Positions 1 to 64,000 of a stretch of DNA of 64,000 nucleotides are shown here, piece by piece. The notes below the pieces were generated by a model, which saw only the letters and a program-made list of their open reading frames with translations, did no database searches and was not told the DNA's origin. The translations under genes and the position numbers were made by a program. Numbering within the stretch: position 1 is the stretch's first letter; each line of letters opens with the position of its first letter. The stretch is from Neptunicoccus sediminis (GTDB lineage: Bacteria; Pseudomonadota; Alphaproteobacteria; Rhodobacterales; Rhodobacteraceae), in the NCBI RefSeq assembly GCF_001719615.1, contig NZ_MDVX01000001.1, forward strand, positions 62,001 through 126,000. The letters are read 5' to 3'.

Positions 1-344
1 ACTTTTACATCCGCCAGAATATCCGGCACGAGGTTATATTTCGCGTCATAGCCCACCAGCCGTGCGTAGCCGTAAACGACCATCTGCCGCACATCCTTGG
101 AGCGCGTGACCATCGTGCGCAGATTGCCACCATGCTGGCCGAACTGCCGCCCCTTCGCGGCGAGATCGACCACCACCGGATTGCGCGGCATTCGCATCTC
201 GATCGGGTCGAGCGCACCGGACCTAACCTCTGTTTCCCAAAAGCCGGTTTCCTGCATCACCACATCTTCCGCCAACGCGGCAAAAGGTGCTGCGGCCAAT
301 GCGGCGACAAGACACAAGGATCTGATAAAAGGCTGCAACATCAT
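1..344 (-). CDS. Peptide ABC transporter substrate-binding protein, N-terminal part (runs off window)
   Basis: The first 114 codons of a periplasmic family 5 solute-binding protein are present; the rest lies beyond base 1. Residues 1 to about 26 form a Sec signal peptide (positive start, hydrophobic core, ALA before the cut). The mature part holds the family pattern GGNLRTMV followed by a GYARLVGYD segment and an LVPDIL segment, as in dipeptide/oligopeptide binders of the YejA/DppA type. The ATG overlaps the TGA of the ATPase gene by 4 nt, so the two are translationally coupled. The protein should deliver peptides to the permeases expected further downstream. Substrate specificity cannot be read from this fragment. 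Confidence 0.85.
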   Translation of the reverse strand, partial: MMLQPFIRSLCLVAALAAAPFAALAEDVVMQETGFWETEVRSGALDPIEMRMPRNPVVVDLAAKGRQFGQHGGNLRTMVTRSKDVRQMVVYGYARLVGYDAKYNLVPDILADVK

Positions 345-2128
345 GGGTTCACCCGGACCATATGGCCCGGCTCCGTCTCGATCAGTGGCGGCAGTGTCGT
401 GCCATGCATGGCAAAAGCTTCGGGCCAGGTATGGGGATCCCCCGCGCCCAGCGCCACTGTTTGAAGGTTGATTTTCTGGGTCACGTCTGCCTCAAGACAG
501 GCGGCGATCAGGGCCTTTGTGTAGGGATGACGGGGTGCCGTGAACAACACATCCGGCGCCGCCTGTTCCACAATCTGCCCCTGCCGCATGACCGCCACTT
601 CATCCGCAATCCGCGCGACAACCGCCAGATCGTGACTGATGAACAAGTAGCTAAGACCGAAATCGTCGCGGATTTCTTCCAGCAGTTCAAGCACTTGCAT
701 CTGCACCGACAGATCGAGCGCGCTGGTGGGTTCGTCACAGACCAGAAGGCTCGGGTTCAGGGCGAGCGCGCGGGCAATGGACAGACGCTGGCGCTGGCCG
801 CCGGAAAATGCATGGGGAAAGCGGCGCAACATGTTCTTGTCCAGCCCGACTTTCTCCAGCAGCTCTGCCGCGCGATCCTTTTGCTCCTTGCGGGTGCCGA
901 TCCCGTGAATTCGCAGGGGTTCGGTCAGAATATCAATGATTTGCATGCGCGGAGACAGGGAGCTGAAAGGGTCCTGAAACACCATCTGTGCCTCACGCTG
1001 GAAGGCACGGCGCTCTGTTGTGTCCAGATGCGCCACATCGACGGGCAAAGCGCCTTTCTCTGCCCAATAGCGGATCGCTCCGCCTTCGTCTGCCGGCGTC
1101 GCGCCCAAGGCGATATTCGCAACGGTAGATTTGCCCGAGCCGCTCTCGCCCACAATGGCAAAAGTCTTGCCCCGCTCCACCGTCAGGCTGACGTTTTGCA
1201 CCGCCTGAACCTCGCGGTTCTTGCCAAAGAAGCTGCCCGCGCGGGAAATGAACGTCTTGTTGATCCCTTCAAGCTGCAGGATCGGGTCCACAACGGGCCG
1301 CGCCGCAGAGGGTTCGGCGCTATGGGGGATGGCAGGGGCCGCCGCCAGCAGCTTTTTTGTGTAACCGTGGGCCGGCGCACCGATCACGATGTCGGTCGGC
1401 CCGCTTTCCATCACGCGCCCTTTGCGCAACACGCAGACCTGATCCGCGATGTTTGCGACTACCCCCAGATCATGGGTGACAAAGATCACCGCCATGCCGG
1501 TTTCCTGTTGCAAGCTTTTAATCAGTTCCAGCACCTGCGCCTGTGTGGTCACATCAAGCGCCGTGGTCGGTTCATCCGCAATCAGCAATTCGGGCCGCGC
1601 AATCATCGCCATCGCAATCATCGCCCGCTGGCGCATGCCACCCGACAGTTCAAACGGATAGGCTTCAAACGCCCGTTTCGGATCCATAAATCCCACACGG
1701 CGGAATTTCTCGATCACTTCGCCTTTTGCGCTGGCACGGGAATGGCCGCGATGCAGGGTCAGAACCTCGGCCACCTGATGACCGATCCGGTGCAGCGGTG
1801 ACAGGCTGTGCATAGGTTCCTGAAAGATCATGGAAATCCGGTCGCCCCGCACATCCCGCAACTGTTTTTCGGACAGGGCGAACAAATCCACTGGTGCAGC
1901 ATCCGCCGGATTGAACACAGCCGTGCCGGAATGGATCACCGCAGAACGGGGCAACACCCGCAGCAAAGAGCGACAGGTGATCGTCTTACCCGATCCGCTC
2001 TCTCCTACCAGAGCAAGCGTTTCGCCCCGATTGATCGAAAACTTTACGTCCGTAATTATCGGGGGATGGTCTCCAAACCCGATCGACAGGTCGTCAACCT
2101 GCAAGAGCGGCGCGGTCTCGGCGTTCAT
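341..2128 (-). CDS. Peptide ABC transporter, dual ATP-binding protein (YejF/GsiA type)
   Basis: This is a 595-residue fused ATPase with two complete nucleotide-binding domains. Domain 1 has Walker A GESGSGKT near residue 42, signature LSGGMRQR and Walker [13 protein letters not shown]. Domain 2 has a second GESGSGKS near residue 325, signature FSGGQRQR and [12 protein letters not shown]. Each is followed by the oligopeptide-type C-terminal segment ([16 protein letters not shown]). It powers uptake of peptides or similar solutes at the inner membrane with the substrate-binding protein encoded directly downstream. I chose the ATG at 2128 because the protein begins naturally at MNAETAPLL; an in-frame ATG at 2149 is an alternative. 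It is the first gene of its operon in this direction. Confidence 0.92.
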
Positions 2129-2215
2129 TCTGATGTCCCGTTTGTTCATGGCCTCTTTCAAGGCCGCAGCACCAGTTAACGCGCGGTGCAAGAAAAAAAC
2201 AAGGACTGCGGTGGG

Positions 2216-3493
2216 TTACAGACGCAAATCGACGGCTGATTTGGGCAAAATATGCTTTAGATCGTAGATGACGCTGGGAGACGCACAAAGACCGTTGATC
2301 CTTGCGGGATCGTCTTTGGCAAAAACATCATGGGCTACCGCCAGAACAATCGCGTCATAGCGGCCCTGATCCGGTGTTTCCACCAGATCAATACCATAGA
2401 TCTCTCGGGCCTGTTCGGGATCAGCCCAAGGGTCATGCACATGCACCGTTACCCCGTAATCCTGAAGCTCTGCCACCACATCCACCACGCGGGTGTTGCG
2501 CAGATCCGGACAGTTTTCCTTGAACGTCAGCCCCATCACAAGGATCTCGGCCCCTTCAATCGCGACACCTTTGCGGATCATCGCCTTGATCAGTTCAGAG
2601 GCCACAACCTTGCCCATCGCGTCATTGATCCGGCGCCCTGCCAGAATGACTTCGGGATTATACCCGACCGCCTGCGCCTTATGGGTCAGGTAATAGGGAT
2701 CGACCCCGATGCAATGCCCGCCCACCAAACCGGGTTTGAAGGGCAGGAAATTCCACTTGGTGCCTGCCGCCTCCAGCACGTCGGCGGTATCAATTCCCAA
2801 GCGGTGAAAGATCATCGCCAGTTCGTTAACCAGCGCGATATTGAGGTCGCGTTGGGTGTTTTCAATCACCTTGGCAGCTTCGGCCACGGCGATGGACGGG
2901 GCTTTGTGGGTGCCCGCAGGCACAATCGCGGCATAGAGGCTGTCAATAAAATCCGCAGCCTCCGGCGTGCTGCCGGAGGTGACTTTGATGATCGTTGGCA
3001 AACGGCTCTGCATGTCACCGGGGTTGATCCGCTCCGGACTGTAACCGACAAAGAAATCGCGGTTAAACACCAGCCCTGACGCCGCTTCGATTACCGGAAC
3101 GCAGTCTTCTTCGGTGGCGCCGGGATAAACCGTGCTTTCAAAGATCACCACATCGCCTTTTGACAGGACATCGCCCACAGACCGGCTCGCCGCCAGCAAG
3201 GGGCCGAGATCGGGGCGTTTATGGGCATCCACAGGGGTTGGAACCGTCACCACGTAGACGTTGCAATCGCGGATTTCTTCCACCGCATCGACAAATTGCA
3301 GGTGCTGTGCCTGCGCCATTTCATCCGGCGTGACCTCGCGGGTGAAATCCTCGCCCTTGCGCAGGCTGGCGATCCGTCCGGCGTTCAGGTCAAACCCGAC
3401 CGTCGGAAACAGGCGTCCGAACTCCACCGCCAGCGGCAACCCGACATAGCCAAGACCGATCACGGCGATTCGGGCTGATTTCATATCCAACAT
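2216..3493 (-). CDS. Nucleotide-sugar dehydrogenase, TviB/WbpO-like (UDP-HexNAc 6-dehydrogenase)
   Basis: This 425-residue cytosolic enzyme is predicted to oxidise C6 of a UDP-sugar with two NAD+ to give the uronic acid. The N-terminal Rossmann motif [10 protein letters not shown] is at residues 13-22 and the catalytic cysteine is C261 in [11 protein letters not shown]. The [11 protein letters not shown] form, rather than the GGSCFPKD form of UDP-glucose dehydrogenase, places it with TviB/WbpO/WecC enzymes acting on UDP-N-acetyl hexosamines. The start is supported by AAGGAAG about 8 nt upstream. It lies just downstream of the glucuronate epimerase and close to ugd, so this is a supply locus for acidic surface sugars. 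The exact substrate (GalNAc, GlcNAc or ManNAc) is inferred only at family level. Confidence 0.88.
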
Positions 3494-3514
3494 GGCAATG
3501 CTTCCTTCTGTGCA

Positions 3515-4534
3515 TCACACAGAATAATAGTCCCGATACCAATCGACAAAGGCACGCACGCCATCGTGAACATCTGTTTCAGGCGTATAGCCCACAAGTT
3601 GTTTCAACAATTCGCAATCTGCCCAGGTTGCAGGCACATCGCCTGGCTGCATATCCATGTAATTCCGCTCGATCTTTTGACCAATGGCCTGTTCGATCTC
3701 TTCCACGAAATCCAACAGACGCACCTTGTCCGAATTGCCGATGTTAACCACACGGAACGGCGCAGCGGGCGACAGGCTGTCGTTTTCCAGAGGCGTCCAG
3801 TTCTCACGTTCCGCCACCCGCGGGGGCGGTGCCTCTACCAGCAGGCTGATGGCGCGGACGAGATCGGTTACATAGGTGAAATCCCGCTCCATATCGCCGT
3901 GGTTGTAGACATCAATCGGATCACCGTTCAGACCGGCCTTCACAAATTTGAACAGCGCCATATCGGGACGCCCCCAAGGGCCGTAAACCGTAAAGAAACG
4001 GAACATGGTTGTGGGCAGTTTCCACAGATGGGCATAGGAATGCCCCATGTTTTCATTGGCCTTTTTCGTCGCCGCATAAAGCGTCATCTGCGTATCGGTC
4101 TTTTCAACCTCGGTGAAAGGCATCACCTCATTCGCGCCATAAACGCTGGAGGTGGAGGCCATCAGCAAATGGTCCACCGCCAGTTCGCGGGCCAGTTCCA
4201 TGATGTTAAAGGTGCCAACGAGATTGGTTTCGATATAGGCGCGGGGGTTTTCAATGGAATACCGCACGCCGGCTTGGGCCGCGAGATGGACGATCACATC
4301 CGGCGCAAATTCCATCACCGGCGCCTGCAATTCCCCAAAATCGCGGATGTCCACTTCAAGGGCGCTGAAGCCTTCGTTCTGGGACAACATCCCGTGGCGG
4401 CGACGCTTGAGGTTCACGTCATAATAATCGGTCATCGCATCGACGCCCAGCACCTGCCAGCCCCGGTCCAGCATGACCTGTGCCAGATGAAAGCCTATGA
4501 ACCCTGCGCTGCCCGTAATCAGAATTTTTGCCAT
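3515..4534 (-). CDS. UDP-glucuronate 4-epimerase-like NAD-dependent epimerase
   Basis: This is an extended short-chain dehydrogenase of 339 residues. It has the NAD-binding motif GSAGFIG at residues 8-14, the SSVYG segment near 130 and the catalytic Y153-x3-K157 pair. Length, the DYYDVNLKRRR segment near 37 and the FFTVYGPWGRPDMA segment match the LpsL/CapI group, which interconverts UDP-glucuronate and UDP-galacturonate. The start at MAKILITG has AAGGG 7 nt upstream; a longer frame to 4561 lacks support. It is divergent from ugd, whose product is its expected substrate, and 21 nt upstream of the TviB-like dehydrogenase on the same strand. The three genes probably feed an acidic exopolysaccharide or LPS. 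A plain UDP-glucose 4-epimerase is less likely. Confidence 0.87.
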   Translation of the reverse strand: MAKILITGSAGFIGFHLAQVMLDRGWQVLGVDAMTDYYDVNLKRRRHGMLSQNEGFSALEVDIRDFGELQAPVMEFAPDVIVHLAAQAGVRYSIENPRAYIETNLVGTFNIMELARELAVDHLLMASTSSVYGANEVMPFTEVEKTDTQMTLYAATKKANENMGHSYAHLWKLPTTMFRFFTVYGPWGRPDMALFKFVKAGLNGDPIDVYNHGDMERDFTYVTDLVRAISLLVEAPPPRVAERENWTPLENDSLSPAAPFRVVNIGNSDKVRLLDFVEEIEQAIGQKIERNYMDMQPGDVPATWADCELLKQLVGYTPETDVHDGVRAFVDWYRDYYSV

Positions 4535-4604
4535 GGTTTGCCCTTTTGCAGAAACACCCAAGCCTTAACTGCCATAGGCGCCTACTGCAATCAGGCTAAT
4601 TCGC

Positions 4605-4632
4605 TTGAAACAACCCCTGATTTCGCTAGAAC
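4605..4632 (+). promoter_or_regulatory. Possible sigma-70 promoter of ugd
   Basis: TTGAAA (4605-4610) and TAGAAC (4627-4632) are separated by 16 nt and lie 44 nt before the ugd start codon in the divergent gap between the epimerase and ugd. This is a match to a consensus only; no start site is known. Confidence 0.35.
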
Positions 4633-4675
4633 CACCGCTTATCAGGAACGTCATCTTCCAGCAAAAGGCTTTAAT

Positions 4676-5977
4676 ATGCAGTTAACTATGATTGGCACCG
4701 GTTATGTGGGGCTCGTTTCAGGGGTTTGTTTTTCCGACTTTGGCCACGATGTAATTTGCGTCGATAAACTACCCGAGAAAATTGAAGCTCTGGAAAATGG
4801 CATTGTTCCGATTTTTGAGCCCGGACTGGATGATCTGATGGCGCGTAATGTGGCGGCGGGTCGTCTCGGGTTTACACTCGATTTCGCAGACGCCGTTGCC
4901 AAAGCCGATGCCGTGTTTATCGGTGTTGGCACCCCGACACGCCGCGGCGATGGCCATGCGGACCTGACCTATGTTTATGAAGCAGCCCGCGAAATCGCCC
5001 GCGCCATAGACGGCTATACGGTTGTTGTCACCAAATCCACTGTTCCGGTCGGCACCAACCGCCGGATCGAAGAGATCATCCGCGAAGAAAATCCGGATGC
5101 GGATTTTGATGTGGCGTCCAATCCCGAATTCCTGCGGGAAGGTGCCGCGATTGAGGATTTCATGCGTCCCGACCGCGTTGTGGTTGGTGTGGAATCCGAC
5201 AGAGCCCGTGACGTTATGGCGAAAATCTACCGTCCTCTGGCCGTTCGCGAGGCGCCAATCGTCTACACCGGATTGGAATCCGCCGAGATGATCAAATACG
5301 CTGCCAACGCTTTTCTGGCCACCAAGATCACCTTTATCAACGAAATTGCCGCCCTGTGCGAAAAGGTCGGTGCGGATGTGAAATCCGTTGCCAAAGGCAT
5401 GGGCATGGACAACCGGATCGGCTCCAAATTCCTGAACGCCGGTCCCGGCTATGGCGGTTCCTGCTTTCCAAAAGACACCAAGGCGCTGGCACGGATCGGT
5501 CAGGAATATGCCAGCCCGATGGAGATCGTTGAGTCCGTGATCGACATCAACGAAGCCACCAAGCGGCGGATGATCGACAAGATCATGGAGCTTTGCGACG
5601 ACATTGTGAACGGCAAGAAGATCGCTGTTCTGGGTGTGACCTTCAAACCGAACACCGACGATATGCGCGACAGCCCGTCCCTGACGATTGTGCCCGCACT
5701 GGTCGGCGCCGGTGCAAATGTGCATGTGGTTGATCCCCAAGGTTATAAGGAAGGCAAAGACCTGCTACCCGGCGTGACGTGGGAAGAAGATGCCTATGCT
5801 GCAATGAAAGATGCAGAAGCGGTTATCCTGATGACCGAATGGAACGAATTCCGCGCACTTGATCTGGACCGTGTGGTCAGCATCATGAAGACGCCGAAAA
5901 TGGCCGACCTGCGCAATGTCTATGATCCGGCCGAGGCTGCAAACCACGGCCTGACCTACGTAAGCGTCGGACGTTAA
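4676..5977 (+). CDS. ugd: UDP-glucose 6-dehydrogenase
   Basis: This 433-residue enzyme oxidises UDP-glucose to UDP-glucuronate with two NAD+ in the cytosol. It opens with the Rossmann motif GTGYVGLVSG (residues 7-16), has the KSTVPVGT segment at 120-127 and the catalytic cysteine C263 in the diagnostic GPGYGGSCFPKD motif. The C-terminal UDP-binding domain contains GVTFKPNTDDMRDSPS. AAAGG lies upstream of the ATG at 4676; the open frame extends much further upstream but without a start signal. Its product feeds the divergent UDP-glucuronate 4-epimerase. A strong intrinsic terminator follows 40 nt downstream, so the gene is probably transcribed alone. Confidence 0.95.
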   Translation: MQLTMIGTGYVGLVSGVCFSDFGHDVICVDKLPEKIEALENGIVPIFEPGLDDLMARNVAAGRLGFTLDFADAVAKADAVFIGVGTPTRRGDGHADLTYVYEAAREIARAIDGYTVVVTKSTVPVGTNRRIEEIIREENPDADFDVASNPEFLREGAAIEDFMRPDRVVVGVESDRARDVMAKIYRPLAVREAPIVYTGLESAEMIKYAANAFLATKITFINEIAALCEKVGADVKSVAKGMGMDNRIGSKFLNAGPGYGGSCFPKDTKALARIGQEYASPMEIVESVIDINEATKRRMIDKIMELCDDIVNGKKIAVLGVTFKPNTDDMRDSPSLTIVPALVGAGANVHVVDPQGYKEGKDLLPGVTWEEDAYAAMKDAEAVILMTEWNEFRALDLDRVVSIMKTPKMADLRNVYDPAEAANHGLTYVSVGR

Positions 5978-6017
5978 ACGGCGGTCTTTGGTGAAACCGT
6001 TACGCGGCCATGCTATC

Positions 6018-6050
6018 GGGGGACAGGCTGTTCGGCCTGCCCCCGTTTTT
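6018..6050 (+). terminator. Intrinsic terminator of ugd
   Basis: The hairpin has arms GGGGG-a-CAGGC and GCCTG-CCCCC (one bulged A), loop TGTTCG, and is followed by GTTTTT. It sits between ugd and the chromate transporter. Confidence 0.85.
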
Positions 6051-6063
6051 GTATCGAGATAGC

Positions 6064-7278
6064 ATGACAGACGCACCGCCACCCCCCTTTCCAAAGCCCG
6101 CTGACGGCAATGCCGGTGAAGTGTTTGCGGTGTTCTTGAAACTTGGCCTGACCTCTTTTGGCGGGCCAATTGCCCATCTGGGGTATTTCCGTGACGAGTT
6201 GGTTACGCGGCGACAGTGGCTGACAGATGCGGATTACGCGGATCTGGTGGCGCTCTGCCAGTTCCTGCCCGGCCCTGCCTCCAGTCAGGTCGGCTTTGCC
6301 TTGGGTCTTATGCGGGCAGGATGGGCCGGAGCCTTTGCGGCCTTCGCCAGCTTCACCTTTCCATCGGTTTTTATCCTCTTCGCCTTCGCGCTGGGCGCTA
6401 CCGCCGTTTCCGGCCCGATCGGAAGTGGCGCATTGCACGGCTTGAAAATCGTCGCCGTGGCCATCGTCGCGCAGGCAGTCTGGGGCATGGCCCGCACGCT
6501 TTGTCCGGATCGCACCCGTGCCACTATTGCTGCGGGTGCAATCGGTATCCTCGCCCTGTTCTCCGGCGCGACCGCCATGGTCGCCGCCATCCTGTTTGGC
6601 GCGGTAGCAGGGCGCCTGTTCTGCCACGGCACGGCACGTTATGCGCCCGCGCCGCCCCTGCCGGTTTCGCGCACCGCAGCAGCATTTTGCCTGATCCTAG
6701 CTGTCGGGTTGCTGGCTCTGCTCCCCCTGCTCGCCCCGTTTTCCCCAAGCCTGAGTGTCTTTGACAGTTTCTACCGTTCTGGTTCCTTGGTGTTCGGCGG
6801 CGGCCATGTGGTGCTGCCCCTGCTGGAAGCCGAAGTGGTGCAAAGCGGACAGGTTTCGGCGGATGCGTTTCTGGCAGGCTATGGCGCAGCGCAGGCTGTG
6901 CCCGGTCCGCTGTTCACCTTTGCGGCCTATCTCGGCGCTGTACTTGACAGCGAACCAAACGGCATAACCGGCGCAACACTGGCGCAAACTGCGCTGTTTT
7001 TGCCCGGATTTCTCCTACTGACAGGTGTGCTCCCCTTCTGGCAGAGCCTGCGGAACACCCCAAGCGTGCAAAGCCTGATGCAAGGGGCGAACGCAGCGGT
7101 GGTCGGTATATTGGGGGCCGCACTTTATTCACCTGTTTTTACCAGCGCCATCGGCGGAATGCCGGATTTGGCGCTGGCGGTCGGCTGCTTCGTTCTGCTG
7201 ATGGCCTGGAAGACACCGCCTTGGGCCGTTGTAATGCTTGCGGCCGGTGGTGGTGTGCTTCTTAACCTCGCGGGCTAA
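6064..7278 (+). CDS. chrA: Chromate transporter, ChrA family
   Basis: This 404-residue polytopic inner-membrane protein carries the two repeated CHR domains of long-chain ChrA proteins. The first repeat has TSFGGPIAHLGYFRDELV near residue 31 with QFLPGPASSQ further on; the second has FGGGHVVLPLLEAE and QAVPGPLFTFA. These are the pore-lining motifs known from chromate efflux carriers, which exchange chromate against sulfate. The start at MTDAPPPPF has a weak GAGAT upstream; a longer frame begins at 6010 inside the ugd terminator and is rejected. It is a lone gene, convergent with the methyltransferase. Substrate assignment rests on the family only. Confidence 0.9.
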   Translation: MTDAPPPPFPKPADGNAGEVFAVFLKLGLTSFGGPIAHLGYFRDELVTRRQWLTDADYADLVALCQFLPGPASSQVGFALGLMRAGWAGAFAAFASFTFPSVFILFAFALGATAVSGPIGSGALHGLKIVAVAIVAQAVWGMARTLCPDRTRATIAAGAIGILALFSGATAMVAAILFGAVAGRLFCHGTARYAPAPPLPVSRTAAAFCLILAVGLLALLPLLAPFSPSLSVFDSFYRSGSLVFGGGHVVLPLLEAEVVQSGQVSADAFLAGYGAAQAVPGPLFTFAAYLGAVLDSEPNGITGATLAQTALFLPGFLLLTGVLPFWQSLRNTPSVQSLMQGANAAVVGILGAALYSPVFTSAIGGMPDLALAVGCFVLLMAWKTPPWAVVMLAAGGGVLLNLAG

Positions 7279-7283
7279 CCTGT

Positions 7284-7760
7284 TCAGGTGCGGTAAAAAT
7301 AATACCTGTCCGGCGCGATATGATCCGGCCCTTGCACCTGATCGAACCCCTCCAGCGGCTGACCTGAAACGATCATCCCGCCCCGCACCATAATCTTGGC
7401 AATCAACGGGCTGAGCCGCGCGGCCTCGGCCACGTCTTCCTCTTTCACGCCATAGCCGAAGTCATAATGGGCGAGCACGATTCTCGCGTCCATCTCTGCC
7501 AGTCGTGCGAGCCCTTCCTCGGCCTCGCCTTGCAGGAAGTCCAGTTCCGGTGGCACACAGGAGGGATGACACTGCAACACGCGGTCCATCACCCAAATGC
7601 GCCGGTCCGGCATGATTTCGCGCATATGGTCATAGGTGCGCCCGTTGCCAAGCCCCATGTCCAGCCCGTCACCGGCATGGCTTTCCACCAGTTTCGCAGC
7701 CCAGTTCAATCCGTCCCGCTGGGCTGTAAACCGCCGCAGCATGCTGTCTAATCTGCTCAT
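7284..7760 (-). CDS. SAM-dependent methyltransferase, last gene of glycan operon
   Basis: This is a small class I methyltransferase-like protein of 158 residues. The SAM-binding motif I is GLDMGLGNGRTYDHM near residue 33, followed by an acidic strand end (WVMDR) and a later VLAHYDFGYG segment. GAGGTAGAG lies just before the ATG at 7760, and its start is 4 nt after the stop of the deacetylase gene, so it is the distal gene of the seven-gene operon reaching back to 13785. It may methylate a sugar or lipid made by that operon; this is inferred from position only. The protein is short for a stand-alone methyltransferase, so a binding role is possible. Confidence 0.75.
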   Translation of the reverse strand: MSRLDSMLRRFTAQRDGLNWAAKLVESHAGDGLDMGLGNGRTYDHMREIMPDRRIWVMDRVLQCHPSCVPPELDFLQGEAEEGLARLAEMDARIVLAHYDFGYGVKEEDVAEAARLSPLIAKIMVRGGMIVSGQPLEGFDQVQGPDHIAPDRYYFYRT

Positions 7761-7764
7761 CTCT

Positions 7765-8526
7765 CTACCTCTTTGCCATGTCTTGCGCGGACCATAAATC
7801 AACTGGCCCGCCTTTGAATTTTTTCAGGAGTTCTTCGGAAAATGCCCAGATATCCGCATCATGGGCCTTATGATGTGTCAGATAACCGTAAGGCTCTGAA
7901 TTGTCGGCCTGACCCAGTCGCCGCGCTGTTAGTTGTTCAACCATACGCGCAACGATTCGGGACGGCTCATCGAGTGAGCGGCTGCCCCGCCAGTTTATCG
8001 GGTCCACATGGGTGTTGATCTGCTCCATCCCGCGCTTTGACCAGCGGTTCCGGCGCGGGCCATATGTGGAAAATCCTTTGTAGCCAAGAGTCTTCAGCTT
8101 GAACTTGTGGTCATTGCCAAAGCGGTTCCACGGGGGGACAAACATCGGCACAAAATTTGCTCCGAAGCCCTCCTCCATCAACCGTAGCCCCTCTTGCAGC
8201 TCTCGCGTGACCGCATCATCCTCCCGATCCGAGGCAAATTCGCATTTCTTCACACCTGCAGGCGTGTGATCCTGATGGGCATAGCCGTGCGTGACAGGCA
8301 GCAGGTTATTGTGATTTGCCACATAAGATGGCAGATCAGGCTGCAATTTGCTTGGAATAACAGCCAGATAGACATCCACCCCGGTCTGTTCGGACAGGGC
8401 GTTCAGCTGCGCTAGCTCCGGTGTGACATGATAGGCGTCATCGTCGCGCCACCAGAACGGCAGACGCAGATCAGCGGCACGCCACGCGTCAAATTCAGTG
8501 TCTAATGGCGCCCATATGTCACTCAT
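7765..8526 (-). CDS. Polysaccharide deacetylase family protein
   Basis: This 253-residue protein has the NodB-type metal-site elements: an acidic cluster in WWRDDDAYH near residue 25 and a histidine pair in THGYAHQDH near residue 80, followed by the VPPWNRFG segment that matches family motif 3 (PxWNR). Such enzymes remove N- or O-acetyl groups from sugars with a bound metal. There is no signal peptide, so it probably acts in the cytosol, possibly on a lipid-linked or nucleotide-linked glycan. The start overlaps the stop of the upstream glycosyltransferase by 8 nt; frames extending to 8820 are shadows of that gene. The substrate is unknown. Confidence 0.82.
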   Translation of the reverse strand: MSDIWAPLDTEFDAWRAADLRLPFWWRDDDAYHVTPELAQLNALSEQTGVDVYLAVIPSKLQPDLPSYVANHNNLLPVTHGYAHQDHTPAGVKKCEFASDREDDAVTRELQEGLRLMEEGFGANFVPMFVPPWNRFGNDHKFKLKTLGYKGFSTYGPRRNRWSKRGMEQINTHVDPINWRGSRSLDEPSRIVARMVEQLTARRLGQADNSEPYGYLTHHKAHDADIWAFSEELLKKFKGGPVDLWSAQDMAKR

Positions 8527-9682
8527 GCGCTTTGCTCCTGACCTTTTGTTTCTCGTAGAACTGCTCCACGATTTCAACAGCTTGTGTTGCGCCCTGAAAC
8601 TGCTTGGGATCCAGCGGCTGGACCTCTGCCCCTGACAGGTCTTGCACCGCTGCGACCAGCACCTCGGGCGTGGCATCTGCTGCGCGGACGACGGTAAATC
8701 CGGTCTGTTTTGCAAGGCTCTCCGCCCGCAGGGTCTGTTCCACCTCGCCGCCCGCATCAAACGGTACGAACACTGCAGGGATGCGGGATTGCAACAGGTC
8801 CATGGCTGTGTTGTAGCCACACATGCACACCGCGATTTTTGCGCCTGTCAGCATCTGGCGAAAATCGGGCCGGGTCGGTTCGACAATCACGTTGCTGCCC
8901 TGCACCATATCTTGCAAGTCACGGATAACCCGCTCTTTATCTGCCCCGCCAACCAGCAAACGCCAGCGGTTTTCAGGGTCTAACGCCGCCGCCTTCACCG
9001 CCGCTTCAAACAGGTTCTGACCTACCGAGCCTCCGCCGGCTGTCACCAGAACCTCGCCCGCGCCTGTGCCGTTTGGATGCCCGCCGGCAGCAGGGGGCGC
9101 GACATATCCGGTATATTGCAACTTGTCCGCAAGCATCGCCCCCACCGGCCAGCTTGCCTCCAGCGGGGTGATTTCTGCATCCGAATGCACCAGAACACCG
9201 TCGTAATAGACGGCCGCAACCGCCTCTGTTTCCAACGCTTTTTGCGGCTTGGAGGGCGGCGCGAGAATATCGCGGATGGAACTGAACACCAGCGGCGGGT
9301 CGGTAGCCTCTTGCGCGCGGTTCAAGAGGGCCTGAAACTCCCCCTTCAGAACACGCCGCCCGAAGGGGTAAAGTTCGGTGATGATCACATCCGGTTCAAT
9401 CTGTTCAAGACAGAACAAAAGCGCTGCCTTGCGTCTGGCAAGGTAATCTCCATCGGCCACCGCGCCCTGTTCGGTCAGAAGCGTGGTAAAATTGACACCG
9501 TCGGATTTCACCGGCGGGAGCTGGTGCAGGGTAATGCCGTCTTCAGAGAGGTTTTCCACCGGAACACCGCCGGACACCACATGGGTGTCATGTCCATTTC
9601 CGCCAAACGCGCGGCCCAAAGTAAGCGCACGGCTCAGATGGCCGGTGCCAAGAAGATGGGTCACAAGGATCATCACACGCAT
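8519..9682 (-). CDS. Glycosyltransferase, COG4671/MurG-like fold
   Basis: This is a 387-residue GT-B fold protein. The N-terminal loop THLLGTGHLSRA (residues 8-19) is the acceptor-side glycine loop of MurG-like enzymes, and the C-terminal half has the TAGGGSVGQN nucleotide-sugar loop and the CMCGYNTAMDLL acceptor segment. The related gene at the head of the operon (12562-13785) has the matching MGGYNTFCEIL, so the two are likely paralogues. The start is at 9682, 2 nt after the histidine phosphatase stop; a longer frame to 9949 is not supported. It should transfer a sugar from a UDP donor at the cytosolic membrane face; donor and acceptor are unknown. Confidence 0.8.
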   Translation of the reverse strand: MRVMILVTHLLGTGHLSRALTLGRAFGGNGHDTHVVSGGVPVENLSEDGITLHQLPPVKSDGVNFTTLLTEQGAVADGDYLARRKAALLFCLEQIEPDVIITELYPFGRRVLKGEFQALLNRAQEATDPPLVFSSIRDILAPPSKPQKALETEAVAAVYYDGVLVHSDAEITPLEASWPVGAMLADKLQYTGYVAPPAAGGHPNGTGAGEVLVTAGGGSVGQNLFEAAVKAAALDPENRWRLLVGGADKERVIRDLQDMVQGSNVIVEPTRPDFRQMLTGAKIAVCMCGYNTAMDLLQSRIPAVFVPFDAGGEVEQTLRAESLAKQTGFTVVRAADATPEVLVAAVQDLSGAEVQPLDPKQFQGATQAVEIVEQFYEKQKVRSKAHE

Positions 9683-9684
9683 GG

Positions 9685-10263
9685 TTAACGGGCCTCCAGC
9701 CGGATCGGATCGCCGGAAACAGACAGGGCGTTTCCGTCCCATTCCATCACATACAACCTGTTGCGTTTGATCTGGAACGGGGCGGGGCCATCGAAATTCC
9801 AGCCTGTCGCCTGTGCCAGCAGAACCCGCATGATCCCGATGTGGCAGACCGCGATAGTGTCCTGTTTCAACGTGCTTACGAAAGGGACCAAACGGGCGGC
9901 GACATCGCGCGGGCTCTCGCCATCCGGCGGGCGATAGTCCCAGCCCCAATGCTCTATATCCTTAAAGCCGGAGTCCGGATCGGCTTTCAGATCAACACCC
10001 TTCCTGCCTTCCCAATCGCCCCAATCCATTTCGATCAGTGCTGGTACTTCCACGGCATCCCGATCCGCGATCAACCGCGCGGTCTGGGTCGCCCGTTGCA
10101 GCGGGCTTGCCACCAGATCGGCGTCCTCCCAACCAGCTGGCAATTTAAGCGCAGCGAGATCGGTGGCCGCCTGCTCTTCCAGCGCAATATCCGTGCGCCC
10201 CTGTATCTGCCCTGCGCGGTTCCATGGCGTGTGGCCGTGACGGATAATCGCCAGTCTGATCAT
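9685..10263 (-). CDS. Histidine phosphatase family protein
   Basis: This 192-residue protein has the catalytic RHG box in IIRHGHTPWNR (residues 6-16), the second-site arginine region SPLQRATQTA and the distal histidine in CHIGIMRVL. These define the phosphoglycerate-mutase-like phosphatases, which act through a phosphohistidine. It sits between two glycosyltransferase genes with a 4-nt ATGA-type overlap upstream and a 2-nt gap downstream. It may therefore dephosphorylate a sugar-phosphate or a phosphorylated glycan intermediate, as GmhB- or CobC-like enzymes do in other pathways. The substrate cannot be told from sequence. Confidence 0.85.
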   Translation of the reverse strand: MIRLAIIRHGHTPWNRAGQIQGRTDIALEEQAATDLAALKLPAGWEDADLVASPLQRATQTARLIADRDAVEVPALIEMDWGDWEGRKGVDLKADPDSGFKDIEHWGWDYRPPDGESPRDVAARLVPFVSTLKQDTIAVCHIGIMRVLLAQATGWNFDGPAPFQIKRNRLYVMEWDGNALSVSGDPIRLEAR

Positions 10264-11336
10264 TGTGTTGCCTCTTTGAATTGAACCGCTCCGGCAAGTG
10301 TCTCTACCGCTGCGCCGCGTAAGTGCTGTTGCGCGTACCGGCGCTGAACAGAGTCTTGTGGCCCTTTGTCAAACGCCTGATCTATCGCCGCGCCAAAGGC
10401 TTTGGCATCATCCGGCGGCGTCAGAATTCCTGCGGGGCCGACCACATCCCGCACCCCTACGCGATCCTCGGCCACGACCATCAGACCGGCGGCTTGTGCT
10501 TCTATATAAACCATTCCGAATGCCTCGTTCACGCCGGGCCAGACGAACACATCCGCTGCGGACATTTCGGTGGCCACCCCTGCGGCATCCAGTGCCCCGA
10601 CAAATGTAATGCGCTTGCCAAAAGGGGCAAACAGGTCTTGCACCTCTGCGCCGGCAGGGCCATCCCCGACGATGCGCAGGCTCCAGCCGTCTGACTTTAC
10701 GAAATGCAGCGCTGCGGCGAGGTTCCGGTAGGACGCCAGTTTATCGCCCCTGCGCAACATTCCAACTGCCAGAAGTGTCTTGCCTGCCGATCTGAAAGAC
10801 CCTTCTGGCAGGCTATCACGATCGAGAAACGGCCGCAGATGCACCAGCTTTTGTGTCTCTGGACGGGCCTTTTCCAGCTCCGGCAAATCCCGCCCCGTGA
10901 AGTAGAAAATCACCGCCGCCGCATCACTGGCCGCATCGGCGCGGCGGGCGAAATCGGCCCAAGGCCCGTGCAGACGTTTGGGTGCGCGGCTGGCTTCGAC
11001 CAGATGATAGGGAATGCCCAGCGCGGCGCAGACTCGCGGGCCGATCAGGTCGGGGGCTTTGTAATAGTTGTGATAGGTGATCCAACTGTCCCAGACCGCC
11101 CCCTTGGCAATCAGACCCTTTGCGATGCGATCCGCCTCTGCCACCAGCGCGGCTTGCGCCGTTGTATCGCCCCGTGCTTCGCGGCTGCGAAAGCGGCTGA
11201 CCAGTTCCACCGCGCCCAATTGCGCCAACGCGTGCATCAATCCCCGCGCGATAGTGCGGTCGCCGCTCGGGGTGTCGTGATCCGGCGGTTTCAGCGGCGC
11301 ATAAAAAGCGATGCGCGGGGGGCGCCCCTGCGTCAT
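10260..11336 (-). CDS. Glycosyltransferase family 4 protein
   Basis: This 358-residue GT-B enzyme has a C-terminal donor domain with LLAVGMLRRGDK, LRIVGDGPAG and the E-x7-E region VNEAFGMVYIEAQAAG typical of GT4 retaining glycosyltransferases. The N-terminal part contains TPSGDRTIARGL. It starts at 11336, overlapping the upstream glycosyltransferase stop by 4 nt, and ends overlapping the phosphatase start by 4 nt, so translation is coupled through the operon. It is expected to add a sugar to a glycan acceptor in the cytosol. Donor and acceptor are not predictable here. Confidence 0.85.
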   Translation of the reverse strand: MTQGRPPRIAFYAPLKPPDHDTPSGDRTIARGLMHALAQLGAVELVSRFRSREARGDTTAQAALVAEADRIAKGLIAKGAVWDSWITYHNYYKAPDLIGPRVCAALGIPYHLVEASRAPKRLHGPWADFARRADAASDAAAVIFYFTGRDLPELEKARPETQKLVHLRPFLDRDSLPEGSFRSAGKTLLAVGMLRRGDKLASYRNLAAALHFVKSDGWSLRIVGDGPAGAEVQDLFAPFGKRITFVGALDAAGVATEMSAADVFVWPGVNEAFGMVYIEAQAAGLMVVAEDRVGVRDVVGPAGILTPPDDAKAFGAAIDQAFDKGPQDSVQRRYAQQHLRGAAVETLAGAVQFKEATQ

Positions 11337-12565
11337 GAGATCAGCGTGTTGAGACGCGCGGAGAGTTGCGATATGCCCGCATCCACCCCGAAATCCGCCA
11401 CCAGACGGTCATAGGCCGTATCTGCAAATTCCCTGCGCTGTTCGGGATTGCGGGCCAGATCCATAATCGCAAAGGTCAGGGTTTCCGGAGAGTCTTCGAC
11501 CAGCAACCCGTGCACGCCGGAGCTGATAAATTCGGGAATGGCGCTGACCGGCGTGGACAGGATCGCCAGCTTTTGTGACGCCGCCTCCATCAACACATTG
11601 GGCAGGCCGTCCCGATCCCCGTCTTCGGCAATGCGCGAGGGCAGCACGAACAGATCATGGCTGCGCATCGCCTCAACCACTTCAGGCTGGTCACAGGCGC
11701 CGCGCCACGTGATGCGGTCGTTGATGTCCTCGGCTTTGGCCATTGCCTGAAGATCGTCCTTCAGATCACCGCCGCCAATGTGGGTCCAGTGCCAGTTCAG
11801 ATCATCGGGCAAGAGCGATAGCGCTTTGACAAGCCGGTCAAATCCCTTCTTTTCCACCAGACGCCCGACAGACAGCATCCGGAAAACCCCGTCATCGGGG
11901 CGCTGCGCCGGGGGCAGCGGGAAACGGTCCAGATCAAGCCCGTGGTACAGCAGACTGACACGCTCGGCGGGTTCCGCCATCTGTTGCAGATGCGCCGCGC
12001 CAAACCCTGTGCATGTCACACCAAAAGCAGCCCCAGTGCCATCATTCGCCAATTTCTCGCGGATTTCCCAATCCGGCGAGGTCCAAATGTCCTTGGCATG
12101 GGCAGAAAAGGACCAGTCGATGCCACGGATCAGCGCCGCATAACGGGCCACGGATGATGGCGTATGCAGGAAATGGGCGTAAAGACCCTTGGTCCCCGCA
12201 GGCAATTCCGCCGCCAGCACACAAGCCTGCCCGAAGCGGCGCACCCTGTTGCGGGTAAGATCGCGGCGCAGGTCCTGCATCCAGACCTGATGGGCCTTCT
12301 TGAATCCCGGCATTTTACGTGCCTTGGACCAGCCGCGAACAACACGGGCTTTTTCGTGGTGCAGATATTCCGGCAGATACCGCACCCTTGCGCGGGTTTC
12401 TTCATGCAGCGGATGGGTTTTCTTGTCAGTGGGAAAACGCAGCGACCAGATGTCAAAACTGTGCCCCGCCCGTTCCAGCGCAACCAATTCCTGCGCAATG
12501 AACGTTTCGGACAGCCGTGGCCAGCCTTTGACGACAACCGCCAGTTTCGGGTCTTCAGCGCTCAT
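11333..12565 (-). CDS. Glycosyltransferase family 4 protein (colanic-acid WcaL-like)
   Basis: This is a 410-residue GT4 enzyme. It opens with VVKGWPRLSETFIAQEL, the acceptor-side motif seen in WcaL-type exopolysaccharide glycosyltransferases, followed by FDIWSLRFPT. The donor domain has LSVGRLVEKKGFDRLV, THIGGGDLKDDL and the E-x7-E region near DGLPNVLMEAASQ. The start codon overlaps the stop of the first operon gene by 4 nt. The family resemblance suggests a role in exopolysaccharide or another surface glycan rather than in core LPS, but this is inference. Confidence 0.85.
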   Translation of the reverse strand: MSAEDPKLAVVVKGWPRLSETFIAQELVALERAGHSFDIWSLRFPTDKKTHPLHEETRARVRYLPEYLHHEKARVVRGWSKARKMPGFKKAHQVWMQDLRRDLTRNRVRRFGQACVLAAELPAGTKGLYAHFLHTPSSVARYAALIRGIDWSFSAHAKDIWTSPDWEIREKLANDGTGAAFGVTCTGFGAAHLQQMAEPAERVSLLYHGLDLDRFPLPPAQRPDDGVFRMLSVGRLVEKKGFDRLVKALSLLPDDLNWHWTHIGGGDLKDDLQAMAKAEDINDRITWRGACDQPEVVEAMRSHDLFVLPSRIAEDGDRDGLPNVLMEAASQKLAILSTPVSAIPEFISSGVHGLLVEDSPETLTFAIMDLARNPEQRREFADTAYDRLVADFGVDAGISQLSARLNTLIS

Positions 12566-13785
12566 TCTGCGGCCTTTATATCCGGTGTATCCAGCAGGTC
12601 ACGGACCCGCGCAACGATATGATCCAGCCCTTCCAACAGGTCGGGATACTGCCCGGTAGAGGGCAGCGGCTGGTCCGGCAAGGCGCGGATGGCGTTGATC
12701 ATCACATCCGTTCCCGGCCCGTCGCGATCAGGATCAAGCATGCGCACCAGCCCCAGTTGTTCGGCCCGTGCTGCGCGGATGTATTGCTCCAGACGGGGGA
12801 TTTTGCGCGGCATGATGATCGCCCGTTTGTCAAAAGACAGGATTTCGCAAAAGGTGTTATACCCGCCCATCGCGATCACGCCGATCGCATTGTCGATCAG
12901 GTTCTCCATCTTGCTGTCAAACCCGAGCGAAATCACCCGCCCGTCGAGCTTGGCGACACGGTCCTCAAACTGCGTGCGGGTATCGCCGGACAGGAACGGC
13001 CCGTAGATGATATGGGCTTTGGGCGAGAGGGTCGGATCGGCTTCATAGGCGCGCAGCACCTGATCCACCAGCCTTGCCCCGTCACCACCGCCCCCCGGTG
13101 TGACCAGAATATAAGGCTCTACTTCAACCTCCGGTCCGTGATCCCATGTCTCGCGGCGCAGGTATCCGGTGTAATGCATCCGGTGGTTTATTTCATCGGG
13201 GTAGGACACGCCCTGCAACGGATTATAGATCGACTTCAGCCCGTAAACCCAAATGTCATGGTAAAAATCTTGCATCGCGGCGACGGCGCCCTTGCGCTCC
13301 CATTCCGCTGCAAGGGTCTCTCCCTCATCCAGCACATCGCGCAAACCAAGCACCAGTTTCGCGTTGGTATTGGCCCGCAACCACGCCAGCGTTTCCATCA
13401 GCTCACCGCGAAATCCGTTGGGTTCCTTATCCACAATCACCAGATCGGGTTCAAAATTTTCAGCCGCCGCACGGATCAGTCCGGCCCGAAGCGCGGTGGT
13501 TTCGTCAATATCAAGGCCCAGCGCCTCGGAGGCATAAGACCCGTCCGTCAGTTTCGTCACACCGGGCAGGCGGATGTGATCGACCCTGTCAGGAAAGGTA
13601 AACCGGCCCGCAACAGGCGATCCGGTCAGGATCAGCGCCGAGAGATTGGGGTCAATTTCTGTCAGTGCACCGGCAATGGTGCGCGAGCGGCGCAAATGGC
13701 CAAGGCCAAATGTATCATGACTATACAGCAACACACGCGGCGCACGCCGGCCCGACTCTTTCGGCCGCGATCCATCAGAACTCAT
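12562..13785 (-). CDS. Glycosyltransferase, COG4671 type, first gene of glycan operon
   Basis: This is a 407-residue GT-B protein. LYSHDTFGLGHLRRS near residue 20 resembles the N-terminal glycine loop of MurG/COG4671 enzymes; TPGGGGDGARLV and MGGYNTFCEILSF form the donor/acceptor cleft. It resembles the product of 8519-9682, suggesting an old duplication within the operon. The start at 13785 has AAGG 8 nt upstream; the longer frame to 14001 runs into the divergent promoter region and is rejected. It is the promoter-proximal gene of the operon 13785 to 7284. Confidence 0.82.
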   Translation of the reverse strand: MSSDGSRPKESGRRAPRVLLYSHDTFGLGHLRRSRTIAGALTEIDPNLSALILTGSPVAGRFTFPDRVDHIRLPGVTKLTDGSYASEALGLDIDETTALRAGLIRAAAENFEPDLVIVDKEPNGFRGELMETLAWLRANTNAKLVLGLRDVLDEGETLAAEWERKGAVAAMQDFYHDIWVYGLKSIYNPLQGVSYPDEINHRMHYTGYLRRETWDHGPEVEVEPYILVTPGGGGDGARLVDQVLRAYEADPTLSPKAHIIYGPFLSGDTRTQFEDRVAKLDGRVISLGFDSKMENLIDNAIGVIAMGGYNTFCEILSFDKRAIIMPRKIPRLEQYIRAARAEQLGLVRMLDPDRDGPGTDVMINAIRALPDQPLPSTGQYPDLLEGLDHIVARVRDLLDTPDIKAAE

Positions 13786-14142
13786 ATTAAAACGACCTTT
13801 GCGTCTAGCTGTTGCATGTGGGACCTGAATATAGCCTGCAAAATCACATTTACGCGCCTTTTCCCGCTTCCGCCACGTTTTTTCCGCGGAAAAAGCCGCC
13901 CGCGCCCGAGGCAATAGGCCCGATGCACCCCGATCCCCGTGATACACAGGCGCACTTAGCAAGTGATGCGTGAATGAACAGGGACAAATTCCACGGCTCA
14001 CAGGGTCTTGAGCCAGTGTTACAAATTCGCGGTGTCAGCCCCGCGCTTTTTTCGAGGAACGGTCCAAGGCAATTCTGTTCCGCCCTTTCCCAGTGCGCCA
14101 AACCGCACTAAGGTCAATTACGCCATCAACAAAGGGTCGCAT
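13786..14142. other. Divergent intergenic region between glycan operon and MscS gene
   Basis: This is 357 bp of non-coding DNA that must hold the promoters of both the minus-strand glycan operon and the plus-strand channel gene. It contains the 16-bp palindrome listed separately and a TATATT box on the minus strand about 45 nt before 13785. I see no convincing -35 partner and no small gene. Confidence 0.6.
13879..13894. promoter_or_regulatory. Perfect 16-bp palindrome, possible operator
   Basis: TTTTTCCGCGGAAAAA reads the same on both strands. It lies about 95 bp upstream of the first glycan operon gene, in the divergent promoter region. It may be a repressor or activator site; no bound factor is known. 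Confidence 0.35.
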
Positions 14143-16479
14143 ATGACCATCATCCGCTCTCTTCGCCTGTGCCTGATAACTGCGCTTTTCGCGTTTCTGG
14201 CCGGAATTGCACAGGCCCAATCCCACGGAAGCCAGGCGTCCAATCCAATGGACGAGATCATAAAATCCGCTACGGATTCAGGGATGCAGGTGATTGTGAT
14301 CAATCCCGATGGTCCGGAAAAAACCGACGAACAGACAGAGGCAGAGCAATACCAAGGCTCTTTGCTGATGAAAACGCAGGAGCGGGCCTATACATTCCGC
14401 ACCACCCTGCGCAACCGCGTCGCCCGTGCGCCCGAGGCGTTGGAAGAGATCATCTTTATCCTGAACGGGCAAAGTCCAACGGGGCATTATTCAATCTATT
14501 TCGTAATCCTTCTGTCCACTCTGGCCAGCCTGCTTTTGTCCGAGTTGATCGTGCGCGAGACCTACGGAAAGAGGCTGGTGGGGCCGTGGTTCATCGGCTT
14601 ACAGACGCCAAACCCGATCGGCTACACCGACAAACTGCCAATCCTGTTGCTGCGCACTGTACTGGCCGTCATCGGTCTGGCGCTGGTGGTGATGATCTCT
14701 TACGGCGTTGGCATCGCCGTATTTGGAGAGTCCGAAGACGGCACGGTCCGGCTGACCGTGGCCTATATTTACCTCACTTATATTGTCACCCGCTCTGTCG
14801 TGTTCCTGTGGCGGATGATCCTTTCGCCCTATCTGGAGCAATACCGCATCCCGCATTTTTCCGACAAGGATGCACGCAAGCTGTTCTACTGGCTTTTGAA
14901 TGTGGCCACCGTCTCGGCTATTGTCGTCAACTTTTGCGGCTGGATGAAGGAACTGGGGCTTAGCTATGACATCCATGCGCTGCTGACCTCTACGCTGACG
15001 TTATTCGTGGTGTTCCTCAACGTGGCGATGGTGCTGGTCAATCGTCGGGCGGTCTCTGAGGCGATCCTCAACGGTGAGCGGTATGAAGACGCTTCCCTGC
15101 CCACAAGAATAGCATCACAGGCCTGGGCGCCGCTGGTGATTGCCTATTTCTTTATCGCATGGGCAGAGATGACCTATCGTCTGATTGAGGCACAGCCCCT
15201 TGGCCTGCCCCTGATCACCGGCTTTTATCTGGTGCTGTTAACTGTGATCGTGGTCTATGGCATCGTCGGCTATCTGATTGAACGTTTCTTCCACCGCCAG
15301 CGTCTGCTGGAACAATGGCGTGCCAAAGCTGCAGAGGACAGCCACGGTCCTGATCCGGACGCAGGCATCACACAGGAAGAAGACACCGAGGACGAACTCG
15401 CGCCTTTCCTGAATACCCACAAGATGCACACATACGAGGATCTCTCCCGCCGTATCGCCAATATTCTGGCGGTTGTTGCGGCGTTCTGGGCGATCTCGGA
15501 AATCTGGCAAATCGACATCGATATGATTGCCACCACCCGATTTGACCGGATTTACGACATCGTGACGATCCTGTTTATCGGCTATGTGATCTATCATTTC
15601 GTCCGCATCTGGATTGACCAGAAAATCGCAGAGGAAGGCGGCGATGCGGTAGAGGTCGCACCCGGGGACGAGGGCGGCGCGGGCGGTGCATCTCGGCTGG
15701 CCACGCTGCTGCCACTGTTCCGCAACTTTCTGCTGGCGATCATCTTTGTGGCCTTCGCACTGATTGCCTTGACCAATGTCGGCATTAACGTCTCGGCGCT
15801 GTTTGCCGGTGCGGGTGTTGTCGGTCTGGCCATCGGTTTCGGGGCGCAGGCGCTGGTGCGGGATATTTTCTCGGGCGCGTTCTTTCTGTTTGATGACGCG
15901 TTTCGCAAGGGCGAATATATCGACATCGGCTCTGTTAAAGGCACGGTTGAGAAAATCTCGGTCCGTTCTTTCCAGTTGCGCCATCATCTTGGGCCGCTGC
16001 ACACGGTGCCTTTCGGGGAAATCCAGCACCTGACGAACTTCTCCCGCGATTGGGTCATGATGAAACTCAAGCTGCGCGTGACCTATGATACGGATGTTGA
16101 AAAGGTCCGCAAACTGGTCAAGAAACTGGGGCAGGAACTGCTCGAAGACGAAGTGGTCGGGCACCAGTTCCTGCAACCGCTGAAGTCCCAAGGCGTGATC
16201 GAGATGCAGGACAGTGCCATGATCATCCGCGTCAAATTCATGACCAAACCGGGCGACCAGTGGATTTTGCGCAAACGGGTCTATCAGGAAATCCGCGACC
16301 TGTTTGAGCGGGAAGGCATCCGCTTTGCCCATAAAGAAGTGACCGTGCGTCTGGCCGATGTGGACCCCGAAGATCTTACCAAGAAGCAGAAAGAAGCCGT
16401 CGGCGCTGCGGCGCTAGCGGCGATAGACGATGAAGAAATGCAGGGTCAACCTGAACAGAATGACGGCGACGACCGTTAG
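14143..16479 (+). CDS. Large mechanosensitive channel, MscS family
   Basis: This is a 778-residue inner-membrane protein. A signal-like segment occupies residues 1-24 (ends AQAQ), followed by a short periplasmic stretch and about ten membrane segments. The C-terminal third holds the MscS pore helix and beta domain: GAGVVGLAIGFGAQALVRD, then FFLFDDAFRKGEYIDIG. Such channels open under membrane tension to release solutes in osmotic down-shock. AAGGG lies 6 nt before the ATG at 14143; the frame extends to 14008 without a start signal. The acidic tail (EEMQGQPEQNDGDDR) is cytosolic. A second, shorter MscS is at 48542-49912. Confidence 0.9.
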   Translation: MTIIRSLRLCLITALFAFLAGIAQAQSHGSQASNPMDEIIKSATDSGMQVIVINPDGPEKTDEQTEAEQYQGSLLMKTQERAYTFRTTLRNRVARAPEALEEIIFILNGQSPTGHYSIYFVILLSTLASLLLSELIVRETYGKRLVGPWFIGLQTPNPIGYTDKLPILLLRTVLAVIGLALVVMISYGVGIAVFGESEDGTVRLTVAYIYLTYIVTRSVVFLWRMILSPYLEQYRIPHFSDKDARKLFYWLLNVATVSAIVVNFCGWMKELGLSYDIHALLTSTLTLFVVFLNVAMVLVNRRAVSEAILNGERYEDASLPTRIASQAWAPLVIAYFFIAWAEMTYRLIEAQPLGLPLITGFYLVLLTVIVVYGIVGYLIERFFHRQRLLEQWRAKAAEDSHGPDPDAGITQEEDTEDELAPFLNTHKMHTYEDLSRRIANILAVVAAFWAISEIWQIDIDMIATTRFDRIYDIVTILFIGYVIYHFVRIWIDQKIAEEGGDAVEVAPGDEGGAGGASRLATLLPLFRNFLLAIIFVAFALIALTNVGINVSALFAGAGVVGLAIGFGAQALVRDIFSGAFFLFDDAFRKGEYIDIGSVKGTVEKISVRSFQLRHHLGPLHTVPFGEIQHLTNFSRDWVMMKLKLRVTYDTDVEKVRKLVKKLGQELLEDEVVGHQFLQPLKSQGVIEMQDSAMIIRVKFMTKPGDQWILRKRVYQEIRDLFEREGIRFAHKEVTVRLADVDPEDLTKKQKEAVGAAALAAIDDEEMQGQPEQNDGDDR

Positions 16480-16510
16480 ACCCTGAAAGACCACATAAGA
16501 GGAGGAAATC

Positions 16511-17335
16511 ATGTCCCGTATCAACAAAACCACCATAGGCGACGTGGAAATCATTGCCCTGACCGACGGTGAAACCCAATTCGGCGCAGAGCTGTTCCCC
16601 GGCACCGAAGAGTCCGAGATCGACGCGCTGCTGAAGTCGGCCAATGCCGACGCCATCGACACGAATTTCAACGCTTTCATCGTAAAATCGGGCGGGGATA
16701 CGATGCTTGTAGACGCCGGTCCGCGCGATCTGTTCGGTCCGACCTGCGGGTATCTGGGCGACGCGATGGAGGAAGCGGGCATCGGTCCGGATGAGATCAC
16801 CCACCTGTATTTCACCCACCTCCATCCCGATCACATCGCAGGCGCCCTGACCAAAGACGGCCAGCCGGTGTTTGAAAAAGCGCAGATGCTGGTGTCCGAA
16901 GCGGATCACAAATTCTGGTCCTCCCATGCCTTTACCGATGAAACGCTGGTGCAGTGGCAGCAACTGGCGCAGGCAACTCTGGCGGCTTATGGTGCGCGGA
17001 CCGAACAGATCAAGGACGGCGATACGCTGGTGCGCGATGTCACCGCGCTGAACCTGCCCGGCCATACCCCTGGCCATATGGGGTTTCTTGTGGACAGCAA
17101 ATCTGACAGTTTCGCCCATGTGGGGGACATTGCCCACGCACAGGTGCTGCAATTCGCCAACCCGGAGATTGGCATCGCCTTTGACATCGACCTCGATCAA
17201 GCCCGCGCCACACGCAAACGCACGCTGGATATGGTGGCGACGGACGGGATGAAACTGTCGGGCGGTCACATGCTGCGCCCTAACATCGGCAGGCTGGAAC
17301 GCGCTGGTAAAGGCTATATTTTCAAAGAGGACTAA
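16511..17335 (+). CDS. MBL-fold metallo-hydrolase
   Basis: This is a 274-residue metallo-beta-lactamase-fold protein with the metal motif THLHPDHIAG near residue 101, a later histidine in GHTPGHMGF and the metal-bridging aspartate in HVGDIAH. It has no signal peptide, so it is cytosolic. Related proteins include lactonases and other esterases, and the substrate is unknown. AGAGGAGG lies just before the ATG. It is 31 nt after the MscS gene and 4 nt before the SDR gene, so it likely heads the small operon of SDR and enoyl-CoA hydratase-like genes. Confidence 0.85.
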   Translation: MSRINKTTIGDVEIIALTDGETQFGAELFPGTEESEIDALLKSANADAIDTNFNAFIVKSGGDTMLVDAGPRDLFGPTCGYLGDAMEEAGIGPDEITHLYFTHLHPDHIAGALTKDGQPVFEKAQMLVSEADHKFWSSHAFTDETLVQWQQLAQATLAAYGARTEQIKDGDTLVRDVTALNLPGHTPGHMGFLVDSKSDSFAHVGDIAHAQVLQFANPEIGIAFDIDLDQARATRKRTLDMVATDGMKLSGGHMLRPNIGRLERAGKGYIFKED

Positions 17336-17339
17336 GCAG

Positions 17340-18101
17340 TTGACGGATATGAAGAATAAATCGGTTATCATCACAGGCGCCAGCCGTGGCATCGGTGCCG
17401 CAGCCGCCCGCAAGTTTGCAGAACAAGGCGCCAAAGTAATGCTGTGCGCCCGTTCCGGCGGAGACATCGAAGAGATCGCCAACGACATCACCAGGAACGG
17501 CGGCACCGCAATTGCGCAGAAGACAGATGTGGCGGATTACGATCAGGTACAGGCTGCCGTGGACCGCGCCAATTCAGAATTCGGCGGGCTCGACATTCTG
17601 ATCAACAATGCGGGGGCGCTCGACCCTGTAGAACGTCTGGAACATGCAACCGTTGCGGCATGGGACACCATCATCGACGTAAACGTCAAAGGCGTGTTCT
17701 ACGGCATCCGCGCCGCCCTGCCAGTGATGAAAGCAACGGGCAGCGGCAGCATCCTGACCATCGGTTCGGGGGCGGCAAACAGCGCTTTGGAAGGCTGGTC
17801 CCATTATTGCACGTCAAAAGCGGCCGTGCACCATCTGAACAGCTGCCTGCACGCAGAAGAGGGCGAAAACGGTATCCGCGCGCTGGTTCTCTCACCCGGT
17901 ACAGTGGCCACGGAAATGCAGCGGGTGATCAAGAAATCCGGCGTTAACCCTGTAAGCCAGCTCGACTGGGAAGATCACATCCCGCCGGAATGGGTGGCCG
18001 ACACGCTGGTCTGGATGGCCACGCCCGACAGCGATGATTATCGCGGCGCAGTGGTCTCTCTGCGCGAGGAAACCATCCGCAAACGGGTGGGTTTGGTGTG
18101 A
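17340..18101 (+). CDS. SDR family oxidoreductase
   Basis: This is a classical short-chain dehydrogenase of 253 residues, with the cofactor loop TGASRGIGAAAA near residue 12, the NNAG motif near 86 and the catalytic Y-x3-K in HYCTSKAAV near 160. I use the TTG start at 17340 because AGAGGA sits 8 nt upstream; the next ATG (17349) would be 17 nt from it. It ends in a GTGA overlap with the enoyl-CoA hydratase gene. Together with that gene it may act in fatty-acid-like or aromatic acyl metabolism, but the substrate is unknown. Confidence 0.87.
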   Translation: MTDMKNKSVIITGASRGIGAAAARKFAEQGAKVMLCARSGGDIEEIANDITRNGGTAIAQKTDVADYDQVQAAVDRANSEFGGLDILINNAGALDPVERLEHATVAAWDTIIDVNVKGVFYGIRAALPVMKATGSGSILTIGSGAANSALEGWSHYCTSKAAVHHLNSCLHAEEGENGIRALVLSPGTVATEMQRVIKKSGVNPVSQLDWEDHIPPEWVADTLVWMATPDSDDYRGAVVSLREETIRKRVGLV

Positions 18102-18829
18102 TCGACGTTCAAAACGAAAACGGTCTGTGGCGGGTCACGCTGAACCGCCCCGACAAGGCCAACGCGCTGACGCCGGAGATGCTGGGGCAGGTTGCGACTC
18201 TTGCGCAGCAGGCGCACCGCGATCCCGAATTGCGCTGTTTCATCCTGACAGCAGCGGGCGAGCGGGTGTTTTGTGCCGGTGCCGATGTGGGGCGCGGCGA
18301 GGATATGTACGCCTTCACCCAAAGCCCGCTGTGGTCGGACGCATCCGGTGCGATTGCCGCGCTGCCCTGCCTGACCATCGCCGCCTTGAACGGCACGTTA
18401 GCAGGGGGCGGCTTTGCGCTGGCCCTTGCCTGTGACCTGCGGATTTCCACGCCGGCGGCAAAGTTTTTCTATCCGGTATTAAAACGCGGCTTCCTGCCCC
18501 AACCCGATGACGTAAAGCGTCTGGCAGCCCTGATCGGTCCGGCCCGCGCGAAACTGATCCTGATGGGCGGTCAAAAGCTCGACGCGGCCGAGGCACTGCG
18601 AATCGGGCTGGTGGAACGGGTGCTGCCGCTGGCAGAATTCGACAGCTTCCTGGACACGCTGACCTGTGATGCTGCCGCAGCGAAACCCCAAAGCATCGCT
18701 GCCATTAACCGCCTGTTTGACGATCTGAACGCGACCCAATTGCAGGACTGCTACACGGCCGCCTACGAGGATGATCCCGCAGCCATCGCACGGATCACAG
18801 GCCGGCCGCAGGACGCGCAAGCGGTTTAA
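18098..18829 (+). CDS. Enoyl-CoA hydratase/isomerase family protein
   Basis: This is a crotonase-fold protein of 243 residues with the CoA-binding strand TLNRPDKANALTPEM near residue 12, the oxyanion hole segment CAGADVGRGEDM and a GGGFALALACDLRI loop. These identify the family, which hydrates, isomerises or cleaves acyl-CoAs. The start is GTG at 18098, overlapping the SDR stop by 4 nt. It is followed 8 nt later by the flavoprotein gene, so the run 16511-20034 is probably one transcript. The specific reaction cannot be assigned. Confidence 0.85.
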   Translation: MIDVQNENGLWRVTLNRPDKANALTPEMLGQVATLAQQAHRDPELRCFILTAAGERVFCAGADVGRGEDMYAFTQSPLWSDASGAIAALPCLTIAALNGTLAGGGFALALACDLRISTPAAKFFYPVLKRGFLPQPDDVKRLAALIGPARAKLILMGGQKLDAAEALRIGLVERVLPLAEFDSFLDTLTCDAAAAKPQSIAAINRLFDDLNATQLQDCYTAAYEDDPAAIARITGRPQDAQAV

Positions 18830-18837
18830 GGCAGGCC

Positions 18838-20034
18838 ATGCAGACAGATCATACTCCCGATGCGCTGGTGGTTGGCACCGGTCCGGCAGGTCTGATGGCG
18901 GCGGAGATGCTTGCCCGTGCGGGGCTGTCTGTGCTGCTGGCCGAGGGGAAACCTTCGGCCGGACGCAAGTTTCTTATGGCGGGGAAATCCGGTCTTAACC
19001 TGACCAAAGACGAAGAAGATACCCCGTTTCTGGCGGCGTTTTCATCGGCGGGTGAACCGCTGCGCAAGGCTCTGTCGGAATTCGGGCCGGAGCAGGTGAA
19101 ACGCTGGGCAGAGGATTTGGGACAAACCGTGTTCACCGGATCATCCGGTCGCGTGTTTCCAAAGGTGATGAAAGCCTCTCCGCTGCTGCGTAACTGGCTG
19201 CAACGATTGGATAAAACAGGCGTCACCCTGCGCACCCGCTGGCGCTGGACCGGATGGGAGGACGCGTGTTTCCAGTTCGACACGCCTGATGGAAGACAAA
19301 CCGTCACACCAAGAGTAACCGTCCTCGCGCTTGGCGGGGCAAGTTGGGCGCGGCTCGGCTCTGACGGGGCGTGGACGCCGATTCTAGCCGCCAAAGGCGC
19401 GAGTATCGCCGACTTTGCACCGTCCAACATGGGGATCACCGTTGATTGGTCGCCCCATATGGAACCCCGCTTCGGCAGCCCCCTCAAATCCATCGCCATA
19501 ACCTGCGGCGGCAAAACCACCACGGGAGAGGCTGTTATATCCCGCACAGGGTTAGAGGGATCACTGATCTACCAGTTCTCTGCCCCGTTCCGCGCCGGGG
19601 CAGAATTGCAGATGGACCTGTTCCCCGATCTTGACGCAGAGCAGCTTCAGCAAAGGATCGACAAAGCCGGTGCCAAGACGTCTCTGACCAATGTTCTGCG
19701 AAAATCCCTGCGGCTGGACCCTGCAAAAACCGCGTTGTTTCTGGAATTTGCCCGCCAGACACCCCGCGCTAATCTCGGGTCTACACTTAAAAACTTAATA
19801 ATTCCCTACACCTGCACTGCGCCGCTCGATCAGGCGATTTCTGTGGCGGGTGGTTTGGACTGGGACTCGGTCACTGAAAATTTTGAACTGACCTGCGCCA
19901 AAGGCGTTTATTGCGCGGGCGAAATGCTCGACTGGGAGGCACCGACAGGCGGCTATCTGATCACTGCCTGTCTTGCCACGGGGCGGGCCGCAGGTCTGGC
20001 AGCGGCCCGCGCTGCACAGACCTCAAAGCCTTGA
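18838..20034 (+). CDS. NAD(P)/FAD-dependent oxidoreductase, TIGR03862/BaiN-like flavoprotein
   Basis: This 398-residue flavoprotein has the FAD-binding GTGPAGLMAAEML near residue 14, the family hallmark GRKFLMAGKSGLNLT near residue 42 and a C-terminal FAD segment with GVYCAGEMLDWEAPTGGY and LATGRAAG. These match the HI0933/BaiN superfamily and its TIGR03862 branch. No physiological role is established that I know of. It starts 8 nt after the enoyl-CoA hydratase gene. It is convergent with the GST gene, with a 3-nt gap. Confidence 0.88.
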   Translation: MQTDHTPDALVVGTGPAGLMAAEMLARAGLSVLLAEGKPSAGRKFLMAGKSGLNLTKDEEDTPFLAAFSSAGEPLRKALSEFGPEQVKRWAEDLGQTVFTGSSGRVFPKVMKASPLLRNWLQRLDKTGVTLRTRWRWTGWEDACFQFDTPDGRQTVTPRVTVLALGGASWARLGSDGAWTPILAAKGASIADFAPSNMGITVDWSPHMEPRFGSPLKSIAITCGGKTTTGEAVISRTGLEGSLIYQFSAPFRAGAELQMDLFPDLDAEQLQQRIDKAGAKTSLTNVLRKSLRLDPAKTALFLEFARQTPRANLGSTLKNLIIPYTCTAPLDQAISVAGGLDWDSVTENFELTCAKGVYCAGEMLDWEAPTGGYLITACLATGRAAGLAAARAAQTSKP

Positions 20035-20037
20035 AAA

Positions 20038-20637
20038 TCAAGACGGATTCCGTGTCGCATCTGCCTTTTTATAGGCATCGCGATTGATGTTGCGGCGCAC
20101 GTAATCCCGCAGCAGGTCGCTCTCCAGCGGGAAGCCGGAGCTACGCATCCAGCCCGCACAATGGGTCAGCAGGATGTCGGGCACCGTGAACCTGTCGCCC
20201 ATCAGAAACTCCCGCTCTCCCAAACGCTGCTCCAGCGCCTGAAGCGAGCGTTCCATCTCCCAGATCAGAATATCTTTGATCGCTGGCACGCGCTTTTCTT
20301 GCGGGTTAACGAATTTGTTGCGCGCAGCAGTCCAGAGCGCGCCGTCAATTTCGTCGCAAATGAATTGGGTAAAGCTGTCCTGCTCGGCCCGCTCCAGCGT
20401 GCCGGCCGGATAGGTCAGCGCGTCGTGTTTGTCCGCAAGATACTGAAGAATTGCCACAGAATCGATGATCGTCGCATCGCCAACCTTCAGACAGGGAATC
20501 TTGCCTGTCGGGTTCAGCGCAGCGGCGGTTTCGCCCCGTGGCGGTTCTGCTACTAAATCATAGGCGAGCCCGAGCTCCTCCATCGCCCAAACAACCCGAA
20601 ACGCCCGAGTTTTCGGTGATCCAACGACTGTGTACAT
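20038..20637 (-). CDS. Glutathione S-transferase family protein
   Basis: This 199-residue cytosolic protein has an N-terminal thioredoxin-like domain. It contains VVGSPKTRAFRVVWAMEEL at residues 4-22, NPTGKIPCLKVGD with the cis-proline, and DSVAILQYLADKH, the glutathione-binding serine region near residue 59. The C-terminal helical domain ends near LMGDRFTVPDIL. It probably conjugates or reduces electrophiles with glutathione. A possible serine-type catalytic site is S7. It lies 11 nt downstream of holA on the same strand and could be read through from that operon. Confidence 0.87.
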   Translation of the reverse strand: MYTVVGSPKTRAFRVVWAMEELGLAYDLVAEPPRGETAAALNPTGKIPCLKVGDATIIDSVAILQYLADKHDALTYPAGTLERAEQDSFTQFICDEIDGALWTAARNKFVNPQEKRVPAIKDILIWEMERSLQALEQRLGEREFLMGDRFTVPDILLTHCAGWMRSSGFPLESDLLRDYVRRNINRDAYKKADATRNPS

Positions 20638-20648
20638 CTGTTTTCCCC

Positions 20649-21671
20649 TTAAGACCTTCTTAACATTGATATGCGAATAAAGGCCCGTTCCACCAGTGCC
20701 ATCTCTGGCGGTTTTCTGGCAGAGCGTAACGTCAGATCGGTGTTCATCAGATCGTCGAGCGCCTTTTCCAACCGCCCCGCCCCAAGCCGTTGGGCCTGTC
20801 GCACCAGACGATCCTTGCGCGGTCCGAACACCGGCGGGCGGGCACGGGATAATGCCGTGTCAGGGCCTTGGGGGTGGGTTGCTGCGGCGTGAAGCGTGCG
20901 AAAGTGGCGGGTCGCTGCAATACAAAGCGCCGTCGGGCTGACGCCCTGCCCGGCCAGCCGCTTCAGCGTGGGAACAACATCCGCGCTGCGCCCTTCGGCG
21001 GCGGCATGAACCGCATCGTCAAGATTCGCATCCGATGTCGCTGGCATACAGGCGTCAATGTCATCGCCGGCAATCGGGGTGTCATCCCCGAATTTATACA
21101 GGCCAAGTTTCTCGATGGTTTGGGCCAATTCTCCCGGATCAAGCGTGCGGGCCAGCGTCAGCAGATCATCCATAGTGGATTGGGACAGTTGCGAAAGACT
21201 GGCCTCTTTTGCCATCCGCTCGATGTCAGAACGTCCCGGCGGATCGTCGTAAATTCCGATGGCAACAGAGCGAGGATCGCCCTCAAACGCCTTGCGCAGT
21301 TTGGAACGGGCATTCAGACTGCCCGCCGTCGCCACCAGCGTGGCGTCTTCCTTGGTCCATTCCTTCAGGGCCGTGGCCAGCACATCCGACAGACCGTCGG
21401 TTGCGCTTTCGACAAAAACCACACGGGGGCCGGGAAAAAAGCCTTGCGCCTTAAGTGCGTCCAGCACGCGGGCCGGTTCCTTGCGCAGATCCGCCCCGTT
21501 GATGCGTTCCAGCCGCATTTCCTCTTCAGCCTTCGGACCGACCAACGCCTTGATCAACTGCTGCCGTTTCAGCGAAACCCGCATGGCATCCATGCCATAC
21601 AACAGGATACCGGCGCGGGCGCCTTCGGGTTTGGCGATAAAGGCTGACGCCTGCGCACCGGAGAGTTTCAT
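20649..21671 (-). CDS. holA: DNA polymerase III subunit delta
   Basis: This is a 340-residue clamp-loader subunit. The N-terminal region has the delta-type [14 protein letters not shown] start followed by GILLYGMDAMRVSLKR, the stretch corresponding to the degenerate nucleotide site of HolA, then VVFVESATDGL. The protein binds the beta clamp and opens it during clamp loading. It overlaps the lptE stop by 4 nt; the lptE-holA pair downstream of leuS is a standard alphaproteobacterial and gammaproteobacterial arrangement and supports the call. Sequence conservation of holA is generally low, so context carries part of the weight. Confidence 0.9.
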   Translation of the reverse strand: MKLSGAQASAFIAKPEGARAGILLYGMDAMRVSLKRQQLIKALVGPKAEEEMRLERINGADLRKEPARVLDALKAQGFFPGPRVVFVESATDGLSDVLATALKEWTKEDATLVATAGSLNARSKLRKAFEGDPRSVAIGIYDDPPGRSDIERMAKEASLSQLSQSTMDDLLTLARTLDPGELAQTIEKLGLYKFGDDTPIAGDDIDACMPATSDANLDDAVHAAAEGRSADVVPTLKRLAGQGVSPTALCIAATRHFRTLHAAATHPQGPDTALSRARPPVFGPRKDRLVRQAQRLGAGRLEKALDDLMNTDLTLRSARKPPEMALVERAFIRISMLRRS

Positions 21672-22165
21672 CCCGCCCAGCCGTTTGACGTGATCGCGAT
21701 GCGCTGGGCAATCTGATTGGCGAGCGCTTTGGCAAGGCGGGTATTCGCATCCCGTTTTGCCACGCTGGATGGATAGGTCGCAGAAGTGGAGCCATAGGAG
21801 GTTACATTCTTAACGCTATCTTCAAAAACCACCTGACGGGTAGCGCTGTCGCGAACTGCGAAGGTTGCTATTCCGGTCAGGTTGGTGCGGGTTGTGCCCT
21901 CATCGGCGGTCACGGCGAGGGCGCTCTCGCTTAGAGCCAGAGAGAAGCTCAGGACATAGGGCGCGCTGTCACCAGCATGGCCGAGACGGTCTTCCAACTG
22001 CTGGCGCAATTCAAAGCCGTTGCGCCCCTTAACCAGATCAATTGCTATCTGTCCGCGCAGGTTGGCCGCGGTTTTGCCCTGTTGGTAAACAGGTTCAAAG
22101 CCGCAGGCCGCGACGCCGCCCGAAAGGGCAAGCGCCAGAAATATCCGTCTGTTAAACAACAACAT
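21668..22165 (-). CDS. lptE: LPS assembly lipoprotein LptE
   Basis: This 165-residue outer-membrane lipoprotein has a signal peptide with the lipobox AACG (cysteine near residue 21). The mature protein begins CGFEPVY, the typical LptE opening, and ends with a helix containing [10 protein letters not shown]. LptE plugs and supports the LptD barrel that inserts lipopolysaccharide into the outer leaflet. It overlaps leuS by 14 nt upstream and holA by 4 nt downstream, the conserved order leuS-lptE-holA. The start at 22165 gives a normal signal sequence. Confidence 0.9.
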
Positions 22166-24689
22166 TCACAATCCGCCCCGGAACCACGATCAGCTTTTTC
22201 GGCTCTGCGCCGTTCAGCATCTTGATCACAGTCTCGTTGGCCAGAACCAGTTTTTCAACCTCTTCTTTGGGCATGGATTTCGGCACGCTGATTTCGTCCC
22301 GTCGCTTGCCGTTGATCTGGATGGGCAGGGTGACTTCGTCATCCACCAGCATGGCAGGGTCGGCCTTGGGCCAGTCCGCCTGCGCCACCAGTCCTTCACC
22401 GCCCAATTGCGCCCAAAGTTCCTCGGCCAAATGTGGTGTCATCGGCTGCATCAATTGCGCCATCACCTTCAAAACACGGGTGCGAGTCGCCTTGTCGGCT
22501 TTGGATTTCGCCAGCGCATTGGTGAGTTCATAGAGTTTGGCCACGGATTTATTGAAAGCAAAGCCTTCAATCCCCTTGGTCACTTCGTCAATGGCACGAT
22601 GACAGGCTTTGTCGAGCGCGAGATTATCCGCATCCGATCCTGTCTCAGGTGCAGAGTCCAACTCATCCGCCAGACGCCAGACCCGTTGCAGGTGTTTCCA
22701 GGCAGCCTCGGCACCGGAGGCTGTCCATTCCACATCCCGTTCGGGCGGGCTGTCGGACATCACAAACCAACGGGCAGTGTCCGCGCCGTATTGATCAATA
22801 ATATCCTCCGGATCGACCACGTTCTTCTTGGATTTGGACATCTTGATAGATGGTCCAACCGTGACAGGCCGCCCGTCCTGCGTTTCATAGCCACCCTTCA
22901 CGGGTTTGATCTCATCCGGGTTCAGCCATTTCCCGTCAGGATCTTTGTAGGTTTCGTGGCATACCATGCCTTGTGTAAACAAAGCGTTAAACGGTTCGGT
23001 CGCACTGTCAGGCATATGACCGGTCAGATTCATCGCCCGTGCAAAGAAACGCGCATAGAGCAGATGCAGAATCGCATGTTCCACGCCGCCGATATACTGA
23101 TCCACATTCATCCAGTAGGACAAATCCGCATCCACGGTCGGCGTATCGGCGCGGGGGGCTGTGAAACGGGCGAAATACCAGCTTGAATCCACGAAAGTAT
23201 CCATCGTGTCGGTTTCCCGCTGCGCCGGCGCACCACATTCTGGACAGGGTACATCGCGCCATGTGGGGTGCCAGTTCAGCGGATTTCCCGGACGATCAAA
23301 TGTCGCATCCTTGGGCAGTTCCACGGGCAGGTTCTCTTTCTTTTCCGGAACCACACCGCATTTTTCGCAATGGACCACAGGAATTGGGCAGCCCCAGAAC
23401 CGCTGGCGCGATGCGCCCCAGTCCCGCAGGCGGTAGTTCGTCGTGCCTTTGCCCCAACCCGCCTTTTCAATGTAGGTGATTGTGGCATCAATCGCTTCCT
23501 GTCCGGTGGCCTCGTCCAGACCTGCGAAATGATCCACCCATTTCACCTTTTCGGTCTTGGGCGGAACGAAAGCCTCTGTCGCGACAGGGGTCGCATTGTC
23601 GAGCGCAAAGAAAGTGTCGATTACTGGTAGATCGTATTTACGGCAGAAATCCAGATCCCGCTGATCATGGGCCGGACAGCCGAAAATCGCCCCAGTGCCA
23701 TAGTCCATCAGGATGAAGTTAGCGATCCATACTGGCAGTTCGCGGTCTTCATATAGTGGATGCTTAACGCGGATACCCGTATCCATGCCAAGCTTGGGCG
23801 CGGTTTCAATGGCCTCTTCGGTGGTGCCACCCTTGCGGCATTCCGCAACGAAGGCCGCCACTTCTGGGTTTTCTGCCTCCAACTGCTTGGCAATCGGGTG
23901 ATCCGGCGAAATGCCAACAAAAGACGCCCCGTTCAATGTGTCAGGTCGCGTGGTGTAAACGTCGATTCTCTCGCCGCCATCGACCCGCTCAAAGGAAAAC
24001 TCCAGTCCGCGGGACTTGCCGATCCAGTTCTGCTGCATCAGACGAACCTTATCCGGCCAGCCGTCAAGTTGATCAATCGCGCTTAGCAGGTCTTCGGAAA
24101 AGGCACTGATCTTAAAGAACCACTGTGTCAGTTCCTTACGTTCCACCAGCGCACCGGAGCGCCAGCCGCGACCGGCCTCGACCTGTTCGTTGGCCAGAAC
24201 AGTCATATCCACCGGATCCCAGTTCACCACGGCCTTTTTGCGGTAGACCAGCCCCTTATCCATCATGTCGATGAACATCGCCTGTTGCTGGCCGTAATAT
24301 TCCGGATCACAGGTGGCGAGCTCGCGGGACCAGTCAATCGACAGGCCCATCGGCTTCATCTGTTCGCGCATATCCGCGATATTCTGATAGGTCCATTCCC
24401 CCGGATGCACACCTTTTTCCATAGCGGCATTCTCGGCAGGCAGACCAAAGGCATCCCAGCCCATCGGATGCAAGACATTAAAACCGTTGACGGATTTATA
24501 CCGCGCGACCACATCGCCCATCGTATAATTGCGCACATGTCCCATATGGATGCGACCCGAGGGATAGGGGAACATCTCCAGCACATAATACTTCTCGCGG
24601 GATTCATCGCGCTCTGCTTTGAACACGGATGCGTCGTCCCAGGCTTGTTGCCACTTCGGTTCCACCACACGGGCATTATAACGAGACAT
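22152..24689 (-). CDS. leuS: Leucyl-tRNA synthetase
   Basis: This 845-residue class Ia synthetase charges tRNA-Leu. The HIGH-type signature is [15 protein letters not shown] near residue 42, the zinc-type insert has CEKCG and CPECG pairs, and the KMSKS loop is [14 protein letters not shown] near residue 600. The editing (CP1) domain lies between, with [20 protein letters not shown] lies 5-6 nt before the ATG at 24689; the frame to 24746 runs through a hairpin and is rejected. It is followed by lptE (14-nt overlap) and preceded by the DUF3576 lipoprotein gene. Confidence 0.96.
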
Positions 24690-24707
24690 GTTTTCTTCCT
24701 TACACAG

Positions 24708-24734
24708 CAAAACGCCGGACAATCTGCCCGGCGT
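24708..24734 (-). terminator. Weak stem-loop before leuS
   Basis: On the minus strand the arms ACGCCGG and CCGGCGT enclose a 9-nt loop and are followed by TTTTG. It lies between the DUF3576 gene and leuS. It could be a partial terminator or attenuator; the T run is short. Confidence 0.4.
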
Positions 24735-24764
24735 CAATAACTTCAACGGGCGGTATCAACCGCG

Positions 24765-25301
24765 TTATAGGTTTTTATCGCGCACACGCAACTGACGTGC
24801 GCGGGTCAGGATCGCATCTTCTACACGGCGCACGGTTTCAGCACTGGCCGGACCGCTGCGATTCTGGATCGACAGCTTTAACGAACGGGCATCAAGCGCG
24901 GGATCCTGCACCAGAACGGTTGCACGGTACTGTTGCGCACTGCCCGGCGCACGCCCCCACCCCATCACCAACACCCCTGTGAAGGGGTCAGCCGATTCGA
25001 CCGGCAGAAAGCTGAGCGTTTCCAGCGCGGCACTCCAGAGGTATTTATTCACGCGGACATTTGTATTCTCATCCGGAGAGCGCAGGGCATCAAAGATAGA
25101 GATAGTATCGCCACCAGCCTCGCCCAAGGCCCGCTCCATCGCACCGGAGGACGGATCCTCGCGGGAGGGGTCAGGTGTTACCGCTACCGGACGGCTTAAA
25201 AAGCCGCCGCTGCTGCGCCCCGAATTGCCAAAACTGCCACATCCAACAAGCGCACCGCATAAAATCGCGATCAAACCTGCCTTAATACCAAAATTCATCA
25301 T
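24765..25301 (-). CDS. DUF3576 domain-containing lipoprotein
   Basis: This 178-residue protein has a lipoprotein signal peptide with the lipobox VGCG (cysteine near residue 21) and a Ser/Gly-rich linker. The following domain has NVRVNKYLWSAALETLSFLP and GWGRAPGSAQQYRATVLV, which match the alphaproteobacterial DUF3576 family. It should be anchored in the outer membrane facing the periplasm. Its function is unknown; the position upstream of leuS-lptE-holA hints at a link to envelope biogenesis. The first ATG (25301) is used; a second one follows at 25298. Confidence 0.85.
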   Translation of the reverse strand: MMNFGIKAGLIAILCGALVGCGSFGNSGRSSGGFLSRPVAVTPDPSREDPSSGAMERALGEAGGDTISIFDALRSPDENTNVRVNKYLWSAALETLSFLPVESADPFTGVLVMGWGRAPGSAQQYRATVLVQDPALDARSLKLSIQNRSGPASAETVRRVEDAILTRARQLRVRDKNL

Positions 25302-25498
25302 GCTCTACGCCCCAAGCTTTACAGCTGTTTCTTTCATGTACCGTTCCTTGCGAATACGAACAAGTTCTTATTCTGCACACGGGGGATCGGACTGTTATAC
25401 ATAAGGAAGCTCCAAGTGGCGACAAATGACTGTGGCATCATTGCACCAACTCAACGCTTATCATTCAGCTCTTGGTACAGACGCTTGATATTCGAGGC

Positions 25499-25552
25499 CC
25501 GGAGAGTGAAAAGCATACACACTCTTTCCGGATACCTCGGATAGAGGTGCAC
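25499..25552 (+). promoter_or_regulatory. Hairpins in the first porin's leader
   Basis: The first stem pairs CCGGA-GAGTG with CACTC-tt-TCCGG, and the second pairs ACCTC with GAGGT. They end about 25 nt before the porin start. They may stabilise the mRNA or present a target for small RNAs. Confidence 0.4.
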
Positions 25553-25576
25553 CTTTTAACCTAACGAGGGAAAACT

Positions 25577-26521
25577 ATGAAAAAAGTTCTCTTTGCAACC
25601 ACAGCACTCATCGCAACAGGCGGCATGGCCGCTGCTGATGTATCGCTGTCCGGTTCCGGCCGCTTCGGCATTGTATACAACTCCGCAATGGACGCCGCTG
25701 GCCAGTCCAAAACCAAAATCGAAAAGCGTATGACCATCAACGTTGATGGCACTGGCTCCACAGACTCAGGTCTGGACTTCGGTGGCCGCATCCGTCTGCG
25801 TTCCGATGAAAACGACGCCGCTTCCGCTGCTGCTTCCGCAAACGTGTGGATGGGCAACGACATGTTCCGCATCACAGTGGGTAACACTGAAGGCGCCATG
25901 GTTAACCGCATCGGTTACTTCCAAGGCTCCATCGGCCTGACAGGTCTGCACTGGGCAAACGTATCCTTCAACATGGGTAGCGTGTCCCGCTTCAGCCTGA
26001 ACACATACAGCTCCCGCGGTAACGCAGGCGATGTTGTTCGTCTGGACTTCAACGTAGCTGGTTTCGGCGTGTCCCTGTCCACAGACTCCACAGGCGATCA
26101 CCTGTCCAACCGTTCCGAAGATGCAATCGCTGTATCTTACAACTTCGGTGACTGGAACGTTGCTGCTGGTTACGCCACAGACGTATTCAGAGCCGGTGCA
26201 GAGCGTGACATGTTCTCTCTGTCCGCTGCTGGTAACATCGGTGACTTCGGTGTTGGCATTCAGTACTCCGATCTGGAAGACGTAGCTTCCAAAGTTGTTC
26301 TGAACGGTGAGTATGACTTCGGTCAAACAACTGTCGCTGCATTCGTTGCGCACACTGACGAAGACACTGTTGGTTCCGCAGGTATCGGTGCTGGTAACGA
26401 AGAAACAGAATACGGCATCGGCTTCACCCACTCCCTGGGTGGTGCAGTTCTGGCCGGCGGTGTTTCCCGCAACTGGCAAGACGAAACAATGGCTGACCTG
26501 GGTGTCCGCTTCAACTTCTAA
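25577..26521 (+). CDS. Porin, first of tandem pair
   Basis: This 314-residue outer-membrane general porin has a signal peptide (residues 1 to about 20, ends MAAA before DVSLSGSG). The mature protein starts with the Rhodobacter-porin-type strand SLSGSGRFGIVYN and ends in a C-terminal aromatic (VRFNF), the outer-membrane insertion signal. KRMTINVDGTGSTDSGLDFGGRIRLR is a strand-loop-strand unit shared with the second porin. GAGGG sits about 8 nt before the ATG. Codon choice is narrow (many ACA for Thr), as in highly expressed genes. The leader has two hairpins (25499-25552) and a strong terminator follows. Confidence 0.92.
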   Translation: MKKVLFATTALIATGGMAAADVSLSGSGRFGIVYNSAMDAAGQSKTKIEKRMTINVDGTGSTDSGLDFGGRIRLRSDENDAASAAASANVWMGNDMFRITVGNTEGAMVNRIGYFQGSIGLTGLHWANVSFNMGSVSRFSLNTYSSRGNAGDVVRLDFNVAGFGVSLSTDSTGDHLSNRSEDAIAVSYNFGDWNVAAGYATDVFRAGAERDMFSLSAAGNIGDFGVGIQYSDLEDVASKVVLNGEYDFGQTTVAAFVAHTDEDTVGSAGIGAGNEETEYGIGFTHSLGGAVLAGGVSRNWQDETMADLGVRFNF

Positions 26522-26544
26522 GTTTTCTTAGAAGTCGTTTCGAG

Positions 26545-26576
26545 AAGAGCAGACCTTCGGGTCTGCTCTTTTTTTT
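26545..26576 (+). terminator. Strong intrinsic terminator of first porin
   Basis: A perfect 11-bp stem (AAGAGCAGACC / GGTCTGCTCTT) with TTCG tetraloop is followed by eight T residues. This is a textbook terminator 24 nt after the stop codon. Confidence 0.95.
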
Positions 26577-26660
26577 GTGCGCTATCGGCATCCAATCAAA
26601 TGATTAGAAGATGACGTTATTTCCCTCCACCCCATTGAAATTGCATGATTAATAGACATC

Positions 26661-26674
26661 TCACATTTTTGTGA
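26661..26674 (+). promoter_or_regulatory. Dyad TCACA-N4-TGTGA, possible operator of second porin
   Basis: The dyad overlaps a -10-like GATAAT (26673-26678) in the gap between the porins. It may be an operator; the half-sites resemble CRP/FNR half-sites but face outward rather than inward. Confidence 0.3.
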
Positions 26675-26699
26675 TAATTACCCAAGGGAATCTATCGAG

Positions 26700-26809
26700 A
26701 ATAACCTTCCTCCCGCTAAAGGCTTTGGGTATTTGTGGGGTGGCAGCCCGTGCTGCCATCCTCCCGTTGGCGCTTGCGCCATTCCTCCCACTATCAAAAG
26801 AGAAACAAA
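26700..26809 (+). ncRNA. Structured leader or small RNA with three TCCTCCC motifs
   Basis: Three TCCTCCC copies (near 26708, 26759 and 26783) flank two compact hairpins: TGGCAGC/GCTGCCA (26741-26758) and TGGCGC/GCGCCA (26768-26781). CCTCC is complementary to a Shine-Dalgarno sequence. Rhodobacter CcsR and the alphaproteobacterial cuckoo RNAs are known to carry such motifs near hairpins. Whether this is a separate RNA or the 5' leader of the second porin cannot be told here. Confidence 0.35.
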
Positions 26810-27760
26810 ATGAAAAAAGTTCTCCTTGCAACGACAGCGATCATCGCTTCGGCCTCTGCCGCAGCCGCTGACGTAACACTGTCCGGCTCCGGCCGTTTCG
26901 GTATCGTATATGACAGCTCCCAAGATGCCGCGAACGAGTCCAAGACAAAAATCGAAAAGCGGATGACCATCAACATTGATGGCACAGGCTCCACAGACAC
27001 AGGTCTGGAATTCGGCGGCCGCATCCGTCTGCGTTCCGATGAAGGCGACGCCTCTGGCGCAGCCGGTTCCGCCAACGTCTGGTTGGGCAACGACATGTTC
27101 CGCATCACGGTCGGCAACACCGACGGCGCATTGGTGAACCGCATCGCTTACTTCGACGGCACCGTTGGCCTGACAGGTCTGCACGACGCGGACAACTCCT
27201 TTAACATCGGTACATCCCAGTTCCTGCTGAACACATATTCTTCCCGTGGGAACGCGGGCGATATTGTGCGTCTGGACTTCAACGTGGGTGGCCTTGGCGT
27301 ATCCCTGTCCACAGACTCCACAGGGGATCACCTGTCGAACGGTTCCGAAGACTCCATCGCCGCATCCTACAACTTTGGTGACTGGACTGTCGCCGGTGGT
27401 TACGCGAAAAACGCGAACAACTCCGCTGCCAGCGCTGGCGAGCAAGACCTGTGGTCTTTCTCTGTTGCAGGTCAGATTTCCGACTTTGCAGTGAACGTGA
27501 ACTACTCCGATCTGGAAACTGTCGGCTCCAAAGCGGTTCTGTCCGGTTCCTACACCTTTGACGCCACAACTGTGACTGCATTCGTGGCACACACAGACGA
27601 AGACAGCTTCAACTCTGCTGGTATCGGCGCCACTGGCGACGAAACAGAATACGGTCTCGGCTTCACCCACAACCTTGGTGGTGCAGTTCTGGCTGGCGGT
27701 GTATCCCGCAACTACACAGAAGAAACCATGGCGGACCTCGGCGTTCGCTTTGCCTTCTAA
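26810..27760 (+). CDS. Porin, second of tandem pair
   Basis: This 316-residue outer-membrane porin is closely related along its whole length to the upstream porin. It shares TLSGSGRFGIVYD, KRMTIN, FGGRIRLRSDE, NTYSSRGNAGD and a C-terminal VRFAF. The signal peptide covers residues 1 to about 20. The start is the ATG at 26810 with AAGAGAAA upstream; the frame extends to 26735 through the structured leader. Differences concentrate in loop-like segments (for example NDAASAAA versus GDASGAAG), as expected if the pore or its surface loops have diverged. It has its own leader and its own terminator, so the pair can be regulated separately. Confidence 0.92.
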   Translation: MKKVLLATTAIIASASAAAADVTLSGSGRFGIVYDSSQDAANESKTKIEKRMTINIDGTGSTDTGLEFGGRIRLRSDEGDASGAAGSANVWLGNDMFRITVGNTDGALVNRIAYFDGTVGLTGLHDADNSFNIGTSQFLLNTYSSRGNAGDIVRLDFNVGGLGVSLSTDSTGDHLSNGSEDSIAASYNFGDWTVAGGYAKNANNSAASAGEQDLWSFSVAGQISDFAVNVNYSDLETVGSKAVLSGSYTFDATTVTAFVAHTDEDSFNSAGIGATGDETEYGLGFTHNLGGAVLAGGVSRNYTEETMADLGVRFAF

Positions 27761-27787
27761 GTTAGGCTGACTATCAGGTGCACAGGA

Positions 27788-27822
27788 AGAGTAGGCCCGT
27801 CGGGTCTGCTCTTTCTCTTTTT
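27788..27822 (+). terminator. Intrinsic terminator of second porin
   Basis: An 11-bp stem with two G-U pairs (AGAGTAGGCCC / GGGTCTGCTCT) is followed by a T-rich tail TTTCTCTTTTT. It is a relative of the first porin's terminator, so the duplication probably included it. Confidence 0.88.
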
Positions 27823-27861
27823 GGGCTTGCCCAAATCAAAACAGACAGGCATTCATTCGCC

Positions 27862-28518
27862 ATGTCCCTATCCGAAATCACATCCCGCATCACCGCCGCC
27901 GAAGCTGAGTCCAACCGGCCCACCGGCAGCACCCGTCTGATCGCCGTCTCCAAGGTGCAACCCGATGAGCGGGTCCGCGCTGTCTTGCAGGCGGGCCATC
28001 GACTGTTCGGAGAAAACAAGGTGCAGGAAGCCCAAGGCAAATGGCCCGGCTTTCGTGAAGAATTCGGCGCAGTTGAGGTCCATCTCATCGGCCCGCTGCA
28101 AAGCAACAAGGTCAAACCGGCAGTGGAACTGTTCGACGCGATCCACACGCTGGACCGCAGTAAACTGGCCCGCAAGATTGCCAGCGAGGTTCAGGCGCAG
28201 GGGAAATCTCCAGAGCTGTTTATTCAGGTCAATACCGGCGAAGAACCACAAAAGGCAGGTGTCTTGCCTGCGGATGCAGACGCCTTCATTGCAGAATGCC
28301 GTGCAATGGATCTGACCATCAACGGTCTGATGGTCATTCCCCCTGTCGACGAAGAACCCGCGCTGCATTTTTCCCTGCTGCGCAAGATCGCAGAGCGTAA
28401 CGGGCTGACCGGTCTGTCCATGGGGATGAGCAGCGATTTTGAGCGTGCTGTGGCTCTTGGCGCGACCCATGTGCGCGTTGGTTCTGCCATTTTTGGCGCG
28501 CGTGCTCAACAAGCGTGA
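27862..28518 (+). CDS. YggS family PLP-binding homeostasis protein
   Basis: This 218-residue protein has the fold of the alanine racemase N-domain. The PLP lysine is in IAVSKVQPDE near residue 31. FGENKVQEA, HLIGPLQSNK and the C-terminal phosphate-binding segments SMGMSSDFERAV and VRVGSAIFG all match YggS/PROSC. The family binds pyridoxal phosphate and buffers its level and amino-acid balance; no enzyme activity is established. It lies alone after the second porin terminator and is convergent with the L,D-transpeptidase gene (2-nt gap). Confidence 0.92.
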   Translation: MSLSEITSRITAAEAESNRPTGSTRLIAVSKVQPDERVRAVLQAGHRLFGENKVQEAQGKWPGFREEFGAVEVHLIGPLQSNKVKPAVELFDAIHTLDRSKLARKIASEVQAQGKSPELFIQVNTGEEPQKAGVLPADADAFIAECRAMDLTINGLMVIPPVDEEPALHFSLLRKIAERNGLTGLSMGMSSDFERAVALGATHVRVGSAIFGARAQQA

Positions 28519-28520
28519 TC

Positions 28521-29030
28521 CTAGCGGATGATCAATCGAGAGCGTTCGGTCCAGCCTGACAGAATGTCGACCAGATCCCGTTCATCAAAAGCGATACAGC
28601 CTTCGGTCGGGTGCCGTGGCTTGCGCCATTTGTGCAGGAAGATCGCACTGCCTGCGCCCGCTTTGGCATCCGGCCAGTTGTAATTCACAATTGCAAAAAT
28701 ATCGTAGAGCGGATCGGCGCGGCGCAGTTTTTCGTGGCTGAAACGGTAGCTGCGCGATTGCACCTTGTGATTATAGGCCGGATCACGGGGATCGTCTGAC
28801 CAAAGGTCCCCCAGATGGATCGGCCAACAGTCCAGCGTGGGGGCCTCAAAGCTGATCCGGTCGCTGCGATAGCCCACACCACCCAGTTGATAGGTGCCAA
28901 GCGGCGTGATCCCGTCCCCTTCGCCCTGTTTCACGCCAATGCCGCCGCGCCCCACGGCACAGCAAAACCGCCGCCCCTGAAACCGCGCGCCCCATCGGGT
29001 GACAACGAGATCATCAAAGCCGGCTGTCAT
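28521..29030 (-). CDS. L,D-transpeptidase-like YkuD-domain protein
   Basis: This is a 169-residue YkuD-fold protein. The catalytic region is IFLHKWRKPRHPTEGCIAF near residue 140, with the histidine about ten residues before the T-E-G-C cysteine. The upstream GITPLGTYQLGG loop is also typical. YkuD enzymes link or edit peptidoglycan stem peptides through the cysteine. No signal peptide is visible, which is unusual for a wall enzyme, although short alphaproteobacterial members lack one. Its start overlaps the ribA stop by 4 nt, so it is co-translated with ribA. Confidence 0.83.
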   Translation of the reverse strand: MTAGFDDLVVTRWGARFQGRRFCCAVGRGGIGVKQGEGDGITPLGTYQLGGVGYRSDRISFEAPTLDCWPIHLGDLWSDDPRDPAYNHKVQSRSYRFSHEKLRRADPLYDIFAIVNYNWPDAKAGAGSAIFLHKWRKPRHPTEGCIAFDERDLVDILSGWTERSRLIIR

Positions 29031-30103
29031 AGGAAATGCCCGCTCTTCTTGGCTTTGGTGTCAAGGTATCCGGTGTTCTGCGCCGTGCGCCCCACTTGCA
29101 AGGGCACCCTTTCGGCCACGGCGATTCCTGCCTCTTCCATGCGGGCCACTTTGGCAGGATTGTTTGTCATCAGACGGGTGGATTTGAACCCGAGGCTTTG
29201 CAGAATTTCCGCGCCGAGCCGGAAATCACGTTCGTCATCTTCAAACCCCAGACGGTGATTGGCCTCAACCGTGTCAAAGCCCTGATCCTGAAGGGAATAA
29301 GCCCGCATCTTATTGGCCAGCCCGATGCCGCGCCCCTCTTGATTAAGATAGAGCAATATGCCCTCTCCCTCGATCCCGATCTGCGCCAGAGCCGCCTGCA
29401 ACTGCGGCCCGCAATCGCATTTGAGAGAGCCGATAACATCGCCCGTGAAACACGCCGAATGCAGCCGCGACAACACGGGTTTGTCCCGCGCCGGCCGACC
29501 CACCTCGATGGCGTAATGTTCCTCGCCGCCGTCCCGCTTGCGATAGACGTGGACCCGCGATTTCTGGGAGACATGCAGCGGCACCCGCGCATGGGCGATC
29601 TGATCCAGCGGCATTCGCAGCGCAGCACCGGCCACTATTTCTGCCACGTCCAGCACCAACAACCCCTCCGGCTCGGCGGCGACAGGGGCCAGAATTGCAC
29701 CGGGCAGCAGCCCTGCGGTTTTGCACAGACGGATAACCGTGCGATCCACCAGGGCCGACCCGTCCCGCAGATAGAGGAACGGTCCCTTCATCGGCATCAC
29801 CAGATCAAGCGAGGGATCGGCCATTGCGTGAACCCATGTTGCGGGCGCATCAAACGGCACAACAATCCGGACAAGATCACCGTCATAGGCCGGTGCCGAC
29901 AGGGTTTCTGCCCGCCGGTTCGTTAACGCGATGTGCAGCGCGTCTCCGACATCGCGCATCTGCGCCAGCCGCTCGGAACTCAGCGTTTCGATCGCCGCCA
30001 CAACAACCCGCGCATCGCCGTCGCGCAGCACAACAGGCACGCCCATCCGCAGATCGGCCCGTGCCCGCGCAATTTTCTCATCCAGTGTTACAGAAAACGG
30101 CAT
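29027..30103 (-). CDS. ribA: GTP cyclohydrolase II with degenerate DHBP-synthase-like N-terminal domain
   Basis: The C-terminal ~200 residues are GTP cyclohydrolase II, which opens GTP in the first step of riboflavin synthesis. The zinc cysteines lie in CFTGDVIGSLKCDCGPQ, followed by YLNQEGRGIGLANK. The N-terminal ~150 residues look like DHBP synthase (RibB) but without its acidic motif: DGDARVVVAAIETL occupies the place of DDEDRENEGD...AAE, and VDRTVIRLCKTAGLLPG that of EAAVDLxxLAGL. Only the C-terminal activity is therefore expected. AGGA precedes the ATG at 30103; a longer frame lacks a start signal. The protein has 358 residues, against about 200 for plain RibA. Confidence 0.9.
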   Translation of the reverse strand: MPFSVTLDEKIARARADLRMGVPVVLRDGDARVVVAAIETLSSERLAQMRDVGDALHIALTNRRAETLSAPAYDGDLVRIVVPFDAPATWVHAMADPSLDLVMPMKGPFLYLRDGSALVDRTVIRLCKTAGLLPGAILAPVAAEPEGLLVLDVAEIVAGAALRMPLDQIAHARVPLHVSQKSRVHVYRKRDGGEEHYAIEVGRPARDKPVLSRLHSACFTGDVIGSLKCDCGPQLQAALAQIGIEGEGILLYLNQEGRGIGLANKMRAYSLQDQGFDTVEANHRLGFEDDERDFRLGAEILQSLGFKSTRLMTNNPAKVARMEEAGIAVAERVPLQVGRTAQNTGYLDTKAKKSGHFL

Positions 30104-30215
30104 TTCGATCCTGTTGCTTGAAACATTTTGCCCGCCTTCTATATCTCTCATAACGCAGAAGTGAAACATTATAACGAATTTTAACACGTCCCTGTGAGGC
30201 GGATTGATAAATGCT

Positions 30216-30244
30216 CCCGAGACGCGCAATTTCATCCCGAGACG
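30216..30244 (+). repeat. Direct repeat CCCGAGACG, 20-bp spacing, before response regulator
   Basis: CCCGAGACG occurs at 30216-30224 and again at 30236-30244, spaced by about two helical turns, just upstream of the Shine-Dalgarno sequence of the response regulator. OmpR-family regulators often bind such tandem sites. Because it lies close to the start, it may instead act at RNA level. Confidence 0.35.
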
Positions 30245-30256
30245 AGGAGATGCTCG

Positions 30257-30943
30257 ATGAATAACGTTAAGAAAATCCTGATGGTGGATGATGATGACGA
30301 CCTGCGCGAAGCGTTGGCGGATCAATTGGTCCTGACTGAAGAATTCGATGTTTTTGAAGCCGAAAACGGCGCCGATGGTCTGGAGAAAGCGAAACAGGCA
30401 CTTTACGATCTGGTGCTTCTGGATGTTGGCCTGCCAGATATGGACGGGCGCGAATTGTGCCGTCTGATGCGCAAACAGGGTGTGAAATGTCCGATCGTGA
30501 TGCTTACGGGGCATGACACGGATGCGGACACCATCTTGGGGCTGGATGCCGGCGCCAATGATTACGTGTCCAAACCTTTCAAGTTTCCGGTTCTTCTGGC
30601 CCGCATCCGTGCGCAATTGCGCCAGCATGAACAATCCGAAGACGCAGTATTCAATCTTGGGCCTTACACCTTCAAGCCGTCTGCCAAACTGTTGGTCGAT
30701 GAAGCGGATAAGAAGGTTCGTCTGACGGAAAAAGAAACCAATATTCTCAAGTTCCTGTACCGTTCACAGGACGGCGTTGTGCCAAGAGAGGTTCTTTTGC
30801 ACGAGGTTTGGGGCTATAATGCAGGGGTGACGACTCATACGTTGGAAACCCACATCTACCGGCTGCGTCAAAAGATCGAACCCGATCCCGGCAATGCACG
30901 GTTGTTGGTGACTGAATCAGGCGGCTATCGTCTGAACGCGTAA
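30257..30943 (+). CDS. OmpR-family two-component response regulator
   Basis: This is a 228-residue cytosolic transcription factor. The receiver domain has the acidic pocket VDDDDD (residues 10-15), the phosphorylated aspartate in LVLLDVGLPD near residue 56 and KPF near residue 106. The C-terminal winged helix has LTEKETNILKFL and THTLETHIYRLRQKIE. It resembles the conserved alphaproteobacterial regulators of the CenR type, but this assignment is tentative and no partner kinase is in the window. GAGGAG lies 7 nt before the ATG. It is divergent from ribA and followed by a strong terminator. Confidence 0.9.
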   Translation: MNNVKKILMVDDDDDLREALADQLVLTEEFDVFEAENGADGLEKAKQALYDLVLLDVGLPDMDGRELCRLMRKQGVKCPIVMLTGHDTDADTILGLDAGANDYVSKPFKFPVLLARIRAQLRQHEQSEDAVFNLGPYTFKPSAKLLVDEADKKVRLTEKETNILKFLYRSQDGVVPREVLLHEVWGYNAGVTTHTLETHIYRLRQKIEPDPGNARLLVTESGGYRLNA

Positions 30944-30986
30944 AGCACAGAAAATCGCAGGGCTTTTCATAGTTTTTCCCTGCACT

Positions 30987-31014
30987 GACCCGCCGGTCCG
31001 GCGGGTCTTTTTTT
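30987..31014 (+). terminator. Intrinsic terminator of response regulator
   Basis: A perfect 9-bp stem (GACCCGCCG / CGGCGGGTC) with a 3-nt loop is followed by seven T residues, about 45 nt after the stop codon. Confidence 0.93.
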
Positions 31015-31063
31015 GCCCTGCGGATTCCTCTAAGGTGCGGCGAAATTATCAAAGGTCTGCCCC

Positions 31064-31855
31064 ATGCCCATTAAAATCTGCACATGGAACATCAATTCCG
31101 TGCGCCTGCGTGAACCCATCGTCATGAAACTTCTGGAAGAGGAACAACCGGACGTTTTATGCTTGCAGGAATGTAAAAGCCCCGTCGAGAAAATCCCGAC
31201 AGAGAATTTCGCCGCCCTTGGATATTCCCACATGGTTGCCCGCGGGCAGAAGGGCTATAACGGTGTCGCGATCCTGTCCAAACGTCCTATTATCGACGCA
31301 GGCCACCGCGACTTTTGTGAAAAGGGTGATGCCCGTCATGTGGCGGCGCAGTTGGACAACGGCATGGTCATTCACAACTTCTATGTACCTGCCGGTGGCG
31401 ATGTGGCCGACCGAGAGGTGAACGAGAAGTTCGGCCATAAGATGGATTTCCTGACAGAGATGCGCGACTGGTTCCACAGCGAAGCCCCGTCAAAATCCGT
31501 GATGGTCGGGGATTTGAACATTGCGCCCCGCGAAGATGATGTCTGGGACCACAAGAAACTGCTCAAGGTGGTGTCCCACACCCCGATTGAGGTCGAGAAA
31601 CTGGCCGAGACCCAAGACGCTGGCAAATGGGTGGACATCACCCGTCAGGATATTCCCGAAGGGCTGCTATATACGTGGTGGTCCTATCGGGCGAAAGACT
31701 GGGATGCTGCGGATAAGGGGCGTCGTCTGGATCACATCTGGGCCACACCCGATATTTCCGCAAGCGGCCATGCCAGCCGTGTTTTGCGCGATGCCCGCGG
31801 GTGGGAAAAGCCGAGCGACCACGCCCCGTTGTTCGCCACTTTTGATCTGGATTAA
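31064..31855 (+). CDS. xthA: Exodeoxyribonuclease III
   Basis: This 263-residue exonuclease III-type AP endonuclease removes nucleotides and cleaves abasic sites in base-excision repair. The family motifs are all present: WNINSVRLR near residue 9, LCLQECK near residue 34, YNGVAILSK near residue 67, GDLNIAPRE near residue 150 and the C-terminal SDHAPLFATF. The order and length match XthA. It starts 50 nt after the terminator of the response regulator gene and is followed by a thioredoxin-TPR gene about 118 nt away. Confidence 0.94.
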   Translation: MPIKICTWNINSVRLREPIVMKLLEEEQPDVLCLQECKSPVEKIPTENFAALGYSHMVARGQKGYNGVAILSKRPIIDAGHRDFCEKGDARHVAAQLDNGMVIHNFYVPAGGDVADREVNEKFGHKMDFLTEMRDWFHSEAPSKSVMVGDLNIAPREDDVWDHKKLLKVVSHTPIEVEKLAETQDAGKWVDITRQDIPEGLLYTWWSYRAKDWDAADKGRRLDHIWATPDISASGHASRVLRDARGWEKPSDHAPLFATFDLD

Positions 31856-31973
31856 TCCGCAACAGGGCCGTGACAGCATGGTGACTCCAGCGCGTTTCTG
31901 GCGCCAGACCTTGTTCCACGGCCCCTGTTCGCCTACATCACAATCAACCCAAGTCTAATTGCAAGAGAGACAT

Positions 31974-32888
31974 ATGTTGGAATTGAACGGCGCTGACGCC
32001 TCCGCCCCTGCCGGTGATCTGATCACAGACGGCTCTGAAGCGACCTTTATGCAGGACGTGATCGAAACCTCGCAAACCACCCCCGTGATCGTTGATTTCT
32101 GGGCGCCTTGGTGCGGCCCGTGCAAAACGCTCGGTCCTGCGCTCGAAGAGGCTGTGGCAGCCGCGGGCGGTCGCGTGAAAATGGTAAAGATCAACGTGGA
32201 CGAGAACCAGATGCTCGCAGGTCAGTTGCGGGTGCAATCCATCCCGACTGTTTTCGCCTTTCACGAAGGCAAACCCATTGATGCGTTTCAAGGTGCCCTG
32301 CCCCCAAGCGAGATCAAGACATTCGTTGATAAAATCGCCGCCCTTGCCGGTGAACCGGACAACGGGCTGGACGATGCGGTTGCAGCCGCAGAAGAGATGT
32401 TTGAACAGGGCGACATCGCGGATGCGGCCCAAACCTTTGCCGCCATCGTCGAAGAAGACCCTAGCCACGCCGCTGCCTATGCCGGTCTGGTGAAATCCTG
32501 TCTTGCGCTCGGGGATAGTGAACAGGCCAATGAACTGCTGGACAATGTGCCCGCTGCTATTGCGCAGGACACTGCGATCCTTGCAGTGAAGGCACAGGCT
32601 GAACTGGCCGCTACTGCCGCTGATGCGGGGGAAACCGCCGAACTGCGTGCCAAGCTTGACGCGGATGAGGACGATCATCAGGCGCGTCTCGATCTGGCAA
32701 TGGCGCTGCTGGGCGAGGGTAAAACCGAGGAGGCGGTCGCAGAATTGCTGGAAATTTTCCGGCGCGACCGTGAATGGAATGACGGCGCGGCCAAGGCACA
32801 ATTGTTCAAGGTTTTCGACAGTCTAGGCCCGACGGATCCCGTCGCACAGAACGGACGTCGCAAATTGTCATCAATGATCTTTGCCTAA
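31974..32888 (+). CDS. Thioredoxin with C-terminal TPR domain (CnoX/YbbN-like)
   Basis: This is a 304-residue cytosolic protein. An N-terminal thioredoxin domain with an intact redox site, FWAPWCGPCKTL (near residue 42), is followed by about 180 residues of TPR-like helices, ending in YbbN-type LLEIFRRDREWNDGAAKAQL. CnoX/YbbN proteins guard unfolded clients for GroEL. The E. coli form lacks the CxxC site, whereas this one keeps both cysteines and so should be redox-active, as reported for Caulobacter CnoX. The ATG at 31974 has AGAGA upstream; an earlier TTG frame at 31959 is possible but unneeded. Confidence 0.9.
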   Translation: MLELNGADASAPAGDLITDGSEATFMQDVIETSQTTPVIVDFWAPWCGPCKTLGPALEEAVAAAGGRVKMVKINVDENQMLAGQLRVQSIPTVFAFHEGKPIDAFQGALPPSEIKTFVDKIAALAGEPDNGLDDAVAAAEEMFEQGDIADAAQTFAAIVEEDPSHAAAYAGLVKSCLALGDSEQANELLDNVPAAIAQDTAILAVKAQAELAATAADAGETAELRAKLDADEDDHQARLDLAMALLGEGKTEEAVAELLEIFRRDREWNDGAAKAQLFKVFDSLGPTDPVAQNGRRKLSSMIFA

Positions 32889-32914
32889 CGCGGATCGGGG
32901 GCTATGTTTGAAGC

Positions 32915-33562
32915 ATGATAAACGTCATCGACCTGCCCCCGAAAATTCCCATATTTCCGCTTTCAGGCGTGCTGCTTCTGCCGCGCGCCCGATTGCCGCT
33001 CAACGTGTTCGAGCCGCGCTATCTGGCGATGCTGGATGATGCGCTGAAAACCGACCACAGGATGATCGGCATGGTACAACCCCGCGAAATTCCGGGCAAA
33101 AAGGATGAAATGTCCCTGCAACAGATCGGTTGCGCCGGTCGGGTCACATCCTTTTCGGAAACTGAAGACGGGCGCTATCTTATCACGCTCTCAGGCATCA
33201 GCCGCTTTCGCTTGCGCGGTGTGGAAGACGGGTTTTCCCCCTATATCAACGCCGCCGTAGACTGGTCCAGCTTTACCGCCGACAAGGGCGCACAGGACAT
33301 CGACCACCAATTTGACCGCCCCCGCTTCTTACAAACCCTGTCCCGGTATTTCACCGCAACTTCGCTGTCTACCGACTGGGACAGCCTGAAAGAGGCAGAT
33401 GAAGAACTGCTGATCAACTCGCTGTCTATGCTTTGCCCGTTTGATCCGTCCGAAAAACAGGCCTTGCTGGAAGCGCCCAATCTGGCGAACCGCCGCGAAA
33501 CGCTGGTGACGCTGATGGAATTTGCGCTGGCTGGCGATCCCGGAGAGGATCCGATTCAATGA
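32915..33562 (+). CDS. Lon-protease substrate-binding (LAN) domain protein
   Basis: This 215-residue protein consists of the N-terminal domain of Lon without the ATPase and protease parts. It opens [19 protein letters not shown] (residues 6-24), then [18 protein letters not shown] and [15 protein letters not shown], the standard LAN-domain pattern. The family may bind or select protein substrates, but no function is proven in bacteria. It is 26 nt after the thioredoxin gene and overlaps the start of the Trm112-like gene by 4 nt, so the three form an operon. Confidence 0.9.
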
Positions 33563-33741
33563 GCGATATGCAAAAAACCGATGCCAAAATGCTCGAAGCG
33601 CTGATCTGTCCGGTAACACATACCCAGTTGCGATACGACCCCGAGGCGCAAGAGCTGGTGTCGAAAAAGGCCCGTCTGGCCTTTCCGATTCGCAACGGCA
33701 TTCCCGTGATGCTGATCGACGAGGCGCGTCCGCTCGATTAA
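33559..33741 (+). CDS. Trm112 family protein
   Basis: This is a 60-residue protein with the Trm112/YcaR pattern: [17 protein letters not shown] at residues 11-27 and [18 protein letters not shown] at the C-terminus. The family forms a small zinc-ribbon-like domain and, in eukaryotes and archaea, activates methyltransferases; the bacterial role is less defined. Only one cysteine (C18) is seen, so the metal site is degenerate, as in many bacterial members. The ATG overlaps the upstream stop by 4 nt, and the stop overlaps the convergent hydroxylase gene by 4 nt. Confidence 0.88.
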
Positions 33742-34964
33742 ACCGCGCGGCCTTGCATCAGGCGGGGTAGCTCCCCTGTCAGACCGGCCGCTTGCCGGAT
33801 CAGTCCGCGCCGTGCCGTTGGCAGCGCATTCACCGCCCCAAGCCCCAGATCCCGCAGACCGCGCAGCAGCGGGTTGTCGTTTGAAAACAGCCGGTTCAGA
33901 CCATCCGTCGCCACCGCAAGGCTGGCTACATCAAAGCGCCGCCATTGCTGGTAGGGTTGCAGGGCAACAGGGCTGCCGATGTCCTGCCCGCGCCGCGCTG
34001 CATCTGCCAACACCTGTGCCAGCGCAGCCACATCCCGCAGACCAAGGTTCAACCCCTGCCCCGCAAGCGGATGAATGCCGTGGGCAGCATCGCCCACCAG
34101 CGCCACACGCTCTGCCACAAAGGATTGCGCCAGCGACAGGCCCAGCGGATACATGAACCGCGTGCCAGCCAGTTTGATTTCGCCCAGAAACGCGCCAAAA
34201 GCGGGACGCAGACAGGTCAGATATTCTGCATCCTCCATCGCCTGAATTGCCTCGGCGCGGTCGGTGCTTTCGGTCCAGACGATCGAACTGCGATTACCCG
34301 GCAAAGGCAGGATCGCCAAAGGACCGGAGGGCATGAACATCTGATGGGCACAGCCCTGATGGGGCAGCGCGTGTTCTACCGCGCAAACCAGCGAGGCCTG
34401 TTTGTATTGCCATCCGGTGCGCCGGATACCGCTGCGCTGTGCCACGCTGCTCTGGCGTCCGTCACTGCCGACCAGCACCCGACCGCGCAGGGTTTCCCCG
34501 TTGTCGAGCGTGACGGTCACGCCAGCCGCATCCACCTCTTGCGCCACAACCAAACGCCCTGACAGATGGGTGATGCGGTCATTTTGTGCCACATGATCCA
34601 GCAGCGCACGGCGCAGGTAGCGATCCTCGATCATCTGCCCCATCGGACCCTCTTCGATCTCGTTATGATCGAAATGCAAGAAATAGGGCGAAGCTCCTTC
34701 ACCGGGCCGCCCATCGGACACTTTAATATCAAGGATCGGCTGGGCATGTTCGCGCAAACCGTCCCACAGCCCCAAAGCCGCAAGCATCCGCTGCGAAGTC
34801 AGCGCCAGCGCATAACCGCGCCCGTCAAAATCCGCGTCCGTGCGGGTATCTACCGCAAGGGGGTCAATCACCGTGCTGCGAAATCCGGCCTGTGCCAGCG
34901 CCAGCGCAAGGGCAGACCCGTTCAGCCCACCCCCCGCAATCAGAATATCCGTGTCCATAGTCAT
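33738..34964 (-). CDS. UbiH/UbiF/VisC/COQ6-family FAD-dependent hydroxylase
   Basis: This 408-residue flavoprotein monooxygenase has the FAD-binding [18 protein letters not shown] at residues 6-23, an internal [14 protein letters not shown] and the second FAD motif [20 protein letters not shown]. The pattern places it with the ubiquinone ring hydroxylases, which insert oxygen into the quinone head group at the inner membrane. Which position it hydroxylates cannot be stated. A start at the ATG at 34964 ([10 protein letters not shown]) or two codons on at 34958 is equally plausible. It is divergent from the amidase gene. Confidence 0.88.
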
Positions 34965-35047
34965 AGGCTGAATATGGGCGCTTCTGCGGGATTGTCCATC
35001 GGTCATTCCGCCGCTAGGGTTCGATCCAAATACGAAGGAGACCCGTG

Positions 35048-36385
35048 ATGGCACACCCCTGGCTAAGCGCGACCGCATCCGATCTGGGGCGGGGCATCGC
35101 TGCAGGCAAGATTGACCCTGTGGACTTGACCGAAACCTATCTGGAAGCCGCTGAGTCCCACGACTTCAGCCAACGGATCTTTACCCATGTCACCCGTGAT
35201 CGCGCCCTGTCCGAAGCGAAGGCCGCCAAGTCCCGCGCAGATGCCGGATTGCGCAACAGCCTGCTGGACGGGGTTCCGGTATCCTGGAAAGACCTTGTGG
35301 ATACCGCCGGAATCGAAACAGTATCGGGTAGTGATCTGTTAAAGGGGCGCGTTCCAACACAGGACGGCGAATGCCTGCAACATGCGACCCGCGCGGGGCT
35401 GGTGTGTATGGGTAAAACCCATATGTCGGAACTGGCGTTTTCCGGTTTGGGGTATAATCCTGTCACCCAGACACCGCCCTGTGTGAACAATCACGCAGCC
35501 GTTCCGGGGGGATCATCCTCGGGGGCGGCGGCCTCTGTTGCGTTCAACCTGTCCGCGGCGGCGATAGGCTCGGACACGGGCGGTTCGGTGCGCATTCCTG
35601 CGGCTTGGAATGATCTCGTCGGGTTGAAAACCACTTCCGGTCTGGTCTCGCTCAAGGGGGCTGTGCCCCTTGCCGCCAGCTTTGACACCATTGGCCCGCT
35701 GTGCCGTTCGGTTGAGGATAGCGCCCACCTGCTTTCCGCCCTGTCCGGAAGCGCCCAAGTACCCGATCTGAACGGGGCGAATCTGTCGGGTCGTCACTTT
35801 GCCCTGTGTAAAACCTCGGTTCTGGAAGATCTGGACGACGGCATCGCCACCGGATTTCAGGATGCGATTGACCGTCTGGCGGCCCGTGGTGCCAGAATCA
35901 CCGAAATCGACATCCCTTTCCTGCCAGAACTGCTCGCCCTGTCTCCCGTTGTCTTCACGGTAGAGGCCTATGCCCAGTGGAAGACGGAACTGGAAGCGAA
36001 TCCGGAGGCCATGTTCCCCGAGATCCTCGAACGGTTCCGCGGCGGGCTGAAGTTCAGCGGCGTGGATTACGTGCGGGCGCAAAAACGCATGATGCAACTG
36101 CGGCAGGACTATCTGACCCATGTCGCAGGATATGACGCGGTGCTGTTGCCTTCTTCGCCCATTCTACCCCCGGATCTGGAACGGCTGAAAAACGAAAGTG
36201 CTTACTATCAGCACGCCAATCTGATGGCCCTGCGCAATACGCGGGTGGGAAATCTGCTGGGCCTGTGCGGTCTGACCCTGCCCACCGGCACGCCGAGCGT
36301 CGGGTTGATGGCGATGGGCACCCCCTTTGGCGAGCGCAAGCTCCTGCGGGTGGGCGCGGCACTGGAGGCCGCGCTAAACGACTGA
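35048..36385 (+). CDS. Amidase signature family protein
   Basis: This is a 445-residue amidase. The Ser-cisSer-Lys triad elements are VSWKDLVDT (lysine near residue 80), AVPGGSSSGAAASVA (cis-serine near residue 157) and GSDTGGSVRIPAAW (nucleophile near residue 180). These are the full signature of the family that includes GatA and aliphatic or aryl amidases. Because GatBC partners are absent, a free amide hydrolase is more likely than a tRNA amidotransferase subunit; the substrate is unknown. AAGGAG lies 7 nt before the ATG at 35048; a GTG three bases earlier (35045) is less well placed. Confidence 0.9.
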   Translation: MAHPWLSATASDLGRGIAAGKIDPVDLTETYLEAAESHDFSQRIFTHVTRDRALSEAKAAKSRADAGLRNSLLDGVPVSWKDLVDTAGIETVSGSDLLKGRVPTQDGECLQHATRAGLVCMGKTHMSELAFSGLGYNPVTQTPPCVNNHAAVPGGSSSGAAASVAFNLSAAAIGSDTGGSVRIPAAWNDLVGLKTTSGLVSLKGAVPLAASFDTIGPLCRSVEDSAHLLSALSGSAQVPDLNGANLSGRHFALCKTSVLEDLDDGIATGFQDAIDRLAARGARITEIDIPFLPELLALSPVVFTVEAYAQWKTELEANPEAMFPEILERFRGGLKFSGVDYVRAQKRMMQLRQDYLTHVAGYDAVLLPSSPILPPDLERLKNESAYYQHANLMALRNTRVGNLLGLCGLTLPTGTPSVGLMAMGTPFGERKLLRVGAALEAALND

Positions 36386-36417
36386 AACCGTTAATTTATC
36401 GACCACAGAAATCGCGC

Positions 36418-36455
36418 GGCGGGGCGCAGGGCAAAAAAGCCACAATCGCCCCGCC
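36418..36455. terminator. Stem-loop after amidase gene
   Basis: The arms GGCGGGGCG and CGCCCCGCC enclose a 20-nt loop that itself can fold (GGC...GCC). No T run follows, so termination is doubtful; it may simply stabilise the mRNA end. Confidence 0.35.
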
Positions 36456-36540
36456 TTGACCAAAAGAGGTTTGGCCCGATCAGAATTTTTGTCTAATGTG
36501 GGGAAAACGGGGCGCTTAGACCCCATACCCTGAGGCAGAC

Positions 36541-37719
36541 ATGAAATTTCCAGAGCGGTTCTCGAACCTGCCAGAATACGCGTTTCCGCGTCTCCGTGCC
36601 CTGTTGGATCACCATCCCGCAGGCGGTGACGTTTTGCATATGTCCATTGGCGAACCGAAGCACGCCTTCCCGCGATTCGTGGAAGAAGAGATCACGAAAC
36701 ACGCGCATGAGTTCGCGAAATACCCGCCCAATGACGGCGCACCCGAACTGCTGGGCGCAATTGCGGACTGGATCAAGCGGCGTTTTGATGTCGCGGTTGA
36801 TCCGGCGACTCAGGTGCTTTCGCTGAACGGCACCCGCGAAGGGCTGTTCAATGCCTGCGTTGCCACCTGCCCCGAAAAAAAGTCCGGCAAGACACCCTAT
36901 GTGCTGATGCCGAACCCGTTCTATCAGGTATACGCCGTGGCTGCGGCGGCTGTTGGTGCGACCCCTGTTTTTGTGAATGCCACAGAACAAACCGGCTTTC
37001 TGCCGGATTATGCAAATGTCCCCGGGGACATCCTGAACGATACAGCCATCGTCTACGTCTGCTCACCGTCGAACCCGCAAGGGGCTGTGGCGGATTTTGA
37101 CTATTGGCGCGATCTGCTGGCTTTGGCCGAGAAATACGATTTCCGTATCTTCGCGGATGAATGCTACTCCGAAATTTACCGCGACACGCCGCCCACAGGG
37201 GCGCTGGAGGCGGCGCAAAAGCTCGGGGTTGATCCGGAACGGGTGGTGATCTTCCATTCGCTGTCCAAGCGGTCCAACCTGCCCGGATTGCGGTCCGGTT
37301 TTGCTGCCGGTGGACCGGCAACGATGGCGCACCTGAAACAGCTGCGCAATTATGCAGGCGCCCCCCTGCCTCTGCCGATCCAGCGGGCGGCGACACGGGT
37401 TTGGGCGGATGAGAACCACGTGATCGAAAACCGCGCCTTGTACCGCGCGAAATTCGAACTGGCCGATGAAATATTCCACGGCATCAACGGCTATGTTGCA
37501 CCGCAAGCCGGATTTTTCCTGTGGCTGCCTGTGGAAGATGGCGCAGCGGCTGCATTGAAGCTGTGGCAGGCGTCCGGTGTGCGGGTGCTGCCGGGTGCAT
37601 TTTTGGGACGAGACGTAGACGGGACAAACCCGGGCCACGGTTATATCCGTGTCGCTCTGGTGGCTCCGATAGATGAAATGACGCGCGGATTGCATGACAT
37701 CCGCCGTCATTTGTACTGA
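36541..37719 (+). CDS. Class I/II PLP-dependent aminotransferase
   Basis: This is a 392-residue fold-type I aminotransferase with the substrate arginine and N-terminal loop region near HMSIGEPKH, the [11 protein letters not shown] segment, the [12 protein letters not shown] strand and the PLP lysine in [15 protein letters not shown] near residue 247. It resembles the succinyldiaminopimelate aminotransferase (DapC)-like group of alphaproteobacteria, but the substrate cannot be fixed by sequence. It is immediately upstream of ftsK (11 nt), suggesting co-transcription of an amino-acid or lysine/peptidoglycan gene with a division gene. Confidence 0.88.
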
Positions 37720-37730
37720 GAGGTAGGGAC

Positions 37731-40586
37731 ATGGCGTATCAGGCGCGCACACGCGATCCATTGTTGGAAACCCATATGCAAGAGGCCATCCGCAAACGCG
37801 GAACCGAGCTGATCGGTCTGGCGATGGTCGGCTTTGCCATCCTTATGGGTGCGATGCTGTGGACCTATTCCCCCAAAGACCCAAGCTGGCTGTCCGCAAC
37901 TTCGGCACCGGCGCAGAATATTCTGGGCACATTCGGGGCGTCGATTTCCTCTCGCCTGATGCTGACAATCGGCTGGGCCTCTTGGTGTTTGCCGGTGCTG
38001 TTCTTTGTCTGGGGATCGCGTTTTGTGCTGCATATCGGGGACAATCGTTTGCTAAGCCGCGCGGTCAGTATTCCGGTGTTTGTCGCGTTCACGGCCGTGT
38101 TTCTGGCCACCCATGTCCCGCTGGAAAGCTGGCAGCACGGGTTTGGCCTTGGCGGTCTGTCCGGCGATGCAGCAGTGGGTATTCTGATGGATCTGGTGCC
38201 GTTGCAACTGACCCTGCGGCTGATCGTGATCACGCTGGCGCTGGCGTTTCTGTTTGTGGTGACATCGCTCTTTGCGCTTGGCTTTTCCAAACAGGAACTG
38301 TCCTACATCAGCCAATATGCGCTGGTTGCCGTGATCCTGACCTATGCCTCTATCGTGTCCTTCCTGAACCTTGTGGTGCAGGGCGGTGCCAAAGGTGCCG
38401 TTGCTGCCAGAACAGGACTGGAGGCCCGCCGCGCCACCCGTAAGGAAACCGCTGCGCAAAAAGCGCCTCTTGTGGCAAAAGAAGAGGCCAAGGCTGAACC
38501 GGATGCGATTGAGAAAATCAAACCGCTGCGCGGCATCACCCTGCCCAAACTGAAACTTCCGACCCTGCGCAAAGCCCAAACCGAACAGGAGGCCGAGGAC
38601 GACGAAGCGCTGATCGAACCGCTGCCCCCCGAAGTGCAAGAGGAACACGTCCACGACGAAGACCGTGTGCGCAACCGGATCAATGATGCGATCAAAACCA
38701 AAGTGCTGCGCGCCCGCACCCTGCGTGTGCAAAACACACCGCCGGAACCTGTCGTAACCGAGAATATCTTCCGCGATTCAGCAGATGACGGCTATGCGGT
38801 GATGCCAGCCCTTGGCGGTGCATCCCGCGGCTATGGGGATGACGTGGCCGAACCGCCTGTCAGCTTCCAGTCCGTCCGTGCCCGTGCCGAAGTCGCGGCA
38901 CCTGCCGCCCCTGCCCCGACGCAGGCCGCAGAACCCGTGGCACCGGCCCGCCCGCGCCCACCCCAACCAGAGGCAAAACAGGTCGTACAACCCCGCGCCC
39001 CGCGCACGGCCGTAAAGCAGAGCAAACGGGCACAGGAAGAGGCCCAGCCCAGCCTGTTCAAAGGCGCGGAAGAAGAATACGAGACCCCGCCACTGGACCT
39101 GCTGGCCCATCCGTCGAGCATCGTGCGGCATCACCTGTCCGATGAGGCACTGGAAGAAAACGCCCGTATGCTGGAAAACGTTCTGGATGATTACGGCGTC
39201 AAAGGCGAAATCGTTTCCGTACGTCCCGGCCCTGTTGTCACCATGTACGAACTGGAACCGGCCCCCGGTTTGAAAGCCAGCCGCGTGATCGGTCTGGCCG
39301 ATGACATCGCCCGGTCCATGTCCGCGCTGTCTGCCCGTGTGTCCACCGTTCCGGGCAAATCGGTGATCGGCATCGAACTGCCAAACGAAAAGCGGGAAAC
39401 CGTGCTGCTGCGCGAGCTTCTGGCCTCGCAGGATTACGGTGACGGCGAACAGAACCTGCCACTTGCGCTTGGCAAGGATATTGGCGGCAAGTCGATGATC
39501 GCCAACCTTGCGAAAATGCCTCACCTGTTGATCGCGGGGACTACCGGTTCGGGTAAATCCGTGGCGATTAACACCATGATCCTCAGCCTGTTGTACAAAC
39601 TTTCGCCCGATGAATGCCGGATGATCATGATTGACCCGAAGATGCTCGAACTGTCGGTTTATGACGGCATTCCGCATCTGTTGTCCCCTGTTGTGACCGA
39701 CCCGAAGAAAGCGGTCGTGGCGCTAAAATGGGTCGTCGGCGAGATGGAAGAGCGCTATCGCAAGATGTCCAAAATGGGCGTGCGCAATATCGGCGGCTAT
39801 AACGCCCGTGTCGAAGCCGCCCTGAAAAAAGGCGAGGATTTCACCCGCACTGTGCAGACCGGCTTTGATGATGATACCGGCGAACCGGTGTTTGAGACAG
39901 AGACCTTCACACCCGAGAAAATGCCTTACATCGTGGTGATCGTGGACGAGATGGCCGACCTGATGATGGTGGCCGGTAAAGAAATCGAAGCCTGCATCCA
40001 GCGTCTGGCACAGATGGCCCGTGCATCGGGTATCCACCTGATCATGGCCACACAGCGCCCGTCCGTTGACGTGATCACTGGCACCATCAAAGCGAACTTC
40101 CCAACGCGGATTTCGTTTCAGGTGACGTCGAAAATCGACAGCCGCACAATCCTCGGGGAGATGGGCGCAGAGCAACTGCTGGGCATGGGCGACATGCTTT
40201 ATATGGCTGGTGGCGGTAAGGTGACGCGGGTTCACGCGCCTTTTGCCAGCGACGAGGAAGTCGAAGAAGTCGTGAACCACCTCAAGGCGCTTGGCGCGCC
40301 GGAATATGTATCCGGTGTTGTCGAAGGTCCGGCAGACGACAAGGAAAGCGACATTGACGCGGTTCTTGGTCTTGGCAGCAATACCAACGGCGAGGATGCG
40401 CTTTACGATCAGGCTGTGGCCATCGTGATCAAGGATCGCAAATGTTCCACCAGCTATATTCAGCGCAAACTGTCCATCGGCTATAACAAAGCGGCCAAAC
40501 TGGTTGAACAGATGGAAGAACAGGGTGTCGTCAGTCAGGCGAACCACGTCGGCAAACGGGAAATTCTGGTGCCCGAACAACATTGA
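37731..40586 (+). CDS. ftsK: DNA translocase FtsK
   Basis: This 951-residue double-stranded DNA pump resolves chromosomes at the septum. Four membrane helices occupy about residues 25-205, followed by a Pro/Ala/Glu-rich linker of about 250 residues. The motor domain has Walker A GTTGSGKS near residue 605, Walker [13 protein letters not shown] and [19 protein letters not shown]. The C-terminal gamma winged helix ([20 protein letters not shown]) reads KOPS-like sequences and contacts XerD. GGTAGGGAC precedes the ATG. It is followed by a stem-loop and then lolA. Confidence 0.95.
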
Positions 40587-40594
40587 CGAATGCA

Positions 40595-40622
40595 GACACA
40601 AGGCGGTTTTCCGCCTTGTGTC
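40595..40622. terminator. Perfect 12-bp stem-loop after ftsK
   Basis: GACACAAGGCGG and CCGCCTTGTGTC pair perfectly across a TTTT loop, 9 nt after the ftsK stop. The next bases are CCCCCC rather than T, so it is either a weak terminator or an mRNA-end stabiliser. Confidence 0.5.
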
Positions 40623-40689
40623 CCCCCCATCACAGTCCTGTGTAACTATGTGGCTTTTGCCATTCCCGCGGGCGACCTATATTAGAATT

Positions 40690-41298
40690 ATGAAACGTAG
40701 ATTTTTCCTCGGCGCTTTGTCCGCCTTTAGTATTGCAGCACCGGCTCTGGCGCAGTCCCAGCCGCTGTCGCTGAACGAACTTTCCAACTATCTGAACACT
40801 CTGACCAGTGCGCAGGGGGCGTTTACGCAGGTCAATCCGGACGGCACCCTGTCCAAAGGGACGTTTTATCTTAAACGACCGGGGCGGATGCGGTTCGAAT
40901 ACGAGCCACCCAATGACGCGCTGGTGGTGGCCGGACAGGGCAAGCTGGCGATCTTTGACAAAAGATCGAACAGTGGCGGACAGCAGTATCCGCTGCACCG
41001 CACGCCGTTGCATATCATCCTGAAAGACAAGGTGAACCTGAACGCCAGCGGCATGGTTGTCGCGCACCAGCACGACGGAACCGCCACCACTGTCACGGCC
41101 CAAGACCCCCAGCACCCCAATTATGGGAATGTTAAGCTGGTCTTTACCGCCAACCCGACAGAGTTGCGACAGTGGATCGTAACGGATGAAAGCGGGCAGA
41201 AAACCACCGTGGTTCTGGGCAAGTTGGAACATAACAAGCGCCTGCAGGCGCGATTGTTCAACGTGGACCGGATCGCCAAGGAAGGCGACATCCGCTAA
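40690..41298 (+). CDS. lolA: LolA-like outer-membrane lipoprotein carrier
   Basis: This 202-residue periplasmic protein has a signal peptide at residues 1-20 (ends AALA, then QSQPL), the LolA-type LNTLTSAQGAFTQ helix and GTFYLKRPGRMRFEYEPPN, the core of the hydrophobic-cavity barrel. LolA shuttles lipoproteins from LolCDE to the outer membrane; LolB may be absent in this group. The start at 40690 gives a normal signal peptide; no clear Shine-Dalgarno precedes it and the frame extends to 40504 inside ftsK. The ftsK-lolA order is common in alphaproteobacteria and supports the call. Confidence 0.88.
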   Translation: MKRRFFLGALSAFSIAAPALAQSQPLSLNELSNYLNTLTSAQGAFTQVNPDGTLSKGTFYLKRPGRMRFEYEPPNDALVVAGQGKLAIFDKRSNSGGQQYPLHRTPLHIILKDKVNLNASGMVVAHQHDGTATTVTAQDPQHPNYGNVKLVFTANPTELRQWIVTDESGQKTTVVLGKLEHNKRLQARLFNVDRIAKEGDIR

Positions 41299-41306
41299 CC
41301 CTTTGC

Positions 41307-41335
41307 ACAGGCGGAACCCAACCGGAACCGCCTGT
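41307..41335. terminator. Stem-loop between convergent lolA and transglycosylase genes
   Basis: ACAGGCGG and CCGCCTGT pair across a 13-nt loop in the 51-bp convergent gap. No T run is present; it could be a rough bidirectional terminator. Confidence 0.35.
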
Positions 41336-41349
41336 CACGCCAGCCCCGT

Positions 41350-41925
41350 TTAACGACAGGTGTTAAGCTGCGCCCCGTAAAGGATCGCACGGGCCTGAAC
41401 CTTGGCCGCGACATTCAAAAGCCACTGCTGGTTGCGATAGCTGCCCCGTTTGTATCCGGTGTGGCCCTGATGATAGGCGAGATACTGGTTATAGGCATCG
41501 GTCTTGGCGATGCCGTTGCGCTTGGTGCTTTCGTTCATGTACCAACCCATGAAATCCACCGCATCTTCAAAGTCGTGACGTTTGGCACGTCGGTTTCCCG
41601 TCGCTTTTTTATACCAGTCCCACGTGCCGTCGATCGCCTGAGAATACCCATAGGCCGAAGACTGCCGTCCCATCGGGATTACCCCCAGCGTGTACTTTCG
41701 TGGTGTACGCGCGTGGGATTTGAAATGGCTCTCGTGGTAAATCGTGGCGAGGATCACCTCGCCGGGGACACCGTATTTCCGCTCCACCTTCTTGAGATCA
41801 CGGGACCAGCCCCGTTTTTCGTCCAGAATAGAACAGGCATTGTCCAGATTTCGGGGGGGATCGGAACGACCACCCGAGCAGGCGGTCAGGATCAGGATCG
41901 CGATAAGGATCGTGCTGTATTTCAT
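41350..41925 (-). CDS. Lytic transglycosylase (SLT-domain) lipoprotein
   Basis: This 191-residue protein has a lipoprotein signal with LTAC (cysteine at residue 16). The SLT-type domain has a putative catalytic glutamate in ILATIYHESHF near residue 65 and YGYSQAIDGTWDWYKKATG, followed by AVDFMGWYM. Such enzymes cleave glycan strands of peptidoglycan to form anhydro ends and probably act in the periplasm from the outer membrane. The start at 41925 is used. It is downstream of the AEC transporter gene and convergent with lolA. Confidence 0.85.
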   Translation of the reverse strand: MKYSTILIAILILTACSGGRSDPPRNLDNACSILDEKRGWSRDLKKVERKYGVPGEVILATIYHESHFKSHARTPRKYTLGVIPMGRQSSAYGYSQAIDGTWDWYKKATGNRRAKRHDFEDAVDFMGWYMNESTKRNGIAKTDAYNQYLAYHQGHTGYKRGSYRNQQWLLNVAAKVQARAILYGAQLNTCR

Positions 41926-42012
41926 ATCTGCCTCGATGCCGGTCTGTGAGTGCCGGATTTTGAGTGATGTTACACCAAAACGCAGGTGAAAAAAAGAGGC
42001 GGGATTTGGGGG

Positions 42013-42921
42013 CTAGAGGAATAACGCCAATGTGAGCGGGATCGCTGCGACCGATAATAGGGTGGACACGACCACCAGACCGGCGACCTCTCCGGCGGCG
42101 GCACCGTATTTCTCTGCCAGCAGATAGGATGTCACCGCAACGGGGGTGGAAATCTGCAGCACCAGCACCGCCAACGCCACGGGTTCCAGCCGGAAAAACC
42201 GCCCCACAGCATAGGCCACCAGACTACACACCAGTATCTTGACCGCAGACAGAACCACAGCCCGGAGGATGTTCTGCGGCGTCAGTCGCGCCAGTGCCAC
42301 GCCAAGGGTGATCAACATCAAGGGAATGGCCATTTGTCCGATCAGCGAGAGCGTATTTGTCAGCCAGACCGGCGTGCTCCACCCTTGCAGCAGGAACAGC
42401 CCGCCCAGCAGTGTGGCCCAGACCATCGGCTCTTTCAGAACCTTGAGCGGCGATCCGCCGCCCGACACCAGCCAGATCCCGAAGGTAAAGGAATAGATCC
42501 CCATCAGCGCAAATATCACAACCGCATACCCCATCCCCGCCTCGCCAAAGGCAAACAACGCCAGCGGCAGGCCAAGGTTTCCGGTGTTCCCGAAAATCAG
42601 CGGCGCCAGATAGGTCTGCATGTCCAGCTTGAACACACGCACGATAATGAAAAACACAATTGTAACAGCGACATAGGCGGAACACGCCGCCCATATCGTG
42701 TCAAACAAAGTGCCACGGTCTATGTCCGTTTTCATCAGCGCGGTAAAGATAAGCGCCGGCACGCCAAGGGTCATCGACAGCCGTGTGACGAACTGGACGC
42801 GATACTCGTATCCAAGCCGGACCCAGACCACGCCGATCAGCGCCAAAAGGAACACAGGTGCGACAACTTGCAATACTGTTAAGAATAGTGTCACGTACTG
42901 TTTCCCTGAAATTCCTTGCAT
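42013..42921 (-). CDS. AEC family transporter (auxin efflux carrier type)
   Basis: This is a 302-residue inner-membrane permease with about ten helices and an inverted-repeat layout typical of the AEC family: helices 1-5 with FRMTLGVPALIF-like SMTLGVPALIF near residue 50, FGNTGNLGLPLALF near residue 113 and, in the second half, a broken helix around TPVAVTSYLLAEKYG. Members export or import organic anions such as malonate or malate. GAGGGA lies 5 nt before the ATG at 42921. It is divergent from hspQ. Confidence 0.87.
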   Translation of the reverse strand: MQGISGKQYVTLFLTVLQVVAPVFLLALIGVVWVRLGYEYRVQFVTRLSMTLGVPALIFTALMKTDIDRGTLFDTIWAACSAYVAVTIVFFIIVRVFKLDMQTYLAPLIFGNTGNLGLPLALFAFGEAGMGYAVVIFALMGIYSFTFGIWLVSGGGSPLKVLKEPMVWATLLGGLFLLQGWSTPVWLTNTLSLIGQMAIPLMLITLGVALARLTPQNILRAVVLSAVKILVCSLVAYAVGRFFRLEPVALAVLVLQISTPVAVTSYLLAEKYGAAAGEVAGLVVVSTLLSVAAIPLTLALFL

Positions 42922-43001
42922 TCAATCCCTCAATATCGGACAGAATGTCAATGGAATCGTAAGATTCTTGTTACGCGGGTTGTGGGGAATCAGGAGTAAC
43001 C

Positions 43002-43328
43002 ATGTTTGAAGCGGAAGCTAAATTCACAATCGGGCAAGTCGTTCGCCATCGTAAGCATCCCTTCCGGGGTGTGATCTTTGACGTCGATCCCACATTCTCG
43101 AATACCGAGGAGTGGTGGGAGAGCATTCCCGAGGACAACCGTCCCAAAAAGGAGCAGCCTTTCTACCATTTGCTGGCAGAAAATGACTCTTCCTATTATG
43201 TGGCTTATGTGTCCGAACAAAATCTAGAAACCGATCCGACCGGTGCGCCGGTGGACCATCCAGAAGTGATCGCAATGTTCGGAGAGCTGAACAACGGTCA
43301 GTACCGGCTTGAGGTTCAACTGAACTGA
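43002..43328 (+). CDS. hspQ: Heat shock protein HspQ
   Basis: This is a 108-residue protein with the HspQ (hemimethylated-DNA-binding YccV) domain: AKFTIGQVVRHRKHPFRGVI at residues 6-25, VDPTF, EEWW, then KEQPFYHLLAENDSSYYVAYVSEQNL. The family binds hemimethylated DNA and, in enterobacteria, modulates Lon-dependent proteolysis. AGGAG lies 7 nt before the ATG. It is divergent from the AEC gene. It is followed by a 390-bp non-coding region with the large inverted repeat and the 14-bp repeat element. Confidence 0.92.
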   Translation: MFEAEAKFTIGQVVRHRKHPFRGVIFDVDPTFSNTEEWWESIPEDNRPKKEQPFYHLLAENDSSYYVAYVSEQNLETDPTGAPVDHPEVIAMFGELNNGQYRLEVQLN

Positions 43329-43411
43329 GCCATCCGCCGGAACGGGACGGCCCGTCCGTCCAAGGCTGAGGCCGATGCGCCCGCCTTACCAGTCAGGATG
43401 CCGATAACCGC

Positions 43412-43559
43412 AGGATTTTAACACCAATGCGGTTTAACATTCCAAGACCAACATGCAGCAAAACCGCCATGCCTTCCAGTTTACTGGCAGGTCAGGCGGC
43501 TTTTGCTGTTGGTCCGGTCTGGTGCAGGTTCCAAGACCTTGGGAATGTTGTAAAATCCG
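43412..43559. repeat. Imperfect ~150-bp inverted repeat
   Basis: The inner stem pairs AGCAAAACCGCC (43457-43468) with GGCGGCTTTTGCT (43495-43507). Further out, GACCAAC (43446-43452) pairs with GTTGGTC (43508-43514), AACATTCC (43436-43443) with GGGAATGTT, and GGATTTTA (43413-43420) with TAAAATCC (43551-43558). A small CCAGT/ACTGG hairpin sits at the tip. The arms carry unequal insertions. It may be a degenerate non-autonomous mobile element or a structured transcript. Confidence 0.6.
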
Positions 43560-43561
43560 GA

Positions 43562-43633
43562 TTATCACCCTGCATATATGAAGCGTCTTAAATGAAGCTT
43601 CATATATGAAGCTTCATAATTGCAGGGTCATAA
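43562..43633. repeat. 14-bp repeat element, copy A (three units)
   Basis: Inverted ends TTATCACCCTGCA (43562-43574) and TGCAGGGTCATAA (43621-43633) differ at one position when paired. Between them lie a 3-nt spacer, then three abutting 14-bp units at 43578-43591, 43592-43605 and 43606-43619 (consensus ATGAAGCTTCATAA), and a 1-nt spacer T. Each unit carries a palindromic GAAGCTTC or a variant. The design is the same as in copy B at 51228-51338. Confidence 0.8.
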
Positions 43634-43718
43634 AACGGCGCACCCCGCAGATATTCCGCGCAGGCCGATAGGTCAGCCAGTTATCCGGCAGGCCGTCGTC
43701 TTGCAAAACCTCCCAACT

Positions 43719-45299
43719 TCAATAACCGAGCGCGCATCCGTCTTTGCGTGGATCGGACCCGCCTTCCAGAACGCCGGTTTCGGGGTTGATCACAATTGCC
43801 TGCGCCCCACCAATAGCGACATCAGGGGTGACAATGTCATGCCCCATCGCCATCAGGTCCTGTCGCAGATTTGCGCCATATCCCCGTTCCAGTTGCAGTT
43901 TTCCATCGGCTGCAAAGCTGCGCGGCGCGTCGATTGCTTCTTGCACCGACATCCCGTAATCCACCATGTTCGACACCAGCCGCGTGTGCCCTGTGGACTG
44001 GTACTGCCCGCCCATCACCCCGAACGGCATGATAACCTTACCGCCCTTGCGCAGCATCGCCGGAATGATCGTGTGCATCGGCCGCTTGCCCCCGCCGGCT
44101 TCATTGGGATGGCCCGCCTCCAGAGAGAACCCCGAGCCGCGGTTCTGAAAATTGATCCCGAATTTGTCAGAGGCCAGCCCCGCCCCGAAGGAATGGAACA
44201 CCGAATAAATCAGCGAAACGGCCATTCTGTCCCGATCGACCACAGTCAGATAGACCGTTTCCTTATGCACGCTTTCCGAGACCACGGTGGCCGAGGGCAT
44301 GGCTTTGTGCGGGTCAATTAGCCCTGCCAGTTTCGCCGCAGTCTCTGCCAAGGTCATATAGTCCAAGCGGTCCATATAATCCGGATCTGCCAGAAAACGG
44401 TTGCGGGTATCATAGGCCAGTTTGGTGGCTTCCGCCTCTATATGAACCCGCTGGGAACTGAGCGCACCATAAGCAGGCATGTCGAAATGGGACAGGATGT
44501 TTGCCAGCAGGATTGCCGTTGCCCCCTGCCCGTTGGGGCGATGCTCGACCAGTTCCACATCCTTATAGGTGCCGCTGATCGGGTCGGTATAGTCGCAGGC
44601 GGTCGCTGCAAAATCATCCAGCGTATGCACTCCGCCCAGCGCGTTCAAAGAGGCGACCATATCTTCGGCCACTTCGCCTTCGTAAAACCCGTCCCGCCCT
44701 TCCAGCGCCACACGCTCCAGCACTTCTGCCTGATCGGGCGCGCGGAAAATCTGTCCCGGGGTTGGTGCTTTTCCATCCAGAAGGTAGAAATCCCGTGCCG
44801 CACCTTGCAGGAAATCTGCCGCGCGGTGCCAGTCAAAACAGGTGCGTGGTGCCAGCGGGACACCGGCACGGGCGTAATGGATGGCTGGGGCAAGGGACGC
44901 CTTCAGTCCCAGCTTGCCATAGTCTTGCGACAACCGGCAAAACGCATCAATCGCGCCGGGAACCGTCACCGCCGCCGCATCGTGCAGCGGCATGGTCTTA
45001 TGCCCCGCCGCCCGCAGCTTCTCAGCCTCAAGCGCGGCCGGTGCGCGTCCCGATCCGTTCAGTGCCACAACCTCTTCGCTGCCCGCAGGTTTGAGCAAGA
45101 CAAAGCAATCGCCGCCGATGCCGGTCATTTGCGGTTCACACACCCCCAGCAAAACGCCCGCGGCAATCGCCGCATCCACCGCATTGCCGCCCGCCTCCAG
45201 CATCTGCACCGCAACCTTAGCCGCCAGCGGGGTGGATGTGGCACACATGCCGTTTACTGCAAATACCGGAGAGCGTCCGGGCAGGTGAAAGTCGCGCAT
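43719..45299 (-). CDS. Gamma-glutamyltransferase family protein
   Basis: This 526-residue Ntn-hydrolase precursor should cleave itself at the catalytic threonine. That residue is probably the T of KETVYLTVVDRDRMAVSL, which aligns with TTHFSVVD of classical GGT. The N-terminal part has ATSTPLAAKVAVQMLEAGGNAVDAAIA, and the C-terminal half contains MGGQYQSTGHTRLV and a GYGANL segment near the end. GGTs hydrolyse glutathione or transfer its glutamyl group. There is no signal peptide, so this one should be cytosolic, as in the YwrD-like branch. The start at 45299 is used; a structured 598-bp region lies upstream. Confidence 0.88.
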   Translation of the reverse strand: MRDFHLPGRSPVFAVNGMCATSTPLAAKVAVQMLEAGGNAVDAAIAAGVLLGVCEPQMTGIGGDCFVLLKPAGSEEVVALNGSGRAPAALEAEKLRAAGHKTMPLHDAAAVTVPGAIDAFCRLSQDYGKLGLKASLAPAIHYARAGVPLAPRTCFDWHRAADFLQGAARDFYLLDGKAPTPGQIFRAPDQAEVLERVALEGRDGFYEGEVAEDMVASLNALGGVHTLDDFAATACDYTDPISGTYKDVELVEHRPNGQGATAILLANILSHFDMPAYGALSSQRVHIEAEATKLAYDTRNRFLADPDYMDRLDYMTLAETAAKLAGLIDPHKAMPSATVVSESVHKETVYLTVVDRDRMAVSLIYSVFHSFGAGLASDKFGINFQNRGSGFSLEAGHPNEAGGGKRPMHTIIPAMLRKGGKVIMPFGVMGGQYQSTGHTRLVSNMVDYGMSVQEAIDAPRSFAADGKLQLERGYGANLRQDLMAMGHDIVTPDVAIGGAQAIVINPETGVLEGGSDPRKDGCALGY

Positions 45300-45494
45300 T
45301 AATTATGGTCCCCTCTGGCGCGGGTCGGATCCTGTCACACAGCCGCGCAAATATATCTGTCCCCCGCAGACAACAGGGAATGGTTTGCGCCTAAAGAACT
45401 ACAGCAGGCCAGAAAGGGCAAACGTAAAATTAACATCGCATAAACCTGCCGGAAAAGACCGCGCGAATCTGCCGTGTATGATTGGGGGGATAGG

Positions 45495-45547
45495 GCCCCG
45501 ACGCAGCACCCATGGGTGGGGGCTGATATGAGTGCTGCGTCAGGGGC
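45495..45547. other. Strong hairpin upstream of GGT gene
   Basis: GCCCCGACGCAGCAC (45495-45509) pairs with GTGCTGCGTC-a-GGGGC (45532-45547), 15 bp with one bulged base, around a 22-nt loop rich in G and C. No T run follows on either strand. It may lie in a long 5' leader of the GGT gene. Confidence 0.6.
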
Positions 45548-45696
45548 AAGCATTGTTTCAGCTATGAGATAAGTTTCACCCGCGATCTGGGCGAAGAAAG
45601 GGAGGGAATGCGGCAAGAATAAGGTTTTTCGCGATAGCCCCGATCGGGGCGTTCTGCTGCACTGGCACACTTCACCAGATGAGAGCCTGCCAAAAT

Positions 45697-45744
45697 GAAA
45701 AAACCCCGACCGAGACGCCAGTACGCGGCGGTCTCGTCGGGGTT
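45697..45744 (-). terminator. Minus-strand intrinsic terminator with no annotated gene before it
   Basis: The arms AACCCCGA-CGAGAC and GTCTCG-TCGGGGTT pair with one bulge; on the minus strand the hairpin is followed by TTTTTT. The nearest gene upstream on that strand ends beyond 46250 and the DUF2794 gene is on the other strand. The terminator should therefore end an unannotated transcript starting between about 45750 and 46200. Confidence 0.75.
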
Positions 45745-45897
45745 GGTACTCGTTACTCACTATACGCGTAGGGCCTTTATGCCCCGTGACCTTGACAATT
45801 CTGTGCACGGATTGGGGCATTTCAGCGGTGTTTTAGCGCCCTATTTCCGGCAAGAAAGACGCTTGCCATTCACGGTTGTGCGGACCAAACTCTTTAC

Positions 45898-46245
45898 ATG
45901 AACATGCACACAGTCACTTCGCTCTCTTCTCGTCGTATAGACGGGGAAAAGATCCACTTCCACCGGACGGAGCTTGGCCCCATCATGTCCCTTTACGGAC
46001 GGATGGTTGCCGCCGGTGAATGGCGCGATTATGGGATTTCGGCGCTAAAGGATGTGGCGATCTTTTGCGTTTTCCGGCGCAGCGCGGAACATGCGCTCTA
46101 CCGGATTGAAAAGCGCCCCAAACTGGCGGCGAAACAGGGGATGTATGCGATCATCGGCATGGACGGGCGCGTTCTGAAGCGGGGCCATGACCTGAAGGCG
46201 GTGCTGCGCGTGCTGGAACGCAAATTGATCCGCACCGTAGACTAG
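45898..46245 (+). CDS. DUF2794 domain-containing protein
   Basis: This is a 115-residue protein of an alphaproteobacterial family of unknown function. The core IHFHRTELGPIMSLYGRMVA (residues 19-38), GEWRDYGISALKD and the C-terminal VLKRGHDLKAVLRVLERKL are family hallmarks. It has no signal peptide or membrane segment. The start codon ATG at 45898 lacks a clear Shine-Dalgarno; a second ATG at 45904 is possible. It is convergent with the NlpC/P60 gene, with a 6-nt gap. Confidence 0.88.
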   Translation: MNMHTVTSLSSRRIDGEKIHFHRTELGPIMSLYGRMVAAGEWRDYGISALKDVAIFCVFRRSAEHALYRIEKRPKLAAKQGMYAIIGMDGRVLKRGHDLKAVLRVLERKLIRTVD

Positions 46246-46251
46246 GCCCGC

Positions 46252-47073
46252 TCAGGGACGGCGATAGGCGCTGACCTTGCGGCTTTCCGCGTCCCTGATC
46301 CGTTCGGCCACCAGCGCAAGCGGCTCTACCGTAGTGCACATATGATGCCCGTTTGCGTGGATCAGTTGTTGCGCATCCAGCATCATCCCCACATGCCCCT
46401 TCCAGAACACAAGGTCCCCCCGTTGCAGTGCTGCGCCCTTTGGCACTACATCAAAGAACGCTTCCTGCTGGTCGCTGTCGCGGGGACAGTCCCGACCGGC
46501 GGCGCGCAGCGCGGCATGGACCAGACCGGAACAATCAATCCCGAGGCTGCTGTCCCCGCCCCATAAATAAGGCACGCCCAGAAAGCGCAGCGCGGTTTCG
46601 GCTGCGTCTGTGGTGACAGCGTCAATCGCGCCAACCTGCTGGTCCGGCACAAATCCCTGCGGCGTCTTCCAGAAACCGTCTTGTCGGTCCGAACAGGTCA
46701 GAAAACTGTCAAACGGCAGCGTCAGGGCCGGAATGGTCTTTATCGACCGTGTCGGGTAAAGATGCGCACCGAAGGTTCGGACGCGATGGGTGGGCGCCTC
46801 CATCGCGCACAGATGGGCGGCGTTTATATACCCCACATATCCCGAAGGCTCGGCAAAACCGAAGGCGTAACCCTGACGGGTTTCCAGCACACAGAAGCGC
46901 TCTCCGTAGACAAGCTGCCGGTCCAGCGCCCCCTCTGGCGCGGCCAGAATATCGGCCACCGGAACCTGAACGGTCAACAGATCACCGTCAGTCAGGGGAA
47001 CCTCCCCCACCTGACCGGAGAGACTTCTATGGGCCACCCGCCCGTTGCTGCGCCAGAGGCGTCGATCGCTCAT
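46252..47073 (-). CDS. NlpC/P60 family cysteine peptidase
   Basis: This is a 273-residue protein. An N-terminal SH3-like part (GEVPLTDGDLLTV, VLETRQGYAFGFAEPSGYVGYI) is followed by the NlpC/P60 domain. The catalytic cysteine is in LGIDCSGLVHAAL near residue 173, the histidine in HVGMMLD and a third polar residue in LIHANGHH. These enzymes cleave stem peptides of peptidoglycan, usually D-gamma-Glu-diaminopimelate bonds. No export signal is evident, so it may recycle muropeptides in the cytosol. The start at 47073 overlaps the leucyl aminopeptidase stop by 4 nt, giving a coupled pair of peptide-cleaving enzymes. Confidence 0.9.
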   Translation of the reverse strand: MSDRRLWRSNGRVAHRSLSGQVGEVPLTDGDLLTVQVPVADILAAPEGALDRQLVYGERFCVLETRQGYAFGFAEPSGYVGYINAAHLCAMEAPTHRVRTFGAHLYPTRSIKTIPALTLPFDSFLTCSDRQDGFWKTPQGFVPDQQVGAIDAVTTDAAETALRFLGVPYLWGGDSSLGIDCSGLVHAALRAAGRDCPRDSDQQEAFFDVVPKGAALQRGDLVFWKGHVGMMLDAQQLIHANGHHMCTTVEPLALVAERIRDAESRKVSAYRRP

Positions 47074-48455
47074 GTCGTGATCCGCTGCTCGATGACTTCC
47101 AGCATGGCGCGGGCAGACTGGCAGGCCCCGCCAAGCGTGCGGCCCGCTTTGGGCGCAGGGGTCCACCCGTAGATGTCCAGATGCACGAAACGGTCGGTCT
47201 GTTCAACGAAGCGGCGCAGGAACAGCGCCGCGGTGATTGATCCGCCAAACCCGCCTTTGGGTGCATTATCAAGATCGGCAACATCCGGTTCGATCATAGG
47301 CTCGTAAGCATCCCAGAACGGCATCCGCCACAGCGGGTCTTCTACTTTGGCGCCGCAGTCGGACATCTGGGCAGCCAGCGTATCGTCCTCTGTATAAAAC
47401 GGCATCAGATCCGGCCCGAGAGCCACGCGCGCAGCGCCAGTCAGGGTTGCCTTGCACACCAGCAGATCGGGTTCTTCCTCATCCGCAAGGGTCAGCGCAT
47501 CGGCCAGCACCAGACGACCTTCGGCATCGGTGTTGTTGATCTCGACGCTCAGCCCTTTACGCGACATCAGAATATCCTGCGGGCGATAGGCCCCGGCCGA
47601 GATTGAGTTTTCCACTGCTGGCACCAGCACGCGAAGGCGCACAGGCAGGTCCAGCGCCATGATCATTTTGGCAAGCCCCAGAACCGTCGCCGCGCCGCCC
47701 ATATCCTTTTTCATCAGCCCCATTGATCCGGCCGGTTTGATGTTCAGACCACCCGTGTCAAAACAAACGCCCTTCCCAACAAGCGTGATCTTGGGCGCGC
47801 TTTCATCGCCCCAGATCATATCCAGCAGGCGGGGTGCCTGATCAGACGCGCGCCCGACCGTGTGGATCATCGGGAAATTCTGCGCCAGCAGGTCATCGCC
47901 GCGAATGACTGCGGTTTTCGCTTTGTAGGCTTGCGCCAGTTCCAGAAAGGCGGCTTCCAGACCGTCCGGCCCCATGTCCGACGCAGGGGTGTTGATCAGA
48001 TCGCGGGTCAGGGCGTCTCCGGCGGCGATGGCTTCCAGCCGCGCCGCATCCACGCCTTCAGGCGCGACCAGCGCGGCCTTCGGCGCAGGTTTTTTCTTGT
48101 AGCGGTCAAACACATATCCGCCCAGCAACCACGCCAGCGCCGCTTGGGTTTTTTCGGCACCAGTCAGCCCTGAGGCCAATGTAAAAACCCCTTCGGGCAA
48201 TTGTGCCGCAACTGCACCCATATGCAAGCGGTCCCGCTTGCGTTGGGTTTCCGTGCCCCACCCCACCAGAACACGGCCCAGACCATTCTCACCGGGAACT
48301 GTCAAAACCTGACCGAGCTTGCCATTAAAACCGTTGGCTTTGGCCCAAGCTACTGTGCCTTTCGGGGCATGTTCTTTGAAATGGGACAGCCCTTTCGTTG
48401 AAATCACATCAACCGGAATTGCAGTTTCGGAAGCGGTGGCGAATTTGGGTGACAT
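47070..48455 (-). CDS. M17 family leucyl aminopeptidase
   Basis: This 461-residue cytosolic aminopeptidase has the M17 metal and active-site segments GKGVCFDTGGLNIKPAGSM near residue 232, MKKDMGGAATVLG and the hallmark NNTDAEGRLVLADALT near residue 313. It removes N-terminal residues from peptides with two metal ions. The start codon at 48455 is used. It forms an operon with the NlpC/P60 gene (4-nt overlap), suggesting joint breakdown of muropeptides or peptides. Confidence 0.92.
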   Translation of the reverse strand: MSPKFATASETAIPVDVISTKGLSHFKEHAPKGTVAWAKANGFNGKLGQVLTVPGENGLGRVLVGWGTETQRKRDRLHMGAVAAQLPEGVFTLASGLTGAEKTQAALAWLLGGYVFDRYKKKPAPKAALVAPEGVDAARLEAIAAGDALTRDLINTPASDMGPDGLEAAFLELAQAYKAKTAVIRGDDLLAQNFPMIHTVGRASDQAPRLLDMIWGDESAPKITLVGKGVCFDTGGLNIKPAGSMGLMKKDMGGAATVLGLAKMIMALDLPVRLRVLVPAVENSISAGAYRPQDILMSRKGLSVEINNTDAEGRLVLADALTLADEEEPDLLVCKATLTGAARVALGPDLMPFYTEDDTLAAQMSDCGAKVEDPLWRMPFWDAYEPMIEPDVADLDNAPKGGFGGSITAALFLRRFVEQTDRFVHLDIYGWTPAPKAGRTLGGACQSARAMLEVIEQRITT

Positions 48456-48541
48456 GGGAACTCCTTCAGATTCCCGCGCAGCCTACACCCAAAGCGAAGC
48501 GCTTTGAAACGGGATAATCGGAAAGGACAAGGGCGTTCCTA

Positions 48542-49912
48542 TCAGTCGTTTGGCAGCGGATTGCTTGGCACCGCCCCCGACAGAATACTGACATCGCGGC
48601 GCGGGAAAGGAATTTCGATGTTGTTTTCATCCAGCACATCCCAAAGGGCCAGAAACACATCCCCGCGCACATTTGTCAGACCTGCCGTGCTGTCCCTGAT
48701 CCAGAACCGCAGGGTGAAATCAATCGAACTGTCCCCGAAATTCACGATGTGACAGACCGGTTTGGGGATCGGCACCACACGGGACACCGACAGGGGGGCT
48801 TCGGAGGCGAGTTTTTTCACCTCATGGGGGTTGCTGTCATAGGACACACCGAAATTGATCTCCAGCCGCACCAGATCAGAAGAATGGGACCAGTTGATCA
48901 CCTGACTGGTGATGAAGTCCTCATTCGGGATCAGATATTCGCGCCCGTCCCGTGTCAGCACGCTGGCATAGCGGGCGCCAAGTTGGGTGATCCAGCCAAA
49001 TGTCCCGTCGAGCGAGATCACATCCCCCGGTTTAATGGATTTATCCAGCAGGATGATTACACCGGACACAAGGTTGGAAACAATCTTTTGCAGGCCAAAC
49101 CCGATCCCCAGACCAATCGCACCGGAAAGAATTGCCAGATTTCCGATGTCAAATCCGACCACCCGCAGGCCGATCAGGAAGGCAATGGTATAGAGCATCA
49201 GTTGCAGGGCTTTGTTCAGCAGCACACGGATCGAGGGGGACATATCCTCGACCTTGTTGATGCGCTGCGATCCTGCTTTGGATAGAAAGCTGGCCACCAC
49301 AAACAAGGTTGCAAGGGACACAATTGCGATCAGGACGGTGAGCAGGGACACCCGCGTCCCGCCCGTTTCCAGCGCGATGGAATCCAGCGCATTGGCGGCG
49401 TTTTCGCGCAGGCCAAAGATGGTCAGCACCACAAAGATACCCGCCGCCCAGCGCACCAGTTTACGCACCGGGCGCGAACGGATCAGCCGTGTTGAAACCA
49501 CAAGGACCAACCACCAGAGCGCAAGTGTCGCCGCCAGAGCAATAAAGTAAGAGCGGCTCGGCCATGTGATCTCGCGCATGACGAAAACCGTCGCCCAGGA
49601 CATCAGAACAAAAACAAGCAGCCACAGACGCTGGTTCAACACTGCGCAGATGCGCAGGACCCATTTCGGTAAACCGTGGGATTCCCCGAGAAATTCGCGC
49701 ACGCGGGGGCGGTAGTAGCGGTAGATCCCGTAAGACACTATTGCAAGCACGAGGATTATGGCAAGTTGATAGCCGCTCCACGGTTGGGTCAGACGGTTGA
49801 TCAGACGCTCGCCCATATCAAGCAGAAGGACCGACTGCTCTGTGAGGGTTGGCAAGGCTTTTATTGCCTCGTCAATGATGGCAACCGGCTCGGTTCCTGT
49901 GTCTTCGGCCAA
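48542..49912 (-). CDS. Mechanosensitive ion channel, MscS family (shorter form)
   Basis: This is a 456-residue inner-membrane channel. Several helices precede the MscS pore helix (ILSGAIGLGIGFGLQKIVSNLVSG near residue 275), then the beta domain with DKSIKPGDVISLDGTFGWI and YLIPNEDFITSQVINWS. It resembles the larger channel at 14143-16479 only in the pore and beta domain. It probably releases solutes on osmotic shock. The start at 49912 has no strong Shine-Dalgarno. It is divergent from the DUF1176 gene. Confidence 0.9.
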   Translation of the reverse strand: MAEDTGTEPVAIIDEAIKALPTLTEQSVLLLDMGERLINRLTQPWSGYQLAIILVLAIVSYGIYRYYRPRVREFLGESHGLPKWVLRICAVLNQRLWLLVFVLMSWATVFVMREITWPSRSYFIALAATLALWWLVLVVSTRLIRSRPVRKLVRWAAGIFVVLTIFGLRENAANALDSIALETGGTRVSLLTVLIAIVSLATLFVVASFLSKAGSQRINKVEDMSPSIRVLLNKALQLMLYTIAFLIGLRVVGFDIGNLAILSGAIGLGIGFGLQKIVSNLVSGVIILLDKSIKPGDVISLDGTFGWITQLGARYASVLTRDGREYLIPNEDFITSQVINWSHSSDLVRLEINFGVSYDSNPHEVKKLASEAPLSVSRVVPIPKPVCHIVNFGDSSIDFTLRFWIRDSTAGLTNVRGDVFLALWDVLDENNIEIPFPRRDVSILSGAVPSNPLPND

Positions 49913-49930
49913 ATAAAATCCCCTGCTGTA

Positions 49931-49949
49931 ATCCTGTTGGTTACAGGAT
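49931..49949. promoter_or_regulatory. Small inverted repeat upstream of MscS
   Basis: ATCCTGT and ACAGGAT pair across TGGTT, 19 nt before the MscS start codon in the divergent gap. It may be an operator or an RNA hairpin; nothing further can be said. Confidence 0.3.
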
Positions 49950-50050
49950 ATACATATTGCGAATTTTTATAAGGGAAATGATTGCCCGTCTGTTAGCACT
50001 GGTTGCAGGGACAGTCATCCGCGCCCTGAACAGATCGTTAAGGAGATCTC

Positions 50051-51196
50051 ATGTACCGTATTCTGCGCCTTGTGAGCGTGCTTGCCGTGTTGGGCCAAAC
50101 GGCCTCTGCGCAGGAGCTGGGCCAGTCCATGCGGCAGTGGTGGGTGGAATGTGACAGCCACGGGGATTGTAGCGCCGACATCGACGGCTTCACCGCAGAT
50201 TATGAAACGCTTACCCTGCGATTGCTGCGCGACGGGACGGCGGGCAGCGCGATCCTGCTAGAATTGACGCCGGAGTCGCTGATTGGCACAGGCACCGCTA
50301 TCCGGTTTGACATCCCGAACGTGGCCGAGGGGATCAGCCGCAAGGTCGGACCTGTGAGTAACAACAGCTTTACCCTGCCAGAGCCGGTGGACAGCCCGCT
50401 TCTGCACGGGATCATGACGGGAGAGACCCTGTTCGTGACCATAGATTTTCCAAATGCACGGGGCGTTCAGGTATTTGAAGTGCCGCTGGCAGGAGCAATC
50501 GATTCACTGACGGTTATGGATATTGTCCAGCAACGTCTGGGCCGCAAAGATGCCATCGTCGCACGGGGTGCAGCACCAATGGACAGCCCGTCAGACGTTT
50601 TCCCACGGCACCACGCAGGCATTGGAGATGCGGATAGCGGGCATTGGGCAGGGTCCGACACAATCGACGCGCCGACCGAGGAAGGTCCGAACGGGTCCTA
50701 TATAGATGTCATCTACACGCCTGCCGACATGCCCGCAGCGGTTCTGGATTTTGGCCGCGCGGAGCCGGATTGCGGCGATCCCACCGGTCCCTTGAATGAA
50801 ATGGGGACAATTGTGAACAGGGACCAGACCGGACGCACCACCTATCTGGTGCCCTGCCGGATCGGTCCTGCCAATGTCAGTTACTTTGTTGTGATGCAGG
50901 ACCCCGACAAGGGCGGCGAGTATACATTGCAGCGTTTCGAACTGCCCCCTGGCCATAACGCGCCGGACCGTACACGGATTATGAACCCGCAATGGCTGGC
51001 CGAACGGAACCGTCTTCTCTCAACCCGCTATGGTGACATGAACCTGAACTGCGGGACCTATGAAGTTCACGACTGGAACGCGCAGCAGCAGCGCTTTGAG
51101 CTGACGAGCTACAGGGCAAAGGAAGATTGCAGCGGTCCCCATGTCGAGCCGCAGAAGTTTCCGCTGGAATGGACCCTATCCGAGATGGGCCAGTAA
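50051..51196 (+). CDS. DUF1176 domain-containing periplasmic protein
   Basis: This 381-residue protein has a signal peptide at residues 1 to about 20 (ends ASAQ before ELGQS). Weakly conserved family features are WWVECDSHGDCS near residue 30, a TTYLVPCRIGPANVSYFVVM core near residue 265 and C-terminal YRAKEDCSG. Four or more cysteines suggest disulfides in the periplasm. The function of DUF1176 is unknown. AAGGAG lies just before the ATG, a strong ribosome site. Copy B of the 14-bp repeat element lies immediately downstream. Confidence 0.82.
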   Translation: MYRILRLVSVLAVLGQTASAQELGQSMRQWWVECDSHGDCSADIDGFTADYETLTLRLLRDGTAGSAILLELTPESLIGTGTAIRFDIPNVAEGISRKVGPVSNNSFTLPEPVDSPLLHGIMTGETLFVTIDFPNARGVQVFEVPLAGAIDSLTVMDIVQQRLGRKDAIVARGAAPMDSPSDVFPRHHAGIGDADSGHWAGSDTIDAPTEEGPNGSYIDVIYTPADMPAAVLDFGRAEPDCGDPTGPLNEMGTIVNRDQTGRTTYLVPCRIGPANVSYFVVMQDPDKGGEYTLQRFELPPGHNAPDRTRIMNPQWLAERNRLLSTRYGDMNLNCGTYEVHDWNAQQQRFELTSYRAKEDCSGPHVEPQKFPLEWTLSEMGQ

Positions 51197-51227
51197 CGCG
51201 AAACGCGCTTGAGGCCGGTCTTTGGCC

Positions 51228-51338
51228 ATCACCCTGCAGGTAAGAAGCTTCTTATATGAAGCTTCATTTATGAAGCGTCTAATATCACGCGTCTTGTATC
51301 ACGCTTCATTTATGACGCTTCATATTTGCAGGGTGATA
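51228..51338. repeat. 14-bp repeat element, copy B (six units)
   Basis: Perfect inverted ends ATCACCCTGCA (51228-51238) and TGCAGGGTGAT (51327-51337) enclose a 3-nt spacer, six abutting 14-bp units (51242 to 51325, exactly 84 bp) and a 1-nt spacer T. Unit 2 is ATGAAGCTTCATTT; units 4-6 drift to ATCACGC and ATGACGC forms. The phase is kept without a single indel across all six units. The architecture is the same as copy A. Confidence 0.85.
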
Positions 51339-51443
51339 CCCCGGCCTGCCCGCAGCCAGACGACTCAGCACTTGCGAGACTACGCACTTCGGTCTATTCC
51401 AACGCAGTATGACACACAGATTCACAATGGATGACCGCTCCCG

Positions 51444-51469
51444 CCTGCCGTGGCGTTTCCACGGACAGG
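51444..51469 (+). terminator. Hairpin in leuC leader
   Basis: CCTG-CCGTGG pairs with CCACGG-a-CAGG and is followed by TTGTTCTG, a weak T run, 84 nt before leuC. It lies inside a 24-codon frame (51428-51502) with three Leu codons, so attenuation is conceivable but unproven. Confidence 0.3.
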
Positions 51470-51552
51470 TTGTTCTGCGCATCCAGGGGCTATCCGCGTA
51501 ATTTTCTACGCTCGCCAACTCCAATAGCCAATCTACATAGCGGGAGGATCAA

Positions 51553-52962
51553 ATGTCCGCACCTAAAACACTCTATGATAAAATCTGGGATGCCCACGTC
51601 GCCCATGAAGCCGATGACGGCACTTGCTTGCTGTATATCGACCGTCACCTTGTCCACGAAGTGACATCCCCCCAAGCGTTTGAAGGCCTGCGTCTTGCAG
51701 GCCGTACCGTGCGCGCGCCGGAAAAAACCATTGCCGTGCCGGATCACAACGTACCAACCACGCTGGACCGCGCCAATGCGGAAACCATGACCGAGGACAG
51801 CCGCATTCAGGTTGAAGCGCTGGACACCAACGCCAAGGAATTTGGCCTGCACTATTACCCTGTGTCTGATGTCCGTCAGGGGATCGTGCATATTGTCGGA
51901 CCGGAACAGGGCTGGACCCTGCCGGGCATGACCGTGGTTTGCGGCGACAGCCACACGGCCACCCACGGCGCCTTTGGTGCGCTGGCTCACGGCATCGGCA
52001 CCTCAGAGGTGGAACACGTTCTGGCAACGCAAACGCTGATCCAGAAGAAATCCAAGAACATGAAGGTGGAAATCACCGGTTCCTTGCGTCCGGGTGTGAC
52101 TGCCAAAGACATCACCATGTGTGTGATCGGGGAAACCGGCACGGCTGGCGGCACCGGCTATGTGATCGAATATTGTGGTCAGGCCATCCGCGAACTGTCG
52201 ATGGAAGGGCGTATGACCGTCTGTAACATGGCTATCGAGGGCGGCGCCCGCGCCGGCCTGATCGCACCGGATGAAACCACATTCGAATACTGCAAAGGTC
52301 GCCCCCACGCCCCGAAAGGTGCCCAATGGGAAATGGCTGTAGAGGCTTGGAAAGAGCTTTACACCGACGAAGGCGCCCATTTTGACAAGATCATCACCAT
52401 CAAAGGTGAAGACATCGCGCCTTCCGTCACTTGGGGCACCTCCCCCGAGGATGTGCTGCCGATCACAGCGACCGTCCCAAGCCCCGAAGACTTTCAGGGC
52501 GGCAAGGTAGACGCAGTGCGCCGCGCACTGGACTACATGGGGCTGGAACCCGGCATGAAACTGTCGGATGTCGAAATCGACACCGTATTTATCGGGTCTT
52601 GCACCAACGGGCGGATCGAAGACCTGCGCGCTGCAGCAGAGGTGCTGAAAGGCAAGAAGGTCAAGGACGGGATGCGGGCGATGGTTGTGCCGGGCTCCGG
52701 TCTGGTGCGCGCGCAAGCCGAAGAAGAAGGTCTGGCACAGATCTTCATCGACGCGGGCTTTGAATGGCGTATGGCCGGTTGTTCCATGTGTCTTGCGATG
52801 AACCCGGATCAACTGTCCGAAGGCGAACGCTGCGCGTCCACCTCCAACCGCAACTTTGAAGGCCGTCAGGGTTACAAAGGCCGCACCCACCTTCTGTCCC
52901 CTGCTATGGCTGCTGCGGCTGCTGTGACAGGCAAACTGACAGACATCCGCGATCTGGTGTAA
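51553..52962 (+). CDS. leuC: 3-isopropylmalate dehydratase large subunit
   Basis: This 469-residue subunit of the leucine pathway isomerase converts 2- to 3-isopropylmalate with LeuD. The three [4Fe-4S] cysteines are C350 ([11 protein letters not shown]), C410 and C413 (CSMC). Other aconitase-family segments are [22 protein letters not shown] and [10 protein letters not shown] near the end. GGGAGGATC lies before the ATG. It is 12 nt before leuD. The other pathway gene, leuB, is about 4 kb downstream. Confidence 0.96.
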
Positions 52963-52974
52963 GGAGAGACCATC

Positions 52975-53580
52975 ATGGAAAAGTTCAAGACAGTATCGGG
53001 CGTCGCTGCCCCTATGCCACTGGTCAACATCGACACCGATATGATCATTCCGAAGCAGTTTCTCAAAACCATCAAGCGTACCGGCCTTGGCGCCAACCTG
53101 TTTGACGAGATGCGTTTTAACCGCGACGGCACCGAAGTAGAGGATTTTGTACTGAACAAACCCGCCTACCGCGACGCAGAGATTCTCGTGGCCGGAGACA
53201 ACTTCGGCTGCGGATCTTCCCGTGAACACGCCCCTTGGGCGCTCGGGGATTTCGGAATCAAAGTGGTGATCTCCACCTCTTTTGCAGACATTTTTTATAA
53301 TAACTGCTTCAAAAATGGCATCCTTCCTGTGGTTCTTCCCAAGGAAGCTGTGGATGTTTTGATGGAAGATGCGGAACGCGGCTCCAATGCACGGATCACG
53401 GTTGATCTGGAAAACCAGACGGTCTCTGCCACCGATGGAACAGAGTTCAAATTCGAAGTGGACGAGTTCAAAAAACACTGTCTTCTGAATGGTTTGGACG
53501 ACATCGGCCTGACGCTGCAAAAAGCCGCTTCGATCGACAGTTTCGAAGCTGGTTATTCAGCACAGGCCCCTTGGGTCTAA
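52975..53580 (+). CDS. leuD: 3-isopropylmalate dehydratase small subunit
   Basis: This 201-residue partner of LeuC has the LeuD pattern: [19 protein letters not shown] near residues 15-33 and [17 protein letters not shown] near residue 75, the swivel-domain loop that closes on the cluster. The length is normal. AAGGAGAGA lies just before its ATG. A perfect 11-bp stem-loop follows the stop, so leuC-leuD may end here. Confidence 0.95.
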
Positions 53581-53602
53581 TCGGTCTTCCTACCAGATAT
53601 TG

Positions 53603-53630
53603 ATATGGCCACAGTAAAATGTGGCCATAT
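53603..53630. terminator. Perfect 11-bp stem-loop after leuD
   Basis: ATATGGCCACA and TGTGGCCATAT pair across GTAAAA, 22 nt after the leuD stop. There is no T run after it; it may be a weak terminator or a protein-binding dyad. Confidence 0.45.
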
Positions 53631-53786
53631 TGTGGTGGTGCAATTCTACTACAGGTTCGCCCCAAAACCCACTGTTTCTCAACAATTTTATGCTCTGGCG
53701 CTTGATCACCTTTTTGATTTGGGCTTCATTAAGGCATAAATAAGGCTTCGGCCTATACAAAAGTCCGGCACGAACTGGACGAGAGG

Positions 53787-54614
53787 ATGAGAGCAGTGTT
53801 GACGAGGCTTGCAGGCGCATCTGTGAGGGCCGCATTGGTTGCCGCAATGATTGTATTGCCGGTAATTGTGCTACCCGAACTGTCACCGAACTCCGCGGAT
53901 CTGGCGATTCTGGCGGCGGCAATCGCCGCAGCTTTCGTGATCTTCGAGTACGGGTTCACCACCCCGAGTTTAATCGAATTCCGCTTCGCGGCACCTTATA
54001 ACAGGTTCCGCTTTGCGATACTGGCGTTGCTGCTGACGGGCATCGCCTTTTCCTTCAGCGAGCCGGTCAGCTCTACCGGCACATCGCTGGCGGTTTCCGG
54101 ATTTGCCACGAAAAGCGCGCAGCTCTGGAACTTTGCCGGCAGCCCGCTGACCTTTTTCGAAGCGCTGACAGCAAACATGGGCGCGACAAGCCAGCGGCTT
54201 GTGACCAATGCCGCCGCACTCGCGCTCAGCCTGACGGCGATTACGCTGCTGGTCTCCAGCGTTGTCATCTGGAACTTCTCATGGCCGCTTCACGCCGAGA
54301 ATTTCAATCTTTGGATCAACATGCCGAATTTCGACGTGGCAATGGACGGCGAAACCCAAGGCACCCTGCGCCAGTCCGGTCTGGTTAGCCTGATTTTCGG
54401 TCTGACCCTGCCCTATCTGATCCCGCAGGCCGCCTTCGCCTTTGTCGGACCGCTGCAACCGATCAACAGCGGCAACAGCCTGCTGCTGCTCTGGATGATC
54501 GTGATCTGGTGCTTTGTGCCGGCTGTCTCTATCCTGCGGGCTGTGGCGCTTTATAAAGTTGCCAACCTGCTGGCCGCACAAAGTATCGACCTGTCCGAAC
54601 CCGAAGACTCCTGA
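53787..54614 (+). CDS. Conserved-looking membrane protein of unknown function
   Basis: This is a 275-residue protein with about six hydrophobic segments and no motif I can name. Segments run near residues 13-32, 37-55, 74-92, 140-165, 200-225 and 230-255. The C-terminal tail is short and acidic. Its ATG lies right after GAGAGG, with a weak spacing. The stop overlaps the start of the nuclease gene (TGATG), so the two are co-translated. This leuC-leuD-membrane protein-nuclease order is familiar from Rhodobacterales, but no role is known to me. Confidence 0.75.
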   Translation: MRAVLTRLAGASVRAALVAAMIVLPVIVLPELSPNSADLAILAAAIAAAFVIFEYGFTTPSLIEFRFAAPYNRFRFAILALLLTGIAFSFSEPVSSTGTSLAVSGFATKSAQLWNFAGSPLTFFEALTANMGATSQRLVTNAAALALSLTAITLLVSSVVIWNFSWPLHAENFNLWINMPNFDVAMDGETQGTLRQSGLVSLIFGLTLPYLIPQAAFAFVGPLQPINSGNSLLLLWMIVIWCFVPAVSILRAVALYKVANLLAAQSIDLSEPEDS

Positions 54615-55739
54615 TGCGGATGCTGCTGGTCGTCGCGCTCTGCCTGAGCGGACTTGCTGCCGCCGCCGACACGATCCGCATCGCAAGCTTCAACGCTGCC
54701 CTTAGCCGTAAGGGGCCGGGCTTGCTGCTGCGGGATATTGAACAGGGTAAGGATGCGCAGATTAATGCGGTGGTGGCCATACTGCAGACCGTGCGCCCTG
54801 ACATCCTGCTGATAAACGAGCTGGATCACGACTATGAGAACCTCGCGCTAACGGCCTTTCTGCGCAGGCTGAACCAAGACACCGAAGGCCGAAGCGCGCT
54901 CGACTATCCCTATTTCTACGCCCCGCCGCAGAATACCGGCGTGCCAAGCGGTCGGAATCTGGATGGCGACGGGCGATTGGGCGGGCCGGCAGACAATTAC
55001 GGCTTCGGCTATTTTCGTGGCCAATATGCAATGGCGCTGGTCTCCCGCTTTCCACTGGACACGGATGCAGCCCGCGATTTTTCCGACGTGCTGTGGAAAC
55101 AGGTTCCGGATGCAAAAATGCCCAAGGCCGCAGATGGCACTACTTTCCCAAGCTATGAAGCGCTGCACGCGATGCGCCTGTCGTCCAAGTCCCATTGGGA
55201 CGTTCCCGTGATGCTGCCCGATGGCCGGCGGTTACATCTTCTGGCGTCCCATCCGACACCCCCGGTTTTCGACGGGCCGGAAGACATGAACGGCAAACGC
55301 AACCGCGCTGAAATCTTGTTTTGGGACAGTTACATCCGCGAAGCCCTGCTGCCAGCCAATGCGGATTTCATCCTGCTGGGCGATCTTAACGCGGACCCTG
55401 CGGATGGGGAAGGCAGCCACGATGCGATCAACACGCTGCTGACTGCAAACTATCTCCAAGACCCTGAACCCCGATCAAACGGCGGTGCGCTGGCGGCGCG
55501 AACACAGGGGGGGGGCCAACGAGCGTCACCTGACAGACCCTGCCACAGACACCGCAGACTGGCGCGATGCACCGGGGCCGGGCAACCTGCGGGTGGATTA
55601 CGTGCTACCCTCTGCCTCGCTAAAGGTTTTGGGCGCTGGCGTGTTCTGGCCAACGCCCAAGGAGGCCGGGTTTGAGTGGATCGGTTCAGACGGTCGCGTC
55701 AGCTCTGACCACCGGCTTGTCTGGGTCGATATTGACTGA
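54614..55739 (+). pseudogene. Endonuclease/exonuclease/phosphatase family protein, frameshifted at a G9 tract
   Basis: The first frame begins with a signal peptide (about 18 residues, ends AAAA before DTIRIASFNA) and holds the EEP elements RIASFNAAL, INELDHDYEN, GQYAMALVSRFP and LLGDLNADP. At the nine-G run 55507-55515 the frame is lost and reads out of family to 55675. The correct C-terminus, [12 protein letters not shown]... [11 protein letters not shown] and catalytic SSDHRLVWV, lies in the +1 frame to 55739. Removing one G rejoins them into a 374-residue enzyme. As written, the SDH catalytic residues are lost. It may be a sequencing error, a decaying gene or a phase-variable switch. Confidence 0.85.
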
Positions 55740-56570
55740 CGCTGCACGGTGCAGCGCCTCACCTGCGGGGGTCGACACGAAATCCGGCATTATCTTTTGG
55801 AAAGCCCCGCCATCGATTCTGTGCGGTTTATTCCAGATATAACGCATCTCCAGAATACGACGGGCAAGCGGCCAGAACGGTGCAAGCGCATAGATTTGCA
55901 GCCAGTTAAACCGGCCCGTCTTAACCCCGAGTATCTGTGCAATCTCCTGCCCGCTCAGCGTATAGCCTTCAAAATTGAGCGAGGTAAACTCCGGCAGCTC
56001 CTCACGTTTTTCGGCCAGATCTACAAACGCACGACAAAAGTCGGGCAGATAGGCCCAAGCGCGGGGAATCTCCAACGGCCCCGGATACGCAATGCGCCCT
56101 TTGGCAACGGGTTTGCTGATGATCATGTCGAACCAGTTGCCACTGGCCCGCGTGTCCAGAAAATCACCTGCCCGCAGGATAATCGTCGGAGCGCCACTTT
56201 CTTCAAACGCTTGCTCCATTTCGATCCGCAAGCGCCCCATTGGGTTCTTAGCCTGATGAGGGGTATCGCTGCTAAACACCTCCGGCGCATCCACACCGTA
56301 GACGTACACATTGCCAGCCAGAAGCACCGTCGCGCCGGAATTACGGGCAGCCGCGATCACCTTACGGGTTTGTTTCGGCATATCTTTTGCCCAACGGTGA
56401 TAGGGCGGATTCCAGCCGTGAACGATGATATCAACGCCACTGGCGGCCTCTGCCAGATTGTCCCGTTTGCGATCAAAGCGGCGTATCCGCCAGCCTTTAC
56501 GCTCAAATGCGACGGCCATGCCGCGACCAAACCGGCCCGAAGCGCCGAGGATTAATACAGTTTTAGACAT
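55686..56570 (-). CDS. NAD-dependent epimerase/dehydratase family protein
   Basis: This is a 294-residue extended-SDR protein with the cofactor loop [12 protein letters not shown] near residue 6 and the strands [13 protein letters not shown] and [11 protein letters not shown]; the typical Y-x3-K is not clearly present, so catalytic activity is uncertain. The start at MSKTVLIL is used; a longer frame to 56597 is rejected. It is divergent from the LysR-type gene and should be its target. Its 3' end overlaps the 3' end of the nuclease gene by 54 nt if that frame is restored. Confidence 0.82.
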
Positions 56571-56678
56571 TCCCAGTCCTCTCAAAATGATTGCCACTAC
56601 CGGAAAGCTATCTATGATACTGGTGAATGATAATTCCCTGAAATAGCATAATGACTATTCAATAATGAATGGGAGAAC

Positions 56679-57557
56679 ATGCAGAGTTTTGACTGGACCT
56701 TGATTCAAAGTTTCCTCGCCGTGGCAGAACACGGCTCTTACTCTGCCGCGGCCAGAGAGAGCGGGCGCAGTCAGCCGACCATTGGCCGCCATATTGACCA
56801 GTTGCAGACCCAGTTGGGGGCGACCCTGTTCCAGCGGGCGGCGAAAGGCTTTGATCTGACCCCCACGGGCAGCGCGCTGCTGGACCACGCGCGAACCATG
56901 CAACAGGCGGCGGCGGAAATGTCGCTGATCACCGAAGGGCGCACGGCCGAGGTGCGGGGCACGGTGCGGATCACCGCCTCGGAGATTGTCGCCACCTATA
57001 TCCTGCCGGAAATCCTTGCGGAACTTCTTGCGCAGGAACCGGAACTGCAAGTCGAACTGGTGGCCACCAACAGCACCGAAAACCTGCTGCTGCGCGAGGC
57101 CGACATCGCGCTGCGGATGGTGCAACCGGCGCAGCAGGATCTGATCGCGCGCAAGATCGGGGACATCCCCATCGGCCTTTACGCTGCCCCGTCCTATCTG
57201 GCCCGCAAAGGCACGCCGCAGCGGTTTGATGACATCGCGGGGCATATCCTGCTGGGCTATGACCGGTCCGACTTAATGATCCGCGGCATGGCTGCCCTTG
57301 GCATCCCGATGCAGCGCGAGGATTTTGCCTTTCGGGTGGATGATCAGGTCACATATATGGAGGCGCTGCGGGCTGGTGTCGGGCTGGGCGCCTGCCAGAA
57401 ACGACAGGCGGCGCGGTATGGCCTTGTCCCGTTGCTGCCCAAACTGCACATTCCGCCGCTTCCTGTCTGGCTGACCGCCCATGCCGCCCTGCGCACATCC
57501 GCAAAGGTGCGGCGGGTGTTCGATTTTCTGGCAGCGCAGTTGCCCGACCGCCTCTGA
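56679..57557 (+). CDS. LysR family transcriptional regulator
   Basis: This is a 292-residue regulator. The N-terminal winged helix spans residues 1-60 with FLAVAEHGSYSAAARESGRSQPTIGRHI, and the effector domain follows with GTVRITASEIVATYILPEIL near residue 90. LysR proteins usually control a divergent neighbour and bind a small metabolite. The divergent target is the epimerase-like gene, 108 bp away. It is not an obvious regulator of leucine synthesis even though it precedes leuB by 114 bp. Confidence 0.92.
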   Translation: MQSFDWTLIQSFLAVAEHGSYSAAARESGRSQPTIGRHIDQLQTQLGATLFQRAAKGFDLTPTGSALLDHARTMQQAAAEMSLITEGRTAEVRGTVRITASEIVATYILPEILAELLAQEPELQVELVATNSTENLLLREADIALRMVQPAQQDLIARKIGDIPIGLYAAPSYLARKGTPQRFDDIAGHILLGYDRSDLMIRGMAALGIPMQREDFAFRVDDQVTYMEALRAGVGLGACQKRQAARYGLVPLLPKLHIPPLPVWLTAHAALRTSAKVRRVFDFLAAQLPDRL

Positions 57558-57611
57558 GCGCTGCGGCACGGCTTATACACGCCCCGATCCGGCTTTCCCG
57601 AGCCGTCCGGC

Positions 57612-57640
57612 TTGACCCTACGCCCCCTGCGCCCTAGGAA
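57612..57640 (+). promoter_or_regulatory. Possible promoter of leuB
   Basis: TTGACC (57612-57617) and TAGGAA (57635-57640) are 17 nt apart, 31 nt before the leuB start codon. The match to sigma-70 is moderate and unconfirmed. Confidence 0.35.
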
Positions 57641-57671
57641 AATGCAAGATTTACAAAAAGGACATGGGACC

Positions 57672-58778
57672 ATGAACACTCCATCACTGTTGATCCTGCC
57701 GGGCGACGGCATCGGGCAGGAAGTTATGACCGAAGTACAGCGCATTATCGCGTGGTTCGGTGACAAGCGCGATGTGAAATTCGACGTGAGCGAGGATCTC
57801 GTGGGCGGGGCGGCCTATGATGCGCATGGCACCCCGCTGACCGATGCGACAATGGCCAAAGCACAGGAAGTGGACGCGGTTCTGCTGGGCGCTGTCGGTG
57901 GTCCGAAATATGACGATCTTGATTTCTCCGTCAAACCTGAGCGCGGCCTGCTGCGTCTGCGCAAGGAAATGGACCTGTTTGCCAACCTGCGTCCGGCACA
58001 GTGTTTTGACGCGCTGGCCGATTTTTCCTCACTCAAGCGGGACATCGTTTCCGGCCTCGACATTATGATCGTGCGCGAGCTGACCTCCGGTTCCTATTTT
58101 GGAGAGCCCCGTGGCATTTTTGAAGAAAACGGCCAGCGCGTCGGGATCAATACCCAGCGCTACACCGAGGCGGAAATTGACCGTGTGGCCCGCAGCGCAT
58201 TTGAGCTGGCCCGCAAGCGGAACAACAAAGTCTGTTCCATGGAAAAAGCCAACGTTATGGAAAGCGGCATTCTGTGGCGCGAAGTCGTGACCGCCGTCCA
58301 TCAAGCCGATTATGCCGATGTGGAACTGACCCATATGTACGCGGACAACGGCGCGATGCAACTGGTCCGCGCACCTAAGCAGTTCGATGTAATCGTCACC
58401 GACAACCTGTTCGGGGACATCCTGTCGGATTGTGCTGCGATGCTGACAGGCTCCCTTGGGATGCTGCCTTCTGCATCCCTTGGTGCACCAATGGAAAACG
58501 GTCGTCCCAAAGCCATGTACGAACCGGTCCACGGTTCCGCCCCTGACATCATGGGCCAGAGCAAGGCAAACCCTTGCGCCTGTATCCTGTCGCTGGCTAT
58601 GGCGCTGCGCTATTCCTTTGATCTGGGCGAAGAAGCGACCCGTCTGGAAAAAGCCGTTGAAACCGTGCTCGCCAAAGGCATCCGCACCGGCGATCTGATG
58701 CAGGCAGACGGCGGCACGCCGGTTAGCACCTCGGAAATGACAGACGCCATCATCGCTGAGCTGCAAGCCAGCATCTGA
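57672..58778 (+). CDS. leuB: 3-isopropylmalate dehydrogenase
   Basis: This 368-residue leucine pathway enzyme oxidises and decarboxylates 3-isopropylmalate with NAD+. It has [14 protein letters not shown] near residue 5, RPAQCFDAL, the [15 protein letters not shown] substrate loop, KANVMESG (catalytic lysine region) and [17 protein letters not shown] (metal aspartates), and VHGSAPDI near residue 283. The start at 57672 has AAGGAC upstream. It is separated from leuCD by four genes. A stem-loop follows. Confidence 0.95.
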
Positions 58779-58801
58779 GCGGCGCAAACCCAATAAATCC
58801 C

Positions 58802-58830
58802 GCAAGGCGGCGGTCATCTGCCGCCTTGTG
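58802..58830. terminator. Stem-loop after leuB
   Basis: CAAGGCGGC and GCCGCCTTG pair across an 8-nt loop, 24 nt after the leuB stop. No T run follows, so it is at best a weak terminator. Confidence 0.45.
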
Positions 58831-58920
58831 CAAACTGCCGGCCCTGTTTCGATTTGCTAAAGCGGCGGGAATGGTCAAAGATGCCCGCAACATCAAGACC
58901 CTGACCAAAGCAGTCTATCA

Positions 58921-59856
58921 ATGGCCCTGCGCAGTATCCTCTTTGCCCTTCTGGCATTTGCATTTTTTGCCACCCACGACCTGATCGTAAAGTTCCTTGG
59001 CGGCAGTTATTCCCCTGTGCAGCTGATCTTCTTCTCTTCGCTGATGTCCTTTCCGCTGGCCACGGCTATGCTGATGCGCGACCCGACCGAGGGCAACCTG
59101 CGTCCGGTTAATCCGTGGTGGGTGGCGGCGCGCACGCTGGCCTCTGTTTTTGCCGCGCTGTGCGTGTTCTACGCCTTTTCCAACCTCCCCCTGTCACAAG
59201 TCTATGCGCTGCTGTTCTCCATGCCTCTGCTGATCACGGTGTTGTCCGTACCGATCCTTGGCGAGAAGGTGGGTCTGCATCGCTGGGGCGCGGTCGTTTT
59301 CGGGCTTGCCGGGGTTCTGATCGTGCTGCGACCGGGGAGTGCGGAACTGGAACTCGGGCATCTGGCGGGTATTCTGGCTGCGGTGTTCTCGTCCTTTGCC
59401 TCGGTGGTTGTGCGCCGGATCGGGCGACAGGAACGCACCGTTGTTTTGATGCTCTATCCGCTGGCTACCAATTTTCTGGTGATGGGCGCGGCGCTCGGCT
59501 TTGTGTATAAACCGATGCCGATCCTTGATCTGGGACTGGTCGGGCTGATCGCGATCTGTGCGTTTGTGGCGGGGCTGTTCCTGATTGCCGCCTACCGCGC
59601 AGGAGAGGCCGCAGTGGTCGCGCCGATGCAATATTCCCAGATCATCTGGGCCACAATCTTCGGCTATACGCTGTTTAACGAAACGCTCGACACGCCGACC
59701 CTGATCGGCACCGCCCTGATTATCCTGAGCGGGATTTACATCGTCTGGCGGGAAAGCCGCGGGCGGTCCACCAACACTCCGGTACTGCGCACACGCCAGC
59801 GCAACCAGAGTCCGGGCGCCATGAATATCTCGCCGTTTTTGCGCAACAAACGCTAA
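58921..59856 (+). CDS. EamA/DMT family transporter
   Basis: This 311-residue inner-membrane carrier has ten helices in two EamA repeats. The first repeat has PVQLIFFSSLMSFPLATAM; the second has MQYSQIIWATIFGYTLFNE followed by GTALIILSGIYIVW, the family end motif. The C-terminal ~40 residues are polar and arginine-rich, an unusual cytosolic tail. DMT transporters export or import small metabolites, and the substrate is unknown. No clear Shine-Dalgarno precedes the ATG. It is convergent with the phosphatase gene (4-nt gap). Confidence 0.88.
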   Translation: MALRSILFALLAFAFFATHDLIVKFLGGSYSPVQLIFFSSLMSFPLATAMLMRDPTEGNLRPVNPWWVAARTLASVFAALCVFYAFSNLPLSQVYALLFSMPLLITVLSVPILGEKVGLHRWGAVVFGLAGVLIVLRPGSAELELGHLAGILAAVFSSFASVVVRRIGRQERTVVLMLYPLATNFLVMGAALGFVYKPMPILDLGLVGLIAICAFVAGLFLIAAYRAGEAAVVAPMQYSQIIWATIFGYTLFNETLDTPTLIGTALIILSGIYIVWRESRGRSTNTPVLRTRQRNQSPGAMNISPFLRNKR

Positions 59857-59860
59857 TTGC

Positions 59861-60316
59861 TTACGCGGTGTCTGTCGGGAATCTTTTGCGGATACGCTCC
59901 GCGAGCTGGTCCCGCACTGCGCGGTAGCGGTCCAGCTTTGCCTCGCGGCTGTCGCCAAAACCGCTCGGGTCCATTGTCTGCCAGTATTCTACCTCAAGCG
60001 CGTAATACCGCGTATATTCAAGCGCACGCCGCTGCGCCGCGGGGGAGAGCGCCACGATCAGATCATAACTGTCCAGATCGTCCCCCCATTCCATCAGATC
60101 ATCAAAGGATCGGGTCCGGTGGCGGGACAGCTCTACCCCCAACTCGCGGCAAACCGTGATTGCAAACCCGTCGATTTCCATATCGCCCTTCACGCCTGCG
60201 GATTGTACAAAAATGGATGTCCCGACCGCCTGTTTCAGCAACCCTTCGGCCATCGGGGACCGGATAGAGTTGTGGTCACAGCAAAACAGCACAGAAGAGG
60301 GACGGGTCAGTTCCAT
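59861..60316 (-). CDS. Low-molecular-weight phosphatase family protein
   Basis: This is a 151-residue protein with the CX5R phosphate-binding loop in FCCDHNSIRSP near residue 12 (C-D-H-N-S-I-R) and the general-acid region with aspartates in MDPSGFGDS near residue 114. It fits LMW protein-tyrosine phosphatases or arsenate reductase-like proteins. It is the last gene of the murA operon, 6 nt after UPF0262. The role in that operon is not known. The start at 60316 is used. Confidence 0.88.
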   Translation of the reverse strand: MELTRPSSVLFCCDHNSIRSPMAEGLLKQAVGTSIFVQSAGVKGDMEIDGFAITVCRELGVELSRHRTRSFDDLMEWGDDLDSYDLIVALSPAAQRRALEYTRYYALEVEYWQTMDPSGFGDSREAKLDRYRAVRDQLAERIRKRFPTDTA

Positions 60317-60322
60317 TTCCGA

Positions 60323-60811
60323 TTAGCCGCGCATATGCAGGACGCAGATCAGGGTAAACAACCGCCGTGCTGTTGGCATATCGGTGCGGATTTTACCCTC
60401 CAGCCGTTCCAGCAACTGGCGCGACCCTTCATCGTGAATACCCCGCCGCCCCATGTCGATGGCCTCTATCTGGGCAGGGGGCAGTTTCTTCACCGCATCA
60501 AAATAGCTCTCGCAAATCTGGAAGTAGTCCTTGATCACCTGCTTCAAGGGTGAAACCGACAGATGAAATTCCGAGGCAGGAGACCCGTCTTCGGTCCGCA
60601 CATCGCACACAACGCGGCGGTCCTTGATCGACAGGAACAATTGGTACGGTCCCGCAGGAACCTCTTTGCCGTTGCGCGATACCAGACCAAAGACATTTTC
60701 TTCCATCAGATCGAACAGCGCGACCTTTCGTTCCCGTTCCACCTCGGGGGTGGGGGCTGGTAGGCCGCTGTCATCCAGTTCTATATGGATCAGCTTTGAG
60801 AGATCATCCAT
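60323..60811 (-). CDS. UPF0262 family protein
   Basis: This is a 162-residue cytosolic protein of the alphaproteobacterial UPF0262 family. The core KLIHIELDDSGLP, EREVALFDLMEEN-like ERERKVALFDLMEEN and the segment DRRVVCDVRTED...FHLSVSPLKQVIKDY are recognisable. Its biochemical function is unknown. It overlaps the hisD stop by 8 nt and is 6 nt before the phosphatase gene. The conserved linkage with hisD and the phosphatase is typical for the order. Confidence 0.88.
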   Translation of the reverse strand: MDDLSKLIHIELDDSGLPAPTPEVERERKVALFDLMEENVFGLVSRNGKEVPAGPYQLFLSIKDRRVVCDVRTEDGSPASEFHLSVSPLKQVIKDYFQICESYFDAVKKLPPAQIEAIDMGRRGIHDEGSRQLLERLEGKIRTDMPTARRLFTLICVLHMRG

Positions 60812-62117
60812 TGTCGTCCTCGTTCAATTGATCCAGCCGCGCCCGAACGGACAGACCGTGGGCTTGCAGGCTTTCCGATGTGGCCAGTGTCTCGGCCGCT
60901 GGTCCAATGGCCCGCAAAGCTGCCGGAGTCATCTGCGCCAATGTGGTCCGCTTCATGAAATCCAGAACGGACAACCCGCTGGAAAACCGTGCAGAGCGGG
61001 AAGTTGGCAACACATGGTTCGGCCCGCCCACGTAATCACCGATTGCTTCGGGCGTCCATGCCCCGATGAAAATCGCCCCTGCGTGGCGGATTTTGCGGCT
61101 GTAATTGGCGGCATCCACAACACAAAGTTCCAGATGCTCCGGTGCGATCCGGTCTGACAGTTTAGCCGCCTGATCCAGATCAGAAGTCACGATAACCGCG
61201 CCGTAGTCAGCCCAGCTCTTCGCGGCGATCTCGCGGCGTTCCAGCGTTTTGAGCGCCTTCTCCACCGAAGCTGTAACAGCCCGCGCGAAATCCGCATCGT
61301 CGGTGATCAGGATCGACTGGGCGCTTTCATCGTGTTCCGCCTGTGACAGCAGGTCCATCGCGATCCAGTCGGGGTTGTTGTCCTTATCGGCAATCACCAG
61401 AATCTCGGATGGGCCAGCGATCATGTCGATGCCCACCGCCCCGAACACCCGTCGCTTGGCCGCCGCGACAAAGGCATTTCCCGGTCCGGTGATCTTGTCC
61501 ACCTTAGCAATCGTCTGCGTACCATAAGCCATCGCGCCAACGGCCTGTGCCCCGCCGATCCGGTAGACCGTTTCCACGCCAGCCAAACGCGCCGCCAGCA
61601 GCACCAGCGGATTGACCGCGCCTTTGGGGGTTGGCGCACAAATCACCAGATTTTCCACACCGGCCACAGAAGCCGGTATCGCATTCATCAGCACGCTGGA
61701 CGGATAGGACGCCAGACCACCCGGCACATAAAGTCCCGCTGCCTCTACCGCGCTCCAGCGCCAGCCGAGCTGTGCACCGCTATCGTCCTGCCACCACGCG
61801 TCCTCGGGCAGTTGCTTTTCGTGATAGGCCCGTATCCGTTCTGCGGCCAGTTCCAGCGCCACGCGTTCTGCCGCGGGCACGGTTTCAATCGCCGCATCAA
61901 TTTCCGCCTTGGAAAACGCCAGAGTTTCCGGCGTCAAATCCATCCCGTCGAATTTCGCCGTCAGTTCGATCACGGCCTCATCACCGCGGGCCTGAACATC
62001 TGCCAGAATATCGGCAACAACCGCATCCACCTGCACATCCGTGTCACGTTTCAGATGCAGCAGATTGTCAAAATCAGCGTCAAAATTCGGGGAGGTCGTG
62101 TCTAGAAACAAGGGCAT
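60804..62117 (-). CDS. hisD: Histidinol dehydrogenase
   Basis: This 437-residue enzyme makes the last two oxidations of histidine synthesis, histidinol to histidine, with NAD+ and zinc. It has GWRWSAVEAAGLYVPGG, PTPKGAVNPLVLLAARLAGV, the KITGPGNAFVAAAKRRVFG nucleotide region, AGPSEILVIAD and the C-terminal EHLELCV segment with zinc/catalytic histidine. The ATG at 62117 has GGAG about 9 nt upstream; a TTG at 62123 is less likely. It overlaps UPF0262 by 8 nt and follows DUF2948 by 45 nt. Confidence 0.95.
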   Translation of the reverse strand: MPLFLDTTSPNFDADFDNLLHLKRDTDVQVDAVVADILADVQARGDEAVIELTAKFDGMDLTPETLAFSKAEIDAAIETVPAAERVALELAAERIRAYHEKQLPEDAWWQDDSGAQLGWRWSAVEAAGLYVPGGLASYPSSVLMNAIPASVAGVENLVICAPTPKGAVNPLVLLAARLAGVETVYRIGGAQAVGAMAYGTQTIAKVDKITGPGNAFVAAAKRRVFGAVGIDMIAGPSEILVIADKDNNPDWIAMDLLSQAEHDESAQSILITDDADFARAVTASVEKALKTLERREIAAKSWADYGAVIVTSDLDQAAKLSDRIAPEHLELCVVDAANYSRKIRHAGAIFIGAWTPEAIGDYVGGPNHVLPTSRSARFSSGLSVLDFMKRTTLAQMTPAALRAIGPAAETLATSESLQAHGLSVRARLDQLNEDDNG

Positions 62118-62162
62118 TGGCAAATTCTCCTGCCGCGCTCTTACCCTTACGGGCGGTCAGGC

Positions 62163-62642
62163 TCAAGAAGGATGGGTCGGGGTTTTGCCAGAGGGCGCCA
62201 CATAGGGACGCGTCACGTCCTTGAGGGTTACGTCGACGCATTCCACATCCAGCGCAATCGCACCGTCCCCCGCCAAGGTCAGCAGGATAGTGCCCGCGCC
62301 GTCATCGGCAGGTTCAAAGGTCACGGACAACAGGGAAATCACCTGATCCTTATCGGATATATCCAGTCCCGAACTGCGCACCTTTAGCACACTATCCACC
62401 ACCAGAACCGCCTGCACCCGCTCTACGCTGCGGCGTGCAACCTGCGCGGCCTCGGCGTCTTCCCAGCGGAACCGGTTCGCCAAAAGCCCGAACCGCCGCT
62501 GGCCAGCCTGCCAGTCCATTTCGGATACCGGCAGCACGGCGTCCTGCAACATGGCCGACAGCGCCACCAGATCGTCAGCGTCTTCGGCCCGCAGGCGCAG
62601 CGGTTGCTCTGCACCGTCCTCAAATTTCGCATCCTGAACCAT
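62163..62642 (-). CDS. DUF2948 family protein
   Basis: This is a 159-residue protein of unknown function. EDADDLVALSAMLQDAVLP near residue 20 and MDWQAGQRRFGLLANRFRWED near residue 42 match the DUF2948 family found between murA and hisD in many alphaproteobacteria. It has no signal peptide or membrane helix. The start overlaps the murA stop by 1 nt (TGATG), so translation is coupled. Confidence 0.88.
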   Translation of the reverse strand: MVQDAKFEDGAEQPLRLRAEDADDLVALSAMLQDAVLPVSEMDWQAGQRRFGLLANRFRWEDAEAAQVARRSVERVQAVLVVDSVLKVRSSGLDISDKDQVISLLSVTFEPADDGAGTILLTLAGDGAIALDVECVDVTLKDVTRPYVAPSGKTPTHPS

Positions 62643-63907
62643 CAGGCTTTCACCCTTTCGATCTTGGCACCCACGGCGCTGAACTTGCGCACCACTTTTT
62701 CATATCCGCGATCCAGATGGTAGACCCGGCTGACAATGGTCTCCCCCTCCGCTGCCAGACCCGCAAGGATCATCGAAACAGACGCCCGCAAATCCGTGGC
62801 CATAACCGGCGCACCTTTCAGGCGGTCAACGCCTTTTACAGTTGCGATCCCGCCATGAACGTCAATATTCGCGCCCATCCGGACCAGTTCGGGGGCATGC
62901 ATGAAGCGGTTTTCAAAAATGGTTTCTTCCAGAACCGAAGTGCCCTCTGCCGTGCACAGCAAGGCCATCATCTGCGCCTGCAAGTCAGTGGGGAAACCGG
63001 GGAAAATCTCGGTCTTTACATCGACCGACTTCACCCGCGCCCCTTTGTTCCTGACCTTCAGACCCTTTTCCGTTTCCTCGATCGAAATATCCGCTTCTTC
63101 CAGCTTGTCGCAGAAAGCGCCCAGCAGATCACGCCGCCCGCCCAGCAATTCCACCTCACCGCCGGCAATTGCAGGGGCAAGCATATAGGTCCCCAGTTCG
63201 ATCCGGTCGGTCACAACCGGATGGGTGGCGCCGTGCAGACGGTCCACGCCCTGAATCTCGATCCGGCTGGTGCCTTCGCCTTCAATCTGTGCCCCCATCT
63301 TGCGCAGGCACTGGGCCAGATCCACGATCTCGGGCTCTTTCGCCGCGTTCTCGATCACAGTGGTGCCTTTGGCCAGTGTCGCCGCCATCAGGATATTTTC
63401 CGTCGCCCCGACCGAGGCAAAGCGCAAGGGAATCACCGCCCCTTTCAACCCGCCATTGGTCTTGGCGTGGAGATAGCCATCTTTCAGTTCGATCTGCGCG
63501 CCCATTTTCTCTAGCGCTTCGGTGTGAATATCCATTGGACGCGCGCCAATGGCACAGCCCCCCGGCAGGGACACCACCGCATGGCCCAGACGCGCCAGCA
63601 TCGGGCCGAGCACCAGATTGGAGGCCCGCATCTTGCGCACAATATCGTAGTGGGCAACGTGGTTGCTGATTTCCTTGGTGCCAAGCGCCTGAACCGTCCC
63701 GTCCTGCAATCCGGCTACTTCGGTCCCCAAAGAGGCCAGAAGCTCCGCCATCGTCTTGATGTCCGACAGACGCGGCGCATTGGTCAGCGTCAGCGGCTCC
63801 TCGCTCAGCAAGGTCGCCGGCATCAGCGTCAGACAGGCATTTTTCGCGCCTGCAATGGGAATTTCTCCGTTCACAGGCCCGTTGCCCGTTACGATAATAC
63901 TGTCCAT
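62642..63907 (-). CDS. murA: UDP-N-acetylglucosamine 1-carboxyvinyltransferase
   Basis: This 421-residue enzyme starts peptidoglycan precursor synthesis by transferring enolpyruvate to UDP-GlcNAc in the cytosol. The catalytic cysteine C118 is in [11 protein letters not shown], so the enzyme keeps the usual fosfomycin target residue. [18 protein letters not shown] near residue 20 and [14 protein letters not shown] near residue 370 are further signatures. It is preceded by a small unknown gene (partial here), 18 nt away, and followed by DUF2948. Confidence 0.96.
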
Positions 63908-63925
63908 GATACGCTGCCCTCTGCG

Positions 63926-64000
63926 CTATTCGTTGTTATCTGGTGCCGCGTCGGCCTTGCGCGCCCGGCTCTGCTGCTTACGCCTTTGCAGGTTGTCACG
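63926..64000 (-). CDS. Small basic protein, C-terminal end (runs off window)
   Basis: Only the last 24 residues are visible: a strongly basic stretch (RRKQQSRARK) ending in APDNNE and a TAG stop. The rest lies beyond base 64000. It is in the same direction as murA, 18 nt upstream, so it is probably the first or an early gene of the operon. A small basic protein ahead of murA is familiar in Rhodobacterales, but the function is unknown. Confidence 0.55.
   Translation of the reverse strand, partial: RDNLQRRKQQSRARKADAAPDNNE

What the first reader, a model, noticed from the sequence alone, without database searches (positions are those of the whole stretch)
51228..51338. A 14-bp palindromic tandem array closed by inverted ends, six units, repeated elsewhere in the window
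Seen directly: six 14-bp units with no indel (84 bp) lie between ATCACCCTGCA and TGCAGGGTGAT, with spacers of 3 and 1 nt. The same layout with three units occurs at 43562-43633. Each unit centres on an AGCTT/GCGTC/GCTTC-type dyad, and units 4-6 drift to ATCACGC and ATGACGC forms. Two copies with the same ends, spacers and period but different unit number suggest a defined element rather than random low-complexity DNA. It could be a binding array whose copy number changes, a mobile repeat, or a structured transcript end. I know of no described family like it.
Basis: seen in the sequence. Interest (0 to 1): 0.78.

Follow-up and report, generated by a model that had tools for sequence, protein, structure and literature searches.

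The report
Dispersed palindromic repeat arrays between genes
A marine bacterium and its close relatives carry a few dozen short DNA arrays, built from a 14-letter palindrome repeated one to seven times and set between genes, mostly at gene ends; they look like docking arrays for an unknown DNA-binding protein and match no repeat family that we could find.

Summary
Window 51228-51337 has six exact 14-bp units between inverted caps; 43564-43631 has three. They belong to a family: 31 elements extracted in this genome, 23, 25 and 25 in three relatives, some in a partial fourth. Of 392 sampled genomes outside the genus only 4 had a match, one each, unopened. Elements have 1-7 units with core GA(A/C)GC(T/G)TC, lie outside called genes, and are enriched between convergent genes (17 of 31 against 7 of 73 other gaps). 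Sites are inherited (26 of 31 shared with a relative) while unit number drifts (different in 13 of 23, 11 of 24, 13 of 21 site pairs). In one relative units are mostly GACGCGTC and 25 of 40 ends carry TTAA-N7-TTAA, the published CtrA full-site layout. Constraint is concentrated at A5, G7, C8 and T10. Unit order and end pairing are not optimised for one long hairpin, end classes assort as if independent, no RAYT transposase was found, and no clean empty site was seen. Best reading: arrays of palindromic protein-binding sites acting as boundaries or anchors at gene ends; the protein is unidentified. RNA hairpin and BOX-like mobile repeat remain rivals. New variant of a known kind.

The parts
51228..51238 (+). 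left cap ATCACCCTGCA of the six-unit element (class A end)
51241..51324 (.). six contiguous 14-bp units, cores GAAGCTTC, GAAGCTTC, GAAGCGTC, CACGCGTC, CACGCTTC, GACGCTTC
51325..51338 (-). right cap TTTGCAGGGTGATA; in register it reads as a degenerate unit (core GCAGGGTG)
43564..43574 (+). left cap ATCACCCTGCA of the three-unit element
43577..43618 (.). three contiguous 14-bp units; same site occupied in the G002 relative (2 units) and the G012 relative (3 units)
43619..43631 (-). right cap ATTGCAGGGTCAT of the three-unit element
43002..43328 (+). YccV-like gene (HspQ-type by recall), convergent neighbour of the three-unit element
43719..45299 (-). gamma-glutamyltranspeptidase gene, convergent neighbour
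50051..51196 (+). DUF1176 gene ending 31 bp before the six-unit element
51553..52962 (+). aconitase-family gene (leuC-like by recall), 215 bp downstream

Best explanation
The elements are DNA-level docking arrays. Each 14-bp unit is a palindromic site (two inverted heptads) with core GA(A/C)GC(T/G)TC for a clade-specific dimeric DNA-binding protein that loads side by side on 1-7 units. Degenerate cap units or TTAA-containing ends close the array; in the G020 relative the ends have the layout of CtrA full sites. Placed between genes, above all between convergent genes, the protein-DNA complex most likely acts as a boundary: a two-way transcription roadblock, a nucleoid anchor, or both. SHOWN: the family, its sites, the constrained core, inherited positions, drifting unit number, 3'-end bias, the CtrA-type end layout in one species. 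INFERRED: the protein, cooperative binding, the boundary function.
For: Constraint is on specific bases: among 157 internal units, mismatches fall at position 4 (25) and 11 (24) but at 5 (2), 7 (1), 8 (0) and 10 (0), although the scan treated these six positions alike; over 355 units position 6 is A or C in 354 and position 9 T or G in 353. Transitions at 6 and 9, which G-U pairing would tolerate, are almost absent. Permuting unit order lowers neither self-complementarity nor RNA folding. End classes combine about as if independent. Units of one element are no more alike than units of different elements (10.16 against 10.21 of 14 in G000), so the consensus is not just recent local duplication. 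A species-wide change of the commonest unit core (GAAGCTTC in G000, G002 and G012; GACGCGTC in G020) fits a co-evolving trans factor. Elements are intergenic and convergent-biased; 45 of 62 neighbouring gene ends facing a G000 element are stop ends. In G020, 25 of 40 ends hold TTAA-N7-TTAA with at most 1 mismatch, against 0 to 4 of 40 for other spacers of 3-11, and 37 of 4000 random intergenic 26-mers of the window (the control is from G000).
Against: No binding protein was identified. Genes whose starts face an element show no regulon theme. Within-unit symmetry is no greater than with half units shuffled among units (0.783 against 0.771, sd 0.010, in G000; no excess in the others), and coupling of positions 6 and 9 is weak (Fisher p 0.08, 0.16, 0.78, 0.02). 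Spacing is not strictly 14: three elements (L059, L183 near 6672, L186) have 12- or 13-bp steps. At the 43564 site both outer arms differ together between species (TTATCACCC/GGGTCATAA against TCAAGACCC/GGGTCTTGA), which looks like pairing. 3'-end bias is also normal for selfish repeats (PMC3049150, passages). The CtrA layout is rare in the G000 clade (4 of 62, 5 of 46, 5 of 48 ends).
Confidence: 0.45

Rival explanations
1. RNA-level 3' hairpins: units are transcribed from one or both flanking genes and fold into stable hairpins that end or protect the mRNA, as proposed for REPs.
For: Very stable folds: z -9.2 and -10.4 for the six-unit copy, -8.2 and -7.9 for the three-unit copy. 3'-end and convergent bias. 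Linked changes in both arms at the 43564 site. Two odd-spaced elements look near-symmetrical as whole palindromes (L059, L183 near 6672). A variant two-core element at one place in each of G002 and G012 reads as a hairpin followed by a T run, like an intrinsic terminator (L235, L234).
Against: No better folding than with units permuted or right ends swapped in any of 4 genomes and 2 strands (elements with 3 or more units: 28 of 31, 16 of 23, 18 of 24, 13 of 20). Caveat: palindromic units fold in any order, so this tests whole-array pairing and not hairpins as such. Core bases A5, G7, C8 and T10 show almost no substitution, compensated or not. 16 of 31 G000 elements do not have two class A ends. 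No terminator-like site at either window copy.
Confidence: 0.25
2. A BOX-like, non-autonomous mobile repeat: end modules recognised by a transposase bracket a variable number of internal modules; it spread in an ancestor and now sits where insertion does least harm.
For: Modular end-(unit)n-end architecture, dispersed, intergenic, convergent-biased, like pneumococcal BOX (PMC3049150, passages). 5 of 31 G000 and 16 of 20 tested G020 elements have no partner site among the elements of the other genomes. A recurring cap-plus-first-unit module at different loci: 37 of 98 first units read inward from an A cap are TATGAAGCGTCATA (orthologous copies counted apart).
Against: All 23 G002 and all 24 tested G012 elements share their site with another species, so no sign of recent spread there. 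No Y1_Tnp in the 5 array-bearing genomes (G028 only 72% complete); the 5 genomes that have it have no tandem-unit match. Lineage-specific elements come with larger differences and not clean joins: 51228 (152-158 bp against 25-33), L113 near 14449 (274 against 54 bp in G002, 248 against 29 in G012), two in L183 (about 726 against 30 and 2060 against 60 bp in G000). No match in plasmids, phages or viral contigs.
Confidence: 0.2
3. Inert, drifting tandem-repeat remnants at gene ends with no present function; the core is kept by gene conversion between copies.
For: Unit number and end details change between species; gene context is heterogeneous.
Against: Position-specific constraint within units and retention of elements at inherited sites.
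Confidence: 0.1

Closest known systems
BOX elements (boxA-boxBn-boxC, Streptococcus pneumoniae; PMC3049150, passages read)
   Same: end modules around a variable number of tandem internal modules; dispersed; over-represented between convergent genes; length differs between genomes at one site
   Different: BOX are 67-637 bp in the source; these units are 14-bp palindromes with a conserved core, in Rhodobacterales; ends here are short (11-18 bp), two classes look like degenerate units, and the classes mix freely
REPs, GTAG and CGTC superfamilies (PMC3733652; abstract, two sections and passages read)
   Same: short intergenic palindromes, convergent and 3'-end bias, alphaproteobacterial members, clade-specific
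   Different: CGTC REPs have 8-9 bp stems with 4-5 nt loops and mostly head-head dimers; here 14-bp loopless palindromes stand head to tail in register with caps
Omega/ParB heptad arrays, parS of plasmid pSM19035 (PMC9499535, passages read)
   Same: arrays of contiguous 7-bp sites in direct or inverted order, bound by side-by-side protein dimers; repeat number matters
   Different: that heptad is WATCACW on a plasmid; here inverted heptads make 14-bp units at some 30 dispersed chromosomal sites; no protein known
CtrA full site TTAA-N7-TTAA (PMC6180460, passages read)
   Same: class C ends in G020 have this layout at 25 of 40 ends
   Different: the CtrA sites described there act at promoters; here they bracket an array, inverted to each other, often at gene ends; rare in the window's clade
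Dispersed nucleoid sites such as Noc, SlmA or MatP sites (recalled)
   Same: palindromes spread round the chromosome; the 25 found in G020 do not depart from even spread (KS p 0.89)
   Different: those are single sites (recalled); these are arrays with variable unit number and a gene-end bias

Membership tests
REP (CGTC superfamily) | stem of 8-9 bp with a 4-5 nt loop and an unpaired CGTC head | tested here: not met
   units are loopless 14-bp palindromes in register; the consensus figure of PMC3733652 was not seen, only its text
REP (CGTC superfamily) | mostly head-head dimers, rarely tandem | tested here: not met
   1-7 head-to-tail units
REP with RAYT | Y1 transposase (PF01797) in the genome | tested here: not met
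   0 of 5 array-bearing genomes, one of them 72% complete; the abstract says CGTC REPs lack a dedicated transposase, so this bears on GTAG REPs only
REP (general) | intergenic, between convergent or same-direction genes | tested here: met
   28 of 31 in G000, 22 of 25 in G020
BOX | two distinct end modules around a variable number of tandem middle modules | tested here: inconclusive
   layout met; ends are not a fixed pair but mix classes A, B and C
BOX | sequence similarity to boxA/B/C | not tested
   box sequences were not fetched
MITE | terminal inverted repeats | tested here: inconclusive
   15 of 31 G000 elements have class A ends on both sides, 16 do not
MITE | target-site duplication or clean empty site | tested here: not met
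   four lineage-specific elements looked at, none clean; others were not examined
Intrinsic terminator | GC-rich hairpin followed by a T run | tested here: not met
   none found around either window copy; a variant element in G002 and G012 does have a hairpin plus T run (by eye)
Described RNA family | Rfam match | tested here: not met
   no match up to E = 1 in window 43000-52500
CtrA sites | TTAA-N7-TTAA | tested here: inconclusive
   25 of 40 ends in G020 with at most 1 mismatch; only 4 of 62, 5 of 46 and 5 of 48 in G000, G002 and G012
CtrA sites | bound by CtrA in vivo | not testable with these tools
   no binding data
Cooperative RHH/ParB heptad arrays | contiguous 7-bp sites bound by adjacent dimers | not testable with these tools
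   inverted-heptad layout seen; protein unknown

The most novel reading that the evidence does not exclude
A clade-specific chromosomal boundary system: a few dozen gene-end sites where a palindrome-binding protein stacks on 1-7 units between two inverted CtrA-type boxes, so that a cell-cycle regulator gates a chain of DNA-bound dimers that insulates convergent genes or anchors the nucleoid. In the window's clade the CtrA boxes were largely replaced by degenerate cap units.
Probability: 0.12. Interest if true: 0.85.

Novelty: new variant of a known kind. Interest (0 to 1): 0.55.

Why it matters
If these are binding arrays, they give a natural series of 1-7 near-identical sites at matched loci in sister species, in which unit number, end type and neighbouring genes can be related to transcription across gene ends. 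The species-wide change of unit (GACGCGTC against GAAGCTTC) would be a record of a protein and its sites changing together. If they turn out to be transcript hairpins or mobile repeats, they still add a repeat type with inherited positions and fast-changing length, usable for typing in this clade.

Tried and rejected
CRISPR-like array: units are contiguous with no spacers. Rfam: nothing. RAYT-moved REP: PF01797 not found in the 5 array genomes. Plasmid, phage or viral element: no match. Regulon of one transcription factor: the 17 start-facing G000 genes (16) share no theme. One long hairpin as the selected unit: permutation and end-swap tests negative. Single-unit C-C form in genus members: one weak match, 2 mismatches, in G006, against 4 genomes with a control match. 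Ter- or ori-restricted sites: the 25 positions in G020 do not differ from uniform (ori and ter were not located). Paper searches without a description.

Dropped rows and limits: onward uses 31, 23, 24, 20 and 2 elements (G000, G002, G012, G020, G028); two partial pieces were dropped (first piece of L186, L059 at 935). Some pattern listings were capped, so I checked coverage: the extracted elements hold 89 of 90 tandem-unit places in G000, 46 of 47 in G002, 57 of 60 in G012, 27 of 35 in G020 and 3 of 15 in G028. A 25th G012 element (L233, 3 units) and a variant hairpin at one place each in G012 and G002 (L234, L235) were fetched afterwards and are in none of the tests. Five further G020 elements (loci) entered only; the matches in L225 and L193 gave no element. 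Elements with one unit and no class A or B end can be missed. Genes were called by my own codon-score script. The first two end classifications left or misfiled some ends and were replaced. The non-element gap counts (7 of 73, 3 of 34) were got by subtraction. The 4 single matches outside the genus were not opened.

Full report
OBSERVATION. The 11-bp end occurs 24 times in the genome against 1 for a reversed control; 22 of the 24 run into 14-bp units. A pattern for two adjacent unit cores (at most 1 mismatch) occurs at 90 places against 0.

FAMILY AND RANGE. Extraction gave 31 elements in the window's genome (G000), 23 in G002, 24 plus one later (25) in G012, 25 in G020 (20 used in most tests) and 2 in G028, which is 72% complete and hardly sampled. 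The extracted sets cover 89 of 90, 46 of 47, 57 of 60, 27 of 35 and 3 of 15 tandem-unit places (the G020 figure is for its 20 tested elements). Tandem-unit matches are many in 5 of 33 genomes of the genus (90, 47, 60, 35, 15), with single matches in 5 more, while the reversed control gives 1 or 2 in 5 genomes. In a sample of 394 family genomes (2 of the genus, 392 outside), only this genome and four single matches outside the genus came up (those four not opened). A stricter pattern over genome contigs gave 39 stretches; 34 were in Amylibacter cionae m18, Rhodobacteraceae P03SST1bin.12 and an uncultured Amylibacter, and 5 in other organisms held no array. A. cionae is now listed as Neptunicoccus cionae. 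No viral, phage or plasmid match.

ANATOMY. Unit: T-A-T-G-A-M-G-C-K-T-C-A-T-A, two inverted heptads. Over 355 units, position 5 is A in 353, 7 G in 354, 8 C in 354, 10 T in 355, 6 A or C in 354, and 9 T or G in 353. Within-unit symmetry is no greater than with half units shuffled among units, so the palindrome follows from the two half consensuses and not from covariation. Ends come in three classes: A (TTTGCAGGGTSWT), B (TATGCAGTATGTTAA) and C (GTTAASSNTTTGTTAAGG). By my count A and B match unit forms seen in the arrays (TATGAAGCGTCTTA, TATGAAGCGTGTTA) at 11 of 14 positions in register, so they look like degenerate cap units; all 121 caps with GCAG in register have T at position 10. In G000 the pairings are AA 15, AC 6, AB 5, BC 4, AX 1, against 14.2, 6.8, 6.1, 1.5 and 0.7 expected if ends were independent; G002 (7, 7, 5, 4) and G012 (10, 5, 4, 4, 1) behave alike. 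BB and CC pairs are absent and BC is somewhat in excess; numbers are small.

G020. There the commonest core is GACGCGTC (31 of 65 units; positions 6/9 are C/G in 54 of 65) and most elements have C-type ends. 25 of 40 ends carry TTAA-N7-TTAA with at most one mismatch; other spacers from 3 to 11 give 0 to 4; random intergenic 26-mers of the window give 37 of 4000 (the control is from G000, not G020). This is the full-site layout of CtrA as described in PMC6180460 (passages). A few G020 elements are instead of the GAAGCTTC type with GCAG ends.

POSITION. No element lies inside a called gene (0 of 31, 0 of 25). The single 'INSIDE' row is L072 near 5298 in G028, a lone core match and not an array. 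In G000, 17 elements are convergent, 11 same-direction and 3 divergent; convergent 17 of 31 against 7 of 73 other gaps, Fisher p 2e-6. In G020 10 of 25 against 3 of 34, p 0.009. 45 of 62 flanking gene ends facing a G000 element are stop ends. Start-facing genes have no common theme.

EVOLUTION. By flank matching, 26 of 31 G000, 23 of 23 G002 and 24 of 24 tested G012 elements share their site with another species; only 4 of 20 in G020. Unit number differs in 13 of 23, 11 of 24 and 13 of 21 pairs. The three-unit window element is shared with G002 (2 units) and G012 (3), with changes in both outer arms. The six-unit element is absent from both relatives, where 25-33 bp stand in place of 152-158, but the 20-30 bp next to it do not align either, so it is not a clean empty site. 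Three other lineage-specific elements, seen in two further searches, also lack clean joins. Units of one element are no more alike than units of different elements (G000 10.16 against 10.21; G002 9.64 against 10.40; G012 10.33 against 10.31; G020 9.20 against 9.32).

STRUCTURE TESTS. The strands fold very well against shuffled sequence. But real arrays are no more self-complementary than arrays with permuted units (p 0.71, 0.20, 0.35, 0.53), and fold no better than with permuted units or swapped right ends (16 Wilcoxon tests, lowest p 0.065 and in the other direction). This does not exclude local hairpins, since palindromic units fold in any order; it removes the argument that the whole element is kept as one hairpin. 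One variant two-core element in G002 and G012 does read as a hairpin with a T run, which favours a transcript role at that site.

MECHANISM. Base-specific constraint, tolerance of A to C but hardly of A to G at position 6, free unit order, free end pairing, and a species-wide change of unit point to recognition by a protein. Gene-end placement without a regulon theme points to a boundary or anchor role and not promoter control. I put this at 0.45, RNA hairpins at 0.25, a BOX-like mobile repeat at 0.20, and no present function at 0.10; the late facts did not move these.

COMPARISON. The layout resembles BOX (PMC3049150) and heptad arrays of omega/ParB (PMC9499535). It is not a CGTC REP by stem, loop and arrangement as told in the text of PMC3733652, and no RAYT was found. 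I file it as a new variant of the known kind 'small interspersed intergenic repeat', with an untested claim to be a binding array.

Noticed in passing
window about 43460-43515: An inverted repeat (AAAACCGCC ... GGCGGCTTTTGC) between the YccV-like gene and the three-unit array is also largely present in G002 and G012; probably a separate hairpin of the upstream gene.
   Followed up: no
L059 about 920-990 (G028), L183 about 6650-6735 and L186 about 2456-2530 (G020): Three elements with 12- or 13-bp steps between cores and not only 14; two look nearly symmetrical as whole palindromes.
   Followed up: partly
L234 near 1036 (G012) and L235 near 1068 (G002): A variant with two facing cores and a T run after the second, like an intrinsic terminator, apparently at the same site in both genomes.
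   Followed up: no
G020 loci L174-L193 and L224-L229: Two subfamilies in one genome: GACGCGTC arrays with TTAA-N7-TTAA ends, and a few GAAGCTTC arrays with GCAG ends.
   Followed up: partly
L183 1929-2656 and 4874-6935 (G020): Lineage-specific elements of G020 lie in larger stretches (0.7 and 2 kb) missing from G000, so element gain or loss may go with gene gain or loss.
   Followed up: no
window 51208-51227 and 51338-51350: The six-unit element is bracketed outside its caps by GGCCGG / CCGGCC, a further inverted match not seen in the relatives.
   Followed up: no
L107 4641 (G000), L144 7981 (G002), L166 7934 (G012): One of the few divergent-promoter elements is kept in three species between a lyase gene and an alpha/beta hydrolase gene, with 3 units in all.
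   Followed up: partly
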